Shown here: positions 1 through 64,000 of the stretch, in pieces
Numbering within the stretch: position 1 is the first letter of the stretch
How the letters are laid out: each line of letters opens with the position of its first letter
Assembly: GCF_000317575.1 (NCBI RefSeq)
Contig: NC_019748.1
Location: forward strand, 2,810,501 to 2,874,500
Reading direction: 5' to 3'
DNA from: Stanieria cyanosphaera PCC 7437
Lineage (GTDB): Bacteria; Cyanobacteriota; Cyanobacteriia; Cyanobacteriales; Xenococcaceae
DNA: 64,000 bases
Translations under genes and position numbers: made by a program
Notes under the pieces: generated by a model
What the model saw: the letters and a program-made list of their open reading frames with translations, nothing else
Database searches by the model: none
What the model was told of the DNA's origin: nothing

Positions 1-1404
1 TTGAATTTGTGGAATACCTCTAGGTGCAGGTGGAATACCAGTTAGTTTAAATCTACCCAAAGATTTGTTGCCTGCTGCCATTTCCCTTTCCCCTTGCAGG
101 GCATGGATTTCAACCATAGTTTGATTGTTTTCCCCAGTCGAAAAGATATCCGAACGACGTACTGGAATAGTAGTATTGCGAGGAATCAACTTCTTCATCA
201 CACCACCAATGGTTTCTAAACCCAAGGATAGAGGAGTTACATCTAACAATAAAATATCTTTAACTTCATTAGTTAAAATACCAGCTTGAATGGCAGCACC
301 AATCGCTACTACTTCATCAGGGTTCACATTTTGATTAGGCTCAAGATCGATATAACTGCGAACTAAGTCTTGTACCATCGGAATACGGGTTGAACCACCG
401 ACTAAAACCACTTCATTAATTTGAATTGGACTAATACCTGCATCAGAAATAGCTCTTTTCAGAGGACGACGCAGACGACTAACTAAATCTCCACACAATT
501 CCTCAAATTTCGGGCGAGAAAGCTTAGTTTCGATATGTTTTGGACCTTCTGGGGTAGCGGTAATGAAAGGTAGGTTGATTTCGGTAACTGTAACTCCCGA
601 TAGTTCAATTTTGGCTTTTTCGGCTGCTTCCGTTAGTCTTTGGAGTGATTGTCGATCTTTGCGCAAATCTACTCCTTCTTTTTCCAGAAATTCTTCTGCT
701 AACCAATCAACAATTCTTTTATCAAAATCATTACCTCCTAATTGAGTATCGCCACTGGTAGCTTTGACTTCAAAAACCTTATCTCCCACCTCTAAAATTG
801 AAACATCAAATGTACCTCCACCGAGGTCAAATACCATAATTGTTTGACTGCGTTTTTGGTCTAAACCATAAGCCAAAGCTGCTGCGGTAGGTTCATTGAT
901 GATCCGTAATACTTCTAACCCAGCAATTCTACCTGCATCTCTGGTAGCTTGTCTTTGAGCATCGTTAAAATAAGCTGGTACGGTGATGACTGCGCTGGTA
1001 ATTTCTTCTCCTAAATACCGACTAGCTTCATCAGCTAATTTACGCAAAATCATCGCTGAAATTTCTTCTGGGGCGAATTCTTTTTTGAGACGAGGACAAC
1101 GTATTTTAATATTTCCTAATTCATCACGACGAATAGTATAGGGAACTCGTTTTGATTCTGGTTGTAATTCAGCATATTTTCTCCCCATAAATCTTTTAAT
1201 CCCATAAAAAGTGTTTTGAGGATTTAATACTGTTTGTCGTCGTGCCATTTGTCCGACTAGTAGTTCGCCATCTTTATTAAAACCAACTACCGATGGAGTA
1301 GTACGCATACCTTCTGAATTAGCGACTACTACAGGCTTCCCGCCTTCCATGACGGCGACTACGGAATTAGTTGTTCCCAAGTCAATGCCGACTACTCTTC
1401 CCAT
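1..1404 (-). CDS. dnaK: Hsp70 chaperone DnaK (DnaK3-type), 3' end outside window
   Basis: ATP-dependent Hsp70 chaperone. The reverse strand reads [20 protein letters not shown] from the ATG at 1404 and stays open for 468 codons to the window edge. The nucleotide-binding domain is complete: phosphate-1 loop [32 protein letters not shown], and GGSTRIPMV near residues 335-345. The sequence breaks off in the substrate-binding domain after [10 protein letters not shown]. The start (MGRVV.., with [11 protein letters not shown]) resembles the cyanobacterial DnaK3 branch, which is longer (about 770 residues) and tends to be membrane-associated. Assignment to DnaK3 rather than DnaK2 is from memory of family sequences. 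No dnaJ is visible because the downstream side is off-window. Confidence 0.95.
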
Positions 1405-1714
1405 GCGTGCTTTATTCTCCTAGAATCGTTCCCTATAAATTTTATTGCCAGCAGATTATTATTTTAGTTTGTACTATAGCTTGCTCTAGTATATTTTCTC
1501 CAGAATTTACTGCAACAATAATAGCTACATTAAACCTATGATAGTTCTTTAATCTCTTTCTTTAATCATAGCCAATCCTCAGTTACCAGTTTTAGGGCGT
1601 GTCGTCAATTAAGCTAAACGACATTGGCTGTTGTTCTCCATTGATCGTCTTTTAAGGTATAGCGTCTGATCACCAAATTATCATTTCTCAAAAGTGCGAT
1701 CGCGCTTTGGCTAA
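1405..1714. other. Intergenic region upstream of dnaK
   Basis: The region holds the dnaK promoter side (1405-1560, AT-rich, no clear CIRCE element seen) and the IS5-like scrap at 1597-1690. A HIP1-containing stretch (gcgatcgcgc) follows at about 1697. I see no other gene. Confidence 0.5.
1597..1690 (-). mobile_element. Remnant of an IS5-family-like transposase start and terminal repeat
   Basis: On the reverse strand a GTG or TTG at about 1660-1670 opens RRYTLKDDQW, the typical N-terminal motif of IS5-group transposases (RRYxLxDxQWxxI). It degenerates at once and hits a stop, then runs into a sequence complementary to GGGCGTGTCGTCAATT (1594-1609). That sequence resembles the terminal inverted repeats of such elements. 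No other transposase sequence is nearby, so this is an internally deleted scrap. Recognition rests on one short motif. Confidence 0.45.
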
Positions 1715-2299
1715 CTATTCTTTGTTTTCAGTAGAAGATTTTGTTCTGGATTTTCTGGTTTTGAATATCATAGCGATAATTATCATACCTGCGATCGCAG
1801 TAAACAACCAGGGTAAAAAGTTCAATGATGATTGATTATTACGATTATTTGTGGCAAGAATAATTGGATTTGGTTGACTATTTTGTTCCTGTGTGGATTG
1901 AGTAATTCCAGGACTAACATTGACTGTATAACTAAGTTTAAAAGGTTTAAAATCTCCTTCTAATTTTGGTTTTCCACTAATTTCTAATTGATAACTGCCT
2001 GCTTCAGGAAAAATAATGGTTGTGCCAGGAACTTTTTGATATTGAGCTTCAGGATCAAGAGATTGTAAAGTAGGATTCAGAATTGGTTGAGTGGGAGAAG
2101 ATTGTTGATAAACTGCTAAATTACAATCACATTGACTCAGAGGAATTGATTCACCACCTTGACGAGTTAAAGCAAACCACGCGATCGCATTTTCTCCTGC
2201 ACGTGGACTATGATTTGGTTCGATATGAAAAGTCACGCCCACGTTACCATCTGTCTTAATATTATGAGCTACAACGAAAGGTTTGATTAGAGAAGACAT
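1715..2299 (-). CDS. Membrane-anchored Ig-like protein beside SafE-type transporter
   Basis: A conserved cyanobacterial protein of unknown function. Residues about 10-130 (from the ATG at 2299) look like a beta-sandwich with HIEPNHSPRAGE and a Cys pair (CDCNLAVY). A Ser/Asn/Gln-rich linker follows, then one C-terminal membrane helix (LPWLFTAIAGMIIIAMIF) and a basic tail. The topology suggests an extracytoplasmic domain tethered to the membrane. However, there is no hydrophobic signal peptide from either ATG 2299 or the upstream in-frame TTG (2332), which is odd because proteins of this type normally start with one. It diverges from the SafE/ferric-reductase fusion at 2512, so the two probably work together in metal or electron handling (inference). 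I prefer the ATG; neither start has a clear ribosome binding site. Confidence 0.6.
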   Translation of the reverse strand: MSSLIKPFVVAHNIKTDGNVGVTFHIEPNHSPRAGENAIAWFALTRQGGESIPLSQCDCNLAVYQQSSPTQPILNPTLQSLDPEAQYQKVPGTTIIFPEAGSYQLEISGKPKLEGDFKPFKLSYTVNVSPGITQSTQEQNSQPNPIILATNNRNNQSSLNFLPWLFTAIAGMIIIAMIFKTRKSRTKSSTENKE

Positions 2300-2511
2300 A
2301 ATTTGTTTTGTTTTAATTAGCTCTAAAAACAAACTTTAAACCAAATTGAACCAACGAAACCCAATCGGATACAACTCAGTATTAAGATAAGGATCAGTAT
2401 ATATCCTTATTGTTTTTAACTTAAATTCCTCTTGAATCAATTCAAACAAGCCAGAAGCATAACCAAGACTGAACTTAATTTTAATTATTTTGACTTTTGA
2501 CTTTATAAGCT

Positions 2512-3678
2512 GTGTTAGATTTACTTTTGATTGCTAGCATCGGATTTCTAGGTAGTTTCGGTCATTGTGCCGGAATGTGTAGCCCTTTAGCAATTTCTTT
2601 TTCTCTGTCGCAACAATATCAAGCTAAATCTTCTTGGTTACATAGTCTAGTTTTTCATCTTCTGCTTAATCTCGGTAGAATCACCAGCTATACTTTAGTC
2701 GGTGCAGCATTAGGTAGTATTAGTTCTTTAATTTTTACAGGGACAATCCGTCAATTAATGGCAATTGTGATGGGTCTAATGTTAATTTGGTTGGGTTTAC
2801 TACGAATTAAGCCAGATTTTTTACCCAATTTACCCATCTTACATCCCTTTCAAGGCAAACTACACGCTCGCTTGAGTAAAGTTATGAATAGTCTTGCTTC
2901 CCATCACTCTTGGTGGACTCCTGGAATTTTAGGTATTTTTTGGGGTCTAATTCCCTGTGGTTTTCTTTATGCAGCACAAATTAAAGCAGCAGAATCCCAT
3001 AGTATTTGGTGGGGAATGGCAATTATGCTGGCTTTTGGATTAGGAACAATGCCCACTATGGTAGCCGTAGGATTATCAGCTTCTCGTTTAACTCGCGACC
3101 GCAGAAGTCAATTAACTCGTTTGGGAGGTTGGATTACTGTCGCAATCGGAGTTTTAACTCTGTGGCGTACCGATGCCATGATCGATTATACGGGACATGG
3201 AGCATTATTTTTATTAATGTTAGCTTTAATTGCTCGTCCAATTGCTCAATGGTGGTCAATACCTCTACAATACCGGCGAGTGATTGGTGTGGGGGGTTAT
3301 TTTTTAGCGATCGCTCATACTGTACATATGTTCGACCATACCCTCAATTGGAATTTAAATTCATTGCCATTTATGATTCCTCAGCATCAACTGGGTTTAA
3401 TAATTGGAACAATTGCTTTATGCTTAATGACTCCCGCAGCTTTAACCAGTTTTGATCGCTGGCAACATATATTAGGTAGACATTGGCGACAAATTCATTT
3501 GTTTTCAATCCCTGCCCTATTTCTAGCTGCTGGTCATACTATTTTAATTGGTTCTCATTATTTGGGAGAATTAACTTGGAATTGGCAAACTCAATTACGA
3601 GTGTTGGTTATTGTAGTTATGACTAGCGGAGTAATACTATTACGAATTTTAAATCCTTGGCGAAAAGCAAACAGCTAA
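2512..3678 (+). CDS. SafE/UreH-type membrane protein fused to ferric-reductase-like domain
   Basis: A polytopic membrane protein of 388 residues with a GTG start. The N-terminal half (about 1-215) matches the sulfite exporter/urease-accessory-like UreH_2 family, with the hallmark GHCAGMC (residues 17-23) and a second GLIPCGFLYA motif. Members are linked to metal or thiol transport, often for cytochrome oxidase assembly. The C-terminal half (about 225-380) has histidines in helices (AIAHTVHMFDH, ALFLAAGHTILIGSH) as in ferric-reductase-like heme-binding transmembrane domains. The fusion suggests coupling of metal transport with heme-based electron transfer, which is inference. The DUF427 gene follows 27 bases downstream. 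Confidence 0.75.
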   Translation: MLDLLLIASIGFLGSFGHCAGMCSPLAISFSLSQQYQAKSSWLHSLVFHLLLNLGRITSYTLVGAALGSISSLIFTGTIRQLMAIVMGLMLIWLGLLRIKPDFLPNLPILHPFQGKLHARLSKVMNSLASHHSWWTPGILGIFWGLIPCGFLYAAQIKAAESHSIWWGMAIMLAFGLGTMPTMVAVGLSASRLTRDRRSQLTRLGGWITVAIGVLTLWRTDAMIDYTGHGALFLLMLALIARPIAQWWSIPLQYRRVIGVGGYFLAIAHTVHMFDHTLNWNLNSLPFMIPQHQLGLIIGTIALCLMTPAALTSFDRWQHILGRHWRQIHLFSIPALFLAAGHTILIGSHYLGELTWNWQTQLRVLVIVVMTSGVILLRILNPWRKANS

Positions 3679-3705
3679 TTCAACTCAAAACAGGAATAAT
3701 TAATT

Positions 3706-4203
3706 ATGTTTATACCAAAACCGATTCCACCTCAACCTGGACAAGAATCTGTCTGGGATTATCCTCGTCCTCCTCGTTTAGAAAGTTCCACCCAACATAT
3801 TCAAGTAATCTTCAATCAAATCACTCTTGCTGATAGCCACCGTACTTATCGAGTTTTGGAAACTAGCCATCCTCCAGTTTATTACATTCCTCCCGAAGAT
3901 ATTCAAATGCAGTATCTTGAGAAAACTACCCGACAATCATTTTGCGAGTGGAAAGGTGCAGCTAACTACTATACCATTACAGCGGGCGATCGCAAAGAAA
4001 TTAATGCAGCTTGGTTTTATCCTGATCCTACCGATGAGTTTGCTGCAATTAAAAATTATGTGGCATTTTATCCTAGTCGCATGGATGCTTGTTATGTCGA
4101 TGGAGAACAAGTTCAGCCTCAATCTGGAGATTTTTATGGTGGTTGGATTACTAAAAATGTAGTTGGTCCTTTTAAAGGTAGTGCTGGTAGTTGGGGATGG
4201 TAA
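3706..4203 (+). CDS. DUF427 domain protein
   Basis: A 165-residue soluble protein with the DUF427 signature: YYIPPEDI, SFCEWKGAANYYTI, AAWFYPDP, FYPSRMDACYVDGE, and the C-terminal GGWITKNVVGPFKG. DUF427 forms a small beta-rich fold of unknown function; the conserved Cys/Trp/His-type pocket residues are present. It probably shares a transcript with the upstream SafE-type gene (27-base gap). The stop codon at 4201-4203 lies inside a heptad repeat tract. Confidence 0.9.
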   Translation: MFIPKPIPPQPGQESVWDYPRPPRLESSTQHIQVIFNQITLADSHRTYRVLETSHPPVYYIPPEDIQMQYLEKTTRQSFCEWKGAANYYTITAGDRKEINAAWFYPDPTDEFAAIKNYVAFYPSRMDACYVDGEQVQPQSGDFYGGWITKNVVGPFKGSAGSWGW

Positions 4204-4222
4204 TCAGTTATCAGTTGTTATC
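4202..4222 (+). repeat. Heptad repeat (TATCAGT type) at a stop codon
   Basis: Heptads AATCAGT and TATCAGT (4202-4215), then a decayed TGTTATC. They begin inside the DUF427 stop codon. Same family as the arrays at 32293-32327 and 57336-57370. Confidence 0.6.
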
Positions 4223-4242
4223 TTAAATGCGAAAAGAAGACT

Positions 4243-4304
4243 GTCGGTAAAAGAGAGGGTTATTTAAGTTTAGCATAGCTAAATGCACCCGATTCTTTAC
4301 CGAC
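4243..4304. repeat. Nested imperfect palindrome upstream of tnpB
   Basis: The outer arms 4243-4260 and 4287-4304 pair over nine bases (GTCGGTAAA with TTTACCGAC) and again over GGGT/ACCC, with a mismatched middle. The enclosed loop carries a perfect inner hairpin, TTTAGC at 4269-4274 with GCTAAA at 4278-4283. It could be the left end of the IS200/IS605-like element or a terminator of the DUF427 transcript; there is no T-run directly after it. Confidence 0.5.
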
Positions 4305-4375
4305 GAGATGAATTTTCGCCAACAAAAAAACCGCGATAGCGACAATATTTGTACCAAATGTAATAGCATAAATAC

Positions 4376-5692
4376 ATGATAATCCTAGAGTACAAAATCA
4401 AAGCAAAACCACATCAATATCTGGCAATTGACCAAGCTATTCGCACAGGTCAATTTGTCAGAAACAAAGCTTTGCGCTATTGGATGGACAATAAAAAAGT
4501 CAATAAATACGACTTAAATAAGTATTGTCGCATTCTAGCTAAAGAGTATGTTTTTGCTGATAAATTAAATTCTACTGCTAGGCAATCATCTGCTGAACGT
4601 GCTTGGTCAGGAATAGCTAGATTTTTCGATAACTGCAAAAAGCGCACCGCCCACGCGGAGGAAACCTCCGCGTGTGGCCGGAGCAAGCAGAAAGTTAAAG
4701 GCAAGAAAGCGGATGCGACCGACCCGTCGTCTTACGGCGGGTCGCACGCGCACCAAGCAGGCTATCCTAAATTCAAGAAACATTCTCGCTCAGTTGAATA
4801 TAAACAATCTGGCTGGAAGCTAGACGAAGCTACCAAAAAGAATATTACTTTCACCGATAAAATCGGCATAGGAAGAGTTAAGTTAGTCGGTAGTCGAGAT
4901 ATCTATTTCTATCAACCAGAACAAATTAAGCGAGTAAGACTGGTTCGTCGCGCTGATGGTTACTATTGTCAGTTGGGAATATCTATCGAAGTAAAAGAAG
5001 ATATGCAACCAACAGGCAAAGCCATCGGCTTAGATATGGGATTAAAGTATTTCTATGCTGATAGCAATGGATATATAGAAGAAAATCCTAGATTCTACAG
5101 AAAAAGCGAAAAACGTCTTAACCGTCTAAACAGACGAAAGTCTAAAAAGTACCAAAAAGGAAAAAAACAGTCTAAGAATTACCACAACGCTAGAAAGAGC
5201 TATGCAAAACTGCATTTAAAAGTAAGTAGACAACGTGAAGAACACGCTAAGAGAGTAGCGCGTTGCGTATGTGCATCTAATGATTGCATCGTCTATGAAG
5301 ATTTAAATGTTAGAAATCTAGTTCGTAATCGAAGATTGTCAAAATCCATATCTGATGCTGGTTGGACTCAATTTCGTAAATGGGTTGAGTATTTTGGCTG
5401 GAAATTCGGCAAGATAACAATTGCCGTACCTCCACATTACACTTCGCAAGATTGTCCTGCTTGCGAAAGAAGAATCAAAAAATCTCTATCTACTCGTACT
5501 CATGTTTGTGAGTGCGGATATACAGAAGATAGAGATATAGCAGCTAGTATCAATATTCTAAAAAAAGGACTGAGTACGCTAGGGCATAGCGGAAGTTACG
5601 CTTGGGGAGAAACTCCCTCTTGGGCGGTTGGCGTAAGCCTGTCGTCTAACGGAGATTCGTTGAACCAAGAATCCCAAGGGGCTGTGGTCTGA
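4376..5692 (+). CDS. tnpB: TnpB, RNA-guided RuvC-like nuclease of an IS200/IS605-type element
   Basis: 438 residues. The RuvC catalytic residues are all present: D220 in GLDMGLKYF, E308 in VYEDLNV, and D387 in EDRDIAAS. A C4 zinc finger is formed by C360, C363, C378 and C380. TnpB proteins cut DNA guided by an RNA made from the 3' end of their own element. No TnpA transposase is nearby, so the element is a tnpB-only type, mobile only in trans. Two in-frame palindrome-encoded insertions (residues about 90-105 and 112-127) interrupt the usual NCK..KVKGKK..GYPKF linker, accounting for a length somewhat above the usual 400. The ATG at 4376 gives the expected N-terminus. The catalytic core looks intact. 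Confidence 0.93.
   Translation: MIILEYKIKAKPHQYLAIDQAIRTGQFVRNKALRYWMDNKKVNKYDLNKYCRILAKEYVFADKLNSTARQSSAERAWSGIARFFDNCKKRTAHAEETSACGRSKQKVKGKKADATDPSSYGGSHAHQAGYPKFKKHSRSVEYKQSGWKLDEATKKNITFTDKIGIGRVKLVGSRDIYFYQPEQIKRVRLVRRADGYYCQLGISIEVKEDMQPTGKAIGLDMGLKYFYADSNGYIEENPRFYRKSEKRLNRLNRRKSKKYQKGKKQSKNYHNARKSYAKLHLKVSRQREEHAKRVARCVCASNDCIVYEDLNVRNLVRNRRLSKSISDAGWTQFRKWVEYFGWKFGKITIAVPPHYTSQDCPACERRIKKSLSTRTHVCECGYTEDRDIAASINILKKGLSTLGHSGSYAWGETPSWAVGVSLSSNGDSLNQESQGAVV
4651..4677 (+). repeat. GC-rich palindrome inserted in frame in tnpB (copy 1)
   Basis: Arm CCACGCGGAGG (4651-4661), loop AAA, arm CCTCCGCGTGTGG (4665-4677). It is strongly GC-rich against an AT-rich gene. It encodes part of an extra segment, about residues 90-105, that typical TnpB proteins lack. 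Confidence 0.75.
4721..4743 (+). repeat. GC-rich palindrome inserted in frame in tnpB (copy 2)
   Basis: Arm GACCCGTCGT (4721-4730), loop CTT, arm ACGGCGGGTC (4734-4743): a ten-pair stem with one G.T pair. It lies in a second extra segment (about residues 112-127), separated from copy 1 by the native KVKGKK stretch. Same design as copy 1: stem of about ten and a three-base loop. Confidence 0.75.
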
Positions 5693-5775
5693 GGAGACCT
5701 CAGACCCTTGTATGCCCCGCCCACCAAAAGCAATGACGAAGCGAGAGCGGAGTCAGTGGTTTAGTGGTGGGAGTG
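5678..5775 (+). ncRNA. Predicted omega RNA (reRNA) / right end of the tnpB element
   Basis: The 3' end of tnpB and the bases after it form a stacked structure. GGGGC (5678-5682) pairs with GCCCC (5714-5718) around the perfect hairpin GGTCTGAGG-AGA-CCTCAGACC (5686-5706), which spans the tnpB stop. CCCACCA (5720-5726) then pairs with TGGTGGG (5765-5771), enclosing TGAC/GTCA (5734-5737, 5752-5755). This is the place and style of the scaffold RNA and right end in tnpB elements. The element probably ends near 5772-5778, and the guide would be the flanking bases after it. Boundaries are estimates. Confidence 0.6.
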
Positions 5776-6099
5776 TCAATATCTCCCCATTATTTCTTTT
5801 TAGGATAAGAGCGATCGCTATTTAAGTAGAGGACTGACGATTGAAATGACTATTTAATTTATTTTTTCAAAGATATTCAAAATTAATATAAGAAAATTAT
5901 ATAATGCTACCCGATTTTACTGAGCCAGTAACAACGTAAACATTTGGCTGAGGTCAGTTTTTTTTTCCAAGGTATTTTTGTTGCTATCTAAATACAAAAA
6001 TAATTCATTTTACCTTGAATCAACTTCCTCACAAATTCTTCAACATTGGCTTTTACTTTTAAAGATGAAAAATTAAAGATCTACTCAGGGAGGTAGATT
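5776..6099. other. Intergenic region between tnpB element and DUF4327 gene
   Basis: AT-rich, with one HIP1 site at about 5810. The bases just before the ATG at 6100 contain a good ribosome binding site (AGGGAGG at about 6087-6093). I see no other gene. Confidence 0.4.
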
Positions 6100-6321
6100 A
6101 TGCTCAAAACAATTCCCTACTTCCTTGAAGAAATCAAATCTGAAGCTCGTCAATTAGTCGATCAAGGACTTCTTGAACGCCAACAACCTCTTTATATGCT
6201 ATGTCGATATATTGCACCAAGAGAATGGATTTGTGTCGAATTAGAGTTAGAAAAAAATGATTATCTTTTGAGAGATAAAATAGGCGATCTTTTAGCCCAT
6301 GAAGAATGGGAAGAAGACTGA
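6100..6321 (+). CDS. DUF4327 family small protein
   Basis: 73 residues, matching the cyanobacteria-specific DUF4327 family: EIKSEARQLVDQGLLERQQP, LCRYIAPREWICVELEL, then LLRDKIGDLLAHEEWEED. The length is normal for the family. Function is unknown. A strong Shine-Dalgarno (GGGAGG) precedes the ATG. It stands alone, with long AT-rich gaps on both sides. Confidence 0.9.
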   Translation: MLKTIPYFLEEIKSEARQLVDQGLLERQQPLYMLCRYIAPREWICVELELEKNDYLLRDKIGDLLAHEEWEED

Positions 6322-6969
6322 CAAAATTTCTTGCTTAGTTCCAATTTTTGACTAAAAAATCTAGTCAGTGATGATTTCAAAGTTTTGTCGATCAAAAAAA
6401 TAGTAGACAAGCAATCAAGTTTAAACAAATGACAATTTCAGTAATTAAAAGCTGTTTTTCATAAATTTTTCTCTCTTAGAAAAAAATCGCTTGTCTCATC
6501 AAAATATTTAATTTGTTTGAGATGTTAAGTTAAGTAATTTGATTGCCTAATACATCATGAAGACATCAACTAAAAAATCTAGTTTGGTAATAATAAGTTG
6601 AATCAATTAATAGTTTTTACTTAAGTATTTTTGCTCAAATTAATTATTTAAAAATGTCATGAAGTTTACAGACACATTTGACAAAAGTATGTAATTATTA
6701 TTTTAGCTTTAGAATTATTTAAAAATAATAAAACCTTAAAGCATCATAAATGCTTACTTAACTTTTTTTAACATACAAGTTTTTTCTTAAAAAAATATAA
6801 AATCTAGAAAAATATTTAAGCTTCTCCTAGGATCGAGTAGTTTTTGATTTAAAATCAACTAGTTTTTGTTTTAATACCTCAAAAAGATTAAATCAATTAT
6901 TAGCATGATTGTTTTTGTGCCGTTTTAATTCCAAAAATTTTAATAGAAACTTTAGATTTAGGTGTTGAT
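6322..6969. other. Long AT-rich gap without a recognisable gene
   Basis: 648 bases. The only structure I see is a small hairpin AAGCAT(6739-6744)/ATGCTT(6750-6755), followed about eight bases later by a T-run, which could be a weak terminator. Short ATG-initiated frames here have no conserved features. Confidence 0.4.
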
Positions 6970-7140
6970 ATGAATTATTGTCCTTGTTGTTCATCCAAGC
7001 TTCTTTGTCATATTAATCAACAAAAAACGTATTGGTTTTGTTCTAATTGTGGACAAGAAATGCCAAATCTAAATGATTTAAATAAAACCAAAACAAAAGC
7101 AGACCATACTAATTTGTCTGTATTATCCACCAAAAATTAA
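6970..7140 (+). CDS. Small zinc-ribbon protein (56 residues)
   Basis: A short gene reading MNYCPCCSSKLLCHINQ at the start. Cys pairs CPCC (residues 4-7) and CSNCG lie about 27 residues apart, flanking a YWFC motif and followed by QEMPNL. This is a compact two-CxxC zinc ribbon, and similar 50-60-residue proteins starting YCPCC and containing YWFCxxCxQEMP are common in cyanobacteria. The C-terminal tail is Lys/Thr-rich and probably disordered. Function is unknown. It is 29 bases upstream of the DUF1816 gene and may be cotranscribed. Confidence 0.75.
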   Translation: MNYCPCCSSKLLCHINQQKTYWFCSNCGQEMPNLNDLNKTKTKADHTNLSVLSTKN

Positions 7141-7169
7141 CCCATTACTATGTAGGAAATAAAGTCAGC

Positions 7170-7427
7170 ATGTTCGAGTCAACTTCATTTGTAACTAGCC
7201 AACAATCATCTTCAAACATTAAAAAGACAAGACTCCCCTGGTGGGTAATAATTCAAACTACTATTCCTTACTGCACCTATTATTTTGGTCCTTTTAATAA
7301 TGCTAAAGAAGCGCAATTATCCCAATATGGTTACTTAGAAGATCTGATGGAAGAAAAAGCTCACGGAATTTCTGTACAAATTAAGCAATCTCGTCCTCCT
7401 CAATCTCTAACCCTTTACGAAGAATAA
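7170..7427 (+). CDS. DUF1816 domain protein
   Basis: 85 residues. The DUF1816 core PWWVIIQTTIPYCTYYFGPFNNAKEA is followed by QYGYLEDLMEEKAHGISV, a cyanobacterial family related in size and fold to CpcD-like phycobilisome linker domains. Function is not established; a link to phycobilisome regulation is only inference. The first 20 residues are polar and probably flexible. It ends four bases before the convergent hybrid kinase gene. Confidence 0.88.
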   Translation: MFESTSFVTSQQSSSNIKKTRLPWWVIIQTTIPYCTYYFGPFNNAKEAQLSQYGYLEDLMEEKAHGISVQIKQSRPPQSLTLYEE

Positions 7428-7431
7428 TCAT

Positions 7432-8988
7432 TTATAAACAAAGTATTTTTTGTTCGCTTAAGGGCAAAGTCAGATAGAATGTGCTGCCTTGACCAAAATT
7501 ACTTTCGACCCAAATTTTGCCCCCATGATGCTCGATAATATGACGACAAATTGTTAATCCCAAACCAGTTCCACCTTTTTTGCGAGAGTCGGAGGCATCA
7601 ACTTGCTGAAAACGCTCAAAAATCGTTTGTAGTTTATCGGCAGGGATTCCTCTGCCTTGGTCTTGTACTTCAATTTGACAGAAATTGTTCAGTACTTTTG
7701 TTCTGAGCCAAATTTTGCTATTGGCATCGGAAAATTTGATCGCATTACTTAGAAGGTTAGTTAAAGTTTGAAGAATGCGGTCAGGATCTACAAATACTTC
7801 CACACTACAAGACTCTAATTCAAGTTGTACGTCTGCTCGGTCTGCCATAGTTTGCATGGTTTCTCTAGCTTGAGTCAAAAGAAGACTTAAATCGCAATAA
7901 GTCGGTTGCATAGTAATTTTGCCTGATTTCATCCGCTCTAAGTCTAAAATATCGTTAACCAAGCGGATTAATCGTTCAGTGTTATTTGTCGCAATACTAA
8001 GGACTTGTTGACCTTGCTCAGTTAGTGTTCCTAATTTACCTGAACTAAGAAGATCTAAAGCTCCCATCATTGAAGTCATAGGAGTGCGAAGTTCGTGACT
8101 AACTAGAGAAATAAATTCATTTTCCAGGCGTTTGCGTTCGGTAATATCGTTCATAATGCTGAGAGTACATTGTTTCCCAGCTAATTCAATAATTTCTACC
8201 GATAATAAGATTGTTTTGACTGTTCCCGACTTAGTTAAAAATTGAAATTCTTGATTACGAACAAAACCGTTTTGAAGAGACTTTTGAACAACTTGATTAT
8301 AAATTGCCGAGGCAGACTCCAAATTAATTTCTGTTATACTACGACCAATAATTTCTTCACGACTATAGCCACTCATTTGTAAAAAACTGGTATTAACCTC
8401 AAGAAAAAATCCTTCTGCTACAGTTGCCATCGCAATGGGATTAGGACAAGAACGAAAAGCTTTAGCAAAAGTTTCTTCGGCAGCAGCACGTTGAGCAATT
8501 TCTTGTTGTAGCTGTAAGTTTTGTTTTTGAAGTTGTTGTTGTAATTTACCAATAGTTAAGTGGGTATTAAGTCTAGCTAAAACTTCTTCAACTTGAAACG
8601 GTTTGGTGATGTAATCTACTCCGCCTGCTTGAAAGGCTTTAATTTTATCAAAAACATCTCCTAAAGCACTAATAAAAATTACAGGAATATCTTTAGTACG
8701 TTGATCTGCTTTGAGTTGATGACACACTTCATAACCATCCATTTGAGGCATCTTAACATCTAGCAAAATCAAATCAGGTGGTACTGCTTGCGCTCCCCTT
8801 ATTCCACTAGAACCTTTAGTCACACTACGAACTTTGTAGCCTTTTTCCGTCAACATTTGGGAAAGTAAAGCCAAATTTTCTGGAGTATCGTCGATCACTA
8901 AAATATCTGCTAAAGGACGAGCGGACTGTTTCAACATTGATTTTGATAGATCGATGGTTCTTAATCCTAGTTGTTCTTTTATCTTCAC
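7432..8988 (-). CDS. Hybrid sensor: receiver-PAS-histidine kinase
   Basis: 518 residues, with no membrane segment, so cytoplasmic. An N-terminal receiver domain occupies about 27-140 with phospho-acceptor D77 (LLDVKMPQMDG) and K129 (ITKPF). A Gln-rich coiled coil (about 145-172) leads to a PAS domain (about 175-285; SCPNPIAMATVAEGFFLEVN). The HisKA helix has H298 (SLVSHELRTP). The ATPase domain has N-box NLLSNAIKFS, DQGRGIP, the F-box region FERFQQVD, and GGTGLGLTI. The receiver-first order suggests an intermediate phosphorelay kinase activated by an upstream histidine kinase. No partner regulator is adjacent, so the target is unknown. Confidence 0.93.
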   Translation of the reverse strand: MKIKEQLGLRTIDLSKSMLKQSARPLADILVIDDTPENLALLSQMLTEKGYKVRSVTKGSSGIRGAQAVPPDLILLDVKMPQMDGYEVCHQLKADQRTKDIPVIFISALGDVFDKIKAFQAGGVDYITKPFQVEEVLARLNTHLTIGKLQQQLQKQNLQLQQEIAQRAAAEETFAKAFRSCPNPIAMATVAEGFFLEVNTSFLQMSGYSREEIIGRSITEINLESASAIYNQVVQKSLQNGFVRNQEFQFLTKSGTVKTILLSVEIIELAGKQCTLSIMNDITERKRLENEFISLVSHELRTPMTSMMGALDLLSSGKLGTLTEQGQQVLSIATNNTERLIRLVNDILDLERMKSGKITMQPTYCDLSLLLTQARETMQTMADRADVQLELESCSVEVFVDPDRILQTLTNLLSNAIKFSDANSKIWLRTKVLNNFCQIEVQDQGRGIPADKLQTIFERFQQVDASDSRKKGGTGLGLTICRHIIEHHGGKIWVESNFGQGSTFYLTLPLSEQKILCL

Positions 8989-9144
8989 AGATCTAACGCT
9001 TAAAGCTGGATAAATATTTTACTTTTAACAATAGATATATTTAACTGCTAGAGCGAGAAGAAATCGGGAGATTGATTAAGATACTACAATCAAAATCAGG
9101 ATTAATTTGTTTGTGCTGAGAGAAAAGGGTAGCTGATTTTTTTT

Positions 9145-9651
9145 CTATTCGTTATTGGTAGATAATTGTTTTTTTAAATCCGCTAAAGAAGCCCAACGAC
9201 TATCAATCCCAGAGCTAGCAACCGAAGGAGTTACTTCTGTTCCTTGGCAAGTTTTACCACAAAGCTGACGTAGAGGCATAGCTAAAGATAGTTGTTCGTA
9301 GAGCCAAGTTTCTGGTTCAAAATATCCGTCAGGAGATAAGGTTTCTGAAAGATCTTCAACTGCCACTTCTCTTTCTTGAGGAAAATCTTCAGATTGTTCT
9401 GCTTCTAACCAAATTAATTCGGAAGTATTAATCGAGATACGATGATTGTAGTGGTTAAGACAGCGATCGCAAACTAACGTTACAATAGTTTCTGCCTTAG
9501 CCACAACTTCTAAATAGTTCCCACCATGCTTAATCACCATTAATCCTCGTATCGGAGTAAGAGTATTTAAACCAGCAATTGATTCTTGGATGGTAACCTC
9601 TTCTTTACGCTCCGATAGTTTAAGTAAACGAGGGATATAAATAGCTTCCAT
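9145..9651 (-). CDS. DUF177/YceD family protein
   Basis: 168 residues. This family is linked in bacteria to 23S rRNA or ribosomal protein L32 supply and in plants to plastid 23S rRNA accumulation. The signature is visible: VVAKAETIVTLVCDRCLNHY (a CxxC metal-binding motif), then acidic stretches, and LSLAMPLRQLCGKTCQG (a second Cys pair). It follows the KhpB/Jag-like gene by 28 bases and is the last gene of the rpmH-rnpA-PH-yidC block. The family's known effect on rRNA fits this neighbourhood. Confidence 0.85.
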   Translation of the reverse strand: MEAIYIPRLLKLSERKEEVTIQESIAGLNTLTPIRGLMVIKHGGNYLEVVAKAETIVTLVCDRCLNHYNHRISINTSELIWLEAEQSEDFPQEREVAVEDLSETLSPDGYFEPETWLYEQLSLAMPLRQLCGKTCQGTEVTPSVASSGIDSRWASLADLKKQLSTNNE

Positions 9652-9679
9652 TACTTTATCTTGAGACTATTTCTGGATT

Positions 9680-10171
9680 TTATTCACGCAGTCGCACAAC
9701 TAAGCGTCGGTCTGGCTCTTGTCCACGGCTTTCGGTTTGAATATCTTCAGAATTCTGTAACAAACTGTGAATTTGTCGTCTTTCAGCAGAAGATAATTGA
9801 GTTAATTCTACTTCTTGCCCCGTGTTTCTAACTTGTTGTACTGCTTGTTCTGCTAAGGTTACTAGTTCTTGATATCGTTGAACTCGATAACCATCTATTT
9901 CTATGGTAACAGAACCTTGAAATTCCGATTCCGGACTAAGATTGAGTAAAGTATTAGCTAAATACTGAATTGCGTCAATATTTTCACCTTTATCACCAAT
10001 CAATAACTGAGTTTGCTGTTCAGTTAAATTAGTGGTTTCAATCGCTAACCAACAAGAATCGGTTTCGGCGGGTACTCGCTCAAGTAATTCTGGACTGACG
10101 GAAGTAGGAAACCCCATCAATTCCAGAAGTGTTTCTAACCATTCTTGCCCTTGTTGGACTTGTTGTTCCAT
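9680..10171 (-). CDS. Jag/KhpB-like single-stranded nucleic acid binding R3H protein
   Basis: 163 residues. The N-terminal part (about 1-50) is a short Jag-like lead-in. A KH-II-type domain at about 50-105 carries LIGDKGENIDAIQYLANTLLN, and a C-terminal R3H domain has SAERRQIHSLLQN and ESRGQEPDRRLVVRL. Jag/KhpB proteins bind RNA and sit next to yidC in many bacteria, as here (8-base gap). The role in cyanobacteria is not defined. Confidence 0.9.
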   Translation of the reverse strand: MEQQVQQGQEWLETLLELMGFPTSVSPELLERVPAETDSCWLAIETTNLTEQQTQLLIGDKGENIDAIQYLANTLLNLSPESEFQGSVTIEIDGYRVQRYQELVTLAEQAVQQVRNTGQEVELTQLSSAERRQIHSLLQNSEDIQTESRGQEPDRRLVVRLRE

Positions 10172-10179
10172 ATTACTTT

Positions 10180-11331
10180 CTAGCCAGAGGTTTTCTCTTT
10201 TTTCTTAGAACGTTTACGTTCAAAAGGAAGGGTTTCTCTTGATTGCTCTGCTTTTTCCTGTTGCTCAACGATTTTTTGTAAGTTTTCAGGTAAAGGTTCT
10301 CGCATCAAAAACCAAGTTTGACCGGTTTGGAACAGATTGGCAACCAAAATATACATTAATACCCCTGCTGGTAGAGGGAAAAACAGAAACATCCCACTAA
10401 AAATGATGGGCATCAGTTGGTTAACTGCTTGTTGTTGGTCGGCATTAGAGCCTTTATTTTGTTGTCCACCAGTCAGTTGTTGGTTAACGTAAATGCTGAC
10501 ACCAAAGAGTAAAACCATTGCTAAAATATCAAAATTGATCTTACCTTCTGAATCGGTTACACCAACTTGACCTAGAGCTTTAATAAATAAGAAACCTTTA
10601 TCCGCAGCAATTCCTGGGATAGTTCCTTGAATGGTTGCATCTCCTGGTTCTAAAGCTTCAATAGTGCCATCGTCATTAATTTTTACTCTTTCCGAGCCTT
10701 TCGTTACTTCCCAATGAGGCTGTAAATTATATTCTGCATTTTCTGAAATTAAATTTTGGAAAGGTTTTCCTTCAACTGTTTGAAAATCTACTTTAGTTTT
10801 TTCTCCCACTACCAACTTATTACCTGCTGGTAATAAAGCTGCTACTTTGTAATGAACCCCATCTTCGATATAAATATTTTGAGGTTTAGTAACAAAAGCT
10901 TGTGGTTGAATTCGTTCGATTTGTTCTTGAGGAAAAACTTGTAAATCTACAGTGTAATTAATATTACTAAAGGGCGATCCTCTTAAAGTAGCAAACAAAG
11001 CAAATAAAATAGGCATCTGCAAAAGCAAAGGCAAACAACCAGCTAAAGGGTTGCCAAACTCCTGCATCAGTTTCCCCATTTCTTCTTGTTGCTTAGCAGG
11101 ATCGTTTTTATAACGTTTTTGAATTTCTTCCTGTCTTTCTTTCATTAAAGGCTGAACAATTTTCATTTTTCGCATATTGCGAATTTGTCCAGCACTAAGA
11201 GGAAACACAGCAAAACGAACTACTAAGGTCAGTGCAATAATTGCAAAACCATAACTAGGCACAATCCCATAGAAAAAATCTAGGATTGGCAACATAATAT
11301 TGTTGGAAATAAAACCGATACCAAAATCCAT
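10180..11331 (-). CDS. yidC: Membrane protein insertase YidC/Oxa1/Alb3
   Basis: 383 residues. It inserts proteins into the plasma and thylakoid membranes, with or without SecYEG. The core has five expected helices. The first is at 15-40 ([22 protein letters not shown]), followed by the conserved hydrophilic groove region [14 protein letters not shown] with its Arg. Then come [19 protein letters not shown] and, near the end, [28 protein letters not shown]. An insert of about 100 residues (about 160-255) is predicted on the lumenal/periplasmic side and resembles a bacterial Ig-like (BIG2) fold, ending [21 protein letters not shown]. The basic tail ([13 protein letters not shown]) suits ribosome contact. 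It sits in the rpmH-rnpA-PH-yidC-jag order. Confidence 0.95.
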
Positions 11332-11422
11332 TATTCAACAAGTCCAGCCTGTGGGCGGTAGTTTTTTCTCAGTCTAGTGTACTCGATCGCGTTCGTAATT
11401 ATTCTTTACAGATCGAATTTAA

Positions 11423-11815
11423 TTAGCCAGCAATTGATTCAACTGATTTCCCAGTTTTCGCTGCTGCTTTTTCGGCAATGTAATTAGAGATTTCTCGAAA
11501 ATTAGGCATTGCTCGCAATTCCAAGCGACTTTTATCTTTCAGGGTAACGACTAAATCGCCCCATAATCCAATTCCTCTGGGAACTTTAACAACTTTAACT
11601 ATTTCTGAATAAATAATATCGGTGCGATCGCGCCCCATCCAACCACCAGTCACAGAAATACGGCGATCGGTAATTCGGTAACGCAACCACAGCGCACGCA
11701 CAATTGCTCCTACAGTTAAAGGAATACAAATAACAGTAAACGCTAGCAAAATATTGATAATTAAATCGCCAATATGAGGACCGCCTTCATAATAAACTTC
11801 TTCTTTAATACCCAT
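11423..11815 (-). CDS. Membrane-associated bacterial PH domain protein
   Basis: 130 residues. There is one or two N-terminal membrane helices (about 17-45, [24 protein letters not shown]), then a bacterial PH-like domain (about 47-118; [47 protein letters not shown] split over strands). It lies between rnpA and yidC, overlapping rnpA by 11 bases, so it is translationally coupled. This gene is a constant member of this cyanobacterial block, but its function is unknown. Confidence 0.88.
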
Positions 11816-12176
11816 TGATTATTTCTGCTTCTATTAATAACTGCTTTAATTCTCGCAAAAAATGTTCATATTTGCATTCGCTTGCTTTCGGTTTAACTAC
11901 AATCACAATTTTCCATCCTCCAGGAAGGTAAGGAAGTAGCTCTCGAAAAACTGCACGAATTTGTCGCTTGATGCGATTGCGGATCACTGCTTTTTTACTA
12001 ACTTTTTGACTAATAGAAATACCTATACGAGTTGGCTCAGTAACTAAAGAGTCATTGATCGAAACTTCTAATAATGCCCTTAAAATTAAGTAGCGGCTAT
12101 GACGGCGGATTCCCTGTTCGTAAACAGCGACAAAATCACGCCGATGTTTTAGCCGATTGGCTTTTGGTAATCCCAC
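11805..12176 (-). CDS. rnpA: Ribonuclease P protein component
   Basis: 123 residues. The basic protein helps the RNase P RNA bind pre-tRNA and trim the 5' leader. Family marks are the N-terminal [14 protein letters not shown], then [30 protein letters not shown], which contains the RNR-type motif ([12 protein letters not shown]), and IVIVVKPKA. It starts 31 bases downstream of rpmH and overlaps the PH protein gene. The RNA subunit gene (rnpB) is not in the window. Confidence 0.96.
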
Positions 12177-12207
12177 ATTTCACGCTAATTGCCACAAAGT
12201 TTGTTGA

Positions 12208-12345
12208 TTATACAGTTAGGCGGTGACGTCCTCTTTTACGACGAGCTTGAACCACTTTTCGTCCGTTACTAGTCCGCATCCGAGCGCGAAAACCTGAAGT
12301 TCTTTTTTGTTTGCGATTAGTTCCGCCTAGGGTACGTTGAGTCAC
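12208..12345 (-). CDS. rpmH: 50S ribosomal protein L34
   Basis: 45 residues, GTG start at 12345 preceded by GGAGG at a normal distance. The protein reads [22 protein letters not shown], with the second half [21 protein letters not shown] (shown in pieces), which is the canonical L34. It is the first gene of the leftward rpmH-rnpA-PH-yidC-jag-DUF177 block. Confidence 0.97.
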
Positions 12346-12499
12346 TGATGATTACCTCCTTCTTAAATTGATTCATCAATAAAAAGTCACAATCTCTAAT
12401 TGTACAACATTCAAATAGTCAACAGTAAAAATACTTCGTAGAATTGCTTTTACAGTTTGATTGAGGCACAAAACAATTGCCCTACACTGAATAACTACG

Positions 12500-13048
12500 T
12501 TAAGGATTGATGCTCAAAATCCAAGTGCCTAAGTGTTGACGAATTGGTAAATCTGAAGCTGGTAAAATTTGACATTGAAAATAAAAAGTACCGCCAAAAC
12601 GAGGATTTTTTACATTAGAAAAGACAATTTCTACCTTATTACTCTCTTTGAGAGGTTGTTCAAGATCAATTTCGATCAGATAACTTTCTTGATCCCAAAT
12701 CACTTCTCTAATGGGAAGAGGTTCGCCTTTAACTCTGACTTCAATTTTATCGGTATCAAATTTTCCTTTATAGTAGTCAGGGTAAGAAATAAAAAACTTA
12801 GATACACCTTGCATCAATTTCTTACCAGGAACACGCAAACGATAACGGTCAAAAGAACCAGCATTACCGCCAAAATCCAAATGATAATCTAAAATATTTT
12901 CTCGTTCTACTCCGCTAAAAATAGTTAAACCAGAGTTACCTTGAGCATAAGTAATCATGGGTAAAAAACTGAAAGAGCAACTCACAAGAGCTACAGTAGT
13001 TAACAAACTTCGATAAGTTAATCTTTTAAAAATCATAAAATTGTCCAA
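12500..13048 (-). CDS. DUF2808 secreted protein
   Basis: 182 residues. A signal peptide at about 1-36 ends near YAQG. The DUF2808 domain follows: LDYHLDFGGNAGSFDRYRLRVPGKK, GVSKFFISYPDYYKGKFD, and IEVRVKGEPLPIREVIWDQES. The family is nearly confined to cyanobacteria and has no established function; a beta-rich envelope protein is likely. It lies 170 bases downstream of the cellulose-synthase-like gene on the same strand, so shared transcription is possible but not shown. Confidence 0.88.
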   Translation of the reverse strand: MDNFMIFKRLTYRSLLTTVALVSCSFSFLPMITYAQGNSGLTIFSGVERENILDYHLDFGGNAGSFDRYRLRVPGKKLMQGVSKFFISYPDYYKGKFDTDKIEVRVKGEPLPIREVIWDQESYLIEIDLEQPLKESNKVEIVFSNVKNPRFGGTFYFQCQILPASDLPIRQHLGTWILSINP

Positions 13049-13218
13049 AAATTGTAATTTGGTAATTGTTTAACTTTACTATTTTATTGAATGTAGCAAA
13101 GTTAGCAAATCTAAAGACGTAGACTACCAAGAAAAGTGTCACTCACAATAATTGATTGATCAGTTTTTCCAAAAAAATCGCTTAAATTAATATTAGGCGA
13201 TTAGTTAGGTAATTGAAA

Positions 13219-15462
13219 TTAGATTAATTTATTTTGATAGTAGGCAATCGCCTGTTTATGACGTAATAACGTGAGGGGTCTTAATAAAACTTTTATCATA
13301 ATTAGTAAAGATTTAATTTCTCCTGGACTATTTTTTCTGCGCCATTGTCCAGGACGACAATACAATATTTCAATTAAACTTTTCTGTTGAGCCAAACTAA
13401 GATTTTTAAATTTAATTCTAATTCTGTTTGTTCTCTCTTGAACATAACTATGGGTAATATAACCGTTAACTTGTAATCCTTCTTCGATTAAAGTTAAATT
13501 GATTTGTGTTGGTAATTCGGTGTTTGTTGCTAAAGTTATTTCTGCACCTTCTTCCGATAATTTGTTAGTAACTCCATTGTAAATACAGTCGTTATCAACA
13601 GTAAGGATAACGGGTTTCTTTAAAGAAAACCATTCGTAAAAGCTAGGTTTAGGAATGTCGAGTAAAGTCAATAAAGCAACACTAAGAGTTATTAAATTAT
13701 AAAAACTCCACCATAAACCAAGATTTAAAGCAGATTGAGTTGAAGAATTTAAGACAGCTAGAACAAAACTAATTCCAGTAATAATTAATAATCCTACTAA
13801 AGGTAAAGCTAAAGTCCAATTAAAATAAAAGCGGTCTGAAGCTAATCCTTTGGGAGTAACTTTAAATCCTTTAGCAAAAGGACTTAGAATAATTTTAACT
13901 ACAGTAATAGCTGTAGGAAAACACTGGACTAAAGAATATAAATCAGCCAAAATTGCTGAACGAGATCTGTGATTAAGCCAAGCAAAAACTGAAAGCTGAA
14001 TAATATAGTAAGGCAGAAAAATATAAACTAATTCTCTTAAACTAAACTCAATTGGATTGATACCAAAGAAAATATAGATAATAGGGACAAATAGAAAAAA
14101 GAAACGAGGGATAGGAGTAAACCAGTGTAGTAAGCCTTCTAAATGACCTAATCTTTGCCAGAAATTTAATCCTGGAATAGTTAGGGGATTGGATTCGATA
14201 AAAAATGCTTGCAAAGTACCTCTAGCCCAGCGCAATCTTTGATCGATATGAGCCGAAATGTTTTCTGCTGCTAAACCTGCACTTAATTTTTCATCTAAAT
14301 AAACCAATTCATAACCTTTGGCAGCTAAACGAATCCCTGTAAAGTAGTCTTCACTAACTGAGTTGGTTACAAAATAACCAATCTCTTCCAATGCACTACG
14401 ACGAACGATGAAAGAAGTTCCTGCACAAACTACACTACCTACACCATCTTTGATTGGTTCGACTTGACGATAAAATACTTCTTCTTCAGGATTTAAAACA
14501 TCTTCTAAGCCTAAATTTCTGGCAATGGGATCGCAATTATAAAAACTTTGGGGAGTTTGAACTAAAGCAATTTTTTGATTTTGAAAAAAGCCAACGGTGC
14601 GTTTTAAGAAATTAGCAGTAGGAATAAAATCAGCGTCAAACACTACAACTAATTCACTATGAGTTTGGGCAAGGGCATGATTCAAATTTCCTGCTTTAGC
14701 ATGAGAATTATCAGGTCTAGTGATGTAGTGACAACCTAATTGCTGTGCTAATTGTTTGATTTCAGTTCTTTTAGTATCGTCTAGGAGATAAATTTGTTTG
14801 TGGGGATAATCTAAAGCCTGACACCCAACGATAGTTCGTTTCAAGATAAAATCGGGTTCGTTGTAAGTAGGAATTAAAATATCTACGGAGGGAGCATAAC
14901 TACCTTGTTCAACTGCTTCACTGTATCGATTTGCTTCACGATGGCGATTTTTGACTGAGAACATCAAAAGTAGTTGAATAATTGCTCCTGATATAGTTAA
15001 TAATTCCATCAATAGCAATAACAGACTAAAAGTTCCATTAACAGGATCTGCAAGATTGAGGGTAGATAAAACTCGCCATAATAAATAGCGAACTAATAAG
15101 ATCAATAAAATTGAGACAACTATTCGGCGTGACCAAGTTTGAGGTGTAGGAGACACTCTCATAATTCCTTGCGCCAAAAAAAACAGTACCAGTGTCGGTA
15201 CTAGAAGATAATATTTATTTCCTAACTGCGGTGGTATCAACCAACTTGGAGGATTTTCCTGAATTAGCTGCAAACTAGCAAACAATTCGGTGATGTGACT
15301 ATTACCGAATAACCAAGAAAGAGAAATTGCTGCAAAACAACCAATCATAACAAGTATAACTAAGGTCGCTTGATGTAAGCGGAAGCCTGAGTTACGAGTT
15401 ACAAAGAGAGGAAAATTCTCTCTAGACGATGATACTGGTTTAACTGTTTGCATAAAGTTCAA
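13219..15462 (-). CDS. Cellulose synthase-like glycosyltransferase (BcsA-type) with degenerate PilZ
   Basis: 747 residues, membrane-bound family 2 processive glycosyltransferase. There are N-terminal helices at about 30-55, 85-100, 113-130 and 145-170. The catalytic domain has D228/D229 (LLDDTKR), DAD at 276-278, SED at 370-372, and QRLRW at 408-412. Further helices form the export channel at about 430-610. A C-terminal PilZ-like domain (about 620-720) lacks the RxxxR motif; in place of (D/N)xSxxG it reads KLSEEG. Regulation by cyclic di-GMP is therefore doubtful. Likely product is a beta-glucan such as cellulose (inference from family). No bcsB, bcsC or cellulase gene is nearby. Confidence 0.88.
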   Translation of the reverse strand: MNFMQTVKPVSSSRENFPLFVTRNSGFRLHQATLVILVMIGCFAAISLSWLFGNSHITELFASLQLIQENPPSWLIPPQLGNKYYLLVPTLVLFFLAQGIMRVSPTPQTWSRRIVVSILLILLVRYLLWRVLSTLNLADPVNGTFSLLLLLMELLTISGAIIQLLLMFSVKNRHREANRYSEAVEQGSYAPSVDILIPTYNEPDFILKRTIVGCQALDYPHKQIYLLDDTKRTEIKQLAQQLGCHYITRPDNSHAKAGNLNHALAQTHSELVVVFDADFIPTANFLKRTVGFFQNQKIALVQTPQSFYNCDPIARNLGLEDVLNPEEEVFYRQVEPIKDGVGSVVCAGTSFIVRRSALEEIGYFVTNSVSEDYFTGIRLAAKGYELVYLDEKLSAGLAAENISAHIDQRLRWARGTLQAFFIESNPLTIPGLNFWQRLGHLEGLLHWFTPIPRFFFLFVPIIYIFFGINPIEFSLRELVYIFLPYYIIQLSVFAWLNHRSRSAILADLYSLVQCFPTAITVVKIILSPFAKGFKVTPKGLASDRFYFNWTLALPLVGLLIITGISFVLAVLNSSTQSALNLGLWWSFYNLITLSVALLTLLDIPKPSFYEWFSLKKPVILTVDNDCIYNGVTNKLSEEGAEITLATNTELPTQINLTLIEEGLQVNGYITHSYVQERTNRIRIKFKNLSLAQQKSLIEILYCRPGQWRRKNSPGEIKSLLIMIKVLLRPLTLLRHKQAIAYYQNKLI

Positions 15463-16007
15463 TTTATAGTTAGGCTCTTAAAAATAAACTTACAAAGTAT
15501 CTGTAAATTTCTTGTAAAAAGACAAATTTAATTTTCAAAAAAAATCAATGCTCTTTGGTTGTGCTTTACATAATTTAACTAATATTTTTACTTTTGTAAG
15601 CACCTTATGTTTTCAGGCTAGGCATCGATAATCTATGGCTATTTTGTAAAGATTTAGATTAGCAACAGCTTATATCTATTAGGAAGAAATATTTTGATTG
15701 TTTAAAATCTCAATTGAAATAATTGACATCAAAGCGGTGACGGATAAAGTTTAATAAAAGTTCCCTACTTCTGATCTAAATGATAAATCGTAACTTAAAT
15801 AACTTATCTAATATTTATCTTTGTTGAGGTAAAGAACATTTTTGACTAGAAAATCATTGCTGCTAAAATTCAAATCTATTGTTGTTAAAAGTAAATTAAA
15901 TTACTATCTCAGAAAAATTTTTAGTAAAGTCGAGATGTTGTGACTGCAACATAAAGCAAGATTGCATTAGGCTTAAAATTAATTGGTAATCTTCCTCTTC
16001 TATAGTT
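15463..16007. other. Divergent promoter region
   Basis: 545 AT-rich bases between the cellulose-synthase-like gene (left) and the FemAB-like gene (right). It must contain both promoters. I see no open frame, repeat or clear operator. Confidence 0.4.
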
Positions 16008-17201
16008 ATGGTTGAACAAATCAAACCGAAATACTCTGTTGCTTGGCTTTCAAATTTGGCGGAAATTCCTCAAGCGGAATGGGATGCTTTAGCTCTACCT
16101 CTTAATACACCTTTTTTGGAATGGGCGTGGATCAATAATCTCGAAACTTCTGGTAGTGCTATTGCTCGCACGGGATGGCAATCTTGTCACTTGACTGTGT
16201 GGCGAGAGAGAAACTTAATTGCTGCTGCACCTTTTTATATTAAAAGCCATAGTTACGGGGAATTTGTTTTCGATCATCAATGGGCTGATTTATCTTATCG
16301 TTTGGGAGTTGAATATTATCCTAAGTTGGTAGGGATGACTCCTTTTACTCCTGCAACTGGATACAGATTTTTAATTGCGCCTGAAGAGAATGAAGAAGAA
16401 CTAACTGAATTAATGGTAGCAGCAATCGATCATTTTTGCGATCGCAATCGAATTTCTAGTTGTAATTTTCTGTTTGTCGATCCTGACTGGCGAGCATTAA
16501 TGGAAAATTTCGGTTTTAGTAGTTGGTTACATCATAGTTATATTTGGGGCAATCAAAATTTTAATAGTTTTGATGATTATCTTCAGATGTTTAATGCCAA
16601 TCAGCGTCGCAATATTAAACGAGAAAGAAAAGCGGTAGTCAATGCTGGATTAGAGATGAGAGTATTGGCAGGAGAAGAGATTCCTCATTATTTATATCCT
16701 TTAATTTATCGTTTTTATAGTAATACTTGCGATAAATTTTATTGGGGAAGTAAATATCTCACTCGGAAATTTTTTGAACAACTTTATCCTAATTATAGCG
16801 ATCGCATTGTCCTAGTTGCAGCTTATCAAGAAGGCGGTGATAAAAAACCGGTAGGAATGTCTTTTTGTCTAACTAAAGGCAACAATTTGTATGGTCGTTA
16901 TTGGGGTTGTTTTGAGGAATATAATTGTTTACATTTTGAGGCTTGTTATTACAAACCTATTGAATGGGCGATTAATAATGGTATTACCATGTTCGATCCT
17001 GGTGCGGGAGGAAGTCATAAGAAAAGAAGAGGTTTTCCTGCTACTCCTAATTATAGTTTGCACCGCTTTTATAATCGCAGGATGAATCAAATTTTGCGTA
17101 ATTATATTGATGAGATTAATCAAATGGAACAGGAAGAAATAGATGCGATTAATCATGAGTTACCTTTCAGTAAAAGAGAAATAAATTTTGATTTTGAGTA
17201 A
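16008..17201 (+). CDS. FemAB/GNAT-like acyltransferase family protein (COG3146-like)
   Basis: 397 residues. It belongs to the peptidoglycan-biosynthesis-associated N-acyltransferase group (DUF482/COG3146). Visible blocks are TPFLEWAWINNLETSGS, GWQSCHLTVWRERNLIAAAPFYIK, the central NANQRRNIKRERKAV, FYSNTCDKFYWGSKYLT, and the C-terminal GAGGSHKKRRGF. Such proteins combine two GNAT folds as in FemX, but substrates are unknown. It stands alone between a divergent promoter and the DUF4336 gene. Confidence 0.85.
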   Translation: MVEQIKPKYSVAWLSNLAEIPQAEWDALALPLNTPFLEWAWINNLETSGSAIARTGWQSCHLTVWRERNLIAAAPFYIKSHSYGEFVFDHQWADLSYRLGVEYYPKLVGMTPFTPATGYRFLIAPEENEEELTELMVAAIDHFCDRNRISSCNFLFVDPDWRALMENFGFSSWLHHSYIWGNQNFNSFDDYLQMFNANQRRNIKRERKAVVNAGLEMRVLAGEEIPHYLYPLIYRFYSNTCDKFYWGSKYLTRKFFEQLYPNYSDRIVLVAAYQEGGDKKPVGMSFCLTKGNNLYGRYWGCFEEYNCLHFEACYYKPIEWAINNGITMFDPGAGGSHKKRRGFPATPNYSLHRFYNRRMNQILRNYIDEINQMEQEEIDAINHELPFSKREINFDFE

Positions 17202-17272
17202 CAAGATGTCTTACTTACTACCATTTAAAAATATTTTTTTATGTTTTTTATATAGTTAGTAATTAAAAAATA

Positions 17273-17992
17273 ATGCTTAGAAAAGTTGCTCAAAATATTT
17301 GGGTTCAAGAACAATCACAAAAATATTATGGATTGGAAGTCGGCACTAGAATGACGATAATTTGTTTAGCCGATTCCCAATTATTGGTTATTTCTCCTAT
17401 CAAAACCGATCCAAAAAATATTGAACAAATTAATCAGTTAGGAAAAGTTACTTGGATTGTAGCTCCTAATCTTTATCATCATCTCTATGTTGCAGATTTT
17501 CAAGATATTTATCCTCAAGCTAAACTATTAGTTGCTCCTGGATTAGAATTAAAAAGAAAAGATTTAGTAGTCGATCAAGTTCTCACTCAAGATTTAATCA
17601 AGTTTGATAATGAATTAGAATATTGCTTATTTGCAGGCTTTAAAATTTTAGATATACCTAAAATATCACCTCTTAATGAAGTAGTCTTTTTTCATATCAA
17701 GAGCAAAACTTTAATTCTGACAGATACTGCTTTTCATTTTGATAACAGTTTTCCTTTGATAACTCAGCTTGCAACTAGAATACTTGGAGGTTATCGTACC
17801 TTAAGCCCAACTATTTTAGAAAAATTAGCTATCGGTAATAAAAATCAGTTAAAACAATCAATTAAAACAATTCTAAATTGGGATTTTGAAAGAGTAATTA
17901 TGGCTCATGGCACTATTGTTGAACGGCAAGGTAAACAAAAATTAGTTCAAGGATATCAACAATTTTTAGGTGAAAAATTATCATTAAAATGA
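17273..17992 (+). CDS. DUF4336 protein (metallo-beta-lactamase-like fold)
   Basis: 239 residues. DUF4336 features are RMTIICLADSQLLVISPIK, IVAPNLYHHLYVADFQDIYPQAKLLVAPGL, an internal ILTDTAFHF, and a C-terminal VIMAHGTIV. The pattern follows the metallo-beta-lactamase superfamily layout, but the HxHxDH motif is not visible, so metal-dependent hydrolase activity is uncertain. Its stop overlaps the GNAT start (ATGA at 17989-17992), indicating translational coupling. Confidence 0.85.
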   Translation: MLRKVAQNIWVQEQSQKYYGLEVGTRMTIICLADSQLLVISPIKTDPKNIEQINQLGKVTWIVAPNLYHHLYVADFQDIYPQAKLLVAPGLELKRKDLVVDQVLTQDLIKFDNELEYCLFAGFKILDIPKISPLNEVVFFHIKSKTLILTDTAFHFDNSFPLITQLATRILGGYRTLSPTILEKLAIGNKNQLKQSIKTILNWDFERVIMAHGTIVERQGKQKLVQGYQQFLGEKLSLK

Positions 17993-18456
17993 TTGTGAGA
18001 GAATATCGCAAATCAGACTTACCTGAAATTTCTCGTTTATTTTATAATACTATTCATCAAATTAATTCACGAGATTACATCAGGGAACAAATTGAAGCCT
18101 GGGCAGCAGAAATTAAAGATGAATTATTCTGGCAGGAAAGGTTTAGAAACGATCTAGTTTATGTTGTAGAAACAAATCATAGTATTGTCGGATTTACTAA
18201 CTTTAAAACAACAGGATATATTGATTGTTTTTATGTCCATCATCAATGGCAAGGTCAAGGTGTTGGTTCTTTATTGATTAAAAAAATAGAATCAGAGGCT
18301 AGAAAGCAACAAATTTCTTTATTATTTTTGGAGGCAAGCATTACTGCTATGCCTTTTTTTAAAGCAAAGGGATTTGTGGTTATTAGAGAGCAAGAAAGAT
18401 TATATAACGGTTGTAGATTTAAGCAATTTTATCTGGAAAAAAGTTTTATTATTTAG
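17989..18456 (+). CDS. GNAT family N-acetyltransferase
   Basis: 155 residues with the GNAT core. The acetyl-CoA-binding segment is VHHQWQGQGVGSLLIKKIESEA (pyrophosphate loop QGQGVG), followed by LFLEASITAMPFFKAKGFV. The N-terminus (REYRKSDLPEISRLFYNTIH) is of the YafP/ElaA-like type. The substrate cannot be predicted. It is coupled to the DUF4336 gene by a 4-base overlap. Confidence 0.9.
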   Translation: MIVREYRKSDLPEISRLFYNTIHQINSRDYIREQIEAWAAEIKDELFWQERFRNDLVYVVETNHSIVGFTNFKTTGYIDCFYVHHQWQGQGVGSLLIKKIESEARKQQISLLFLEASITAMPFFKAKGFVVIREQERLYNGCRFKQFYLEKSFII

Positions 18457-18559
18457 TTTTTCATGAATTTAAGTTTTAACTAAGATTATTAAAAAATAGA
18501 TTAAAATATTAGAGTAATTATTAATTTGTTCAAATAAAATAATTTTATTTAATTAAACT

Positions 18560-18796
18560 ATGCAGTGTGCAATTGTCAGTCGAGCAGGACAAGTTTTAGC
18601 CAGAGGAAAACTAATTTTAGATCGAGAAGAAAATGGTGAGATGCGCTTGAATTTAAAAACTAATGGCGGAAAAATAATTCGGGGAGGAATTGTTGATGCT
18701 GATGGAGATTTAAAAAATGCTAGTGAGGAATTATTTCAACAATGTTATGCAACTTGGCAAATGACAGGATTAACCTTAAGTGTGACTATTCGTTAA
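18560..18796 (+). CDS. Small conserved-looking protein, function unknown
   Basis: 78 residues that I do not recognise. It is soluble and likely alpha/beta: QVLARGKLILDREENGEMRL, then a Gly-rich turn (GGKIIRGGIVDADGD) and a C-terminal strand (TGLTLSVTIR). It has no signal peptide, membrane helix or Cys cluster. It is a lone gene between the GNAT and Uma2 genes. Coding is supported by normal amino acid composition and an ATG start, not by homology. Confidence 0.5.
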   Translation: MQCAIVSRAGQVLARGKLILDREENGEMRLNLKTNGGKIIRGGIVDADGDLKNASEELFQQCYATWQMTGLTLSVTIR

Positions 18797-18886
18797 AGAA
18801 ATAGATACAGTGGCGTAAGCGTAACAATTAATAGTTGAATTAATTTTATTTTGAGCGATAAAAACTAAAAATTAAGGGTAAGCAGA

Positions 18887-19456
18887 GTGACAGCAGTAAT
18901 TTTAAATTTAGACAAAGTTGGCTTGACAGACGAACAGTTTTACATTCTTTGTCAAGTCAATCAAAACTGGAATTTAGAACGTACTGCCAAAGGAGAATTG
19001 GTAATTATGCCACCTGTAGGAGGAGAAAGTGGACAGCGAGAAGCAGATTTAATTACTGATCTCAATCTATGGAATCGTCAAACACAATTAGGTGTAGTTT
19101 TTAGTTCTTCAACTATTTTTAGTTTACCAAACGGTGGCGACCGCTCTCCCGATGCAGCTTGGATTAAAAATGATCGCTGGAATGCTTTAACAGACAAACA
19201 AAAAAAAGGTTTTCCACCAATTTGCCCTGATTTTGTGATTGAATTGCGTTCTCAAAGCGATGCTCTTCAATCTTTACAAGTTAAAATGCAAGAATATTTA
19301 AATAGTGGTTTGTCGCTAGGCTGGTTAATTGATCCTCAAAATAACCAAGTGTTCATTTATCGTTTGAATCAAGCGGTGGAAATAGTTCAACTTCCTGCTA
19401 AATTATTGGGAGAAAATATTTTACCTGGGTTTGTCTTAAATTTATCTAGGTTTTAG
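18887..19456 (+). CDS. Uma2 family (DUF820) putative restriction-endonuclease-like protein
   Basis: 189 residues, GTG start. It has a PD-(D/E)xK-type fold of the DUF820/Uma2 family, which is greatly expanded in cyanobacteria. Marks are LVIMPPVGGESGQREADLITDL, SPDAAWI (the catalytic Asp region), PDFVIELRSQSDALQSLQVKMQEYLNSG (ELRS), and GWLIDPQNNQVFIYR. Real activity of these proteins is mostly undemonstrated. It is convergent with dndD, ending 10 bases from its stop. Confidence 0.93.
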   Translation: MTAVILNLDKVGLTDEQFYILCQVNQNWNLERTAKGELVIMPPVGGESGQREADLITDLNLWNRQTQLGVVFSSSTIFSLPNGGDRSPDAAWIKNDRWNALTDKQKKGFPPICPDFVIELRSQSDALQSLQVKMQEYLNSGLSLGWLIDPQNNQVFIYRLNQAVEIVQLPAKLLGENILPGFVLNLSRF

Positions 19457-19466
19457 AAGTAGTTAT

Positions 19467-21449
19467 TTACCAAAAATAGCCTGTTTCTAAGGTAGTTTGA
19501 CGTTGCTCAGAATCATACTTGAGTAAATATTCTACCGCGATCGCGTTACTTTCTCTTAATTGTTGAACTTCCTGTTTGCCAATTTCTGTATCAGTTGAAA
19601 GTAAAATAACTTGATGGGAAGCAGTGGGAAAATATCTTTCTACTAAATTATGACGATGAGAAGAGTCTAACCTTCCCAAAGGAGTATCAATCACAATGGG
19701 TAAATTTTTACCCGATACTCTCGCTAAACCCCACAAAAAAGCGACAGCAAGTAATTGTTTTTCTCCTGCGGAAAGACGTTGTTTAGGTAAGGGTAAACCG
19801 TTAGGATCGTAGAGAGATAAACGAAAACTCCCACTATCAATAGCGACACGATGAACTAAATTAGATTTGTGAAGTAAATAGCGAAAACATTCGGTTACTT
19901 CAATTTCTAATTTGTTGAGTTTTTTGAGAATTAATTTTTCTCGGAATAAATTTAAAGTTTGTTGTACCTTAGCTGCTGCCTGAATAATATGTTCATCGTT
20001 AGTACGATCTATAATTGTTTCACTATAATTTTTTAATTCTTTTTTGATCAGTTCAATTTCTCTTTCAAGATTATTGTAATTAGATTGAACTAAATCTATT
20101 TCTGCTTGACATTCCAAAACTTTTTTATGAGCATTTTGAACTGCTCGATCTAATTTTTGATAATCTTCAGGAGAAGCTGCGATCGCTAATTGTGTATCTC
20201 TATTATCTATTTCTAATTTTAACTGTTTTATGTGTTCCAAGCTTACTTTAGCTTGTTTTTGTTGTTGAGGTAAACGTTCTTCTCTTAAAGTGGTTAAGAG
20301 TTTCAAATTATCTTCATCAATACCCAAATAATTTTTTCCTTGTTCTTGAAGATAATGAGCTAAAACTTGATTTTCTTCAGCAATAAAATCTTTAATTTTA
20401 TCAATATATTGTGGTTGGAGAGCAATTAAATTTAAATAATCTAATAATTTGCGATCGCGTTCATCTAAAATATTCTTAGCTTGTTTAAACTGTTGAGTTT
20501 TTAATTCTTGTTCTCCTTGGGATTTAATTTCAGATAGTAAAGGTGAAATTAATAATAAAGGTAGACTACCAGCAGCCAAGTCTCTTAATTGTTCTCTTTC
20601 TTTTTCGGCTACATTATTTAGCTCTTTAATTTTATTTTCTAACTGACTTCTTTCCGCAGCAATTTTACCGCCTTCTTTCCTAAATTTATTGTAAGCACGG
20701 TCTTTTTCTTTGTAAGCAAATTTTAGCTGTTTTTCCAAATTTTGTAATTTGGTTTTAACTGTTTCTTTTTGATGTTCTTTTTGCTTTAATTGCTCTTCAA
20801 TTTCTTGCAAAGTTGCTAACTGTTCTTGATTAGCTAAAGCTTTTCTTTTTCTACTAACTAAAACTTCTAAATCAATCGATAACTTTTCTGCCAATTCCAA
20901 ACCCAATAAAGTAGAAATCGCATCTACTACCGTTGGCGGTGGTGTTTCTAATTCAGCTAATTCTTTTACTTGTTCACCATCAAATAAAAATAAATTGGAA
21001 ATTCCTAGAGGTAATAAATTTTCAACATATTCATCCCAAATCTCCGCTAAACCATTGTCATAATTACCTTCAACAATAATACTTAAACTATCTTTTCCAT
21101 CTTGAGGATATTTATTCCAAGCACGAATAATTTTAAATTCCTGCCAACGATCTTCTACAATATGTTCAAAACTTAATTCAATTTGGGTAACTTTTCCTAA
21201 ACTAGTTTGAATATTTACTGATTGAGTTAAAAAATCAGCATAACCTAAATTACCTCTAGTCGAACATTGCGCTCTTTGCCCGTATAAAGCTAACCTAATT
21301 GCATCAATTAAAGTAGTTTTTCCTCCACCATTCATACCACCAATTAAAATAATTGGGCTGAGGCTATCATCATTTTTTGGTCTTAAATCAATTAAATTAC
21401 GACCTGAATAAACTCCAAAATTTTCTAAAACTAATTCAGTGAAGATCAT
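19467..21449 (-). CDS. dndD: DNA phosphorothioation protein DndD, SMC/RecN-like ATPase
   Basis: 660 residues. Walker A GGMNGGGKTT lies at residues 37-46. The coiled-coil middle (about 195-500) is rich in Glu, Lys and Gln. The ABC-type signature LSAGEKQLLAVAFLWGL and Walker B LPIVIDTPLGRLDS are near the C-terminus. DndD provides the ATPase of the Dnd complex that places sulfur in the DNA backbone, probably by opening or nicking DNA. It begins 18 bases after the secreted-protein gene, so the two are likely cotranscribed. The length agrees with the family. Confidence 0.93.
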   Translation of the reverse strand: MIFTELVLENFGVYSGRNLIDLRPKNDDSLSPIILIGGMNGGGKTTLIDAIRLALYGQRAQCSTRGNLGYADFLTQSVNIQTSLGKVTQIELSFEHIVEDRWQEFKIIRAWNKYPQDGKDSLSIIVEGNYDNGLAEIWDEYVENLLPLGISNLFLFDGEQVKELAELETPPPTVVDAISTLLGLELAEKLSIDLEVLVSRKRKALANQEQLATLQEIEEQLKQKEHQKETVKTKLQNLEKQLKFAYKEKDRAYNKFRKEGGKIAAERSQLENKIKELNNVAEKEREQLRDLAAGSLPLLLISPLLSEIKSQGEQELKTQQFKQAKNILDERDRKLLDYLNLIALQPQYIDKIKDFIAEENQVLAHYLQEQGKNYLGIDEDNLKLLTTLREERLPQQQKQAKVSLEHIKQLKLEIDNRDTQLAIAASPEDYQKLDRAVQNAHKKVLECQAEIDLVQSNYNNLEREIELIKKELKNYSETIIDRTNDEHIIQAAAKVQQTLNLFREKLILKKLNKLEIEVTECFRYLLHKSNLVHRVAIDSGSFRLSLYDPNGLPLPKQRLSAGEKQLLAVAFLWGLARVSGKNLPIVIDTPLGRLDSSHRHNLVERYFPTASHQVILLSTDTEIGKQEVQQLRESNAIAVEYLLKYDSEQRQTTLETGYFW

Positions 21450-21467
21450 TATAATATTTATTAAAAT

Positions 21468-22409
21468 TTATTTTTTTTGAAAAGAAACAGCTAACTTTTT
21501 AAATAATGGTAAATATTGGGAATTATAGCGAGTGTTAACTTGTCCTTGCATTAAATAATAATAATCATTTTCCTCAGATAAGATTACTTGATAAATTGAT
21601 ACTAAATTTCTAGATTTAATATTTTTACCCACACCAATAATTTCATAACCATCAAGGTTATTAATCACAATTTGATTACCAGTTTCGATCTCAATTTCAG
21701 TTAAATTATCTGTTTTTAATAAACGCTGACGCGCAAAATCTTCCAACTCTTGATACTGAGGTGCAACGGAAGGCGCAACTACAAAAAATGGATCGTTGAT
21801 TGATTTAGCTGGAAAAACTCCATTCTTAGTATATATTAAACTATTACCTAATCTTTGAGCTAGTTTTAAATCTCCATTTTCCTCGAGAGTAAATTCTAAA
21901 CCATCGGTTGCAACAGCAGTTTGCGTTTGATTCCATTGAACTGTCAAAAGACTTTTTTTTAAACTTTCTGAATAATCTGATGCCAATTCTTGAGGAAAAG
22001 TAGCTGTTAATAAAACAGATTCAGTTTGATTACCTAATAACAAAATCCATTTATTAAATTCTGTACCATAAGCTGATTGTTGAACATTGATTAAAATAGC
22101 ATCTTGTTGATTTACTTTAACTATTTCTTGTTGCAATAATACCATTCCTTTTTTTGATAATTCTTCAGCATTTGTTAAACCAGATGCTAACTCAGAAATA
22201 GACGCAGGAATTTCTGTAACAACAATTGAACTATTAGTTTCCTCCTGCTGATAACCAGGAAAACGAGTCGCAGACACAAACCCTTGTGGTGGGATTAGAC
22301 TTATTTTTGTCCCTGCGATCATGGTTGATTCTTCTTGAGCTAAACTATCAGAAGGAATTAAACTGAGTGAAAAAAATCCACTGATTATTAAACTAAGTAT
22401 TTTGTTCAT
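21468..22409 (-). CDS. Predicted secreted protein lodged in the dnd locus
   Basis: 313 residues. A signal peptide at about 1-24 (KILSLIISGFFSLSLIPSDSLAQE) is followed by two similar-looking beta-rich parts. The first begins GTKISLIPPQGFVSATRFPGYQQ, and the second (from about 165) begins TDGLEFTLEENGDLKLAQRLGN. The style, a signal peptide then a strand pair and helices, recalls PsbP/MOG1-like domains, but I cannot assign a family. It is the odd gene of the dnd locus: all other members act on DNA in the cytoplasm, while this one should be exported. Its stop is 18 bases from dndD, whereas 303 bases with dispersed repeats separate it from dndC. Confidence 0.7.
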   Translation of the reverse strand: MNKILSLIISGFFSLSLIPSDSLAQEESTMIAGTKISLIPPQGFVSATRFPGYQQEETNSSIVVTEIPASISELASGLTNAEELSKKGMVLLQQEIVKVNQQDAILINVQQSAYGTEFNKWILLLGNQTESVLLTATFPQELASDYSESLKKSLLTVQWNQTQTAVATDGLEFTLEENGDLKLAQRLGNSLIYTKNGVFPAKSINDPFFVVAPSVAPQYQELEDFARQRLLKTDNLTEIEIETGNQIVINNLDGYEIIGVGKNIKSRNLVSIYQVILSEENDYYYLMQGQVNTRYNSQYLPLFKKLAVSFQKK

Positions 22410-22712
22410 TAAATAACTTACTATAGTTATGAAACTTTAAAAAATTAGTCATTGAATCAAATATTATCCGCAGATGAACACAGATAAACCTTGTCCTGAG
22501 TGGAACGAAGGAACAGATTGAGTGATTGGTTGGTATTGTCTGTTTGGGATTTTAGATTCACTTCGTTCACTGAACATATCAAAGCTGATTGTTATAATTT
22601 ACTTTATTCTTTTGATTGTTTAACTTCTGCTTTTGTTCAACCAAAGTTTTCACACTTGAGATAGAACTACCATTTAATTCTAAATTGTAATTAGTACGAC
22701 AAATTTTTAATC
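22410..22712. other. Gap in the dnd locus carrying dispersed repeat sequence
   Basis: At about 22471-22490 lies CCGCAGATGAACACAGATAA, a motif I know as a common intergenic repeat. CCTGAGTGGAACGAAGG (about 22495-22511) and CACTTCGTTCACTGAAC (about 22560-22576) form a degenerate inverted pair. No gene is seen. This break suggests that dndB-HNH-dndC and secreted protein-dndD are separate transcription units. Confidence 0.5.
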
Positions 22713-24323
22713 TTAGTTATCTTTTTTGCTAGCAAACTTAATATCTCCCCAAGTTGCTTTTACTGGTTGAGATTTTTCTTTTGATGTTTGCTTTTTATTG
22801 GTCAATTCCTTGATCTTTTCTCTAACTTCTTCTACTTTTCCTTCCAGAGCAGCAGTTTTTAAATCTCGTTTGTCATGAGCATTTTCAATCGCTTCTTTTT
22901 TACTTCTCGAACTGCTATCAAAACATTTTTCTAATTTTTCATAAATGCCAACGCGACGAGACTTAGTATAAAATTGTCTTTCTGTATCTAATAATTTTGA
23001 CATCAATTCCAAGTGCATCTCATCATTACAAATCTCTTCTAAAATTTCCCATTCATCACTACCCAATAACTTTTCATCTGCACCAACTCGAACATCCACA
23101 AAAGTTTCTCCTGTTACTTCTTCATAAATGCGAGGCAAACTATCATCAAACTCATGTTTTTCTTCCAACCAAATCCGCCGAATTTCACTCAACTCTTCAG
23201 GCGTAATTAAAGTAAGATCTCGATATGCTTCTGGTGCAGTTTGACGTACTTGCACTTGTGCTTCGAGAACTCTTCTTAACCAATATTCTCGCCATTTTTT
23301 AGTATAAGGTCCCGGTATCGGTTCAATCGAAGTTTTTCCGTCTTTGTTCCGTTCAAATAATTCTACTCTTCCATAGATACGGCGAAAATCTCTTTTATTT
23401 CTATCATCTTGAATATCGAGTTCGTTACGAATATCTAGTAGAGGTTGTAACCATTCTTTCTCTTCATCATTTTGAATCATTGCCTCCATTGATTTATCTT
23501 TATTCACCATCGTACATACCCAACAGCCAAAGCGAGAATCACCACAACTAGGAGTAGAGGTATCCACTACCAGAGGACATTCATTATCAGCAGTCGCACC
23601 TCGATACATGGTAAATAAATCTTTATTATTTCCTCCCCAAGGATTTTCCCACTGCATTAGATACATCCAGACTTCATCAGTACGCCAATCTTCAATAGGA
23701 GTGTAAACAAGAGAGTTAATTAAACTCGCTCTTGGACTTAAGCGATCGCGTACTCTATCTTTTTCATGCTTTGCCATGACAGCAGCACGTTTATTACTTT
23801 CAGCTTTTCGCATTCCTAGCACAAGAATTACTTCTCCATTCTTGCGAATCATACTACGAATAAAACGATTGGCAGGACGAATTTTTAAACGTTCAGTACA
23901 CCATCTAAAACGCATTCTTGGGGATGGATATCCTTTACCAATTAAACAAACCCAAAATGTATCTTTAACTTCTGGATGGAGAAGATGAGGTTCTATCGGC
24001 ATTTCCTGTTTTTGTGCAGCAATTTTCATTTTTTCCAGAGACTTGCCTACCCAAACAGAAACTACTGGATTCTCTACCAAGGTATCTGTTGTGATTACAT
24101 GAATTTTCTTTTTACGTTTCTCTGCTGGAAGAGCAGAGATCGCATACCAAATGAGTTGTAATGCTGCACTTGAATCTTTGCCACCACTGAAGCCTACACA
24201 CCAGGGGACTTGATCCGAACAATATAGTTCTTGAATTTCTTTGGTGAGCAGTTGAATATCTTCTATGAACTTATTAACAGTTCGTTTCTGTTGACTATCT
24301 TCTTTTTGTTGTATTTCTAACAT
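22713..24323 (-). CDS. dndC: DNA phosphorothioation sulfurtransferase DndC
   Basis: 536 residues, PAPS-reductase/ATP-pyrophosphatase family. The PP-loop SGGKDSS is at residues 46-52. Cysteines C142 (RWCTER), C249, C260, C267 and C270 (SCGDSRFGCWVC) would bind the 4Fe-4S cluster. The C-terminal third is charged and helical, longer than the catalytic core needs. DndC activates sulfur transfer to the DNA backbone using sulfur from a cysteine desulfurase; no dndA is present, so a housekeeping IscS/SufS must serve. It is 15 bases downstream of the HNH gene, within one operon. Confidence 0.95.
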   Translation of the reverse strand: MLEIQQKEDSQQKRTVNKFIEDIQLLTKEIQELYCSDQVPWCVGFSGGKDSSAALQLIWYAISALPAEKRKKKIHVITTDTLVENPVVSVWVGKSLEKMKIAAQKQEMPIEPHLLHPEVKDTFWVCLIGKGYPSPRMRFRWCTERLKIRPANRFIRSMIRKNGEVILVLGMRKAESNKRAAVMAKHEKDRVRDRLSPRASLINSLVYTPIEDWRTDEVWMYLMQWENPWGGNNKDLFTMYRGATADNECPLVVDTSTPSCGDSRFGCWVCTMVNKDKSMEAMIQNDEEKEWLQPLLDIRNELDIQDDRNKRDFRRIYGRVELFERNKDGKTSIEPIPGPYTKKWREYWLRRVLEAQVQVRQTAPEAYRDLTLITPEELSEIRRIWLEEKHEFDDSLPRIYEEVTGETFVDVRVGADEKLLGSDEWEILEEICNDEMHLELMSKLLDTERQFYTKSRRVGIYEKLEKCFDSSSRSKKEAIENAHDKRDLKTAALEGKVEEVREKIKELTNKKQTSKEKSQPVKATWGDIKFASKKDN

Positions 24324-24338
24324 TTGATCTATTTATAA

Positions 24339-25286
24339 TCAACGCATTTGCTCTGCAATGTCTCTACTAATTAAACGACTAGATCCAAGAGGATCGTGTT
24401 CTTGGCATATAACTTTTAGATTAGCAGGATTCATTGCACCTTCTGGATGTTTATAGATTAGCGTTAATTGACTGTTGTTAACTGTTTTGTCACAGTTTCC
24501 TTCGTATTCACAACGTCTACGTATTGAAAGAAGTCTGACAACCCAAAAAGGATGTGGAATAGACTGTTTGCCAAATTTTGGATGTTCTATTATTTGAGGT
24601 TGAACTGTAACATCATATATTGATAAGCGATCGCTTTTGTGACAATTACACCATCCACATGACAAACGGAGATTATCTAACTCATCTGTTCCTCCTTTAG
24701 AAAAAGGAACTGCATGATCGATTTCAACAGAGACATCTCGTTGTTTTAAACCATGTAATGTCATGTAATCAACAAAGCGAGGCAATGGAACTTCCTTACA
24801 ATTAGAGTATCCTAAAAATTTATTTTCAGCCCAATTGGTAAATTTATATCCACAAATCCAACAACGTGGTTCTAAGCCTTGTATATCCCACAACAGCTTT
24901 TTTTTATCGATATCAAGCCGAATGCGCTTTCTTGTTTTTCTTCTTTCTACTTCTTTAGCTATCAGTCTTGAAATGTCTATAGTAAGTTTCTGAAGTTCTG
25001 ATTCAGAAATTTGATTACAAATAAAAGGTATTCTTTGCTGAACAACTTTAAATATATGCGCGTAACCTTGAGAAGAATTGATGAATTTATTTGGATCGCA
25101 AATAGATTCTAAAAACCATTGTGTCCAAAGAAGATGAATATCTGCTCTTAAAAGAGTTCCTCGACCACTCATAACTAGGTCGGGTACTCTTTGATTAGCA
25201 ATATGACTAAGAATTTTTACATCCCAACAAGATTCAAGTTTATCTGCTGTTGTATCAAGAAAAGAATGAATTTCTTCGTATTCCAT
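24339..25286 (-). CDS. HNH endonuclease embedded in the dnd operon
   Basis: 315 residues. An HNH core lies in the second half: CWICGYKF (zinc knuckle), then EIDHAVPFSKGGTDELDN (catalytic DH), and LSCGWCNCHKSDR (second knuckle and final His). A further Cys-rich stretch, CEYEGNC...CQEHD, follows. The N-terminal 130 residues are helical with no known domain and may sense DNA. Gaps of 14 bases to the DndB-like gene and 15 to dndC show cotranscription. By position it is a candidate effector that recognises phosphorothioate-modified or unmodified DNA, replacing DndFGH (inference). Confidence 0.85.
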   Translation of the reverse strand: MEYEEIHSFLDTTADKLESCWDVKILSHIANQRVPDLVMSGRGTLLRADIHLLWTQWFLESICDPNKFINSSQGYAHIFKVVQQRIPFICNQISESELQKLTIDISRLIAKEVERRKTRKRIRLDIDKKKLLWDIQGLEPRCWICGYKFTNWAENKFLGYSNCKEVPLPRFVDYMTLHGLKQRDVSVEIDHAVPFSKGGTDELDNLRLSCGWCNCHKSDRLSIYDVTVQPQIIEHPKFGKQSIPHPFWVVRLLSIRRRCEYEGNCDKTVNNSQLTLIYKHPEGAMNPANLKVICQEHDPLGSSRLISRDIAEQMR

Positions 25287-25300
25287 ATAGATACAAATAT

Positions 25301-27025
25301 TTAGTTCAAAGGTACTCTATATTGATTAGATCTAGGTAATTGTTTGGGGTCTTTTCTATATTCAACCCAAAGTTTTGACCACTGTTTACGAATACCGGGA
25401 ACATCTTTTTTGACACCATGTAAATTCCAATCTCTATTAAAATAATCTCGGTTAACTCCTTCTAGCCATTGGTCAACATGATGCTGAATCTGAGATACTT
25501 CATCTATACCTACACGACGTTCACACAAATACTGAAAGAAATCTGCTGCCAAAATAGTTAAAGAGGTTTTGTTGAAAATATTTGATTGTTTGGGATTTCC
25601 CCAATAATGCCAAGCTTCATCATTATCTCGATCTGCAAGTTGGTCACGAATTATTGTCCAAAATGAAATGAATACCTCCCGCCAGCATCCATCAAGAGCG
25701 CGCCAATATTCATAAGCATTATTAAATTCTTGAGCTTGCCACTCTTGAACAAGATTAGATGAATCTAAACAAGTGCGTTTCCATTTATCAGCATAATCAA
25801 CACTTTCATGAAATAACTTTCCACCTTTTAAATCTCGAAATATTTTAACTATTGAGGCTAATACATTCCATTTAAGATTATCTTTTTGATCTGAATTCAA
25901 GCCTCTTTCCACTAACCCATAAAAAGGACTATCTGGATATCTAGCAAGAAATGTAACTGCTCTTGATTCTTCTAATTTAATACCTGCATTTTCAAGGCGA
26001 TCTGATACTCGTTCAAGCTCTTCATTAGAAAGGCTTGTAGATATAATTGTGCCTAGCAATGCTGGTTTAATCGGAGTTGCTTTTTGATTAACGACAACAA
26101 ACTGAAATACTTGTTCTGCTGGATCGTTATTCATTAATAGTGAAACGGGAAGCTTACGCGCAGCTTCTGTTTCTATTTGTTGTTGAACTTCATTTGGATC
26201 GATGTCTTGATTAAACAGTATTTCTTCTATTTTTTCTTTGTATTTATCTTCCTTTTTTACTATTTCTTTGGCGGATTTTACTGCTGCTCTCAATCTATGT
26301 TGTCCATCTACCACAACAATAGGGTGTAAAAATGAAATTAAAGATTTTTTTGAATAATTAAGAAAATTATCATCATCAAAGTTATCTTTTATTTCTTCTA
26401 AAACAGTAACGTAAGCTGCAATTTCTTCCCAAAAATCCAAAATATGAGACTCATCAGTTAAGGAAATTTCCATATTTTCATCTGTATCAGAAATTTCTAC
26501 ATCTTGCTCCTCATTCATTTCATCCTCAAATTCTTCCGAAAAACTGCCAATTTCTGCTCGTTGTTTTAATTGTTGTATAAGATTATCAGAAGGTTTACGT
26601 TGAGCAAGTTCTGGCAATCTGCACTCCAAATCTACTTTTACTTTTTTTAATAGCTCAAGTAAACTTAACTCTTCTAGTTGTTCGGTGGTGATAGTTAAAT
26701 ATCCATGCTGAATAAATGCATCATCATTATCTTGGTTATTGTTGGGTTCAAATTTAATTTTTTCCGAATCTAATTTACGTAGCGCACACAGCAAAGGATT
26801 TTGAATGATATTCTGCTCATTTTGATAAAAGCTACTAATTTCTTTAATTCGTTTTCTATTTTCTTCTCTTTGAAACCCTGTAGTTTCTTGAGTTCCAATT
26901 GTTTTCTTTTGTGGTACCCCTGACCATATATCAATTTCTACGGCTGAAGCAGCGAATAGAACCAACCAATCTCCAGAGTCAGTTTGACGAACTCGAATGG
27001 CTTTGTATCTAAAAATAGGCATCAC
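25301..27025 (-). CDS. dndB: DndB-like DGQHR domain protein
   Basis: 574 residues, well above the roughly 360 usual for DndB. The family signature VVVDGQHRLRAA places DGQHR at residues 240-244. An acidic low-complexity insertion (about 160-200, rich in E, D, N) precedes it, and a long C-terminal part ends KDVPGIRKQWSKLWVEYR. DndB proteins repress and tune the dnd operon and belong to the ParB-like nuclease/DGQHR clan. It is the first gene of the leftward dnd operon. Because of its size it could be a distinct DGQHR protein rather than a true regulator. Confidence 0.8.
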   Translation of the reverse strand: MMPIFRYKAIRVRQTDSGDWLVLFAASAVEIDIWSGVPQKKTIGTQETTGFQREENRKRIKEISSFYQNEQNIIQNPLLCALRKLDSEKIKFEPNNNQDNDDAFIQHGYLTITTEQLEELSLLELLKKVKVDLECRLPELAQRKPSDNLIQQLKQRAEIGSFSEEFEDEMNEEQDVEISDTDENMEISLTDESHILDFWEEIAAYVTVLEEIKDNFDDDNFLNYSKKSLISFLHPIVVVDGQHRLRAAVKSAKEIVKKEDKYKEKIEEILFNQDIDPNEVQQQIETEAARKLPVSLLMNNDPAEQVFQFVVVNQKATPIKPALLGTIISTSLSNEELERVSDRLENAGIKLEESRAVTFLARYPDSPFYGLVERGLNSDQKDNLKWNVLASIVKIFRDLKGGKLFHESVDYADKWKRTCLDSSNLVQEWQAQEFNNAYEYWRALDGCWREVFISFWTIIRDQLADRDNDEAWHYWGNPKQSNIFNKTSLTILAADFFQYLCERRVGIDEVSQIQHHVDQWLEGVNRDYFNRDWNLHGVKKDVPGIRKQWSKLWVEYRKDPKQLPRSNQYRVPLN

Positions 27026-27343
27026 AGTTATTTAAAAATTGTAAGTGATTTTAATATAGTTCCCAACAACTATAGTATTAATCTCAAAAATTGTTTTTTA
27101 TTTGATATTCAGCCTACATTTTTAAGTTAATTAGATTACTAATTTACTATTACTCTTATTGCTAATTTTTGATGTCTAAACTGATGCTAAAATTAACATC
27201 ATATTAATCAGTCAGAGATAGATGCGATCGCACTTAACTAACAACTCTCTCTGCGCGAGATTAAAAAAGCGATCTCCAATTCTGTCTTTAAGATATTTAA
27301 ATTGTTTTACGCTCAAAGTAAACCTTTGTGAGCAAAATCGATT
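27026..27343. other. Promoter region of dndB-like gene and the VapBC-like pair
   Basis: 318 AT-rich bases between divergent genes. A 29-codon open stretch (27242-27331, QLSLREIKKAISN..) is preceded directly by a stop and has no start codon, so it is not called. One HIP1 site occurs at about 27222. I see no palindromic operator. Confidence 0.4.
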
Positions 27344-27556
27344 ATGAAACCAATCAAAAAACAGATCGTTACCGACGAATCCATGAATCCTGTTGCCGTA
27401 CTAATTGATTATCAAGATTGGCAAGAGATTGAAAAAATTTTAGAAACATATCAACAACAAGATACAACACCATCTCTCGCATCTTATGCAGGAACGATAA
27501 ATTTAACCATAGCTCCTTTGGCATATCAACAAGAAATTAGAAATGAATGGTTGTGA
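27344..27556 (+). CDS. Antitoxin-like protein of a VapBC-type pair
   Basis: 70 residues. The Phd/YefM-like N-terminus (KKQIVTDESMNPVAVLIDYQDWQEIEKIL) is followed by a toxin-wrapping tail ending in EIRNEWL. It overlaps the PIN gene by 10 bases. Such antitoxins bind both toxin and promoter DNA. The assignment rests on the DYQDWQEIEKIL motif, size and position. Confidence 0.75.
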   Translation: MKPIKKQIVTDESMNPVAVLIDYQDWQEIEKILETYQQQDTTPSLASYAGTINLTIAPLAYQQEIRNEWL

Positions 27557-27921
27557 ATCAATCACGAATTTTGCTTGATACCAATATTGCTCTTTATTAT
27601 CTTGGTGGAAGATTGACAACTCCTCTTCCTAAAGGACAATATTACATTTCAATCATCACAGAAATGGAACTTCTTTCCTATCCAAGTCTTAGTCCAACTG
27701 AGGAACAGCAAATTCAAAACTTTTTGTCTCAACTGCTAATTGTTAACATTAACAATTCCATCAAAAAAATGGCAATTTCTCTACGCAAACAATATCGACT
27801 TAAACTTCCTGATGCGATTATTGCAGCAACAGCCCAATCGCTTCAAGCAATCTTACTCACTAATGATAATAGGATATGTAATATAGGCTCTTTAATAACT
27901 CAATCTATGCCTATTACTTAG
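27547..27921 (+). CDS. PIN domain ribonuclease toxin (VapC-like)
   Basis: 124 residues with the four PIN acidic positions: D in LLDTNIALYYL, E in ITEMELLSYP, D in LPDAIIAAT, and D in LLTNDNRI. VapC toxins cleave tRNA or rRNA. The start may be the ATG at 27547 or the GTG at 27553; either overlaps the antitoxin gene. The pair lies just upstream of the dnd operon on the opposite strand. Confidence 0.88.
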   Translation: MVVNQSRILLDTNIALYYLGGRLTTPLPKGQYYISIITEMELLSYPSLSPTEEQQIQNFLSQLLIVNINNSIKKMAISLRKQYRLKLPDAIIAATAQSLQAILLTNDNRICNIGSLITQSMPIT

Positions 27922-27929
27922 AATTAAAT

Positions 27930-27984
27930 TACGAGTATTGTCGATAACAAGACTCCTTTGTCTACGAGGTAAATTTAGTTATGC
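27930..27984 (+). repeat. 55-bp dispersed repeat, copy A
   Basis: It encodes RVLSITRLLCLRGKFSYAIA and resembles 29559-29613 (RVLSQTILIRLRGRLSNATI). It lies directly downstream of the VapC-like stop. No start codon, so probably a coding relic or small repeat. Confidence 0.5.
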
Positions 27985-28166
27985 GATCGCGCTCGATAAT
28001 GATCTTGAATATTTAGCTTTTGTAAACTCAAGTTATTTAAAAAGTAATTGATTATCTTATTTAATTTTTCCCCAATCATTAATAAAAATACAACCAAAAA
28101 TTGAGAAGCGCGATCTTAGCGCAATTAGCGATCGCGTTTTCCTTTAAATAAATTTTTAGTTACTAA

Positions 28167-28571
28167 TCATACTAAAAACAAAGCAGGGTCAACATTAAAC
28201 CTTGCACCTAATCTAACGGCATGATTTTTACTAATTTGACGCTTCCCATTAAAAACTTCTGAGGCAATTCCTTTAGAACCAAAAATGTCTAATAAATCGG
28301 ATTGACGCAAGTTATTAGCTTCCATCAAAAAATGTAATCTAGACAAAGGTGTTGAATTATTTTCAAAAGTGTATTGCTTAGTTTCAAAGTCTTCAATTAA
28401 TGTTACCAATAAATCTAAAAGCTGTTCTTCTTCAGGAGTCAAGTCAGATTGGTTAGACAAAGTTTCAGCAATACTTAAAGCTCGTTCATTTTCAGCTTCA
28501 TTAGTAATTACTTTGGGCAAATATTTGGACAATAGTTTACCGTAACTTTCAGGATTGATAGTGAGAGTCAT
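28167..28571 (-). CDS. higA: HigA-type antitoxin with HTH domain
   Basis: From the ATG at 28571, 134 residues. The N-terminal MTLTINPESYGKLLSKYLPKVI is typical of HigA-like antitoxins paired with HigB. The C-terminal XRE-type helix-turn-helix (ANNLRQSDLLDIFGSKGIASEVFNGKR) ends with a short GARFNVDPALFLV tail. It binds its own promoter and neutralises HigB. An upstream in-frame ATG (28601) would add ten residues unlike the family. The toxin gene precedes and overlaps it, which is the usual hig order. Confidence 0.88.
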   Translation of the reverse strand: MTLTINPESYGKLLSKYLPKVITNEAENERALSIAETLSNQSDLTPEEEQLLDLLVTLIEDFETKQYTFENNSTPLSRLHFLMEANNLRQSDLLDIFGSKGIASEVFNGKRQISKNHAVRLGARFNVDPALFLV

Positions 28572-28854
28572 TTTTCCACTTATCCTTGCTATATTCTGCA
28601 TGAGTCAAAAAATATTTAAAAAATACTAATTGTTTTTGATAGTTAATATCTAATATCAAACGATACTTATTTCCTTTAATATTAATTACGGTAAAATTAC
28701 CTACTGCTTCGGCTGAGAAAAAAGTTTTTTGAACATCAATCAAATTTTGCCAATCAACTATTTTAAGAGTCCGATAAAAATCCTCAATCTGATTACTAAC
28801 ATCTGGATAGTTAGATGCTGCTTCTCGCAGTTTTGCGATTGCAATTAATCTCAT
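28549..28854 (-). CDS. higB: HigB-type toxin (mRNA interferase)
   Basis: 101 residues of the HigB/RelE superfamily. The C-terminal motif NKYRLILDINYQKQLVFFKYFLTHAEYSKDKW carries the conserved Arg, Phe and His/Tyr catalytic-type residues; the N-terminus is LIAIAKLREAASNYPD. These toxins cleave mRNA on the ribosome. It overlaps higA by 23 bases (to ATG 28571). The promoter lies at 28855-28900. Confidence 0.9.
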   Translation of the reverse strand: MRLIAIAKLREAASNYPDVSNQIEDFYRTLKIVDWQNLIDVQKTFFSAEAVGNFTVINIKGNKYRLILDINYQKQLVFFKYFLTHAEYSKDKWKNDSHYQS

Positions 28855-28983
28855 AAAAATAAAAAGGGATACAAAATGTTCTCATGACCTTATTTTTAGT
28901 TCTCATATTGAGATCAATTATAATTCATCTAATCGCTAATGACTCAAACTAAATTTTTTTGTTGTTTTCTATCGAATAAATTT

Positions 28984-29042
28984 GCGGTCGCCTTCGGCGC
29001 AGCGAAGCTGTCCGCTCCGCGCCTTGGCTGCGCTAAGATCGC
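28984..29042. repeat. GC-rich palindromic dispersed repeat
   Basis: An island of GC-rich sequence (GCGGTCGCCTTCGGCG...) in an AT-rich gap, with arms GCGCAGC (28997-29003) and GCTGCGC (29027-29033). A related core (CGCGCCTTCGGCGGGG) occurs at about 46104-46119. It resembles small dispersed repeats common in cyanobacterial genomes. Confidence 0.65.
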
Positions 29043-29082
29043 ACTAGATTTAAAATAGAAAGTATAAGTTATAGTTCAAAAA

Positions 29083-29508
29083 ATGTACTCACAAGACTTT
29101 GTAGCTTGGACAGAGAAACAAGCAGAACTATTGCATTCTCGACAATTCAATGAGTTAGATCTTGAAAATTTAGCAGAGGATATCTATAGTTTGGGTAATG
29201 AGCAAAAGCATAAGGTTGATAGTTATTTACGGCAACTACTCAAACATCTATTGCTCTATCACTATTGGAACTCTGAACGAGAATACTGCGCCAATGGATC
29301 GATTGATGAAATTGGTAACTTTCGCTTTGAACTAGAGCAATTATTAGAATCAAAAACTCTATACAATCATTTAGTAGCTAGATTCGATTATATTTACGGC
29401 AAGGCAAGAAAACAAGCGATTACTAAATCTCAAATTAAAGATATTCCTGAAGTTTGTCCCTACACTGTAGAAGAAGTTTTAAATGAAGATTTTTTACCAC
29501 CTTGTTAA
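29083..29508 (+). CDS. DUF29 family protein
   Basis: 141 residues. DUF29 signature: YSQDFVAWTEKQAELLHSRQF, LDLENLAEDIYSLGNEQKHKV, LRQLLKHLLLYHYW, and the ending VCPYTVEEVLNEDFLPP. A helical protein family expanded in cyanobacteria, of unknown function, sometimes near toxin-antitoxin and mobile genes as here. A second member is at 30797-31222. Confidence 0.93.
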   Translation: MYSQDFVAWTEKQAELLHSRQFNELDLENLAEDIYSLGNEQKHKVDSYLRQLLKHLLLYHYWNSEREYCANGSIDEIGNFRFELEQLLESKTLYNHLVARFDYIYGKARKQAITKSQIKDIPEVCPYTVEEVLNEDFLPPC

Positions 29509-29558
29509 TTATTAAGCAGTGGACTAAGCAATGATTCCATAGCTATGGCAGATCAAAT

Positions 29559-29613
29559 CAGAGTATTGTCCCAAACAATACTAATTCGTTTACGAGGTAG
29601 ATTGAGTAATGCC
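29559..29613 (+). repeat. 55-bp dispersed repeat, copy B
   Basis: It encodes RVLSQTILIRLRGRLSNATI, parallel to copy A at 27930-27984 with the shared frame RVLSxTxLxxLRGxxSxA. It follows the DUF29 stop by about 50 bases. Confidence 0.5.
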
Positions 29614-29946
29614 ACCATAACTCCATTAAATTAGGCATTACTAATTACTTTAAATTTACTCTAATCTTATTAAATCTATATGCGATCGCGCTTTTTAATC
29701 ACTTCGATTTAAATCAAAATTTTTTTATATATACTCAAGTAATTATTTAAATAATTCAATCTTTGATTAATCTTAATTTTCTAAGTAAGATTGATTATTT
29801 TTTGGTGATGTAAATTGTATTGGGTTAGAAAAATTTATCTACTCTTAATTTTTATTGAATTGATTTTTACAATTGCTTTACACGTAACATCTAAGGAAAA
29901 GTTATTTTAAGATTAAAGTCTGTTTAACAAATCAAATATTTTACTT
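29614..29946. other. AT-rich gap between DUF29 and membrane protein genes
   Basis: Apart from repeat copy B just upstream and one HIP1-like site (gcgatcgcgc at about 29682), I see only AT-rich sequence and the promoter side of the next gene. Confidence 0.4.
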
Positions 29947-30747
29947 ATGTATAATTCTTACTTTTCCATAATCAAAAATTTTATTAATTCTCCAACAGCT
30001 ACAAAGATTCAATCAGAATCTTTATCTATTAATTCATCCTGTCAAACTAACTCATTTGAAATTTATATTTCTACCCAAATAATTACTCGATTTCTAAGCT
30101 TGACAGCATTATGTTTAATTTTTGCTAGTATGGTTGGGCAATTATACCAATACTTAATTAGTCAAGATACTTATCGACGTATCATCGCCTTATTTTATGT
30201 AGATAATGAAAAAAACTTTCCTACAGCTTACTCTTTTTGTTTGTTATTATTCTGCTCTTTTTTATTAGCAATAATTACTTTTATTCAAGCCAAAAACCGC
30301 ACTCGTTATACCCTTCATTGGAGAGGTTTATCCGCAATCTTCTTATTTTTAGCACTCGATGAATTGTGTGAATTTCATGAATTATTAACTAATACTACCC
30401 GTAATACTTTTAATACTAGTGGTTTTCTTTACTTTGCTTGGGTAATACCAGCTATTGGTTTATTATCTTTATTTATACTAGCTTACTTAAAATTTATCTT
30501 TGCTCTTCCTAGCCAAAGTAGATTAGGATTTCTTTGCAGTGGCACTGTTTTTGTAGCTGGTGCAATTGGAATGGAAATTATTGGTGGATGGTTAGTTGAT
30601 TTCTATAATTTTAAAAACTTAACTTATATGTTTATTGCGACTGCTGAAGAAACGTTAGAGATGTTTGGAATTATTATTTTTATTAATACTTTATTAAATT
30701 ACTTGGGAAATTTCACTCAATCGTGGAAAATATCATTAAAAAATTAA
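29947..30747 (+). CDS. Multi-spanning membrane protein, function unknown
   Basis: 266 residues with about six membrane helices (about 47-70, 92-112, 127-142, 158-182, 194-216 and 232-252). A conserved-looking acidic motif, ALDELCEFHELL, is in the third helix region. The family is not recognised. The DELCEFHE cluster of acids and His could bind metal, but this is only a guess. It lies between two DUF29 genes. Confidence 0.6.
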   Translation: MYNSYFSIIKNFINSPTATKIQSESLSINSSCQTNSFEIYISTQIITRFLSLTALCLIFASMVGQLYQYLISQDTYRRIIALFYVDNEKNFPTAYSFCLLLFCSFLLAIITFIQAKNRTRYTLHWRGLSAIFLFLALDELCEFHELLTNTTRNTFNTSGFLYFAWVIPAIGLLSLFILAYLKFIFALPSQSRLGFLCSGTVFVAGAIGMEIIGGWLVDFYNFKNLTYMFIATAEETLEMFGIIIFINTLLNYLGNFTQSWKISLKN

Positions 30748-30796
30748 AAATCAATTAATCCTTAAAAAGCGATCGCTTTTTATTTTATACTTTAGA

Positions 30797-31222
30797 TTAA
30801 TTAGGCATAAAATCATTATCTATTAACTCTTCCCAAGTATAAGGACAAACAGAAGGAAAAACTTCAATTGCCAACCCAGTTTCTTGTGCTGCTTTCAAAA
30901 CTGCTTTATTGTAACCAGATGAAATTGCTTCTTTTAGATAAGATTTAAGGCTAGGATTATCTAAGAGCAATTTTTCCACATCAAGTCGTTGAATTTTAAT
31001 AGTTAACTCCCAACTACGCGAGCGTTTATTAGGCTGATATTGCCATTTTAATAAGTGCATTACTAAAATAATTAAACGATTAATTAGCTCTCTTTTTTCC
31101 TGCCTCCCCAAACTTTCAATCTCCTCAATCAGATTATCCCAATCTAGATTAATTAAATCTCGTTCTCTTAAAGCCTTAGCTGTGGCAATTGTCCAGGCAT
31201 AAAAATCTTGCTCGTAAAGCAT
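30797..31222 (-). CDS. DUF29 family protein (second copy)
   Basis: 141 residues, same family and length as the gene at 29083: YEQDFYAWTIATAKALRERDL, DWDNLIEEIESLGRQEKREL, LIILVMHLLKWQYQPNKRSRSW, and VCPYTWEELIDNDFMPN. The two copies are diverged, so they are old paralogues and not a recent duplication. The gene follows the alpha/beta hydrolase gene by 22 bases. Confidence 0.93.
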   Translation of the reverse strand: MLYEQDFYAWTIATAKALRERDLINLDWDNLIEEIESLGRQEKRELINRLIILVMHLLKWQYQPNKRSRSWELTIKIQRLDVEKLLLDNPSLKSYLKEAISSGYNKAVLKAAQETGLAIEVFPSVCPYTWEELIDNDFMPN

Positions 31223-31244
31223 TTTTCCTCATTGTGAGAGCTAA

Positions 31245-32090
31245 TCAAACTACACTTTCAACTCTTAAAAACTCATTGACTACTTGCAAATAACTCTCCC
31301 GATCCTCCAACATGGGAAAATGCGCCGTATTAGCAATCTCTACATATTCAATCTTGTCATTCAAAGCTGCTGCTTGCCTTCCCATTAACGCAGGAATAAT
31401 AATATCTTTCTCACCAGAAATCATCAACGTCGGCACTGAAATCTTGGCAAACTCTTGAGGCATTATTTCTACAGCCTTTTTACTAACACAAGTAAAAATA
31501 GTATTCAACGCTGCTTGATAATCTGCCATTAAATAATCTTCTAAAAAAGCACGCCGTTCTTCAGGTGCGATCGCACGAGCTAAAAACCTTGCCATAAACA
31601 TTCTGTCGGCAAAGGGAATATTTAAGAACCATTTGTAGCGAAACTTAACTACATAACCACCAAACTTATAAAAAGCAGCAAATGCTTTCTCATCGTATTC
31701 AAAAATCCCATTACAAGTCAAAATAGCTTGTTTAACTTTCTCACTGTAGCGATTAATAAATAAAGTTGCGACAGAAGCACCCATTGAATGAGCATGAACA
31801 TATACCTCATCCAAACCTAAAGTCGCTAATAAAATAGCTAAATCTTCCCCATATTCCTCTAACTCATAACTCAAATCTAAAGCAAGAGAGGGCAAAAGGG
31901 AACGTCCAAAACCACGCAAATCGTAAAGCAAACAATCAAATCGATCTGATAAGGCGGTAGCAATATCCCGCCAATATCTTGCCGATCCTCCCCAACCATG
32001 AATAAACACCATGACTGGTTTGTTACCCAAGTTTCCTTGATGAATCCATTCGTAATAATGATCTACACCACGAATATCAATCAGAGGCAT
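31245..32090 (-). CDS. Alpha/beta hydrolase
   Basis: 281 residues. Alpha/beta-hydrolase fold with oxyanion-hole motif HGWGGSARYW, nucleophile elbow AHSMGAS (Ser), acid in SGEKDIIIP, and catalytic His in ANTAHFPMLE. The closest styles are esterases, haloperoxidase-like or 2-hydroxymuconic hydrolases; the substrate is not predictable. No signal peptide, so cytoplasmic. The gap between it and clpX holds heptad repeats. Confidence 0.93.
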   Translation of the reverse strand: MPLIDIRGVDHYYEWIHQGNLGNKPVMVFIHGWGGSARYWRDIATALSDRFDCLLYDLRGFGRSLLPSLALDLSYELEEYGEDLAILLATLGLDEVYVHAHSMGASVATLFINRYSEKVKQAILTCNGIFEYDEKAFAAFYKFGGYVVKFRYKWFLNIPFADRMFMARFLARAIAPEERRAFLEDYLMADYQAALNTIFTCVSKKAVEIMPQEFAKISVPTLMISGEKDIIIPALMGRQAAALNDKIEYVEIANTAHFPMLEDRESYLQVVNEFLRVESVV

Positions 32091-32174
32091 TGCAGTTATT
32101 AGCTATCGACTACTAATTAGTCAGTGTAATACCTACTTAACAGTAATTTCCATCTAGTTAACAATTAGTTGATA

Positions 32175-32188
32175 ACTGATCACTGATA
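32175..32188 (+). repeat. Heptad repeat pair ACTGATC/ACTGATA
   Basis: Two in-phase heptads (32175-32181, 32182-32188), preceded by a decayed TTGATAA. Part of the ACTGRTN family also seen at 32293-32327. Confidence 0.6.
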
Positions 32189-32292
32189 AGTAGGTGGGCA
32201 AAATTAATGGAACAGGTGAAAGAGGCAATAGGGAATAGGGAATAGAGAACAATAAAATACAGAATATACAAATAATTCTGCCTAGGTACTTA

Positions 32293-32327
32293 ACTGGTAA
32301 CTGGTCACTGATAACTGGTCACTGATT
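32293..32327 (+). repeat. Five-unit heptad array ending in the clpX stop codon
   Basis: ACTGGTA, ACTGGTC, ACTGATA, ACTGGTC, ACTGATT in perfect 7-base phase. The last unit overlaps the clpX stop (32326-32328). Confidence 0.8.
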
Positions 32328-33660
32328 ACGCTGATTCTGGTTTTCTAAAAGAAGTGGGATGAACCAATAACTCAGCAGTAGAGCGTTTTTCTACCATTTC
32401 CCTGGTTACGACGCAGCGACGTACATCCTTACGGGAAGGCAACTCGTACATAATATCCAGCATCAATTCTTCGACAATACCACGTAAAGCCCTTGCACCT
32501 GTTTTTCTGCGATAAGCTTCTTGTGCGATCGCTTTAATTGCTTCCTCTTCAAAATCTAATTGAATACTGTCCATCCGCAATAGCTTTTGATATTGCTTGA
32601 TCAAAGCGTTGCGTGGTTGGGTAAGAATTTCTACTAATGCTTCTTCATCTAAAGGCTCTAAAGCTGCGTTGACAGGAATACGTCCGACAAATTCTGGAAT
32701 CATCCCAAACTTAACCAGATCGTCTGGTTGAAGTTGCTGTAAGATATCAGTTGCCAGCTTTTCTTTAGAAGGAGTTTCCCCATTTTGGATAAAGCCCATC
32801 GCTTTTTTACCCAGACGGCGTTCTACTACCTTATCTAAACCAACAAAAGCCCCACCACAAATAAACAATATATTACTAGTATCGATCTGAATACAATCTT
32901 GGTAAGGATGCTTTCTTCCTCCTTGAGGCGGTACATTAGCTACTGTTCCCTCCAACATTTTTAACAAGGCTTGTTGTACACCTTCTCCTGAAACATCACG
33001 AGTAATAGAAGGATTTTCGCTCTTGCGGGCTATTTTATCAATCTCATCAATATAAATAATCCCTCGCTGTGCCTCTTCTACATCCAAATCTGCTACTTGC
33101 AACAAACGTAATAAAATATTCTCAACATCTTCCCCAACATAGCCAGCTTCGGTAAGAGTTGTAGCATCAGCTACTGCAAAAGGTACTTCGAGAATTTTAG
33201 CTAAAGTTTGAGCGAGTAAAGTTTTACCACAACCAGTGGGGCCCATTAACAGGACATTCGATTTTTGTAGCTCGACTGAATCTTCACCGCGTTCTTTGTC
33301 GGTTCCGGCTAAACTCAACCGTTTGTAATGATTGTAAACTGCTACGGAGAGAACTTTTTTAGCTTCTTCCTGTCCGATGACGTGTTCGTCTAAATACCGT
33401 TTGATTTCTCTTGGTTTAGGAATATCTCTAAAAGCAATTCCACCCACGCGCTCGCGTTTTTTGGGGGTTTTGGTATCTGGACGAGGCGCAGCCGGAGACA
33501 TCGGCATTCCTTCTTCAATTAACTCCTCATCCAAAATTTCGTTACATAATTCAACACATTCATCACAAATGTAAACCCCAGGACCCGCAATTAATTTACG
33601 GACTTGCTCCTGAGATTTGCCACAAAACGAACATTTAAGATGAGAGTCGTATTTAGACAT
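32326..33660 (-). CDS. clpX: ATP-dependent Clp protease ATPase subunit ClpX
   Basis: 444 residues. AAA+ unfoldase that feeds substrates to ClpP. The N-terminal zinc domain has [11 protein letters not shown] and CDECVELC. Walker A is GPTGCGKT, Walker [11 protein letters not shown], the pore loop GYVGEDVE, and the C-terminal sensor-2 [13 protein letters not shown]. The proline-rich linker after the zinc domain is slightly longer than in enterobacteria. It lies 17 bases downstream of clpP, and the order tig, clpP2, clpX reads leftwards. Confidence 0.98.
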
Positions 33661-33677
33661 ATGCGCCTCTTGCTAAG

Positions 33678-34361
33678 TTAGAGAGATGTTACTGGAACTT
33701 TGGGATCTGCTAGTTGTTGTCTAATGATTACTTGATCGATTAAACCGTATTCTTGAGCTTCTTGGGCTGACATATAAAAGTCTCGCTCTGTATCAGCAGC
33801 TACTTTTTCAAAAGGTTGACCAGTATGTTCGGCAATCAAGTCATTAAGTCTCTTTTTAATGTAGAGAATTTCTCTTGCCTGAATTTCAATGTCTACTGCT
33901 TGACCTTGTGCGCCTCCTAGAGGCTGATGGATCATAATCCGCGAACTTGGCAGTGCCATTCTTTTGCCTTTTGTTCCACCAGAGAGTAGAAATGCCCCCA
34001 TTGAAGCAGCTATACCATAACAAATAGTCACAATATCTGGTTGGATTTGCTGCATGGTATCATAAATCGCCATACCAGAGTATACTGATCCACCTGGAGA
34101 ATTGATATACAATTGAATATCTTTTTCTGGGTCTTCTGCTTCTAAATACAATAACTGGGCTACTATCGAATCAGCAACTTTATCGTCAATTGGTGTCCCA
34201 AGGAAAACAATTCGCTCTCGCAATAGTCTGGAATAAATATCAAAAGCTCTTTCACCGATGCCAGATTGTTCAATTACCATCGGGACAACGTTACTCACGG
34301 AATAAGCTTCTTGGTCACGTTGGCTAGTTAAGTAGTTATAAGGCGATCGCGATTCCCACAT
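33678..34361 (-). CDS. clpP2: ATP-dependent Clp protease proteolytic subunit ClpP2
   Basis: 227 residues. Serine protease subunit with catalytic S120 (IAASMGAF) and H145 ([14 protein letters not shown]) and a later Asp. The N-terminal extension containing [11 protein letters not shown] is normal for the cyanobacterial ClpP2 paralogue that pairs with ClpX, so the first ATG is kept. It follows trigger factor by 243 bases, with a likely terminator between them. Confidence 0.95.
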
Positions 34362-34564
34362 ATATTTATTTTCGTTAACTGTTTTGGTCTAATATAATTA
34401 ATTATTGGGTAATTTTTGCGTAAATTTTTTGATTTTAAGTCTATCCTTCTGTTGAATATTATGCCTTATCTACTTTAATTCGTGCAGACAGTAGGGGGGG
34501 GATATCTCTACTTTTGAATTTTAGTTTTAATTAAGTAAAGCAATCAATTAGCCCAGTTGATTAG

Positions 34565-34592
34565 ATAAAAAAGAAGAAGTGAAATTACTTCT
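34565..34592 (-). terminator. Likely intrinsic terminator of tig
   Basis: On the minus strand, AGAAGT and ACTTCT arms around a short AATTTC loop, followed by a pyrimidine run (TCTTTTTTA). It sits about 15 bases after the tig stop. Confidence 0.6.
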
Positions 34593-34604
34593 CCTTTAAT
34601 TAAC

Positions 34605-35984
34605 TTAACTGTTTTCTCCTTCAGTTTCTATTGCTGCTTCAGCGTCGTTTTTCTCTTCTGTTTCCGACAAAGAACCACTAGGAACTAATTCTACCTGAGC
34701 TTTTTCTCTCAAGCAATCAAGGGTTTTTTCTCTGGTCAAATCTTCTTCAACCATTTTTCTCAAGCGGTCGCGATCAAGCTCTTGTCCTGCAAGTTCTTGC
34801 TCAATTTCTGCCATTTTCTTAACAATCTCTGCTTCACTAGGCAGTAAAGATTCTCTTTTGGCAATTTCTGAGATTATTAAGTTTTTTTGCAGATTTTCAA
34901 TCGCTTCTGGACGAGCATTATCTCTCATTTTAGGAATGCTATCGGCATTGACTAACCTTTTAACATCTAAACCCATTTGTTGCATTTGTACTAACGTTTG
35001 AGTCAATACTTGGGTTACTTCTTCTTGAACTAAAGTTTCTGGTAAGTCTACAGTGCTTCTTTCGACTAAAGCAGCAATAATAGCCTCATTAATTTTATTT
35101 TTTGTTTCGTTGGCTGCTTTTTCTTGGAATTGCTTTTCTAAAGATTCTTTTAATTCAGCAAAGGTTTCAAACTCACTCACTTCTTGAGCAAAATCGTCAT
35201 CCAAATCGGGTAACTCTTTAGCTTTAAGTTCTTTAAGGGTAATCGAAAATACGGCAGGTTTTCCAGCTAACTCTTCTTTGGGATAATCTTCAGGAAAAGT
35301 TACCGAGACTTCTTTCGTTTCTTCTGGTTTCAGGCCGACAACTCCTTCGACCATACCTGGAATGAGTTTACCTTCAGCAATCTCAACTTGAAAGTTAGTC
35401 GCACTACCGCCTTCGATCTCAGTTCCTTCTTCTCCTTCGGACATGAGTTTGCCACTAAAATCAATAATGGCAATGTCTCCCATTGCGGCAGGACGATCTT
35501 CAATCGGAACTAAATCAGCTTGTTGCGCACGACGTTGTTCGATAAAATCGTCTACTTGTTCGGGAGCGTAAACCGATTCTTCTGCTTTAACGTTAATCGT
35601 TTGATAATCACCTAATTCTATTGTAGGAGGTATATCTACCGCAGCAGAAAAACTAATGGGTTCACCAGGATGATATTGTTGAATCAATTCATCAAAATTA
35701 GAACGAAGCTGATAGTTTCCCAACGCTTCAATGGATTCTTGTTTGATTGCCTCTGTTAAACTGGTTTGAATTAATTCTTCTAAAGCTGCTGCTTTAATTT
35801 TTTGACTACCAATTCTTTGCAGCAAAACTTGTCGTGGGACTTTACCTTGGCGAAACCCAGGAATATTACTGGAACGGGCGAGGTTTTGTACCACTTTTTC
35901 GTAGGTACTGCGAGAAGTTTCTCCTGAAATTTCTATTTCTAATTTTATTTGGCTGTCAGGAAGCTTTTCCTGGGTTACTTTCAT
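34605..35984 (-). CDS. tig: Trigger factor
   Basis: 459 residues. Ribosome-bound chaperone and peptidyl-prolyl isomerase. The N-terminal ribosome-binding domain has the signature PGFRQGKVPR. The FKBP-type domain lies at about 165-250 (GDIAIIDFSGKLMSEGEEG...VTFPEDYP), and the C-terminal helical arms end in an acidic tail (EEKNDAEAAIETEGENS). The order tig-clpP2-clpX is the usual one in bacteria. Confidence 0.97.
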   Translation of the reverse strand: MKVTQEKLPDSQIKLEIEISGETSRSTYEKVVQNLARSSNIPGFRQGKVPRQVLLQRIGSQKIKAAALEELIQTSLTEAIKQESIEALGNYQLRSNFDELIQQYHPGEPISFSAAVDIPPTIELGDYQTINVKAEESVYAPEQVDDFIEQRRAQQADLVPIEDRPAAMGDIAIIDFSGKLMSEGEEGTEIEGGSATNFQVEIAEGKLIPGMVEGVVGLKPEETKEVSVTFPEDYPKEELAGKPAVFSITLKELKAKELPDLDDDFAQEVSEFETFAELKESLEKQFQEKAANETKNKINEAIIAALVERSTVDLPETLVQEEVTQVLTQTLVQMQQMGLDVKRLVNADSIPKMRDNARPEAIENLQKNLIISEIAKRESLLPSEAEIVKKMAEIEQELAGQELDRDRLRKMVEEDLTREKTLDCLREKAQVELVPSGSLSETEEKNDAEAAIETEGENS

Positions 35985-36474
35985 CGATGGTTCTATTTAG
36001 TAACTACTTTAGTTTTATTATGTCTTGAAGCGAGGAGTAATTAACTTAAAAATTAGCTTAAGACTCCCCGCAGCTATGTTATCTTACCAATTAGAAGTTG
36101 GTTGATTCCACTAGATTGGCACAATTTTGATTTTTTCAATATAGTAGGCGTGCGACCAATAGTTGATAATATTACATCTGTGGTCTAGAAAGAAAAAAAA
36201 ATTAATTTGAGCTATTACGATTAAATTAATCTAAACTGTTATCAATCAAGCAAACCAGTCAATTGAAGAATTGTTGCAGACTGTAAAAGTCAACTGGAGA
36301 GGTTAATCGATCTGGTAAGATTAACAAATATTAAATTAGCTTTAAATCAATATAGCTTAAAAGTAATTTAATCATAATTATCTAATTCATAAAATAAAAC
36401 TTAAATAGTAATCACGCTCTCGTTAAAAGCGAGGCATAATTTGTGAAAGTAGTATCAAGGGGAGGTTTAAATCA
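35985..36474. other. Divergent promoter region tig/asd
   Basis: 490 bases containing the tig leader hairpin (36030-36071) and the asd promoter side. An asd ribosome binding site (GGGGAGG, about 36459-36465) sits before the TTG start. No open frame is seen. Confidence 0.45.
36030..36071 (-). promoter_or_regulatory. Hairpin in the tig leader
   Basis: Arms GCGAGGAGT (36030-36038) and ACTCCCCGC (36063-36071) pair except for one position, around an AT-rich loop. It lies about 45 bases upstream of the tig start and may be part of the 5' untranslated region. Confidence 0.4.
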
Positions 36475-37518
36475 TTGTCTGGTGGAATTAATGTCGCTAT
36501 TTTGGGAGCAACTGGAGCAGTAGGACAAGAACTACTTCAATTATTAGCAACTCGTCAGTTTCCTTTAAAAAATCTCAAACTGTTGGCTTCTCCTCGTTCG
36601 GCAGGTACAACAATTAACTACAGTGGAGAAGAACTTGAAGTAGAAGCAGTTGCCGAAGATTCTTTTCAGGATGTAGATTTGGTTTTAGCTTCAGCAGGTA
36701 GTTCTACCTCAAAAACCTGGGCAGCCAAAGCAGTAGCAGCAGGGGCAGTTGTGATCGATAATTCTAGTGCTTTTCGGATGAATCCCGAAGTGCCTTTAGT
36801 TGTTCCTGAAATTAATCCCGAAGCAGCAGCAAAACATCAAGGTATCATTGCTAATCCTAATTGCACCACAATTTTGATGGGAGTAGCTATTTATCCTCTC
36901 CACCAAGTTCAACCAATTAAGCGCGTGGTAGTCTCTACTTATCAATCTGCTTCTGGTGCTGGTGCTAGAGCGATGGAAGAAGTAAAAACTCAATCTCAAG
37001 CTATTTTGGCTGGCGAAACTCCTCAACCCGAAATTTTGCCTTATCCTTTGGCGTTTAATCTTTTTCCTCATAATTCTCCTCTCAATGAGCAAGGATATTG
37101 TGAAGAAGAGATGAAAATGATCAATGAAACCAGAAAAATTTTTAATGCTCCCCAGTTAAGTTTAAGTGCTACTTGTGTACGCGTGCCTGTGTTGAGAGCG
37201 CATTCTGAAGCAATCAATTTAGAATTCGAGCAACCTTTTGCTGTACAACAAGCTAGAGACATTATTGCCCAAGCCAAAGGTGTAAAATTAGTCGAAGATT
37301 GGCAAGCTAATTATTTCCCAATGCCTATTGATGCTACAGGTAAGGATGAAGTTTTAGTAGGACGGATTCGTCAAGATTTATCTCATCCTTGTGGTTTGGA
37401 ATTGTGGCTTTGTGGTGATCAAATTCGTAAAGGAGCAGCTTTGAATGCCATTCAGATTGCTGAGTTACTACTGCAAGAAAATTGGTTGAAAACAACTAAT
37501 AGTAAAGTTGTAGTCTAG
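36475..37518 (+). CDS. asd: Aspartate-semialdehyde dehydrogenase
   Basis: 347 residues. NADPH-dependent reduction of aspartyl phosphate to aspartate semialdehyde, the branch point to lysine, threonine and methionine. N-terminal GATGAVGQELL binds NADP; the active-site Cys is C130 in NPNCTT; STYQSASGAG and the later RVPVLRAHSEA are family marks. The start is TTG at 36475, supported by a strong GGGGAGG 9-10 bases upstream; no ATG is available in frame nearby. First gene of asd-dapA-rnj. Confidence 0.97.
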   Translation: MSGGINVAILGATGAVGQELLQLLATRQFPLKNLKLLASPRSAGTTINYSGEELEVEAVAEDSFQDVDLVLASAGSSTSKTWAAKAVAAGAVVIDNSSAFRMNPEVPLVVPEINPEAAAKHQGIIANPNCTTILMGVAIYPLHQVQPIKRVVVSTYQSASGAGARAMEEVKTQSQAILAGETPQPEILPYPLAFNLFPHNSPLNEQGYCEEEMKMINETRKIFNAPQLSLSATCVRVPVLRAHSEAINLEFEQPFAVQQARDIIAQAKGVKLVEDWQANYFPMPIDATGKDEVLVGRIRQDLSHPCGLELWLCGDQIRKGAALNAIQIAELLLQENWLKTTNSKVVV

Positions 37519-37621
37519 CAAAACAACTTGGCGACTTTGATTGATAGGGAAACTAATCAAATTGTTCTGCACTTGAGCTTCTGTTACATTAGTTATTTGA
37601 AATTTTGCATATTTATTTGTT

Positions 37622-38512
37622 ATGAGTTATGAACCTTTTGGCAGAGTAGTAGTGGCAATGGTTACTCCGTTTGCAGATGACGGAAGTGTAGACTACGAAG
37701 TAGCAGAAAAATTAGCTGTTCACTTAGTCGACAATGGTAATGACGGTTTAGTAATCTGTGGAACGACAGGAGAGTCTCCTACTTTAACTTGGGAAGAAGA
37801 ATATGAATTATTCCAAGTGGTTAAACAAGCAGTAGGGCATCGTGCTAAAATTATCGCGGGAACTGGTTCAAACTCAACTCATGAAGCGATCGCAGCAACC
37901 CAAAAAGCAGCTAAATTAGGCTTAGATGGTTCTTTGCAAGTCGTTCCTTATTACAATAAGCCACCCCAAGAAGGATTGTATCAACATTTTAAAGCGATCG
38001 CTATTGCTTGCCCCGATTTGCCTTTGATGTTATACAATGTACCAAGTCGTACGAGTCGCAATCTGGAAGCTGAGACAGTTGCCAAATTAGCTGAAATTGA
38101 TAATATTATTGCTATTAAAGAAGCCAGTGGAGATTTAGAACAAGCTTGTCAAATTCGCCGTTTAACACCTGATTCTTTTGCAATTTATTCTGGTGAAGAT
38201 GCCCTAACATTACCTTTGTTAACTGTGGGAGGTGTAGGCGTAGTAAGTGTTGCCAGTCATTTAGTCGGTAAACAAATGCAAGAAATGATTGCAGCATTTA
38301 CTCAAGGCAATAATCAGTTAGCCCAAGAAATTCAGTTAAAACTTTTCCCTTTATTTAAAATTTTATTTGCTACTACTAACCCAATTGTTGTTAAAACAGC
38401 TTTAAACTTGCAAGGTTGGCAGGTTGGCAGTTTGCGTCCGCCTCTTTGTGAGTTACAATTAGATTTAAAAGAAAAATTAACCACAATTCTTAAGGAATTA
38501 AAATTACTTTGA
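37622..38512 (+). CDS. dapA: 4-hydroxy-tetrahydrodipicolinate synthase
   Basis: 296 residues. It condenses pyruvate with aspartate semialdehyde, the first committed lysine/diaminopimelate step. TIM-barrel motifs are [15 protein letters not shown]138 ([10 protein letters not shown]), and Schiff-base K166 ([10 protein letters not shown]). It lies 104 bases after asd, whose product it uses, and before the RNase J gene, a common cyanobacterial order. Confidence 0.97.
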
Positions 38513-38799
38513 GTTTATTATTAGTGCATAGAGATAAACTTCCACTCATAACCTATAAAAGTTGCTATATATAATAATAAAAATAAAATCTTCAATTTAA
38601 AATTAAACAAATTTTTTAAAAATCGAATCATAATTAGCAATTAGTCAGTAGAAGCTTGTTGCTTTCTGATTATTTGTTAGCTGTCATTTATTTAAAATAA
38701 TTCAATTCAATAAACCAAATAATTTAATAAAAATCTTTTTACTTTAACTAACTCATTAGTTAACAAAAAGCCTAATTCACTAACCTAATCAGGAAAAAC
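38513..38799. other. Gap between dapA and rnj
   Basis: 287 AT-rich bases with no gene. The length suggests rnj has its own promoter. Confidence 0.35.
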
Positions 38800-40554
38800 A
38801 TGAACAAAAATGACAAACCAACTCTAAAAATTATTCCCCTTGGTGGGCTACATGAAATTGGCAAAAATACCTGTGTTTTTGAATATGAAGACGAAATTAT
38901 TTTATTAGATGCAGGTCTAGCTTTTCCTACCGATGAAATGCACGGGATTAATATAGTGCTTCCCGACATGACCTATCTACGGGAAAATCGCCACAAAATT
39001 AAAGGTATGATCGTAACTCATGGTCATGAAGATCATATTGGTGGGATACCCTATCATCTTAAACAATTTGACATTCCAGTCATTTATGGTCCTCGTTTAG
39101 CGATGGCTTTACTCAATGATAAATTGGAAGAAGCAGGCTTACGCGATCGCACAATTCTCAAAACTGTTGCTCCAAGAGAAATAGTTCGGTTAGGACAATC
39201 TTTCTTGGTTGAGTTTATTCGTAACACTCACTCCATTGCCGATAGTTTCAGTGTTGCTATTAACACTCCTCTAGGAGTAGTTATCCATACGGGAGATTTC
39301 AAAATTGACCATACCCCGATTGATGGCGAGACTTACGATTTACAAAAATTGGCAGAACATGGAGAAAAAGGAGTTCTGTGTCTGCTAAGTGATTCTACCA
39401 ATGCCGAAGTTCCAGGACATACACCTCCAGAAAGTGCTGTTTATCCCAATTTAGACCGTATCTTTGCTCAAGCTGAAGGAAGGTTAATGGTCACAACTTT
39501 TGCCTCTTCAGTTCATCGAGTTAATATTATTTTGCAACTGGCACAAAAACATCGACGTAAAGTAGTTGTGGTAGGGCGATCGATGCTGAATGTAATCGCT
39601 CATGCTCGTAATTTAGGTTATATCAAATGTCCAGACGATTTGTTTGAACCACTTAAAGCTCTTAATCGCCTTGCCGATGAACAAGTAGTAATTTTAACGA
39701 CAGGTTCTCAAGGTGAACCCCTTGCTGCCATGACTCGTATTTCTCGCAAAGATCACCGCCATATTCGAGTTAAACCAGGAGATACGATTGTCTTTTCAGC
39801 TAATCCAATTCCAGGCAATACGATCGCCGTTGTCAATACAATTGATCGTCTGATGATGCAAGGAGCTAAAGTCATTTATGGCAAAGATAAAGGTATTCAT
39901 GTATCTGGACATGGAGCGCAAGAAGACCACAAACTGATGCTAGCTTTAACCAAACCCAAATTTTTTGTTCCCGTTCATGGTGAACATCGAATGTTAGTTA
40001 AACACGCTGAAATGTCTCAGGCAATGGGTATTCCAGCCGAAAATACGGTGGTAATTAATAACGGTGATATTGTCGAATTAACTGAAGAAAGTATTCGTAT
40101 TGCAGGACAAGTACCTTCTGGAATCGAATTAGTCGATAGCGCAGGAATTGTCCACGATACAGTGATGAAAGAAAGACAACAATTAGCAGAAGATGGTGTA
40201 GTGACTGTCGCTACTGCTGTGGATTGGTTAGGCAAATTAATTACTCCTCCTGCCATTCATTTGAGAGGCGTGGTAACCACAGTCGAAAAATCTTTATTAC
40301 AACAATTAATTGTTAGAAGTATTGAAAAATTCTTGAGCGATCGCTGGGATGAATTTAATCAGACTATTGATGGTGAAATAGAAGTAGATTGGACAGGAAT
40401 TCGGATTGAAATTGAAAGTAATTTACAACGATTAATTAACCGAGAGTTGAGAAGTCGACCTTTAGTAGTCTTTTTGTTGCAAACACCAGAAAAACCGGCT
40501 CTTAAATCTACTGCTCGCAGAAGACGCAGATCGACTGCTTCAGTTGCTCTATAA
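38800..40554 (+). CDS. rnj: Ribonuclease J
   Basis: 584 residues. Metallo-beta-lactamase/beta-CASP nuclease for mRNA decay and rRNA processing, with endonuclease and 5' exonuclease activity in this family. The metal site HGHEDH is at residues 74-79. Further marks are TGDFKIDHTP, the beta-CASP motifs (VVVGRSMLNVIAHA; TGSQGEP), and VHGEHRMLVKH. The C-terminal domain is shorter than in some cyanobacteria and ends in a basic RRRRSTA stretch. A strong terminator follows. Confidence 0.95.
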   Translation: MNKNDKPTLKIIPLGGLHEIGKNTCVFEYEDEIILLDAGLAFPTDEMHGINIVLPDMTYLRENRHKIKGMIVTHGHEDHIGGIPYHLKQFDIPVIYGPRLAMALLNDKLEEAGLRDRTILKTVAPREIVRLGQSFLVEFIRNTHSIADSFSVAINTPLGVVIHTGDFKIDHTPIDGETYDLQKLAEHGEKGVLCLLSDSTNAEVPGHTPPESAVYPNLDRIFAQAEGRLMVTTFASSVHRVNIILQLAQKHRRKVVVVGRSMLNVIAHARNLGYIKCPDDLFEPLKALNRLADEQVVILTTGSQGEPLAAMTRISRKDHRHIRVKPGDTIVFSANPIPGNTIAVVNTIDRLMMQGAKVIYGKDKGIHVSGHGAQEDHKLMLALTKPKFFVPVHGEHRMLVKHAEMSQAMGIPAENTVVINNGDIVELTEESIRIAGQVPSGIELVDSAGIVHDTVMKERQQLAEDGVVTVATAVDWLGKLITPPAIHLRGVVTTVEKSLLQQLIVRSIEKFLSDRWDEFNQTIDGEIEVDWTGIRIEIESNLQRLINRELRSRPLVVFLLQTPEKPALKSTARRRRRSTASVAL

Positions 40555-40580
40555 CAAAGTTATTAAGATTGTAAGCAGAG

Positions 40581-40604
40581 AGTGGGCAATGCCCACTTTT
40601 TTTT
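40581..40604 (+). terminator. Intrinsic terminator of rnj
   Basis: Perfect stem AGTGGG-CAATG-CCCACT followed by eight T residues, 27 bases after the rnj stop. Confidence 0.9.
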
Positions 40605-40732
40605 GCTTTGTGAAAAAGTTTCTTGAATTTGAGCTTTTAGTTAATGCTTCGGGAAGTCTATACATATAACCGTCAAGGAAAAAACTCTGCGTTCCTAAGA
40701 AAAAATACTGCTAGTAAATCGTAACTATAATT

Positions 40733-41500
40733 ATGGAATCTTTGAATTTTGACTTTTCTCGGCAAACAGCTACAACCATCAAATTTATCGAAGAAATCGG
40801 CATTATTATCGCTGCTAAAAATTTAACCCCGACAATGGTTAGTCAAGACTTTCTCAAATTTAGTGGTATTGTTCCTCAAAACTGGGAATTGTCACAAGAA
40901 CCAATTCTAAATCCAACCTATGCCCAACTAAACTTTCAAAACGGAATTAATATTGTTGCTCAACCTCGAACTATTACTATTAATGAATCGATTACAGGTA
41001 AAAGCATTAATGAAATACAATCACCCCTAGTAACCAGAAAATATGTAGAAAAATTACCTCATGCTGAATATCAAGCCCTTAGCTTTAGCCCTAAGATTAT
41101 CGTTCCATTTCCTAATAACGGCGAAATTGCTTATAAATATCTAACTAAAACTCTTTTAGCTCCAGGTTCTTGGCACGAAATAGGCAAAGGATTAGTACAG
41201 GCAGGCATTAATTTAGTCTATCAATTAGACCGATGTCAATTAACTCTCAGTATTAGTGAAGCCAGATTACAGCAACCACAACAACAGCCAGTGTTTGCCC
41301 TTTTATTTGCTGGAAGTTTTAACTACAGTATTACTAATGATAACCCCCAACAACGTTTAGAAAGACTTGCTCAAGGATTAAATTTTTGGCAAACTGATTT
41401 GCAAACTTTTCGAGAATTAGTCAATCAAAAGTTTTTAGCAGAAGGAAATATTGGTCAATTTACTCAAGAAGCAAGCATCTTTCCCGTTGGTGCTATGTAA
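40733..41500 (+). CDS. Conserved-looking cyanobacterial protein, function unknown
   Basis: 255 residues, not recognised. Soluble, no signal peptide. The opening NFDFSRQTATTIKFIEEIGIIIAAKNLTPTMV is followed by strand-rich segments and a C-terminal helical part (QRLERLAQGLNFWQTDLQTFRELVNQKFL). It lies between rnj and rpmF and reads as a normal, intact gene. No catalytic motif is evident. Confidence 0.6.
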   Translation: MESLNFDFSRQTATTIKFIEEIGIIIAAKNLTPTMVSQDFLKFSGIVPQNWELSQEPILNPTYAQLNFQNGINIVAQPRTITINESITGKSINEIQSPLVTRKYVEKLPHAEYQALSFSPKIIVPFPNNGEIAYKYLTKTLLAPGSWHEIGKGLVQAGINLVYQLDRCQLTLSISEARLQQPQQQPVFALLFAGSFNYSITNDNPQQRLERLAQGLNFWQTDLQTFRELVNQKFLAEGNIGQFTQEASIFPVGAM

Positions 41501-41557
41501 TTTTTGAACTAAGGAATTACAATAGAAAGGTTGTGCATTCATATTACATTTAATCCT

Positions 41558-41737
41558 ATGGCTGTTCCTAAGAAGAAAACATCTAATTCAAAACGCAATC
41601 ATCGCAAAGCCCACTGGAAAAGAAAAGCTGCTCTAGAAGCTCAAAAAGCTCTTTCTCTAGGTAAATCAGTTTTAACTGGACGTTCTAATAGCTTTGTTTA
41701 CCCTACTGACGAAGAAGAGGAAGAAGAAAACGAATAA
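41558..41737 (+). CDS. rpmF: 50S ribosomal protein L32
   Basis: 59 residues, starting [20 protein letters not shown], the canonical L32 start. An upstream TTG at 41531 would add nine unrelated residues. The C-terminal tail is strongly acidic (DEEEEEEN). The zinc-binding Cys of some L32 forms are absent. It is followed 98 bases later by a molybdopterin oxidoreductase gene. Confidence 0.97.
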
Positions 41738-41835
41738 ACCACTCATTTCAGTCTCTGGCTAGCAATCAAAGTGAAATACTTTTGGTTCAAAGCTAGCTAG
41801 ACTAATTAAAAAGATAGTATTGTGACTGAAATTTT

Positions 41836-42432
41836 ATGTTAGGCAAGTTTTTTCAAAAACCAACACCAGACGCAGATACTCGTGTTCCTCCTGGTCAATA
41901 TTTAGCTAAGGGTTTTCCTGTCCTTACCTATGGAGAAACTCCCCAAATTAGTACTGATAAATGGAAATTTCGAGTTTGGGGATTAGCTACAGAAAAAACT
42001 TTGAGTTGGTCGGATTTTATGAATCTACCGCAATATGATTTCACGGCTGACTTTCATTGCGTAACTCGCTGGTCAAAATTAGATGTCAAATGGACTGGTG
42101 TTAAAGTTACAGATTTCATAGAATTAATTCAGTTAGACCCCAAAGCAACCCATCTCATGCAGCATTGCTATGGCGGTTACACTACCAATATTTCTCTAGA
42201 AGACTTTCTAAGAGAAGAAAACTTTTTTGCCCACACTTTGTTCGGTGAACCTTTACCCGCAGAGCATGGCGGTCCAATGCGTTTAGTAGTACCCCATCTT
42301 TATGCCTGGAAAAGTGCCAAGTGGATTAATGGTTTAGAATTTCTCGACCATGATGAATTAGGCTTTTGGGAACGAAATGGTTATCACCGTCGAGGAGAAC
42401 CTTGGGCAGAAGAGCGTTATGCTGGTCTTTAA
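41836..42432 (+). CDS. Molybdopterin-dependent oxidoreductase (sulfite oxidase-like fold)
   Basis: 198 residues. A stand-alone oxidoreductase molybdopterin-binding domain related to YedY/sulfite oxidase. The molybdenum ligand Cys is in TADFHCVTRWSKLDVKWTG, followed by HCYGGYTTNISLEDFL, GEPLPAEHGGPMRLVVPHLYAWKSAKW, and the C-terminal FWERNGYHRRGEPWAEERY. It lacks a Tat signal and dimerisation domain, so it is probably cytoplasmic. The substrate is unknown, possibly an S- or N-oxide. Confidence 0.92.
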   Translation: MLGKFFQKPTPDADTRVPPGQYLAKGFPVLTYGETPQISTDKWKFRVWGLATEKTLSWSDFMNLPQYDFTADFHCVTRWSKLDVKWTGVKVTDFIELIQLDPKATHLMQHCYGGYTTNISLEDFLREENFFAHTLFGEPLPAEHGGPMRLVVPHLYAWKSAKWINGLEFLDHDELGFWERNGYHRRGEPWAEERYAGL

Positions 42433-42439
42433 TTAAATT

Positions 42440-42655
42440 TTATTCAATTTCTTGATAATAGCTTTGTAGCAAGTTTTCCAACTGTTCTTGAGGACAACAT
42501 TGTATCAAAGCTTCAAAAACCTCTACTAATTTGGCTGCACTATCTCCCAAAATGGGACTTAACCCCCAAACATCTTGCACCCATTCTTGAGGCTGTTGGT
42601 CATCAAAAATTAAACGTTCTAAAAGTTGTTTAGCTTCTGTTTGAGATAAAGACAT
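42440..42655 (-). CDS. Small helical protein, function unknown
   Basis: 71 residues: LSQTEAKQLLERLIFDDQQPQEWVQDVWGLSP, then an amphipathic helix and an acidic end. It looks all-helical. Similar short acidic proteins next to cyanobacterial genes exist, but I cannot name the family. Convergent with the molybdopterin oxidoreductase gene, 8 bases between stops. Confidence 0.6.
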   Translation of the reverse strand: MSLSQTEAKQLLERLIFDDQQPQEWVQDVWGLSPILGDSAAKLVEVFEALIQCCPQEQLENLLQSYYQEIE

Positions 42656-42764
42656 AAGCTTGATTATCCTTATTTTTGAGTTTTATAGCAGTACAAGTAA
42701 AGATTACGATTAAATAGTGTGGAAAACCGAACCTTTACTACATTGACGCATTTTACAAGCAATT

Positions 42765-42782
42765 GTTACATTTATTTACATA
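42765..42782 (+). promoter_or_regulatory. HLR1 box (RpaB binding site) upstream of psb34
   Basis: GTTACATT-TA-TTTACATA matches the published HLR1 consensus exactly: two (G/T)TTACA(T/A)(T/A) repeats separated by two bases. It lies 38 bases before the psb34 ATG, fitting high-light control by RpaB. A half-site (TTTTACAA) occurs at 42751-42758. Confidence 0.75.
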
Positions 42783-42820
42783 TTGAAATTAAACTTATAA
42801 CAAAGAGGTAAAAGTAAATT

Positions 42821-43051
42821 ATGACTATTTTAATTGGATTATTCATTGTTGGTTGGACTGCTGCTGCGGTATTAGGTACTCAAGCTTATTTTTTAGGTGA
42901 ACAAACTAAACCAATTCACGAACGTAATCTCAAATCTCAATCTTTTAAAAAACTAGCTAAAGCTGTTACAGGTAAAGACATTGACTATGCTCAAAGAACT
43001 CCAGCTTATGGTTTAGATGCTTATACCAGTAGCAATCTTCCTAACACTTAA
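42821..43051 (+). CDS. psb34: Photosystem II assembly protein Psb34
   Basis: 76 residues. One membrane helix (about 3-25, ILIGLFIVGWTAAAVLGTQAYF) is followed by the conserved GEQTKPIHERN and a stromal tail ending DAYTSSNLPNT. This matches Psb34 (ssl1498/Tsl0063-type), a single-helix subunit that binds PSII intermediates and is thought to compete with high-light-inducible proteins at CP47. An HLR1 box upstream and an intrinsic terminator downstream frame it as a monocistronic light-regulated gene. Confidence 0.85.
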   Translation: MTILIGLFIVGWTAAAVLGTQAYFLGEQTKPIHERNLKSQSFKKLAKAVTGKDIDYAQRTPAYGLDAYTSSNLPNT

Positions 43052-43096
43052 ATAGCAAACAACCCCAAAAGCTTGATAACGATTTTTGTCAAACCG

Positions 43097-43125
43097 CAAC
43101 CCAGCTTCTCGGGTTGTTTTTTTTT
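43097..43125 (+). terminator. Intrinsic terminator of psb34
   Basis: CAACCC (43097-43102) pairs with GGGTTG (43111-43116) around AGCTTCTC, followed by nine T residues. Confidence 0.9.
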
Positions 43126-43167
43126 AATGGGATTAATTATTGAGGAGGGATAGCAAAAATTTCTAAT

Positions 43168-43884
43168 TTACTCAGCCGTAACAAGTTCGGTGCTACCTGG
43201 AGTACGACGACGAGTAAGAGTGTTAAACAGCATCTTACCAATAGCTTTAATTAAGTTTCCTTCTAATTCTTGGAACATTTTCATGTTCATGCCAAAAGCA
43301 TCATTAGCCTCTTGAACAATTTCTTCGGCTGTTTGTTGGTCTACAGGTAACTCATCCATCGTTTGACGATATTCATTTTTAAATGCTTTTTCGTCTGGGA
43401 TATCTTTAAATTCGTAGAAAGCAGTACCTTCGCCATCAGAAAGATTCATTGCTCTTTGAGAAATCTTTTTGAGGATTTGTCCTCCAGATAAATCTCCTAA
43501 ATAACGAGTATAAGAATGAGCAACCAACAATTCTGGTTTAGTATTAGCTACTTCTCTAATTCTGGCAACATAAGCTTTTCCTGCTTCAGATAGAGTAGCT
43601 TCTTCACGCCAATTAGGGCCGTAATAAAAATATAGATCTTGCTCCAGACTATGTTGGCGATTTAATTGAGGAAAATAAATTTTTGAGACTACAGGATGGT
43701 CTTTTAATCTTTCCATTTCTTCTTCCATCGCGGAATAAACGAAATAGAGATTAGCAACTAATTTGCGATAGGATTTTTTTTCAACTACTCCTTTAAGAAA
43801 ACATTTAACAAAACCAACATTTTCCGCCATTGTGTGGGATTTTTTAGTCCCTTCTCGTAACATAGTGGCTAAATTAACGCTCAT
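43168..43884 (-). CDS. ho1: Heme oxygenase (ferredoxin-dependent)
   Basis: 238 residues. It opens heme to biliverdin IXalpha, the precursor of phycobilin pigments. Proximal His H17 lies in REGTKKSHTMAENVGF; the distal-helix motif is RYLGDLSGGQILKKI; YFVYSAMEEEME is also typical. Length fits HO1 proteins of cyanobacteria. It is convergent with psb34; 44 bases separate the psb34 terminator from its stop. Confidence 0.96.
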   Translation of the reverse strand: MSVNLATMLREGTKKSHTMAENVGFVKCFLKGVVEKKSYRKLVANLYFVYSAMEEEMERLKDHPVVSKIYFPQLNRQHSLEQDLYFYYGPNWREEATLSEAGKAYVARIREVANTKPELLVAHSYTRYLGDLSGGQILKKISQRAMNLSDGEGTAFYEFKDIPDEKAFKNEYRQTMDELPVDQQTAEEIVQEANDAFGMNMKMFQELEGNLIKAIGKMLFNTLTRRRTPGSTELVTAE

Positions 43885-44135
43885 GCTAAAATTCCTGCTC
43901 TTATGATGAACAACAGATCTACGATTTTTTTACAAAAGATCAAAATTTTATACCTAATTGGCTAGAGTAAACTGATTTAATGAGACTTTTTATTAAGAAT
44001 TTTTACATCAAACGGATCAAATAACTTGAAAAATACGATTTTCAATACTTTAAGGCGACTTCAATAGTTTTTTTCATGTTAAGTTTATTAAATTAATTGG
44101 GTAATTAATCAATAGTCAATGAGCGGTTGGCTTCG

Positions 44136-44687
44136 GTGAAACAATCTCGTTTAGTAAAAATTAGTAAATATCTGAGCTATCATTTGCGTCATCACCCTGA
44201 GCAATTGGGTTTGATTTTAGCTCCTGGTGGTTGGGTAGAAGTAGAAAAATTACTATCAGCAGCTAAAAAAAATAATTTTCTAATTAGTTTCAACGAGTTG
44301 CAACAAGCCGTAGCACAAAATGATAAACAACGTTTTTCCTTGGATGCTACAGGAACTCTCATTCGTGCGAACCAGGGACATAGTTCTCAAGTAGATTTAC
44401 AACTAAAACCAATTACGCCTCCGAGTCTTCTTTATCACGGTACTCATTTAGGTGCAGTTGCAGCTATAGTACGTGAAGGACTGCGCAAAATGTCTCGACA
44501 TCACGTTCATTTATCTGAAGATTTACATACAGCGAGAAATGTTGGTGCTAGAAGAGGTAAACCTGTAATATTTCAGATTGATGCTTCGGCAATGTTTCAA
44601 GCTAACTATCAATTTTATTGCTCGGCAAATCAAGTTTGGCTAGTTGAAGCTGTTCCTCCTGATTATTTACACAAGCTTGAATTTTAA
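44136..44687 (+). CDS. kptA: RNA 2'-phosphotransferase (Tpt1/KptA)
   Basis: About 183 residues from the GTG at 44136 (an upstream TTG at 44127 is an alternative). It moves the 2'-phosphate of an RNA splice junction to NAD+. Motifs are KYLSYHLRHHPEQLGL, GGWVEVEKLL, LYHGTHLGAVAAIVREGLRKMSRHHVHLS, and the NAD site HTARNVGARRGKPVIFQIDA. The physiological substrate in bacteria is unclear. Confidence 0.93.
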   Translation: MKQSRLVKISKYLSYHLRHHPEQLGLILAPGGWVEVEKLLSAAKKNNFLISFNELQQAVAQNDKQRFSLDATGTLIRANQGHSSQVDLQLKPITPPSLLYHGTHLGAVAAIVREGLRKMSRHHVHLSEDLHTARNVGARRGKPVIFQIDASAMFQANYQFYCSANQVWLVEAVPPDYLHKLEF

Positions 44688-44945
44688 GCAGTAGTGATTT
44701 CAACTTAGCTGCAAATGTATTAAGTGTATGTTGATCTAATTTAAATAAGATAATTTAATAATTTTAAACTTAAACTATAAATATTTTTGCAAAAATTTCA
44801 ATTTAATCGTGATTTTACGGAAAGTTATCTAATAAACTCCTCCAATTTTAGGATTCGTGCTTATAATCAGTACAGGAATTTTTATTTATCCTAAACTTTC
44901 TTAGTCTACTTTTACAAAGCGAGATAACTATTAAATTATATACTC

Positions 44946-45686
44946 ATGCCACGAATACTTGTAATTGACGACGATCCCGCAATCTCAGAATTGGTATCTA
45001 TCAATCTGGAAATGGCTGGCTATGACGTCAATCAGGCGGAAGATGGTATCAAAGGTCAAGCATTGGCAGTCCAACTACAACCAGACCTAATTATGCTAGA
45101 TTTGATGCTACCCAAGGTTGATGGTTTTACAGTTTGTCAGCGATTGCGCCGAGATGATCGTACTTCTGATATACCTGTTTTGATGTTGACTGCTTTAGGG
45201 CAAACGCAGGATAAAGTAGAAGGTTTTAATGCAGGTGCAGATGATTATCTGACCAAACCTTTTGAAGTAGAAGAAATGCTTGCCAGGGTGAGAGCGTTAT
45301 TGCGACGGACTGATCGTATACCTCAAGCTGCCAAACATTCAGAGATTCTTAATTATGGACCTTTAACTTTAATTCCTGAAAGATTTGAGGCAATTTGGTT
45401 TGAAGAGACTGTCAAGTTGACTCATTTAGAATTTGAGTTATTACATTGTTTATTACAGCGTCATGGACAGACAGTTGCGCCTAGTGAGATTCTCAAAGAA
45501 GTTTGGGGATATGATCCTGATGATGATATAGAAACTATTCGTGTTCATATTCGTCATCTACGCACGAAGTTAGAACCTGATCCTCGTCATCCTCGTTATA
45601 TTAAAACTGTTTATGGTGCAGGTTATTGTTTGGAATTACCCAGTAGCGAACAGCTTGGTTTAGATAACGAGCAAGCAGCAGTTTGA
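44946..45686 (+). CDS. rpaA: OmpR-family response regulator RpaA
   Basis: 246 residues. Receiver with D52 ([13 protein letters not shown]) and conserved K in [12 protein letters not shown]-terminal winged helix ([34 protein letters not shown]). The sequence agrees closely with RpaA, including [20 protein letters not shown] and [14 protein letters not shown]. RpaA is phosphorylated by SasA downstream of the KaiABC clock and controls dusk gene expression. It stands alone, with a 258-base leader and a structured 3' region. RpaB is excluded by the C-terminal sequence. Confidence 0.93.
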
Positions 45687-45712
45687 ATTTTCGGAGGAGA
45701 AATTTTATAGCG

Positions 45713-45772
45713 AAAATAGCAGCATATTGGGCAAAACTTAGGTTTGTCCCATCCTGTGAGGCTGCTAATTTT
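45713..45772 (+). promoter_or_regulatory. Bipartite hairpin in the rpaA 3' region
   Basis: An outer stem AAAATAGCAGC (45713-45723) pairs with GCTGCTAATTTT (45761-45772). Inside is a stem TGGGCAAAAC (45728-45737) with GTTTGTCCCA (45742-45751). It begins 27 bases after the rpaA stop and ends in four T residues. It could protect or terminate the rpaA mRNA. Confidence 0.5.
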
Positions 45773-45929
45773 AAATTAAAATCAACTTCTTAGTAAGAAT
45801 ATGTAGATACGATATAGTTTATGCAAAGATTGGGTAAAGCTAACCAAATTCTTGCTCAAATATGGAAAAATAAAGTTGGTGACTGTAAATCATGATTGCA
45901 TCACTATCAACTCGGTAATATAGTCAAAC

Positions 45930-45962
45930 AGAAGTGCATCTGGTTGGTGTACTTCTTTTTTT
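45930..45962 (+). terminator. Intrinsic terminator with no gene directly upstream
   Basis: AGAAGTGCA (45930-45938) pairs with TGTACTTCT (45948-45956) and is followed by T residues to 45962. It lies 244 bases past rpaA, so it ends either a long rpaA 3' UTR or a small RNA. Confidence 0.75.
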
Positions 45963-46092
45963 ATTATACTTCTGACTAGTTTAATAGTTTAGCAACTAAA
46001 CTCTTTGAAAATTCTTAAGTTTAATCAAAGAAATTATTATAGCGATTCTCAATTTTTAGGATAAAGTCAAGACCCTGGTTTTTGTTGATAGT

Positions 46093-46119
46093 TAGTCGCG
46101 CAGCGCGCCTTCGGCGGGG
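46093..46119. repeat. GC-rich dispersed repeat
   Basis: Contains CGCG-CAG-CGCG and the core CGCGCCTTCGGCGGGG. It shares the GCCTTCGGCG core with 28984-29042. Flanked by decayed heptad-like TTGATAGTTAG and GTTAACTGATG. Confidence 0.55.
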
Positions 46120-46288
46120 TTTATTGTTAACTGATGTAGAACTCTCTTTATAGTCTTTAGATAGGATGAAATTAGTTATTAATTTTTATCTTGATGATTG
46201 ATTAGCTACGTTAAAAAAAATTGCTGGAAAGCAGGCATAATAATTGTGCTGCAAAAATTTAGATTAGATTTTAAGGGAGAGACTATCT

Positions 46289-47833
46289 ATGGGACGTTTA
46301 GCGTTACTAAGCGTATCTGATAAAACTGGAATTCTCGAATTAGCACGACAACTAGTAGAAGAATTTGAATTTGAAATAATTAGTAGTGGTGGTACAGCTA
46401 AGACTCTACAGGAAGCTGGCTTATCAGTTACTAAGGTTAGTGATTATACTGGTTCACCAGAGATTTTAGGTGGTCGAGTTAAAACTTTGCATCCTCGTAT
46501 TCATGGAGGTATTTTAGCTAGACCTGATTTACCTGAAGATTGTAGTGATCTTGAAGCTAATCAAATTCGTCCCCTAGATTTAGTAGTAGTTAATCTTTAT
46601 CCCTTTGAACAAACTATTGCTCAACCGAATGTTACTGTAGCAGAAGCAATTGAACAGATTGATATTGGTGGGCCTGCAATGCTCCGTGCAGCAGCTAAAA
46701 ACTTTGCTTATTTAACGGTTTTATGTGAACCAGGACAATATCAAGAGTATTTGACTCAATTACGTAATTCTCAAGGAAAGGTATCGCAAGAATTTCGGCA
46801 AAAGATGGCAAGCAAAGCTTTTGCTCATACTCAGGCTTATGATTCTGCTATTGCTGCTTATTTTGCGAGTTTAGACGGGGAAGAAGAGTTATCAGAAATC
46901 TATGCTATTTCTGGGAAAAAAATCCAAACTCTGCGCTATGGAGAAAATCCTCATCAAGCTGCTGCTTGGTATCAAACTGGTAGTGTAGCTACAGGATGGA
47001 CTTCGGCAACGAAATTGCAGGGAAAAGAACTTAGTTATAATAATTTGGTTGATTTAGAAGCAGCTAGACGAATTATTGCCGAGTTTGATGATCAACAACC
47101 AGCAGCAGCGGTTTTAAAACATACTAATCCTTGTGGGGTAGGGGTTGGTAATACTTTAGTAGAAGCTTATGAAAAGGCGTTTAATGCTGATTCTGTTTCG
47201 GCTTTTGGGGGAATTGTTGCTCTTAATCAATCGATTGATGCTGCTACAGCGACAGAATTAACCAAAACTTTTTTAGAATGTGTAGTTGCACCTGGTTGTG
47301 ATTCTAAAGCAGAAGCAATTCTTAAAAATAAAGGCAAGGTAAGGGTTTTACTATTGCCAGATTTAACCGCGGGTCCGAAACAAACTGTTAAAGCGATCGC
47401 AGGGGGTTGGTTAGTTCAAGCTAGTGATGATCGAATTGAAAATCTTACTAGTTGGAAAGTAGTTACGGAAAAACAACCCACCTCAGAACAAATGGCAGAG
47501 ATGTTGTTTGCTTGGAAAGTGGTTAAACACGTTAAATCTAACGCGATCGTAGTGACTAAGGATGGGGTTAGTTTGGGTATTGGTGCCGGACAAATGAATC
47601 GAGTTGGTTCGGTAAAAATTGCTCTTGAACAAGCAGGAGAAGCAGCTAGGGGTGGTGTCCTTGCTAGTGATGGTTTTTTTCCTTTTGATGATTCGGTTCG
47701 GACTGCTGCTGAAGCAGGAATTAGTGCAATTATTCAACCAGGTGGTTCGATTCGAGACAAAGATTCAATTGCTGCTGCCAATGAATTAGGTATTGTGATG
47801 GTTTTGACTGGAGTTCGACACTTTTTACACTAA
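46289..47833 (+). CDS. purH: Bifunctional AICAR formyltransferase/IMP cyclohydrolase
   Basis: 514 residues, catalysing the last two steps of IMP synthesis. The N-terminal cyclohydrolase has LLSVSDKTGILELARQL, SGGTAKTL, GGRVKTLHPRIHGGIL and IDIGGPAMLRAAAKN. The C-terminal transformylase has LRYGENPHQAAAWY, AAVLKHTNPCGVGVG, VKSNAIVVTKDG, and FFPFDDSVRTAAEAG. Standard length. Confidence 0.97.
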   Translation: MGRLALLSVSDKTGILELARQLVEEFEFEIISSGGTAKTLQEAGLSVTKVSDYTGSPEILGGRVKTLHPRIHGGILARPDLPEDCSDLEANQIRPLDLVVVNLYPFEQTIAQPNVTVAEAIEQIDIGGPAMLRAAAKNFAYLTVLCEPGQYQEYLTQLRNSQGKVSQEFRQKMASKAFAHTQAYDSAIAAYFASLDGEEELSEIYAISGKKIQTLRYGENPHQAAAWYQTGSVATGWTSATKLQGKELSYNNLVDLEAARRIIAEFDDQQPAAAVLKHTNPCGVGVGNTLVEAYEKAFNADSVSAFGGIVALNQSIDAATATELTKTFLECVVAPGCDSKAEAILKNKGKVRVLLLPDLTAGPKQTVKAIAGGWLVQASDDRIENLTSWKVVTEKQPTSEQMAEMLFAWKVVKHVKSNAIVVTKDGVSLGIGAGQMNRVGSVKIALEQAGEAARGGVLASDGFFPFDDSVRTAAEAGISAIIQPGGSIRDKDSIAAANELGIVMVLTGVRHFLH

Positions 47834-47909
47834 ATCTGGTTTAAAGATGGTACTATTAGAAGGTTGTAGTGTAGGATGGGGATAATCTACGCCATAACGG
47901 ATTTTAAGA

Positions 47910-47950
47910 GTAAAATCTCGAGCCCTAATTAATTAGAGGGATTTGAACCA
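47910..47950 (+). promoter_or_regulatory. Two hairpins in the rpsU leader
   Basis: GATTTTA-AGAG-TAAAATC (47910-47927) is a perfect tetraloop hairpin. CCCTAATTAATTAGAGGG (47933-47950) is a near palindrome. Both lie 45-85 bases before the rpsU ATG and could mediate leader control of S21. Confidence 0.5.
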
Positions 47951-47995
47951 CATCAACAAAACGATTACATTAAAACATTAGGAGGATGATATTTA

Positions 47996-48172
47996 ATGAC
48001 CCAAGTGGTTGTTGGACAAAATGAAAATATAGAATCAGCATTACGTCGATTCAAACGTCAGGTGTCAAAAGCAGGAATTTTTGCCGATATTAAGCGTCGT
48101 CGCCATTTTGAAACTCCGATCGAAAAACGTAAACGTAAAGCAGTGGCTAGAAGGAAAAAGCGTTATCGTTAA
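47996..48172 (+). CDS. rpsU: 30S ribosomal protein S21
   Basis: 58 residues: [20 protein letters not shown], then [17 protein letters not shown] and a basic tail of [15 protein letters not shown]. This is canonical S21, needed for initiation on the 30S subunit. AGGAGG (47980-47985) precedes the ATG. A terminator follows. Confidence 0.97.
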
Positions 48173-48282
48173 CTATAAATTAAATTTTTATGATCTCAGG
48201 TCAAACTAATCAATATGACATATGACATTGGTATGTTCTGCTTGGAGTAAAAATAAATAATCTTGCTTAACAAAAAAAATTA

Positions 48283-48327
48283 GCGATCGCCATTAAACCA
48301 GAAAAAAAGGCGGTCGTTCTTTTTTTC
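48283..48327 (+). terminator. Likely intrinsic terminator of rpsU
   Basis: GCGATCGCC (48283-48291), itself containing a HIP1 octamer, pairs with GGCGGTCGT (48309-48317), then T-rich sequence follows. About 110 bases past the stop. Confidence 0.65.
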
Positions 48328-48390
48328 TAATGATCCGTTTTTGATTTAGAGATTACACTAGGATCGATTATTTAGTTATGGTGTGATGGA

Positions 48391-49482
48391 ATGAGGGTTC
48401 AAGTCTCTTTGTCTATAATCGGAGGTTTATTATTAGTTGGATTAACAATCGTTTCTCCTTTAGCTGCGCAAACTAATTCTGTAGTAATTAGTCAAGCAAA
48501 TAACCAACAACTTGAAGATTTGTTACGTCAAGGCAAAGAATATCTGGATGCAGGAGACTATGCTAATGCATTAGTTCGTTATCAACAAGCAGCTAATTTA
48601 GACAAAAGTAATGCCAGAATTTTTTCAGGAATTGGTTATCTTCAAGCTCTCCAAAATAATTATGCAGCAGCAGCAGCAGCATACCAACAAGCGGTGACGA
48701 TTGAACCGAGTAATGCAGAATTTTATTATGCTTTAGGTTACAGTTGGGCTAATGCTGGAGATAATGTCAAAGCAGCAGCAGCTTATCAACAAGCGATCGC
48801 TATCGATCCTGGTAATATTAATAATTATCTTGGCTTAGGTGTAGTGCTACTGCGTCAGGGAGATTATGAAAGAGTTATTGATACTTACTATCGAATTTTA
48901 ACTCTTGAACCAGATAATCAAGAAGCTTATCAAATTATGTCAACTGCGTTAATTAAGCAAGAAAGATATGAAGAAGCACTTGATTTTTTACAAACTGCTA
49001 CACAAAAGTTTCCTGGCAGTAGTGATTTACAATTACAATTAGCTACAGTTTTATTTTCTCAGGGAGAACTAAAAACAGGTTTACAAGCTTTACAAAAAGC
49101 CGAACAATTAGAACCAAATAATGCTTTAATTCATCTCAAAATTGGTAAAGTTTTGCAGTTACAAGGAGATGGAGAAGGAGCTTTAAAAGCTTATAATCAA
49201 GCCTTGATTTTCAAGCCAGATTTGATAGAAGCACAACAAGAAATTGGCAAAATTTATTTTAATGAACAGGATTATTTACAAGCAATTATTGCTTATCGAC
49301 GTTTAACAGAAATCGACCCTAAAAATCCTGATGCTTATTATTATTTGGGTATGTCGCTCAAAGCAAGAGAAAGAAAAGAAGAAGCAATTAGTGCTTTTCA
49401 ACAAGCTTTGGAATTATATCAAAATCAAGGTGATAAACAAGAAGTAGAAAAAGTTAATGCTTTACTTCAGGAGTTAAATTAG
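48391..49482 (+). CDS. Secreted tetratricopeptide repeat protein
   Basis: 363 residues. A signal peptide at about 1-27 ends near LAAQT. About nine TPR units fill the rest, for example NARIFSGIGYLQALQNNYAAAAAAYQQAV and NPDAYYYLGMSLKARERKEEAISAFQQAL. It probably acts as a periplasmic or lumenal scaffold; partners are unknown. No lipobox Cys is present, so it is a soluble exported protein or stays anchored by an uncleaved signal. Confidence 0.88.
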   Translation: MRVQVSLSIIGGLLLVGLTIVSPLAAQTNSVVISQANNQQLEDLLRQGKEYLDAGDYANALVRYQQAANLDKSNARIFSGIGYLQALQNNYAAAAAAYQQAVTIEPSNAEFYYALGYSWANAGDNVKAAAAYQQAIAIDPGNINNYLGLGVVLLRQGDYERVIDTYYRILTLEPDNQEAYQIMSTALIKQERYEEALDFLQTATQKFPGSSDLQLQLATVLFSQGELKTGLQALQKAEQLEPNNALIHLKIGKVLQLQGDGEGALKAYNQALIFKPDLIEAQQEIGKIYFNEQDYLQAIIAYRRLTEIDPKNPDAYYYLGMSLKARERKEEAISAFQQALELYQNQGDKQEVEKVNALLQELN

Positions 49483-49941
49483 GACTGCAAATCTGAATTC
49501 TAGTTGTTATTAGTTAAACTTTGATTGTGATAACGTAGCAGAAAGGGGCTTTCAAGGTGTAGAAGTAAATTTTGTACACAGCCATAGAAGAAGGCAAAAG
49601 CAAGAATTATATAGATCAATTTGAGGATTAAGTTTTTGTCTAATGAGTTAACAAACTTGATATAATTACATAAAAAATTTCCATAAAAAAATAGAGAAAA
49701 TTTATAAATTTTCCCTACTTAAATCAATGATTTATAATTGCTAGAGAATATAACTATAACCTTTCTCAAATAGTGGAAGTACACCATTCTCATTTATCAG
49801 TTATCCGTAGAGACGTGTCGGCGACCTAAGTACAGGACAAAAGTAACAAGTAGCAATTAACTATCAACTATTAACTAAAACCAAGATCTTGACTGCATTT
49901 CACCAATCTGAGAACAGCTATATATATTTCTATTACTTAGA
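49483..49941. other. Gap between TPR gene and V4R-like gene
   Basis: 459 bases. A perfect AT-rich inverted repeat, GAAAATTT-AT-AAATTTTC (49696-49713), may terminate one of the convergent transcripts. Decayed heptad-like sequence (TTATCAGTTATCCG at about 49794) and a GTAGAGACGTGTCGGCGACC fragment, resembling dispersed repeats, also occur. No gene is seen. Confidence 0.45.
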
Positions 49942-50403
49942 CTAACTTAATACCTTCAATTCAAAGACATCGTGAGAGCCACCACGCAGAACTGATTCGG
50001 TGTGTCTTCCCTGCATTTTTTTGCCCATGATAGTTTCAATTGCACCCCAAATTGCACCCATAGTATAAGTACATTTACGAGGAGAACCTTGGGGTTCGCC
50101 AGCAGAACAAACAGTCTCGCTAGTATAGACTTTTATGGTTTCTCCATCTTGTTCAATTTTATCCACACAACACAGACAAGTACCTTCTTTGCCCACAGCA
50201 TGATTAAGTTTGCTAGCCAAATCTGCTAGAGCAATGTTGCTACCAGATAAACCTAGTTCGTTAACAAGATTTTTACCTCTGGTACGACCAGCAGAAATTA
50301 GAGCGATCGCAGTAGCTTTTTCTCCTAAAGCCTCTTCCATCCCAGTAATTACACCTTTGAAGCAAACAATGCTGTTAAAATCGCCAAGTGTAGGACGTAA
50401 CAT
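49942..50403 (-). CDS. V4R-like (hydrocarbon-binding) domain protein
   Basis: 153 residues. The C-terminal KCTYTMGAIWGAIETIMGKKMQGRHTESV region fits the V4R small-molecule-binding fold. Cysteines in GTCLCCVDKI, ETVCSAG and RKC could bind a metal, cofactor or thiol ligand. V4R domains sense phenolics or bind tetrapyrroles in other proteins. It is the last gene of the DUF4388-GTPase-Roadblock module, 105 bases after the Roadblock gene. The domain call is from motif pattern only. Confidence 0.7.
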   Translation of the reverse strand: MLRPTLGDFNSIVCFKGVITGMEEALGEKATAIALISAGRTRGKNLVNELGLSGSNIALADLASKLNHAVGKEGTCLCCVDKIEQDGETIKVYTSETVCSAGEPQGSPRKCTYTMGAIWGAIETIMGKKMQGRHTESVLRGGSHDVFELKVLS

Positions 50404-50508
50404 ACTTAAATTTCTCCTTTTTAATTAATCGTGTAAAGTCTCCGTAGTTAAATTAGAAATGATTGTAAGAATTATTCTGATGAGGGTTAATGAATCCTAG
50501 TCAAGTCA

Positions 50509-51108
50509 TTAAGTTAGTACAGGAGTTAACTCTCCAGCTAAACGCTTGATTTCTAAAAAAAGTAACCCTTGTTTAGCTGCTTTGCTAGCTAATACGAGCA
50601 ATACTGCTTCGTTACCACAGCCAACCATGATACTGTAGCCTCGATCTCCTTCTACAAGGATGCGTTCAATAGTTCCTCTAACTAATTCTTTACCGATTCT
50701 TTCTCCTAAAGAAAGCATTGCTGCAGACATCGCTGCGGTTCTTTCTTCATCCATTTCCCCAGGTAGTACAGAAGTCAAAGCTAATCCGTCAGGACTAACA
50801 ATTGCAGCACCTTGAATATCAGGGGTACTAGCAACAAAATTCTTAATAAGCTCGTTTAAATTACCAATTTTCATGGTGATATCTTCCTTAATAAGTTGTG
50901 GATTAACAGAGGTAGTTTCTTCTGAAACGTTTTGATGAAGAAGAGGCGAAACTCGAGACAATTCTTCAGTCAGAAGATGTGACTCTTGTTGAGAAGTATT
51001 CGGTTTAATAAATAACTTATGAATTAGATCAAAAGATTTAACTAACCATCCTCTACGCTTCTTTGCTTCAGCAAAAACTTGAGCAGCTTTTGAATTGTTG
51101 GAACTCAT
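50509..51108 (-). CDS. Roadblock/LC7 domain protein
   Basis: 199 residues. A polar N-terminal extension (about 1-85) precedes a Roadblock/LC7 domain: LNELIKNFVASTPDIQGAAIVSPDGLALTSVLPG, then ERTAAMSAAMLSLGERIGKELV, RILVEGDRGYSIMVGCGNEAVLLVLAS. In MglB-type proteins this domain is the GTPase-activating partner of a small GTPase; such a GTPase is encoded just upstream (110-base gap). The long N-terminal tail is unusual and may target the protein. Confidence 0.9.
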   Translation of the reverse strand: MSSNNSKAAQVFAEAKKRRGWLVKSFDLIHKLFIKPNTSQQESHLLTEELSRVSPLLHQNVSEETTSVNPQLIKEDITMKIGNLNELIKNFVASTPDIQGAAIVSPDGLALTSVLPGEMDEERTAAMSAAMLSLGERIGKELVRGTIERILVEGDRGYSIMVGCGNEAVLLVLASKAAKQGLLFLEIKRLAGELTPVLT

Positions 51109-51217
51109 AAAATAGGTTATCGATTCAATTAAGCCTATGTTCCTAACAAGTTTTTTTTGAGGTTATATGTATATAGTTCCCAAAATTAGGCACAAAGTAA
51201 CAAAATCGCTTTGACAA

Positions 51218-51763
51218 TTAGTTAGTTAAAGCATGAGATAACATTTGTTGCAACAAAGACATTAAACACTGGGCAACAGATTTACGTTCTCCAGCGTTAA
51301 CGGTAACTATAAGTGGACGTTGATTCGGATTACGATAACCTAAAGCTAAAGCAATATCTTCAGTTTCCCAAGCTTCTTCACAATCCATATGAGTCAAACC
51401 AATGATCATTGGAATTGGAACTTTTTTGGTCATAAAATTGAGAATCTGACGGCAACTGCGAAAATCTTCAGGACGATGAGCGTCTATTAACATTACCCAA
51501 GCATGAGCTTTGGCAATAATAATTTCCCACATAAAATCAAAACGAGATTGTCCAGGAGTACCGTAGATATGTAAAACTTGCTCATCATTTAAAGTGAGTT
51601 TACCAAAGTCCATCGCTACGGTTGTATCTTTTTTGAGAGAAGCTACCTCGTCAGTAGCAGGGCGTTCGGTGCTAACAACTTCAATCTCACTAATCGTGCG
51701 AATAAAAGTAGTTTTTCCTGCTCCAACATTACCTGCGATCGCGATTTTAAATATTTCCATCAA
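51218..51763 (-). CDS. MglA-like small GTPase
   Basis: 181 residues. G1/P-loop GNVGAGKT at 11-18, a switch with TTVAMDFG, G3 as YGTPGQSRF in place of DxxGQ, and G4 as THMD in place of NKxD. Gln in TPGQ is kept. Similar prokaryotic Ras-like GTPases pair with Roadblock proteins to form polarity or signalling switches. Its start overlaps the DUF4388 stop by 4 bases, so it is coupled. Confidence 0.9.
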   Translation of the reverse strand: MMEIFKIAIAGNVGAGKTTFIRTISEIEVVSTERPATDEVASLKKDTTVAMDFGKLTLNDEQVLHIYGTPGQSRFDFMWEIIIAKAHAWVMLIDAHRPEDFRSCRQILNFMTKKVPIPMIIGLTHMDCEEAWETEDIALALGYRNPNQRPLIVTVNAGERKSVAQCLMSLLQQMLSHALTN

Positions 51764-52644
51764 AAATTTCCTAGAAAACGAAGTAAATTACTAACCAATG
51801 AATTATTTACTTTAGGTTGAGTATTTACTGATTGAGTGCCAACAGTTGCTAATTTTGGCTCTGGTAAAATCTGATTTTTATTAGTTGATAAAGAACTTTG
51901 AACAGAGATATCAAAAACTGGTAACGCTTCGATCAAATCAGCTACGATTAGACCATAAGCAGCCCTTTGTATGGTTACAATGGGTTGATTAAATGCTTTA
52001 GCAAATTGCTGCAAAGATGTTTCTCCATCGGCAAATTTCCAAAGTTTAAATTCTAGTGGTTCAAGTTTTAAATTGTGTTGAGTAACTAACTGTTCTAAAA
52101 TAGAATTTGATTCTGGTATGACAGATTCTAAATGTTTCCAATTAGTTAATTTTCGCAACCCATTCAAAGCTAATTGTCTTGCTTCAATACTTTCCCCAGT
52201 CATTTCGCTCCAGGGCATTTTATCTTGGTCGCTAATATCTTCAAACTTAAACCAACCAAAAGAAATTTCAAACAATTTATAAATTTCTTCTAGTTGAGTT
52301 TGAAGAATTAATTGAAGTTGTTGTTTAGTTAAACTTCCGTGCTTATACAAACATAAACCTACTGGTTCTATTGTTGAACACAATTGTCTAATACGCTCTT
52401 GTAATTTAGGATGATTAATCAAACCTTGTTGTTCTACAAAAGAGAGTAAGTAAGTATTGCTGAAATTATTAGTAACTGAAACTAATTTACCTTGTTCAAA
52501 CCAAAGATAGTATGAACCTGCAAATTCTTGTTCTTGTTTTTCTGGTGATGGCTTAATAACTAGCCTGCCAGATTTATATCCAGAATCAATAATTTGCAAG
52601 ATTTCAGCTAAAGAAAAATTATCTAGAAATCCAGTTAAACTCAA
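51760..52644 (-). CDS. DUF4388 (PatA N-terminal-like) domain protein
   Basis: 294 residues. The N-terminal DUF4388 domain reads LTGFLDNFSLAEILQIIDSGYKSGRLVI and continues YYLWFEQGKLVSVTN. A helical region follows (QLQLILQTQLEEIYKLFEISFGWFKFED, typical of the family), then a winged-helix-like part (about 190-240). A low-complexity tail is last. DUF4388 occurs in PatA of heterocyst patterning and in gliding and phototaxis regulators. It is the first gene of a four-gene module with a GTPase, a Roadblock protein and a V4R protein. Confidence 0.88.
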   Translation of the reverse strand: MSLTGFLDNFSLAEILQIIDSGYKSGRLVIKPSPEKQEQEFAGSYYLWFEQGKLVSVTNNFSNTYLLSFVEQQGLINHPKLQERIRQLCSTIEPVGLCLYKHGSLTKQQLQLILQTQLEEIYKLFEISFGWFKFEDISDQDKMPWSEMTGESIEARQLALNGLRKLTNWKHLESVIPESNSILEQLVTQHNLKLEPLEFKLWKFADGETSLQQFAKAFNQPIVTIQRAAYGLIVADLIEALPVFDISVQSSLSTNKNQILPEPKLATVGTQSVNTQPKVNNSLVSNLLRFLGNF

Positions 52645-53084
52645 GAGGCAATTACCTCCTTATTGCTTTAATTATTTTGCCATTATAGCTATTAGTTTGT
52701 CTTGGTTGACCAGAGTAAAAACGCGTAAAATTATCTTTTATAAATAGGTAAAAAAACTCAATTAATTTATTAATTTATCTAGCTTTTAATCGTAAAATAA
52801 TAATTAAATTTTCTTTCATTTCAATCAATTGCTTTTAAATATTTATTGGCTTGGATTAAAGTTCATAATTATTTAAAAAATAAGCAAAAAGTATTAAATT
52901 ATTTTGATATTTATAGCGGTTTTTAGATTAATGAGATACAGTTTATTTCCCTGATTGATTGTTGATAACTGGTAACTGTTAATGATGTGCCTCACCAAGA
53001 GGGAGAAAGGCTATAGAAAATATTTTGACTAGCTAGATGAATGATTGTTTTTAATAAAAATTAATGAAGATATATAAAGTTTAT
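52645..53084. other. AT-rich gap with decayed heptads
   Basis: 440 bases, mostly A and T. Near 52964-52982 lies TTGATAACTGGTAACTGTTA, two heptad units of the ACTGGTA kind. The promoter of the DUF4388 operon must lie at the left end. No gene seen. Confidence 0.4.
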
Positions 53085-54179
53085 TTAGTAGTACTGTTCT
53101 AAAACTTGTCGAGTTGCCTCGGCTGTTTTTTGCCAACTAAATTTACTAGCTTGGATTAAACTCAAATGACTTAAATGCGATCGCAATTGATTATTAGTGG
53201 CAATTTCTGACATAGCGGATGTGATTTCTTGTACCTGATCAGGATTAATTAAAATTGCTGCATCTCCAGTTATTTCTGGTAAAGAAGCTAAATTAGAAGT
53301 AATTACAGGAGTACCACAAGCCATTGCTTCTAAGGCAGGTAAACCAAAACCTTCCCATAAAGTGGGAAAAACTAAAGCGATCGCGCCTTGAATTATAATT
53401 GGTAATTCTTGATAAGAAACGTAGTTAAGAAACTTAATTTGTTCGCTAATTCCTAATTCTTTGGCTTGTTGTTTTAATTTAGGTGTATAGCGTGGATCGG
53501 TAGAACCTGCTAACCATAATTGATAGTTTGTACATTGGGGTAAATTGGCAAAAGCTTCGATAAGACGATGTAAGTTTTTATAAGGATCGTGACGACCAAG
53601 ATAAAGAAAATAAGAAGGTGTTTGAGGTATTGTATCTAGTTTTTCTTGTGGTAATCGAGAGAAATTATTTACATCATAACCAAGGAGAATTGGGGTGATT
53701 TTTTGAGGAGAAATTCCATAAAAATGAGTAAGATCTTTAGCTGTAGCTTCAGAATTACAAATAATATGTTCTGCTTGTTTTAAAACTTGAGGAACAAGGT
53801 AACGAAAATAATTTGTTAAAGGAGAAGTAGTTTTGGGAAAACGTAAAGGAATCAGATCATGACACATTACTACATAACGACATTGTGAATAAATTGGTGC
53901 TTCTGTAACAGGAGAAAACAGTAGATTTGCCTGAAGTTTTTGATAAATTTTTGGTAGGAAAAATTGAGTCCAAACTAAACGACGAAAATGACCAATGCTA
54001 CCTTGAGCAGGAGTTAAATTATGGGGGATTGGATAATAGTTAAAGTCTTTAATTGCATTAGCGGTTAATAAAAGAGGATCGAGCGGGCGCAAATAAGGAA
54101 TTAGATTAGCTGCATAAGTACTTATTCCTGTTGGTTGTGCCAAAAGAAATGAAAGATTGATAATAATTGAATTAGACAA
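53085..54179 (-). CDS. Family 4 glycosyltransferase
   Basis: 364 residues, GT-B fold. The N-terminal domain contains LLAQPTGISTYAANLIPYL. The nucleotide-sugar-binding C-terminal domain has FLYLGRHDPYKNLHRLIEAFANL, and the EX7E-type motif PTLWEGFGLPALEAMACGTPVITS. Likely a mannosyl- or related transferase for exopolysaccharide or lipopolysaccharide. It stands alone, divergent from putA. Confidence 0.95.
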   Translation of the reverse strand: MSNSIIINLSFLLAQPTGISTYAANLIPYLRPLDPLLLTANAIKDFNYYPIPHNLTPAQGSIGHFRRLVWTQFFLPKIYQKLQANLLFSPVTEAPIYSQCRYVVMCHDLIPLRFPKTTSPLTNYFRYLVPQVLKQAEHIICNSEATAKDLTHFYGISPQKITPILLGYDVNNFSRLPQEKLDTIPQTPSYFLYLGRHDPYKNLHRLIEAFANLPQCTNYQLWLAGSTDPRYTPKLKQQAKELGISEQIKFLNYVSYQELPIIIQGAIALVFPTLWEGFGLPALEAMACGTPVITSNLASLPEITGDAAILINPDQVQEITSAMSEIATNNQLRSHLSHLSLIQASKFSWQKTAEATRQVLEQYY

Positions 54180-54347
54180 TTGTATTACTGAAAATTATGG
54201 TAATTAATTATTTGTACTTTAGATAGTAAAACAGAGCCATAAGAAGTCAACTATTCGTGACTTTTACGTTAAATTTTAAATGAGGGAAAAAGTTATAATC
54301 AAAGGTTGCTAAAAAGGCACTAACCAGAACCAGTACAGGAGTCTGCT

Positions 54348-57329
54348 GTGGTTGTTCAAACTAATACCGACCAACGTTACGAAGCGAAAACCCAGGAAAT
54401 TGCTAGGGAATTAATCAAAGTTACTAGAGAAAAGGGTAACATTTTTGCCCAAATGCGGGAAGGAATGCGTTGGGATGATAAACTCCTTGATTGGGCAATG
54501 AGTAATCCTGGTTTGCGAGTGCAATTGTTCCGCTTTATCGATACAATTCCTGCTCTACAAAGTAAAGCAGAAGTAGCTCGTCATTTGCAACAGTATTTAG
54601 GGGATGAGTCAGTTGAGTTACCCTCGGCATTAAAAGGTATTCTCAATTTTAGCGATCCTAATTCTTTTCCCGCCCAAACTGCTGCTGCTACGATTACTAA
54701 AGCCGTAGAAACGCTAGCTTATAAATATATTGCGGGGGAAAATATTGCTGAGGTAATTAAAACTATCGAACGTCTGCGAAAAGAAGGCATGGCGTTTACG
54801 ATTGATTTGTTAGGGGAAGCAGTTATTACTGAGGCTGAGGCACAGTCTTATTTAGATAGATATATTGAATTAATTCAACAGTTATCTCAAAAAGCTCAAA
54901 CTTGGACACGACAAGCAGGAATTGATTTAGCTGAGGGAAAAGAGATTTCTTCTGTACAGGTATCGGTTAAGTTGACTGCTTTTTATTCTCAATTCGATCC
55001 TCTCGATCCTGAAGGTAGTAAAGCGAAGGTATGCGATCGCATTAGAATTTTATTACGAAAAGCGCAAGAGTTGGGTGCTGCGATCCATTTTGATATGGAA
55101 CAGTATGTTTATAAGGATTTAACTTTAGCAATTTTAAAAGAATTATTATTAGAAGAAGAATTTCGGAATCGTACCGATTTAGGTGTTACTTTACAGGCTT
55201 ATTTACGAGATTCTTACCAAGATTTACAAGATTTAATTGTCTGGGCAAAACAACGAGGTAATCCCGTAACGGTGAGATTAGTAAAAGGGGCTTATTGGGA
55301 TCAAGAAACCATCAAATCTTTACAACATCATTGGCAACAACCAGTTTATAACGATAAAGCCGAAACCGATGCTAATTTTGAACGGATGACCTGTTTATTA
55401 CTAGAAAATCACGAATATTTATCCGCAGCCATTGGTAGCCATAACGTCCGTTCCCAAGCCTTAGCTTGTGCGATCGCAGAAACTCTGCAAATTCCTGCCC
55501 GTCGGTTTGAAATGCAGGTTTTATACGGCATGGGAGATAAATTAGCTAAAGCTTTGGTTAAAAGAGGGCATCGAGTGAGAGTTTATTGTCCCTACGGTAA
55601 TCTTTTACCAGGGATGGCTTATCTGATTCGGAGATTATTGGAAAATACGGCAAATAGTTCTTTTTTAAGGCAAAATTTAGAAGAAAAACCGATTGAATCT
55701 TTAATTGCACCACCAACAGTAGAAGCGAATGGTATTCGCCCACAATCTTCATCAAATAATCAATTTGCTAATGCACCAGATACAGATTATGCCCAGGCAG
55801 AATTAAGGCAAAAAGGACAACAAGCTTTAGAACAAGTGCGTAATTCCCTTGGTAAAACCTATCTACCTTTGATTGATGGAGAATACGTTGAAACAGCCGA
55901 ATATATCAATTCAGTTAATCCTTCGAGATCAAGCGAGATAGTAGGCAAAATTGGCTTAATTTCCGTCGAACAAGCCGAACAAGCCATGCAAGCAGCTAAA
56001 ACAGCCTTTCCCACTTGGCAAAAAACTCCCGCTACAGAAAGGGCAGCAATTCTAAGAAAAGCAGCCCAAATCATGGAGGAAAAAAGACACGAACTTAACG
56101 CCTGGATCTGCTTAGAAGTAGGGAAAATCTTACCTCAAGCTGATGCCGAAGTATCCGAAGCGATTGACTTTTGTAGATACTACGCCGACGAAATGGAAAG
56201 ATTAGATAGCGGTTACAACTACGACATTGCAGGAGAAACCAACCGCTACTTCTATCAACCAAGAGGAATTGCTGTAGTTATTTCCCCGTGGAACTTTCCG
56301 TTTGCGATCGCAACTGGAATGACAGTAGCAGCTTTAGTTACAGGCAACTGTACCCTCCTTAAACCTGCGGAAACTTCTTCCGTAATTGCAGCCAAAATTA
56401 TCGAAATTCTAGTTCAAGCTGGTATTCCTAAAGGGGTGATTCAATTTGTGCCTGGAAAAGGTTCTCAAGTAGGCGCATACATGGTTGAACACCCAGATAC
56501 CCATGTAATCGCTTTTACGGGTTCGCGAGAAGTCGGTTGTCGCATCTATGCCGAGGCAGCTAAATTAAAACCAGAACAAAAACACCTCAAACGAGTCATT
56601 GCGGAAATGGGTGGAAAAAATGCCATTATCGTTGATGAAAGTGCCGATTTAGACCAAGCTGTGGCAGGAGTAGTTTCATCCGCTTTTGGATATACTGGTC
56701 AAAAATGTTCTGCTTGTTCCAGGGTAATCGTCCTCGAACCTATTTACAACACTTTCATTGAAAGATTAGTAGAAGCAACCAAATCCCTCAATGTCGGCGT
56801 GGCAGATGCACCCAGTACCCAAGTAGGCCCCGTCATTGATGCTAATGCACGCGATCGCATTTTAGAATATATTGCCAAGGGTAAGGAAGAATGTCAACTT
56901 GCTTTATCAATGTCTGCCCCCGATGGTGGTTATTTCATTCCCCCAACTATTTTTAGTGATGTTTCTCCTGATGCAACTATTGCCCAAGAAGAAATATTTG
57001 GTCCCGTCTTAGCCGTAATAAAAGCTAGTAACTTTGACGAAGCCTTAACCATTGCCAACAGCACCGATTATGCCCTTACTGGAGGCTTATATTCCCGTAC
57101 TCCCGATCATATCGACCGCGCTTACCAAGAATTTGAAGTCGGTAACTTATATATCAACCGTACCATTACAGGCGCGATCGTAGCTCGACAACCTTTTGGT
57201 GGGTTTAAACTTTCTGGAGTTGGTTCTAAAGCAGGAGGTCCCGATTATTTACTACAATTTTTAGAACCTCGTGTAGTGACAGAAAATATTCAACGTCAAG
57301 GTTTTGCACCGATTGAAGGAGTAGATTAG
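54348..57329 (+). CDS. putA: Bifunctional proline dehydrogenase / glutamate semialdehyde dehydrogenase
   Basis: 993 residues, GTG start. It oxidises proline to glutamate in two linked steps. The FAD-dependent proline dehydrogenase barrel is at about 100-470 (SVKLTAFYSQFDPLDPEGS, VRLVKGAYWD, YCPYGNLLPGMAYLIRRLLENTANSSF in parts). The NAD-dependent aldehyde dehydrogenase is at about 515-985 (ISPWNFPFAIATG, IAFTGSREVG, catalytic Glu in EMGGKN, catalytic Cys in GQKCSACSR). No DNA-binding ribbon-helix-helix is present, so it is not the autoregulatory form. A heptad array begins 7 bases after its stop. Confidence 0.96.
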   Translation: MVVQTNTDQRYEAKTQEIARELIKVTREKGNIFAQMREGMRWDDKLLDWAMSNPGLRVQLFRFIDTIPALQSKAEVARHLQQYLGDESVELPSALKGILNFSDPNSFPAQTAAATITKAVETLAYKYIAGENIAEVIKTIERLRKEGMAFTIDLLGEAVITEAEAQSYLDRYIELIQQLSQKAQTWTRQAGIDLAEGKEISSVQVSVKLTAFYSQFDPLDPEGSKAKVCDRIRILLRKAQELGAAIHFDMEQYVYKDLTLAILKELLLEEEFRNRTDLGVTLQAYLRDSYQDLQDLIVWAKQRGNPVTVRLVKGAYWDQETIKSLQHHWQQPVYNDKAETDANFERMTCLLLENHEYLSAAIGSHNVRSQALACAIAETLQIPARRFEMQVLYGMGDKLAKALVKRGHRVRVYCPYGNLLPGMAYLIRRLLENTANSSFLRQNLEEKPIESLIAPPTVEANGIRPQSSSNNQFANAPDTDYAQAELRQKGQQALEQVRNSLGKTYLPLIDGEYVETAEYINSVNPSRSSEIVGKIGLISVEQAEQAMQAAKTAFPTWQKTPATERAAILRKAAQIMEEKRHELNAWICLEVGKILPQADAEVSEAIDFCRYYADEMERLDSGYNYDIAGETNRYFYQPRGIAVVISPWNFPFAIATGMTVAALVTGNCTLLKPAETSSVIAAKIIEILVQAGIPKGVIQFVPGKGSQVGAYMVEHPDTHVIAFTGSREVGCRIYAEAAKLKPEQKHLKRVIAEMGGKNAIIVDESADLDQAVAGVVSSAFGYTGQKCSACSRVIVLEPIYNTFIERLVEATKSLNVGVADAPSTQVGPVIDANARDRILEYIAKGKEECQLALSMSAPDGGYFIPPTIFSDVSPDATIAQEEIFGPVLAVIKASNFDEALTIANSTDYALTGGLYSRTPDHIDRAYQEFEVGNLYINRTITGAIVARQPFGGFKLSGVGSKAGGPDYLLQFLEPRVVTENIQRQGFAPIEGVD

Positions 57330-57335
57330 AACAGT

Positions 57336-57370
57336 CATCAGTGACCAGTTATCAGTTATCAGTTATCAGT
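57336..57370 (-). repeat. Five-unit heptad array after putA
   Basis: CATCAGT, GACCAGT, TATCAGT, TATCAGT, TATCAGT in perfect 7-base phase; on the minus strand these are ACTGATA, ACTGGTC and so on, the same units as at 32293-32327. It starts 7 bases past the putA stop. Confidence 0.8.
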
Positions 57371-57681
57371 AGGGATGTAGTAGACTATGTCTCTATTTTT
57401 ATATTTATTCAAAATAATCTTACTTCCAATAGGTTTGCCATTATACATTTTTTGATTTCTAATTTTTTAATAACTGAAATTAGTACAATAATGACACGCA
57501 AGAGGAAATTTTACAATTAACTAAAGCACGCTCGCTTCTAAATAATTAAAGACACAATGGTAAAGAAAATAAAATCAATCCGCTTCTTATTTAATTGTTT
57601 CAGTAACAAAGAAAATTAAGATTAAAATTATTTTTATCGTTCGTTTTAATAATATTTATTTTTAAAATTAACTCTAAACTT
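57371..57681. other. AT-rich gap after the heptad array
   Basis: 311 bases between the heptad array and the convergent membrane-protein gene. I see no gene and no clear terminator. Confidence 0.35.
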
Positions 57682-58239
57682 TTAACGCTGTATTTCAAAG
57701 TTTGAAATACATTTTTCAGAATCATAATAATGATAAGATGCTCTAACAAATCGCTGCTTTTTACTTAGATTGGATATTACATTATTCACTTCCTCGTAAC
57801 GATAGTCGTTACCCATATAGTTATAGTTATTGAAACATTTAATGCTTTTAATATCAAACATAACAAATTTTTTTTCTTCTATTTGAAAAGATTTAATCCA
57901 TTTTTTTTCAGATGAATAGTCATCGAAAAGCTCGGTCGATGTAATTTTAATTTTCCCTTCAACAACAAGCTCATTTTTAATTTTATCTGGCAGCAAAAAA
58001 ATATTATAAAATGTACTACAACCATACAATAAAATAAAAACTAAAGGCATGGCTACAATAACAATTGAGAAAAATTTATCGTTTAATTTTGAAAATTCTT
58101 CTTGTCTAATTTCTCTATGATTGCGATTCTCATAAGTAAGATAGATAGCAATAACCCAAGCAATGAAAAAGGAAGCAACAAGCGGAACTTGATAGGGAAT
58201 CGGCTTGATATTGTCAAAAATAACTTGATAATGAATCAT
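57682..58239 (-). CDS. Small membrane protein, function unknown
   Basis: 185 residues, not recognised. Two N-terminal helices (about 17-34, VPLVASFFIAWVIAIYL, and about 52-75, FFSIVIVAMPLVFILLYGCSTF) are followed by a hydrophilic domain rich in Lys, Asn, Tyr and Ser (about 85-185). It lies downstream of the Ser/Thr kinase gene on the same strand, 122 bases away. Codon use is very AT-rich. Confidence 0.5.
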   Translation of the reverse strand: MIHYQVIFDNIKPIPYQVPLVASFFIAWVIAIYLTYENRNHREIRQEEFSKLNDKFFSIVIVAMPLVFILLYGCSTFYNIFLLPDKIKNELVVEGKIKITSTELFDDYSSEKKWIKSFQIEEKKFVMFDIKSIKCFNNYNYMGNDYRYEEVNNVISNLSKKQRFVRASYHYYDSEKCISNFEIQR

Positions 58240-58328
58240 TTGTTTGTATATAAGAACTTTTCTTTGTTGTTCAAGTAATTATAGGTAAAAATTTTTTTTA
58301 TAATGCGTATTTAATATATTTTTTTACG

Positions 58329-58349
58329 TTTTTATTTAGCTACTTATAA
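58329..58349 (+). repeat. 21-bp direct repeat, left copy
   Basis: TTTTTATTTAGCTACTTATA(A) is identical to 59833-59853. The two copies flank the Ser/Thr kinase gene. Confidence 0.7.
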
Positions 58350-58361
58350 AGCGATCGCTTT

Positions 58362-59723
58362 TTATTCATCATTATGATGAATTGGTAGTTGTAACCAATC
58401 ACTTAATTCTCTAGACAACCAATTTAATTCAGCTTCATTTAAGCCTTTAATTTCATATTTTTTTAGTTCATTTTTATTTCTGCCAGCCCAAATAATAATC
58501 TTATTCAAGACAATATTTTCAAATCTATCTGTTTCTAGTTTATCTAGTTTATATATAAATGAATTAGATGTAGGTGGAATAATATCGTATTTAAATTTAA
58601 ATACTTGATAAGTTAAAGCAATTTTTTGTTTTTCAATAATTAACTTTTTTTTTACAAATAAAGGTAAGATATTGTCTTGTATGTAATATACAGATGAAAT
58701 ACATATAATTCCCACAAATATTATTAAAACGGCTAATGCACCTGGCTCTAATACAACGAAAACCAAAAATCCTATAACTATAATTATAAAATCTAGTAAT
58801 GATAACTTTGTTGTTTTTGGCTCAATAATTATTTCTAATCTATTTACACTTTTCTGCAAATAAAATTTTTGTCTATCACTTAATTCAACAACATTTAAAT
58901 CGTTTGATTCGGATTGAGATAAATTAATTAAATTATCTAAAGCAACTTGAGCAGAACTAAAACGTTTATCTAAACTTGGTTCAATCATTCTTTTTAACCA
59001 ATCTTTTAATTGAATACTGAGATTAACAACCCTTTCAAATTGAATTCTTCCCTCTTGTTGAGGTAAATCAGCAGGTTCAATTCTGGTAACTAAATTAATT
59101 AAAGTTGCTCCTAAACTATAAAGATCTGAAGCAAGTATACAGCGATCGCCAAATTGTTCGGGAGGCATATAACCATAAGTTCCCACAATAGTAATTGTTC
59201 CTTCTTGTTTGGCTGCTACATTTTGTACCGAACCAAAATCAATTAAATAAACATCTCCAATATGATTACCAGAGCGATTTGTTAATAAGATATTACTGGG
59301 TTTCAGATCTCGATGAATTATAGGAGGATTTTGTGAGTGTAAGTAAATGAGAATTTTGAGAATTTGTTCGGCTAATTGTTTAATTTCTGCTTCAGTAAAA
59401 GTTCTACCTTTATCAAGTTGTTCGGCTAGAGATTGAGCTTGAATATAAGTTTGAACTAAAGCAAATCCTTGATATTCTGGTGAATTTATTTCAAAGTAAT
59501 CTAGATATTTAGGTATGGCAGGATGATTAATATTTTGGAGAGTTTGAGCTTCTCTTTCAAAGAGTTTAAGTTGTTCCCATTGAAAGTCTAAACCGAATTG
59601 AAGAAGTTTAACTACAACTAATTCTTCGGTTTGTATGTCTTTAGCTAAAAGAGTTTCTCGTCCACCTCGCTTGCCTAATTGCTTTTGAATTAGATAGCGA
59701 TTGCATAAAATTTCCTCTTTCAT
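58362..59723 (-). CDS. Membrane-anchored Ser/Thr protein kinase
   Basis: 453 residues. The kinase domain is at about 9-290: VAIK-type K39 (VVVKLLQF), catalytic D139 (HRDLKPSN), DFG at 162-164, and activation segment GTYGYMPPEQF. The Gly-rich loop is GKRGGRET and departs from GxGxxG. Two closely spaced hydrophobic segments at about 318-350 anchor a C-terminal domain of about 100 residues, which ends WLSRELSDWLQLPI. The kinase style is that of cyanobacterial Pkn2/SpkB-like enzymes. A remnant of a second copy's start is at 60598-60714. Confidence 0.92.
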   Translation of the reverse strand: MKEEILCNRYLIQKQLGKRGGRETLLAKDIQTEELVVVKLLQFGLDFQWEQLKLFEREAQTLQNINHPAIPKYLDYFEINSPEYQGFALVQTYIQAQSLAEQLDKGRTFTEAEIKQLAEQILKILIYLHSQNPPIIHRDLKPSNILLTNRSGNHIGDVYLIDFGSVQNVAAKQEGTITIVGTYGYMPPEQFGDRCILASDLYSLGATLINLVTRIEPADLPQQEGRIQFERVVNLSIQLKDWLKRMIEPSLDKRFSSAQVALDNLINLSQSESNDLNVVELSDRQKFYLQKSVNRLEIIIEPKTTKLSLLDFIIIVIGFLVFVVLEPGALAVLIIFVGIICISSVYYIQDNILPLFVKKKLIIEKQKIALTYQVFKFKYDIIPPTSNSFIYKLDKLETDRFENIVLNKIIIWAGRNKNELKKYEIKGLNEAELNWLSRELSDWLQLPIHHNDE

Positions 59724-59832
59724 AAAGATTTAAAATCTAGCAATTATCAACGTTTATTTTTTGAAGTGATTTGGCAAGGTAATTATCTAGAAAATTACTA
59801 AATATAAGGCATATTTAATTAATTTATCGACA

Positions 59833-59853
59833 TTTTTATTTAGCTACTTATAA
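59833..59853 (+). repeat. 21-bp direct repeat, right copy
   Basis: Identical to 58329-58349, about 1.5 kb away, with similar flanks (both continue into a CGAT sequence). Confidence 0.7.
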
Positions 59854-59882
59854 CGCGATTGAAATGAATTTTATGTACTAAC

Positions 59883-60113
59883 TTACTTCAAAAAGCTGAA
59901 TACATTCTGCACAGCCTGAGTTAATTTCTGCCACTTGGGTTTTATCACTCGATTTGTCACCATGTCGGGATTAATTGAATTGCATTTCCTGAAACTAGCG
60001 AATGCTTCTTTTTTACGACCTAAATTAGATAGGACAATGCCTCGTTCAAACCAAATTTCAGCGTAATTGGGATTGATTTCTAATATATTTGATGGATAAA
60101 CACTTATTGTTTT
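59883..60113 (-). pseudogene. 3' remnant of a TPR gene
   Basis: An open frame without a start codon, reading NILEINPNYAEIWFERG, VLSNLGRKKEAFASF and ending in a TAA at 59883. The unit LEINPNYAEIWFERG is nearly the same as a repeat in the 723-residue TPR protein, also at DNA level (62560-62612). An upstream stop lies at 60114-60116, inside the end of the YcxB-like gene. It is the decayed counterpart of the TPR gene that follows the other YcxB copy. Confidence 0.75.
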
Positions 60114-60613
60114 TTAGGAACTCGCTCGGCAACTAACTGACGAAATTGCTGCCAATCTTCTTCAGAATTAAAAAAGCTACTAGGTAGAATAAATGCTTGA
60201 TTAATCGCTATGTAAAGTAGAATGATATTTTCTACTTCTTTATATTTCAGCATTACGTTCCAGGGAAATTTTGATTCTCCGTAAGAAGAGTTACAGACAA
60301 AATTTTCTTCTGTGGCTACTCCAGAAAACCCTTCTTGTATTGACTTATTAGATTGCCAAACTTTTTTGATCTGTCGCTTTGTAAGTTGAGGAAGAAGTAA
60401 CAACAATAGTAGTATAGATATATCAAAAGAGAAGCGTGGACTTGCTATATATTCTGGAATACCTATCGCTTCAACAATCATCAAGCCCAAATAAAACCAA
60501 GGAAACCATTTGCCAATAAATCTTGCCCAAGGCGGTCGGCAATATTGATTAAATTTATAAAAATGTTCTTCTGATAAAATACCGTTAAAATGAATTTCTA
60601 TTTGTTCGGACAT
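60104..60613 (-). CDS. YcxB-like membrane protein (copy 1)
   Basis: 169 residues. Two hydrophobic segments (about 34-52 and 65-80, SILLLLLLLPQL) are followed by a YcxB-like domain: SGVATEENFVCNSSYGESKFPWNVMLKYKEVENIILLYI, then the ending SEEDWQQFRQLVAERVP. Function is unknown. A second copy enters the window at 63887-64000 with the same C-terminus. Confidence 0.75.
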   Translation of the reverse strand: MSEQIEIHFNGILSEEHFYKFNQYCRPPWARFIGKWFPWFYLGLMIVEAIGIPEYIASPRFSFDISILLLLLLLPQLTKRQIKKVWQSNKSIQEGFSGVATEENFVCNSSYGESKFPWNVMLKYKEVENIILLYIAINQAFILPSSFFNSEEDWQQFRQLVAERVPKKQ

Positions 60614-60714
60614 ATTTTTTGAAGATTTTTTAAAGTTAAATTTAAATTACGTTGAGTAGGAAAAATAAATGCAACCTTGTTGCCTGTGACACGGCTTAAG
60701 ATTTGCTCTTTCAT
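60598..60714 (-). pseudogene. 5' remnant of a second Ser/Thr kinase gene
   Basis: Reading from ATG 60714 gives MKEQILSRVTGNKVAF. This parallels the kinase start MKEEILCNRY at 59723 and then diverges. About 60 bases around and upstream of the start (60695-60760) match 59705-59765 closely. The frame ends at a TAG inside the YcxB-like copy 1 start. It marks where a duplicated kinase gene was lost. Confidence 0.7.
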
Positions 60715-60909
60715 AATGATTTAAAATGTGGCAATCATTAATGTTTATTTTTTGCTCATGATTTAGTAATCTAAAAGTTTTTAAAACTCAAACTGATTTG
60801 AAGTAAAACTTGATAAAATTGATATTTTCAACTCAATCTTGCGAGGGAATAGCGTTTAACTTATTTCAGGTTGGGAGTAAAAAAATTTATTGTATATTTT
60901 GAATTCCAT
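60715..60909. other. Gap with duplicated kinase upstream sequence
   Basis: Its first 45 bases match the region upstream of the kinase at 59724-59765. The remainder is AT-rich with no gene. Confidence 0.5.
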
Positions 60910-61485
60910 TTAATGTATTTTGATACCCTTCCGTATTACCTCGTTGTTCATATTCAGTTCGATAGCACGATTAAAATCGGCATTCGCTTTTTCATCTTGT
61001 CGTAATGTTTGGTAGGCTAAACCGCGATTATAGTATGCGTTGGCAGACTGAGGATCGAGTTCGATGGCGCGATCAAAATCTGCGATCGCTTCTGCATATT
61101 CTAGTAATCTTGCGTAAGCTTTGCCACGAGCAACGTAGGTTTCGGCAGACTGAGGATTGAGTTCGATAGCGCGACTATAATCAGCGATCTCTTTTTCAGA
61201 TTGTCCTAATAGTCCGTAAGCTGCGCCACGATTAAAGTAAGCCTTTGCGAATTTAGGAGCGAGTTCGATGGCACGATTAAAATTGGCGATCGCTTTTTCA
61301 TATTCTTGTTGATCGATATATTCTTTACCGCGATCGACAAATACTTTAGGATCATTTGAGTGGTTTTGCACTATTGCTGCGGGGAATTCAGCAACAATTT
61401 TTTCTTGACTTTGAATTTCGGCAATGCTGTGAAGATTTAACATAGCCGACATTACCATAGTTGTAACTAGCATAAATATCTTCAA
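60910..61485 (-). CDS. Secreted TPR protein
   Basis: 191 residues. A signal peptide at about 1-23 precedes TPR units: NDPKVFVDRGKEYIDQQEYEKAIANFNRAIE, FAKAYFNRGAAYGLLGQSEKEIADYSRAIE, and two more. It probably binds an unknown partner outside the cytoplasm. It is the third gene of a leftward run after the 723-residue TPR gene. Confidence 0.85.
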   Translation of the reverse strand: MKIFMLVTTMVMSAMLNLHSIAEIQSQEKIVAEFPAAIVQNHSNDPKVFVDRGKEYIDQQEYEKAIANFNRAIELAPKFAKAYFNRGAAYGLLGQSEKEIADYSRAIELNPQSAETYVARGKAYARLLEYAEAIADFDRAIELDPQSANAYYNRGLAYQTLRQDEKANADFNRAIELNMNNEVIRKGIKIH

Positions 61486-61576
61486 AGATTTTATAGTCTT
61501 AAATATTGTGAAAGCTAAACCAAATTACTTTATTGTTGGAGATTGTTCTTGAGTAAGATTGTTTTAATTTTGAGAC

Positions 61577-61681
61577 TTAACGTTTTCTAGAAGATGTATA
61601 TTTTTTAAGTAAACCGTAACTCAACAGTGTCGCCAACAAGATCACGAGTAGACTAAAAATAGTTTTTACGACAGTTTTAAA
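61577..61681 (-). other. Possible -1 frameshift extension of the TPR gene
   Basis: At the end of the 723-residue frame the codons TAT TTA AAA contain T_TTA_AAA (61675-61681 on the minus strand), a canonical X_XXY_YYZ slippery heptamer, six bases before the stop. The -1 frame continues TVVKTIFSLLVILLATLLSY, then GLLKKYTSSRKR and a stop at 61577: a membrane helix and basic tail. Confidence 0.45.
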
Positions 61682-63837
61682 TAGCGGTCGTAACTAGCAG
61701 CAGCTTCTTCCTCTCTACCTAAATTATCTAAGACAATGGCACGGTTATACCAAACCAAAGCATTATTTGGTTGTAATTCAATCGCACGCTCAAAGTTAGT
61801 CAATGCTTCTTCATATCGTTGTAAGCGATCGCAAAGTAATGCCCCTTTATTAAGCCAAGCATTAACATTATTTGGTTGTAATTCAAGAGCGCGATCATAA
61901 CTAGCTAAAGCTGCCTCTAATCTATCTAAATTAATCAAAGCAACACCACGATTAACCCAAGCATTAACATTATTTGGTTGTAATTCAATCACACGCTCAA
62001 AGCTAGTCAATGCTTCTTCATATCGCTGTAGATAATCGCAAAGTAACGCACCCTGACTGAGCCAAGCATGAGGATTTTTTGGTTGTAATTCAAGAGCACG
62101 CTTGTAACTAGCAACAGCTTCCTCTAATCTATTTAAATTAATCAAAGCAACACCACGATTAACCCAAACATTAGGATTCTCTGGCGCAAACTTCAGTGCT
62201 TGATTAAAATTAGTCAATGCTTCTTCATATCGCTGTAGATAATCGCAAAGTAACGCACCTTGACTGAGCCAAGCATGAGGATTTTTTGGTTGTAATTCAA
62301 GAGCACGCTTGTAACTAGCAACAGCTTCCTCTAATCTATTTAAATTAATCAAAGCAACACCACGATTAACCCAAACATTAGGATTCTCTGGCGCAAACTT
62401 CAGTGCTTGATTAAAATTAGTCAATGCTTCTTCATATCGCTGTAGATAATCGCAAAGTAACGCACCTTGATAAAGCAAAGCCAAAGCATGATCTGGTTGT
62501 AATTTAATAACGCGCTCATAACTAGTAACGGCTTCCTCTAATCTATTTAAATTATCTAGTGTTTTGCCTCGTTCAAACCAAGCTTCAACGTAATTGGGAT
62601 TGATTTCTAAAGCGCGATCGCAACTAGCTAACGCTTCTTCATGACGTTTTAGATCATTTAAGGCAATGCCACGATTATGCCAAGCACTAGCATCATCTGA
62701 TTTTAATTCAATAGAGCGATCGTAACTGGCTACGGCTTCCTTCAATCTCCCTAAATTTTTCAAGGCAATGCCACGATTATGCCAAACAGTAGCATCATCT
62801 GGTTTTAATTCAATAGAGCGATCGTAACTAGCAATTGCTTCTTCATCGCATTTTAATTTCAATAGTGCATTACCACGGTTAAACCAAGCACTAGCATCAT
62901 TTGGTTTTAATTTAATAGCGCGCTCGTAACTAGCAACCGCTTCCTCTAATCTCCCTAAATTTTTTAAGCCAATGCCATGGTTAAACCAAATATTAGCATC
63001 ATTTGGTTTTAATTCAAGAGCGCGATTGTAACTGACAACCGCTTCCTCTAATCTCCCTAAATCATTCAAAACATTGCCACGCTTAAACCAAGCAGTAGCA
63101 TCATCTGGTTTTAATTCAAGAGCGCGATCATAATTGGCAACTGCTTCATTTAATCTCCCTAAATCATTCAAAACATTGCCACGGTTATACCAAGCGTTAG
63201 CATCATCTGGTTTTAATTCAAGAGCGCGATTGTAACTGACAACCGCTTCCTCTAATCTCCCTAAATTCGTCAAAACATTGCTATGATTAAGCCAAACAGT
63301 AGCATCATCTGGTTTTAATTCGATAACGCGATTGTAACTAGCAATTGCTTCTTGTAATCTGCCTAATAAATGCAACGTATAACCATGATTATGCCAAATA
63401 AAATCAAACTCGGGAGCTAATTTAGTAGCACGCTCACAACTAGCTAAAGCTTCTTCTAATCTGCCTAAATTTCTCAAGGCAATGCCACGATTATGCCAAG
63501 CAAAAGCAAGATCGGAATTTAATTCGATAGCGTGATTGTAACTAGCTAAAGCTTCTTCTAATCTCCCTAGATCATCCAAAGCATTGCCACGATTATACCA
63601 AGCAGTAGCATCATCTGGTTGTAATTCGATAGCGCGATCATAATTGGCAACTGCTTCATTTAATCTCCCTAAATTGCTCAAAGTAATGGCGCGGTTATAC
63701 CAAGCGTTAGCATCATCTGGTTTTAATTCAATAGCGCGATCGTAACTAGCTAAAGCTTCTTCATAATTTTTAGCTTGATTAGATTCTAATCCTTGTTGAA
63801 CAAAAGACTCTGCATCTGAATTTATATTTTCACTCAT
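61666..63837 (-). CDS. Large tetratricopeptide repeat protein
   Basis: 723 residues made almost entirely of about 20 TPR units of 34-35 residues (consensus pattern AWYNRGxxLxxLGRLEEAxxSYDRALELKPDD). No signal peptide or catalytic domain is visible, so it is a scaffold. Residues in the second half contain a 69-residue block (HAWLSQGALLCDYLQRYEEA...) repeated almost exactly, a recent 207-bp tandem duplication. It follows the YcxB-like copy 2 gene by about 50 bases. The reading frame may be extended by frameshifting at its end. Confidence 0.9.
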   Translation of the reverse strand: MSENINSDAESFVQQGLESNQAKNYEEALASYDRAIELKPDDANAWYNRAITLSNLGRLNEAVANYDRAIELQPDDATAWYNRGNALDDLGRLEEALASYNHAIELNSDLAFAWHNRGIALRNLGRLEEALASCERATKLAPEFDFIWHNHGYTLHLLGRLQEAIASYNRVIELKPDDATVWLNHSNVLTNLGRLEEAVVSYNRALELKPDDANAWYNRGNVLNDLGRLNEAVANYDRALELKPDDATAWFKRGNVLNDLGRLEEAVVSYNRALELKPNDANIWFNHGIGLKNLGRLEEAVASYERAIKLKPNDASAWFNRGNALLKLKCDEEAIASYDRSIELKPDDATVWHNRGIALKNLGRLKEAVASYDRSIELKSDDASAWHNRGIALNDLKRHEEALASCDRALEINPNYVEAWFERGKTLDNLNRLEEAVTSYERVIKLQPDHALALLYQGALLCDYLQRYEEALTNFNQALKFAPENPNVWVNRGVALINLNRLEEAVASYKRALELQPKNPHAWLSQGALLCDYLQRYEEALTNFNQALKFAPENPNVWVNRGVALINLNRLEEAVASYKRALELQPKNPHAWLSQGALLCDYLQRYEEALTSFERVIELQPNNVNAWVNRGVALINLDRLEAALASYDRALELQPNNVNAWLNKGALLCDRLQRYEEALTNFERAIELQPNNALVWYNRAIVLDNLGREEEAAASYDRYLKLS
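62030..62470. repeat. 207-bp tandem duplication inside the TPR gene
   Basis: The segment containing AGCCAAGCATGAGGATTTTT recurs 207 bases apart (agg at 62071 and 62278). CGCTGTAGATAATCGCAAAG occurs three times, about 62026, 62231 and 62438. Near identity shows a recent event. Confidence 0.9.
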
Positions 63838-63886
63838 GGGAGTTCTTTATCCTTTTAATATTTAATAACAACATGAAAATAAATTT

Positions 63887-64000
63887 TTATTTTTTAGGAA
63901 CTTTACTGATAACTAACCGACGAAATTGTTGCCAGTCTTCTTCAGAATAAAAAAAGTTTCGAGGTATAATAAGAGTCTGATTAATTACTGTATCAAGGAT
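63887..64000 (-). CDS. YcxB-like membrane protein (copy 2), 5' part outside window
   Basis: The last 37 codons are visible: TVINQTLIIPRNFFYSEEDW, QQFRRLVISKVPKK, stop at 63887. The matching end of copy 1 is AINQAFILPSSFFNSEEDWQQFRQLVAERVPKKQ (in parts). Both copies are followed on the same strand by TPR sequence, which shows duplication of the pair. Confidence 0.8.
   Translation of the reverse strand: MLDTVINQTLIIPRNFFYSEEDWQQFRRLVISKVPKK

What the first reader, a model, noticed from the sequence alone, without database searches (positions are those of the whole stretch)
4641..4755. Two GC-rich palindromes inserted in frame into tnpB
Two segments, each with a stem of about ten pairs and a three-base loop, break the KVKGKK linker without shifting the frame. 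They recall Rickettsia palindromic elements, here inside a mobile-element nuclease.
Basis: partly seen in the sequence, partly recalled or inferred. Interest (0 to 1): 0.65.

Follow-up and report, generated by a model that had tools for sequence, protein, structure and literature searches.

The report
In-frame mobile palindromes inside transposon genes
Two short DNA hairpins sit inside this cyanobacterial RNA-guided nuclease gene without breaking its reading frame; they belong to two families of tiny jumping sequences, one of which is found mostly in the genes of other jumping elements.

Summary
A tnpB gene (4376-5692) carries two inserts, 48 nt (4642-4689) and 51 nt (4709-4759), each a GC-rich hairpin of 10-11 pairs with a 3-nt loop. 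Six of six aligned own-genome paralogs read CKK-KVKGKK-GYPKF and lack both. Both inserts belong to mobile families. The 51-nt family has ends GCGGATGCGACC...CGCACCAAG-CA around a variable but covarying hairpin (10 of 11 inner pairs changed on both sides). It occurs in other cyanobacteria, nearly always just after a run of A, with no consistent target duplication. Filled and empty sites were found: the 48-nt family in similar TnpB paralogs, a sister 51-nt form twice in one cytochrome P450. Of 67 cyanobacterial copies, 47 lie in or at genes of other mobile elements: 38 by a protein panel that covers 1.5-3.2% of background DNA, 9 more by Pfam (TnpB, transposases, IscB, a group II intron reverse transcriptase). 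Lengths that are not multiples of three tend to lie outside genes or in broken ones. It works like Rickettsia palindromic elements and intragenic REPs, but size, ends, hosts and target differ. What moves it is unknown; a single-strand (Y1) transposase acting in trans is my guess.

The parts
4376..5692 (+). host gene tnpB (438 aa), OrfB_IS605 + Cas12f1-like TNB domains; RuvC acidic motifs and Zn knuckles present by eye (motifs recalled)
4642..4689 (+). insert 1: family A1 element, 48 nt, GCGCACCGCC-hairpin-CGGAGCAAG-CA, residues about 90-105 (RTAHAEETSACGRSKQ)
4652..4674 (+). perfect 10-bp stem with AAA loop of insert 1
4690..4708 (+). original linker KVKGKK left between the two inserts, ending in AAGAAA, the A-rich target of insert 2
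4709..4759 (+). insert 2: family A2 element, 51 nt, GCGGATGCGACC-hairpin-ACGCGCACCAAGCA, residues 112-128 (ADATDPSSYGGSHAHQA)
4720..4744 (+). 11-pair covarying inner stem with CTT loop of insert 2
5678..5717 (+). third palindrome, a different family with a 40-nt core (B: GGGGCTGT-9-bp stem, 3-nt loop-CTTGTATGCCC), at the 3' end of tnpB so that the stop codon lies in its stem; paralogs such as L005 go from AATCCC straight to a short hairpin and GGGAGTGTCAA

Best explanation
The two inserts are separate insertions of small non-autonomous mobile palindromes, one of a 48-nt family (A1) and one of a 51-nt family (A2). Each copy is a hairpin with fixed outer ends, inserted in a fixed orientation just 3' of an A-run, without consistent target duplication, by an enzyme supplied in trans. 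Copies whose length is a multiple of three and that carry no stop in the host frame can sit inside genes, where they are presumably translated as a 16-17 residue loop; others survive mainly between genes or in broken genes. Genes of transposable elements are the commonest home of the 51-nt form, because they tolerate extra loops, are dispensable, and carry the passenger to new places. Shown: insertion, limits to within a few bases, copies in other genes and species, covariation, A-run, length effect, enrichment in mobile genes. Inferred: movement as single-stranded DNA by a Y1 (HUH) transposase of IS200/IS605 type, translation of the inserts, and the reasons for the host preference.
For: 6 of 6 aligned paralogs lack both inserts. 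Empty/filled pairs: in G035, TnpB copies L106, L111, L121 carry A1 while L109 and L120 read CTGAAAAA|GCTGG; an IS630 transposase has 16 aa more than 4 homologs aligned over the site and is present as 4 copies identical in protein, so the filled IS still spread; a P450 has two 51-nt inserts of a sister form that a homolog of 77% DNA identity lacks. Distribution: A2 pattern 27 places in 10 of 195 genomes of the order, control 0; A1 pattern in 13 of 195, control 0. Covariation, 22 copies: 98.7% of cells paired, score 0.513 versus 0.146 in shuffles, 0/500. A-run: 63 of 67 left flanks have at least 4 A in the last 5. Hosts: 47 of 67 copies in or at mobile-element genes (38 by tblastn panel, 31 of them on both sides; 9 more by Pfam). 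Length: among TnpB-labelled copies, 23 of 51 nt have a median spanning frame of 340 aa and 12 of 53 nt 192 aa, p = 8e-4.
Against: No mobiliser was found: none of six divergent Y1 loci had a model R1 match in the held flanks. Two of the five covariation measures are weaker: pairs with a change on both sides were reached by 6 of 500 shuffles, further pair types by 118 of 500, and the 22 copies had been chosen because they pair well. In the own genome the A1 pattern matches only the window copy and the A2 pattern two places. One P450 site shares four bases (AGCG) between element start and right flank, so a short duplication there is not excluded. A sister form sits twice in a P450 and, by reading frame and Pfam only, in CobN/Mg-chelatase and chorismate-binding genes, and 21 of 36 copies of it have no spanning frame of 150 aa, so residence in mobile genes is not a rule for the superfamily. 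Two 45-nt A1 copies, a multiple of three, are not in a gene-sized frame. Six-frame openness hardly exceeds shuffles (5.19 versus 4.84, highest shuffle 5.21; sister form 4.79 versus 4.98). Translation was not observed.
Confidence: 0.85

Rival explanations
1. The elements are REP/REPIN-like and are moved by a dedicated RAYT transposase (a REPtron system of cyanobacteria).
For: Short palindromes, no consistent target duplication, fixed orientation at a short A-rich target; Y1 genes in 7 of 7 genomes searched; intragenic REPs that encode residues are described.
Against: No GTAG or CGTC tag at the ends (by reading). Six divergent Y1 loci, RAYT-like in my judgement by length and weak score only, have no R1 copy in the held flanks. 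Of 35 Y1 loci scanned, 4 had a match at E below 0.001: two strong ones in a neighbouring tnpB, two weak (20.8 and 20.9 bits).
Confidence: 0.25
2. The copies spread through RNA by reverse transcription, as proposed for cyanobacterial small dispersed repeats.
For: Covarying hairpin, A-run at one end, no consistent target duplication; the proposal is recalled, the paper is not held.
Against: The A-run belongs to the target: the empty site has it too. No link with a reverse transcriptase was tested.
Confidence: 0.2
3. The inserts are skipped during translation or removed from the RNA, so the protein is the normal one (like mitochondrial byp elements, recalled, or a minimal intron).
For: Strong hairpins inside coding genes.
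Against: 53-nt copies at TnpB genes go with shorter frames than 51-nt ones, and A1 copies of 48 nt lie inside frames of at least 150 aa in 7 of 11 contexts against 1 of 11 for 49 nt (p = 0.012; counted by hand with limits set after seeing it; some of the seven are related, one is the window; test). Skipping would make length irrelevant.
Confidence: 0.05
4. The hairpins are kept because they dampen translation or transcription of transposase genes, a function rather than a passenger.
For: Concentration in mobile-element genes and strong folding.
Against: They occur in both orientations, at several positions and in all three frames of each orientation of the spanning frames, and in a P450.
Confidence: 0.1
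5. Ordinary variation of a Lys-rich linker, not mobile DNA.
For: Both sites lie in a linker; in the AlphaFold model the blocks from residue 91 to 140 average pLDDT 45-60, between the helix 66-99 and the strand 140-144.
Against: The same sequences occur in unrelated genes, with empty sites.
Confidence: 0.02

Closest known systems
Rickettsia palindromic elements (RPE)
   Same: mobile palindromes inserted in frame into coding genes, several families
   Different: per passages of the review PMC10969869 about 150 bp, in Rickettsia, in unrelated metabolic genes; here 48-51 nt, cyanobacteria, the 51-nt form mostly in or at transposable-element genes, after an A-run
GTAG/CGTC-tagged REPs inside genes (PMC3733652)
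   Same: short palindromes; intragenic copies add encoded residues in several species; tagged families known in cyanobacteria
   Different: mostly intergenic, 20-40 bp, with a tetranucleotide tag; many intragenic ones lie in replication and repair genes (abstract and section 15); here no tag, longer, mobile-element genes favoured
Small dispersed repeats of Nostoc (SDR; Elhai 2008, recalled, not held)
   Same: tiny mobile hairpins of cyanobacteria with compensatory changes and nested insertions (recalled)
   Different: recalled as 21-27 nt; in-frame residence in transposase genes not recalled
IS200/IS605 and IS607 elements and their MITEs
   Same: hairpin ends, no target duplication, short fixed target at the left end (recalled)
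   Different: no longer copy with these ends was seen: in the loci held no A2 end stood alone except in one sister-form copy and in one copy interrupted by an N

Membership tests
Rickettsia palindromic elements | palindromic sequence able to fold into a hairpin | tested here: met
Rickettsia palindromic elements | inserted in frame into protein-coding genes | tested here: met
Rickettsia palindromic elements | length about 150 bp as given in the review passage | tested here: not met
   48 and 51 nt
Rickettsia palindromic elements | found in Rickettsia, sequence related to RPE families | not tested
   no RPE sequence was compared; none of the 80 records listed (of 88 stretches) for the A2 pattern is titled Rickettsia
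REP (GTAG/CGTC) | unpaired GTAG or CGTC tag at one end | tested here: not met
   ends are GCG... and ...CAAGCA, by reading
REP (GTAG/CGTC) | associated RAYT gene flanked by the repeats | tested here: inconclusive
   six divergent Y1 loci without a copy in the held flanks; two weak matches near other Y1 genes
SDR of Nostoc | 21-27 nt unit (recalled) | tested here: not met
   48-51 nt units
IS200/IS605 MITE | ends shared with an autonomous IS copy | tested here: inconclusive
   no lone ends in the held loci; whole genomes were not scanned for lone ends

The most novel reading that the evidence does not exclude
The 51-nt element is a hyperparasite adapted to live inside the genes of other mobile elements. 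It targets A-runs of Lys-rich linkers in TnpB, IscB, DDE transposases and group II intron reverse transcriptases, stays harmless because it adds exactly 17 codons, and so rides on its host's transposition and horizontal transfer across cyanobacteria.
Probability: 0.35. Interest if true: 0.82.

Novelty: new variant of a known kind. Interest (0 to 1): 0.66.

Why it matters
In-frame mobile palindromes are best known from Rickettsia and from scattered REP cases. Here is a cyanobacterial superfamily with defined ends, a defined target, empty sites and copies multiplied by their hosts, so the old question of how such elements move becomes testable. It also suggests that RNA-guided nucleases (TnpB, IscB) in nature carry tolerated 16-17 residue loops at sites an engineer could use. 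I found no paper describing these families in the searches, which cover open papers only.

Tried and rejected
Two searches for the second stem by its own letters had a wrong spacer length and missed even the window copy; they say nothing. Searching for the ends worked. A search for the core of stem 1 in the own genome gave 3 exact and 3 two-mismatch places, control 0; only the window copy has the A1 ends. BLAST in plasmids gave only chance hits for insert 2 and one real relative record for insert 1. Viral contigs gave 0 matches for the A2 pattern. Rfam gave only a sub-threshold RAGATH-18 match at 5601-5671 (22.1 bits against a cut-off of 44.9, E 0.56). I first took the 3'-end palindrome (5678-5717) for part of the IS right end; the paralog ends show that it is extra. 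A first alignment of paralogs was wrong because three loci were on the other strand (corrected). In alignment A3 one row had wrong coordinates; it was not used. The idea that the element is specially free of stops was not borne out. The tblastn host panel contains proteins chosen because they host an element, so I repeated the test with 16 own-genome TnpBs only: 29 of 67 copies, 7 of 35 flank clusters, background 2.5%, p = 2e-5.

Full report
What is there. The window lies in a cyanobacterium of the genus Stanieria: G001, held as 'same genus', has a 143,540-base contig whose length and element position match plasmid AP017376 of Stanieria sp. NIES-3757. The size of G000 suggests Stanieria cyanosphaera PCC 7437 (recalled, not tested). 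ORF 4376-5692 encodes a 438-aa TnpB. Aligned with the six closest full-length paralogs of its own genome, it reads CKK[RTAHAEETSACGRSKQ]KVKGKK[ADATDPSSYGGSHAHQA]GYPKF where all six have neither bracketed piece. The two extra pieces are 48 and 51 nt, each a hairpin with a three-base loop. The other own-genome TnpB matches were not aligned residue by residue.

The inserts are members of repeat families. Insert 2 has a second copy on contig C2 of the genome (108,587 bases, presumably a plasmid), in frame in a DDE transposase, where the stem CCC/GGG has become TAT/ATA. Insert 1 has a relative in an IS630-type transposase of Stanieria NIES-3757. Four homologs of that transposase aligned over the site, L046-L049, lack exactly these 16 residues. 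The filled transposase is present as 4 copies with identical protein.

Shape of the 51-nt family (A2). A pattern of the two ends finds 27 places in 10 of 195 genomes of the order, none with the reversed control. In the GTDB genome collection it finds 88 stretches, 80 of them listed as loci. From these I read 79 distinct contexts. Twelve are in other phyla by title, mostly of other lengths and only one with a clear A-run; I treated them as chance, leaving 67 in cyanobacteria. One of the 67 (L196) is titled Chloroflexaceae; I kept it because its sequence equals the G022 locus of the window's order. Lengths: 49 of 67 are 51 nt, 13 are 53, the other 5 are 49, 50 or 52. The ends are fixed by the pattern, so their conservation is by construction; the hairpin between them is not. 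Of 51 distinct 51-nt copies, 22 pair well in one register, 25 in a form with a two-base bulge, and 4 in neither. In the first 22, which were thus chosen for pairing, 10 of 11 inner pairs show changes on both sides, the covariation score is 0.513 against 0.146 in shuffles (0 of 500 reach it), and pairing falls from 98.7% to 27-48% when slid. Two other measures are weaker: pairs changed on both sides were reached by 6 of 500 shuffles, further pair types by 118 of 500. 63 of 67 left flanks have at least four A among the last five bases.

Insertion events. Five TnpB genes of one genome (G035, a Prochloraceae MAG by matching contig positions) share an A2 copy between the cysteine pairs of the zinc finger; three of them also carry A1 and two do not, giving the empty site CTGAAAAA|GCTGG. 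In G057 a cytochrome P450 (Pfam match 244 bits) carries two inserts of a sister form (AGCGGTGCGACC...CAAGAC, 51 nt with its leading A) that a homolog of 77% DNA identity lacks, each 51 nt. There is no consistent target duplication. Because flanks and element share bases, the limits are certain only to within one to four bases, and at one P450 site a 4-base repeat (AGCG) cannot be excluded. In G003 (Xenococcaceae by matching sequence) a TnpB that agrees with the window's at 66% of aligned positions has an identical 51-nt element at the same place. That suggests repeated insertion at one site or unusually strong retention; I cannot tell which.

Hosts. For the 27 places, I put 19 spanning frames to Pfam: 15 match TnpB or transposase families (one below its cut-off) and 4 match none; 8 were not submitted. 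For the 67 copies, 38 have a panel TnpB or transposase within 60 nt on at least one side (31 on both sides), and 9 more match such families by Pfam, among them IscB (L218, RRXRR + HNH) and a group II intron reverse transcriptase (L227); one of the nine is below its cut-off. That is 47 of 67, or 21 of 35 flank clusters. The panel alone covers 1.5% of sampled own chromosome, 2.1% of the other sampled contigs and 3.2% of the same contigs away from the element; no background was measured for Pfam. The panel is partly circular. With 16 own-genome TnpBs only, and both sides required, it is 29 of 67 copies and 7 of 35 clusters against 2.5% (p = 2e-5). Clusters are by flank similarity and may still not be fully independent.

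Length and frame. Among TnpB-labelled copies, 51-nt ones lie in longer frames than 53-nt ones (medians 340 and 192 aa); all 53-nt copies for which I saw titles are from Okeania, contig ends shorten some frames, and many copies are related. For A1, 26 distinct contexts were read from 30 fetched loci. Copies of 48 nt lie inside frames of at least 150 aa, with 20 aa on either side, in 7 of 11; those of 49 nt in 1 of 11 (p = 0.012). I counted these by hand, set the limits after seeing the table, and some of the seven are related (two are one TnpB type, one is the window). Two 45-nt copies are in no such frame, nor are the single copies of 44 and 50 nt. On balance this is what translation plus purging predicts and what skipping or splicing would not. 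Freedom from stops in all six frames is only slightly above shuffles and is mainly G+C content.

The wider family. A covariance model of A2 finds 10 matches at E up to 1 in the own genome, 16 in G001, 22 in G003, 39 in G035 and 106 in G057; only 150 candidates a genome were scored, so these are lower bounds. Many in G057 are the sister form. Of 36 copies of sister length read in four genomes, 15 have a spanning frame of at least 150 aa and 21 do not. Frames with a copy well inside include, besides the P450, CobN/Mg-chelatase, a chorismate-binding enzyme, a DUF29 protein and TnpB-like and transposase-like proteins; for these no empty homolog was aligned. In the own genome one sister copy lies in frame in a 593-aa ORF with a Mom domain. 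A1 occurs in 13 of 195 genomes, control 0; in the own genome only in the window.

How it may work. Fixed orientation next to a short A-rich left target, no consistent duplication, a hairpin, and no coding capacity are what one expects of a non-autonomous element handled as single-stranded DNA by a Y1 transposase (general knowledge of IS200/IS605, recalled). Y1 genes occur in all 7 genomes searched, but none could be tied to the element. The AlphaFold model of this TnpB (13-sequence alignment, mean pLDDT 72, pTM 0.47) has the inserts and linker in a stretch of low confidence (block means 45-60 over residues 91-140) after the long helix 66-99. The best four PDB matches, including ISDra2 TnpB, begin at query residue 126-127, at the very end of the inserts. 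Both fit a tolerated loop but prove little.

Known or new. Rickettsia palindromic elements (passages of PMC10969869) and intragenic REPs (abstract, section 15 and passages of PMC3733652) already established in-frame palindromic inserts; REPINs and RAYTs I saw in passages of PMC3116915. New here, as far as the searches reach, are the cyanobacterial families, their ends and target, the covarying variable hairpin, and the concentration of the 51-nt form in genes of other mobile elements.

Noticed in passing
window 5678-5717: A third palindrome of another family (40-nt core GGGGCTGT...GCCC) at the 3' end of the same tnpB, in the presumed guide-RNA region; tnpB ends inside it.
   Followed up: partly
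L076:14867-14906 and 15212-15251 (contig C2 of the own genome): Two nearly identical family-B palindromes sit in frame in one 508-residue ORF, giving TGRTSPRIEFGGQPLT twice; a second kind of in-frame palindrome in this genome.
   Followed up: partly
L218:5704-7026: An IscB-like protein with an in-frame 51-nt element at the end of the RRXRR match, before the HNH match.
   Followed up: partly
L227:4581-6428: A group II intron reverse transcriptase with an in-frame element between the RVT_N and RVT_1 matches.
   Followed up: partly
L290:905-2383: A cytochrome P450 with two in-frame 51-nt inserts of the sister form, the second shortly before the haem-binding motif (motif recalled).
   Followed up: yes
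L099 against window 4709-4759: 51 of 51 identical bases of the insert at the same site in TnpBs that agree at only 66% of aligned positions.
   Followed up: no
Okeania loci, e.g. L165 and L183: In copies with like flanks the hairpin occurs as a 51-nt and a 53-nt version, differing in a block of the 3' arm rather than by point changes.
   Followed up: no
L038:1501-1517 (G000:C1:854415-854431): A related hairpin GCCGAGGAAACCTCGGC in what looks like an open frame (residues resembling a ferredoxin-NADP reductase linker, by eye).
   Followed up: no
L105:1486-2625: One DDE transposase frame carries both an A1 and an A2 element, the A2 copy in reverse orientation at its very start.
   Followed up: no
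window 5601-5671: Sub-threshold match to RAGATH-18 RNA just upstream of the tnpB stop; the abstract start of PMC11061315 (listing) ties such RNAs to IS607 TnpBs.
   Followed up: no
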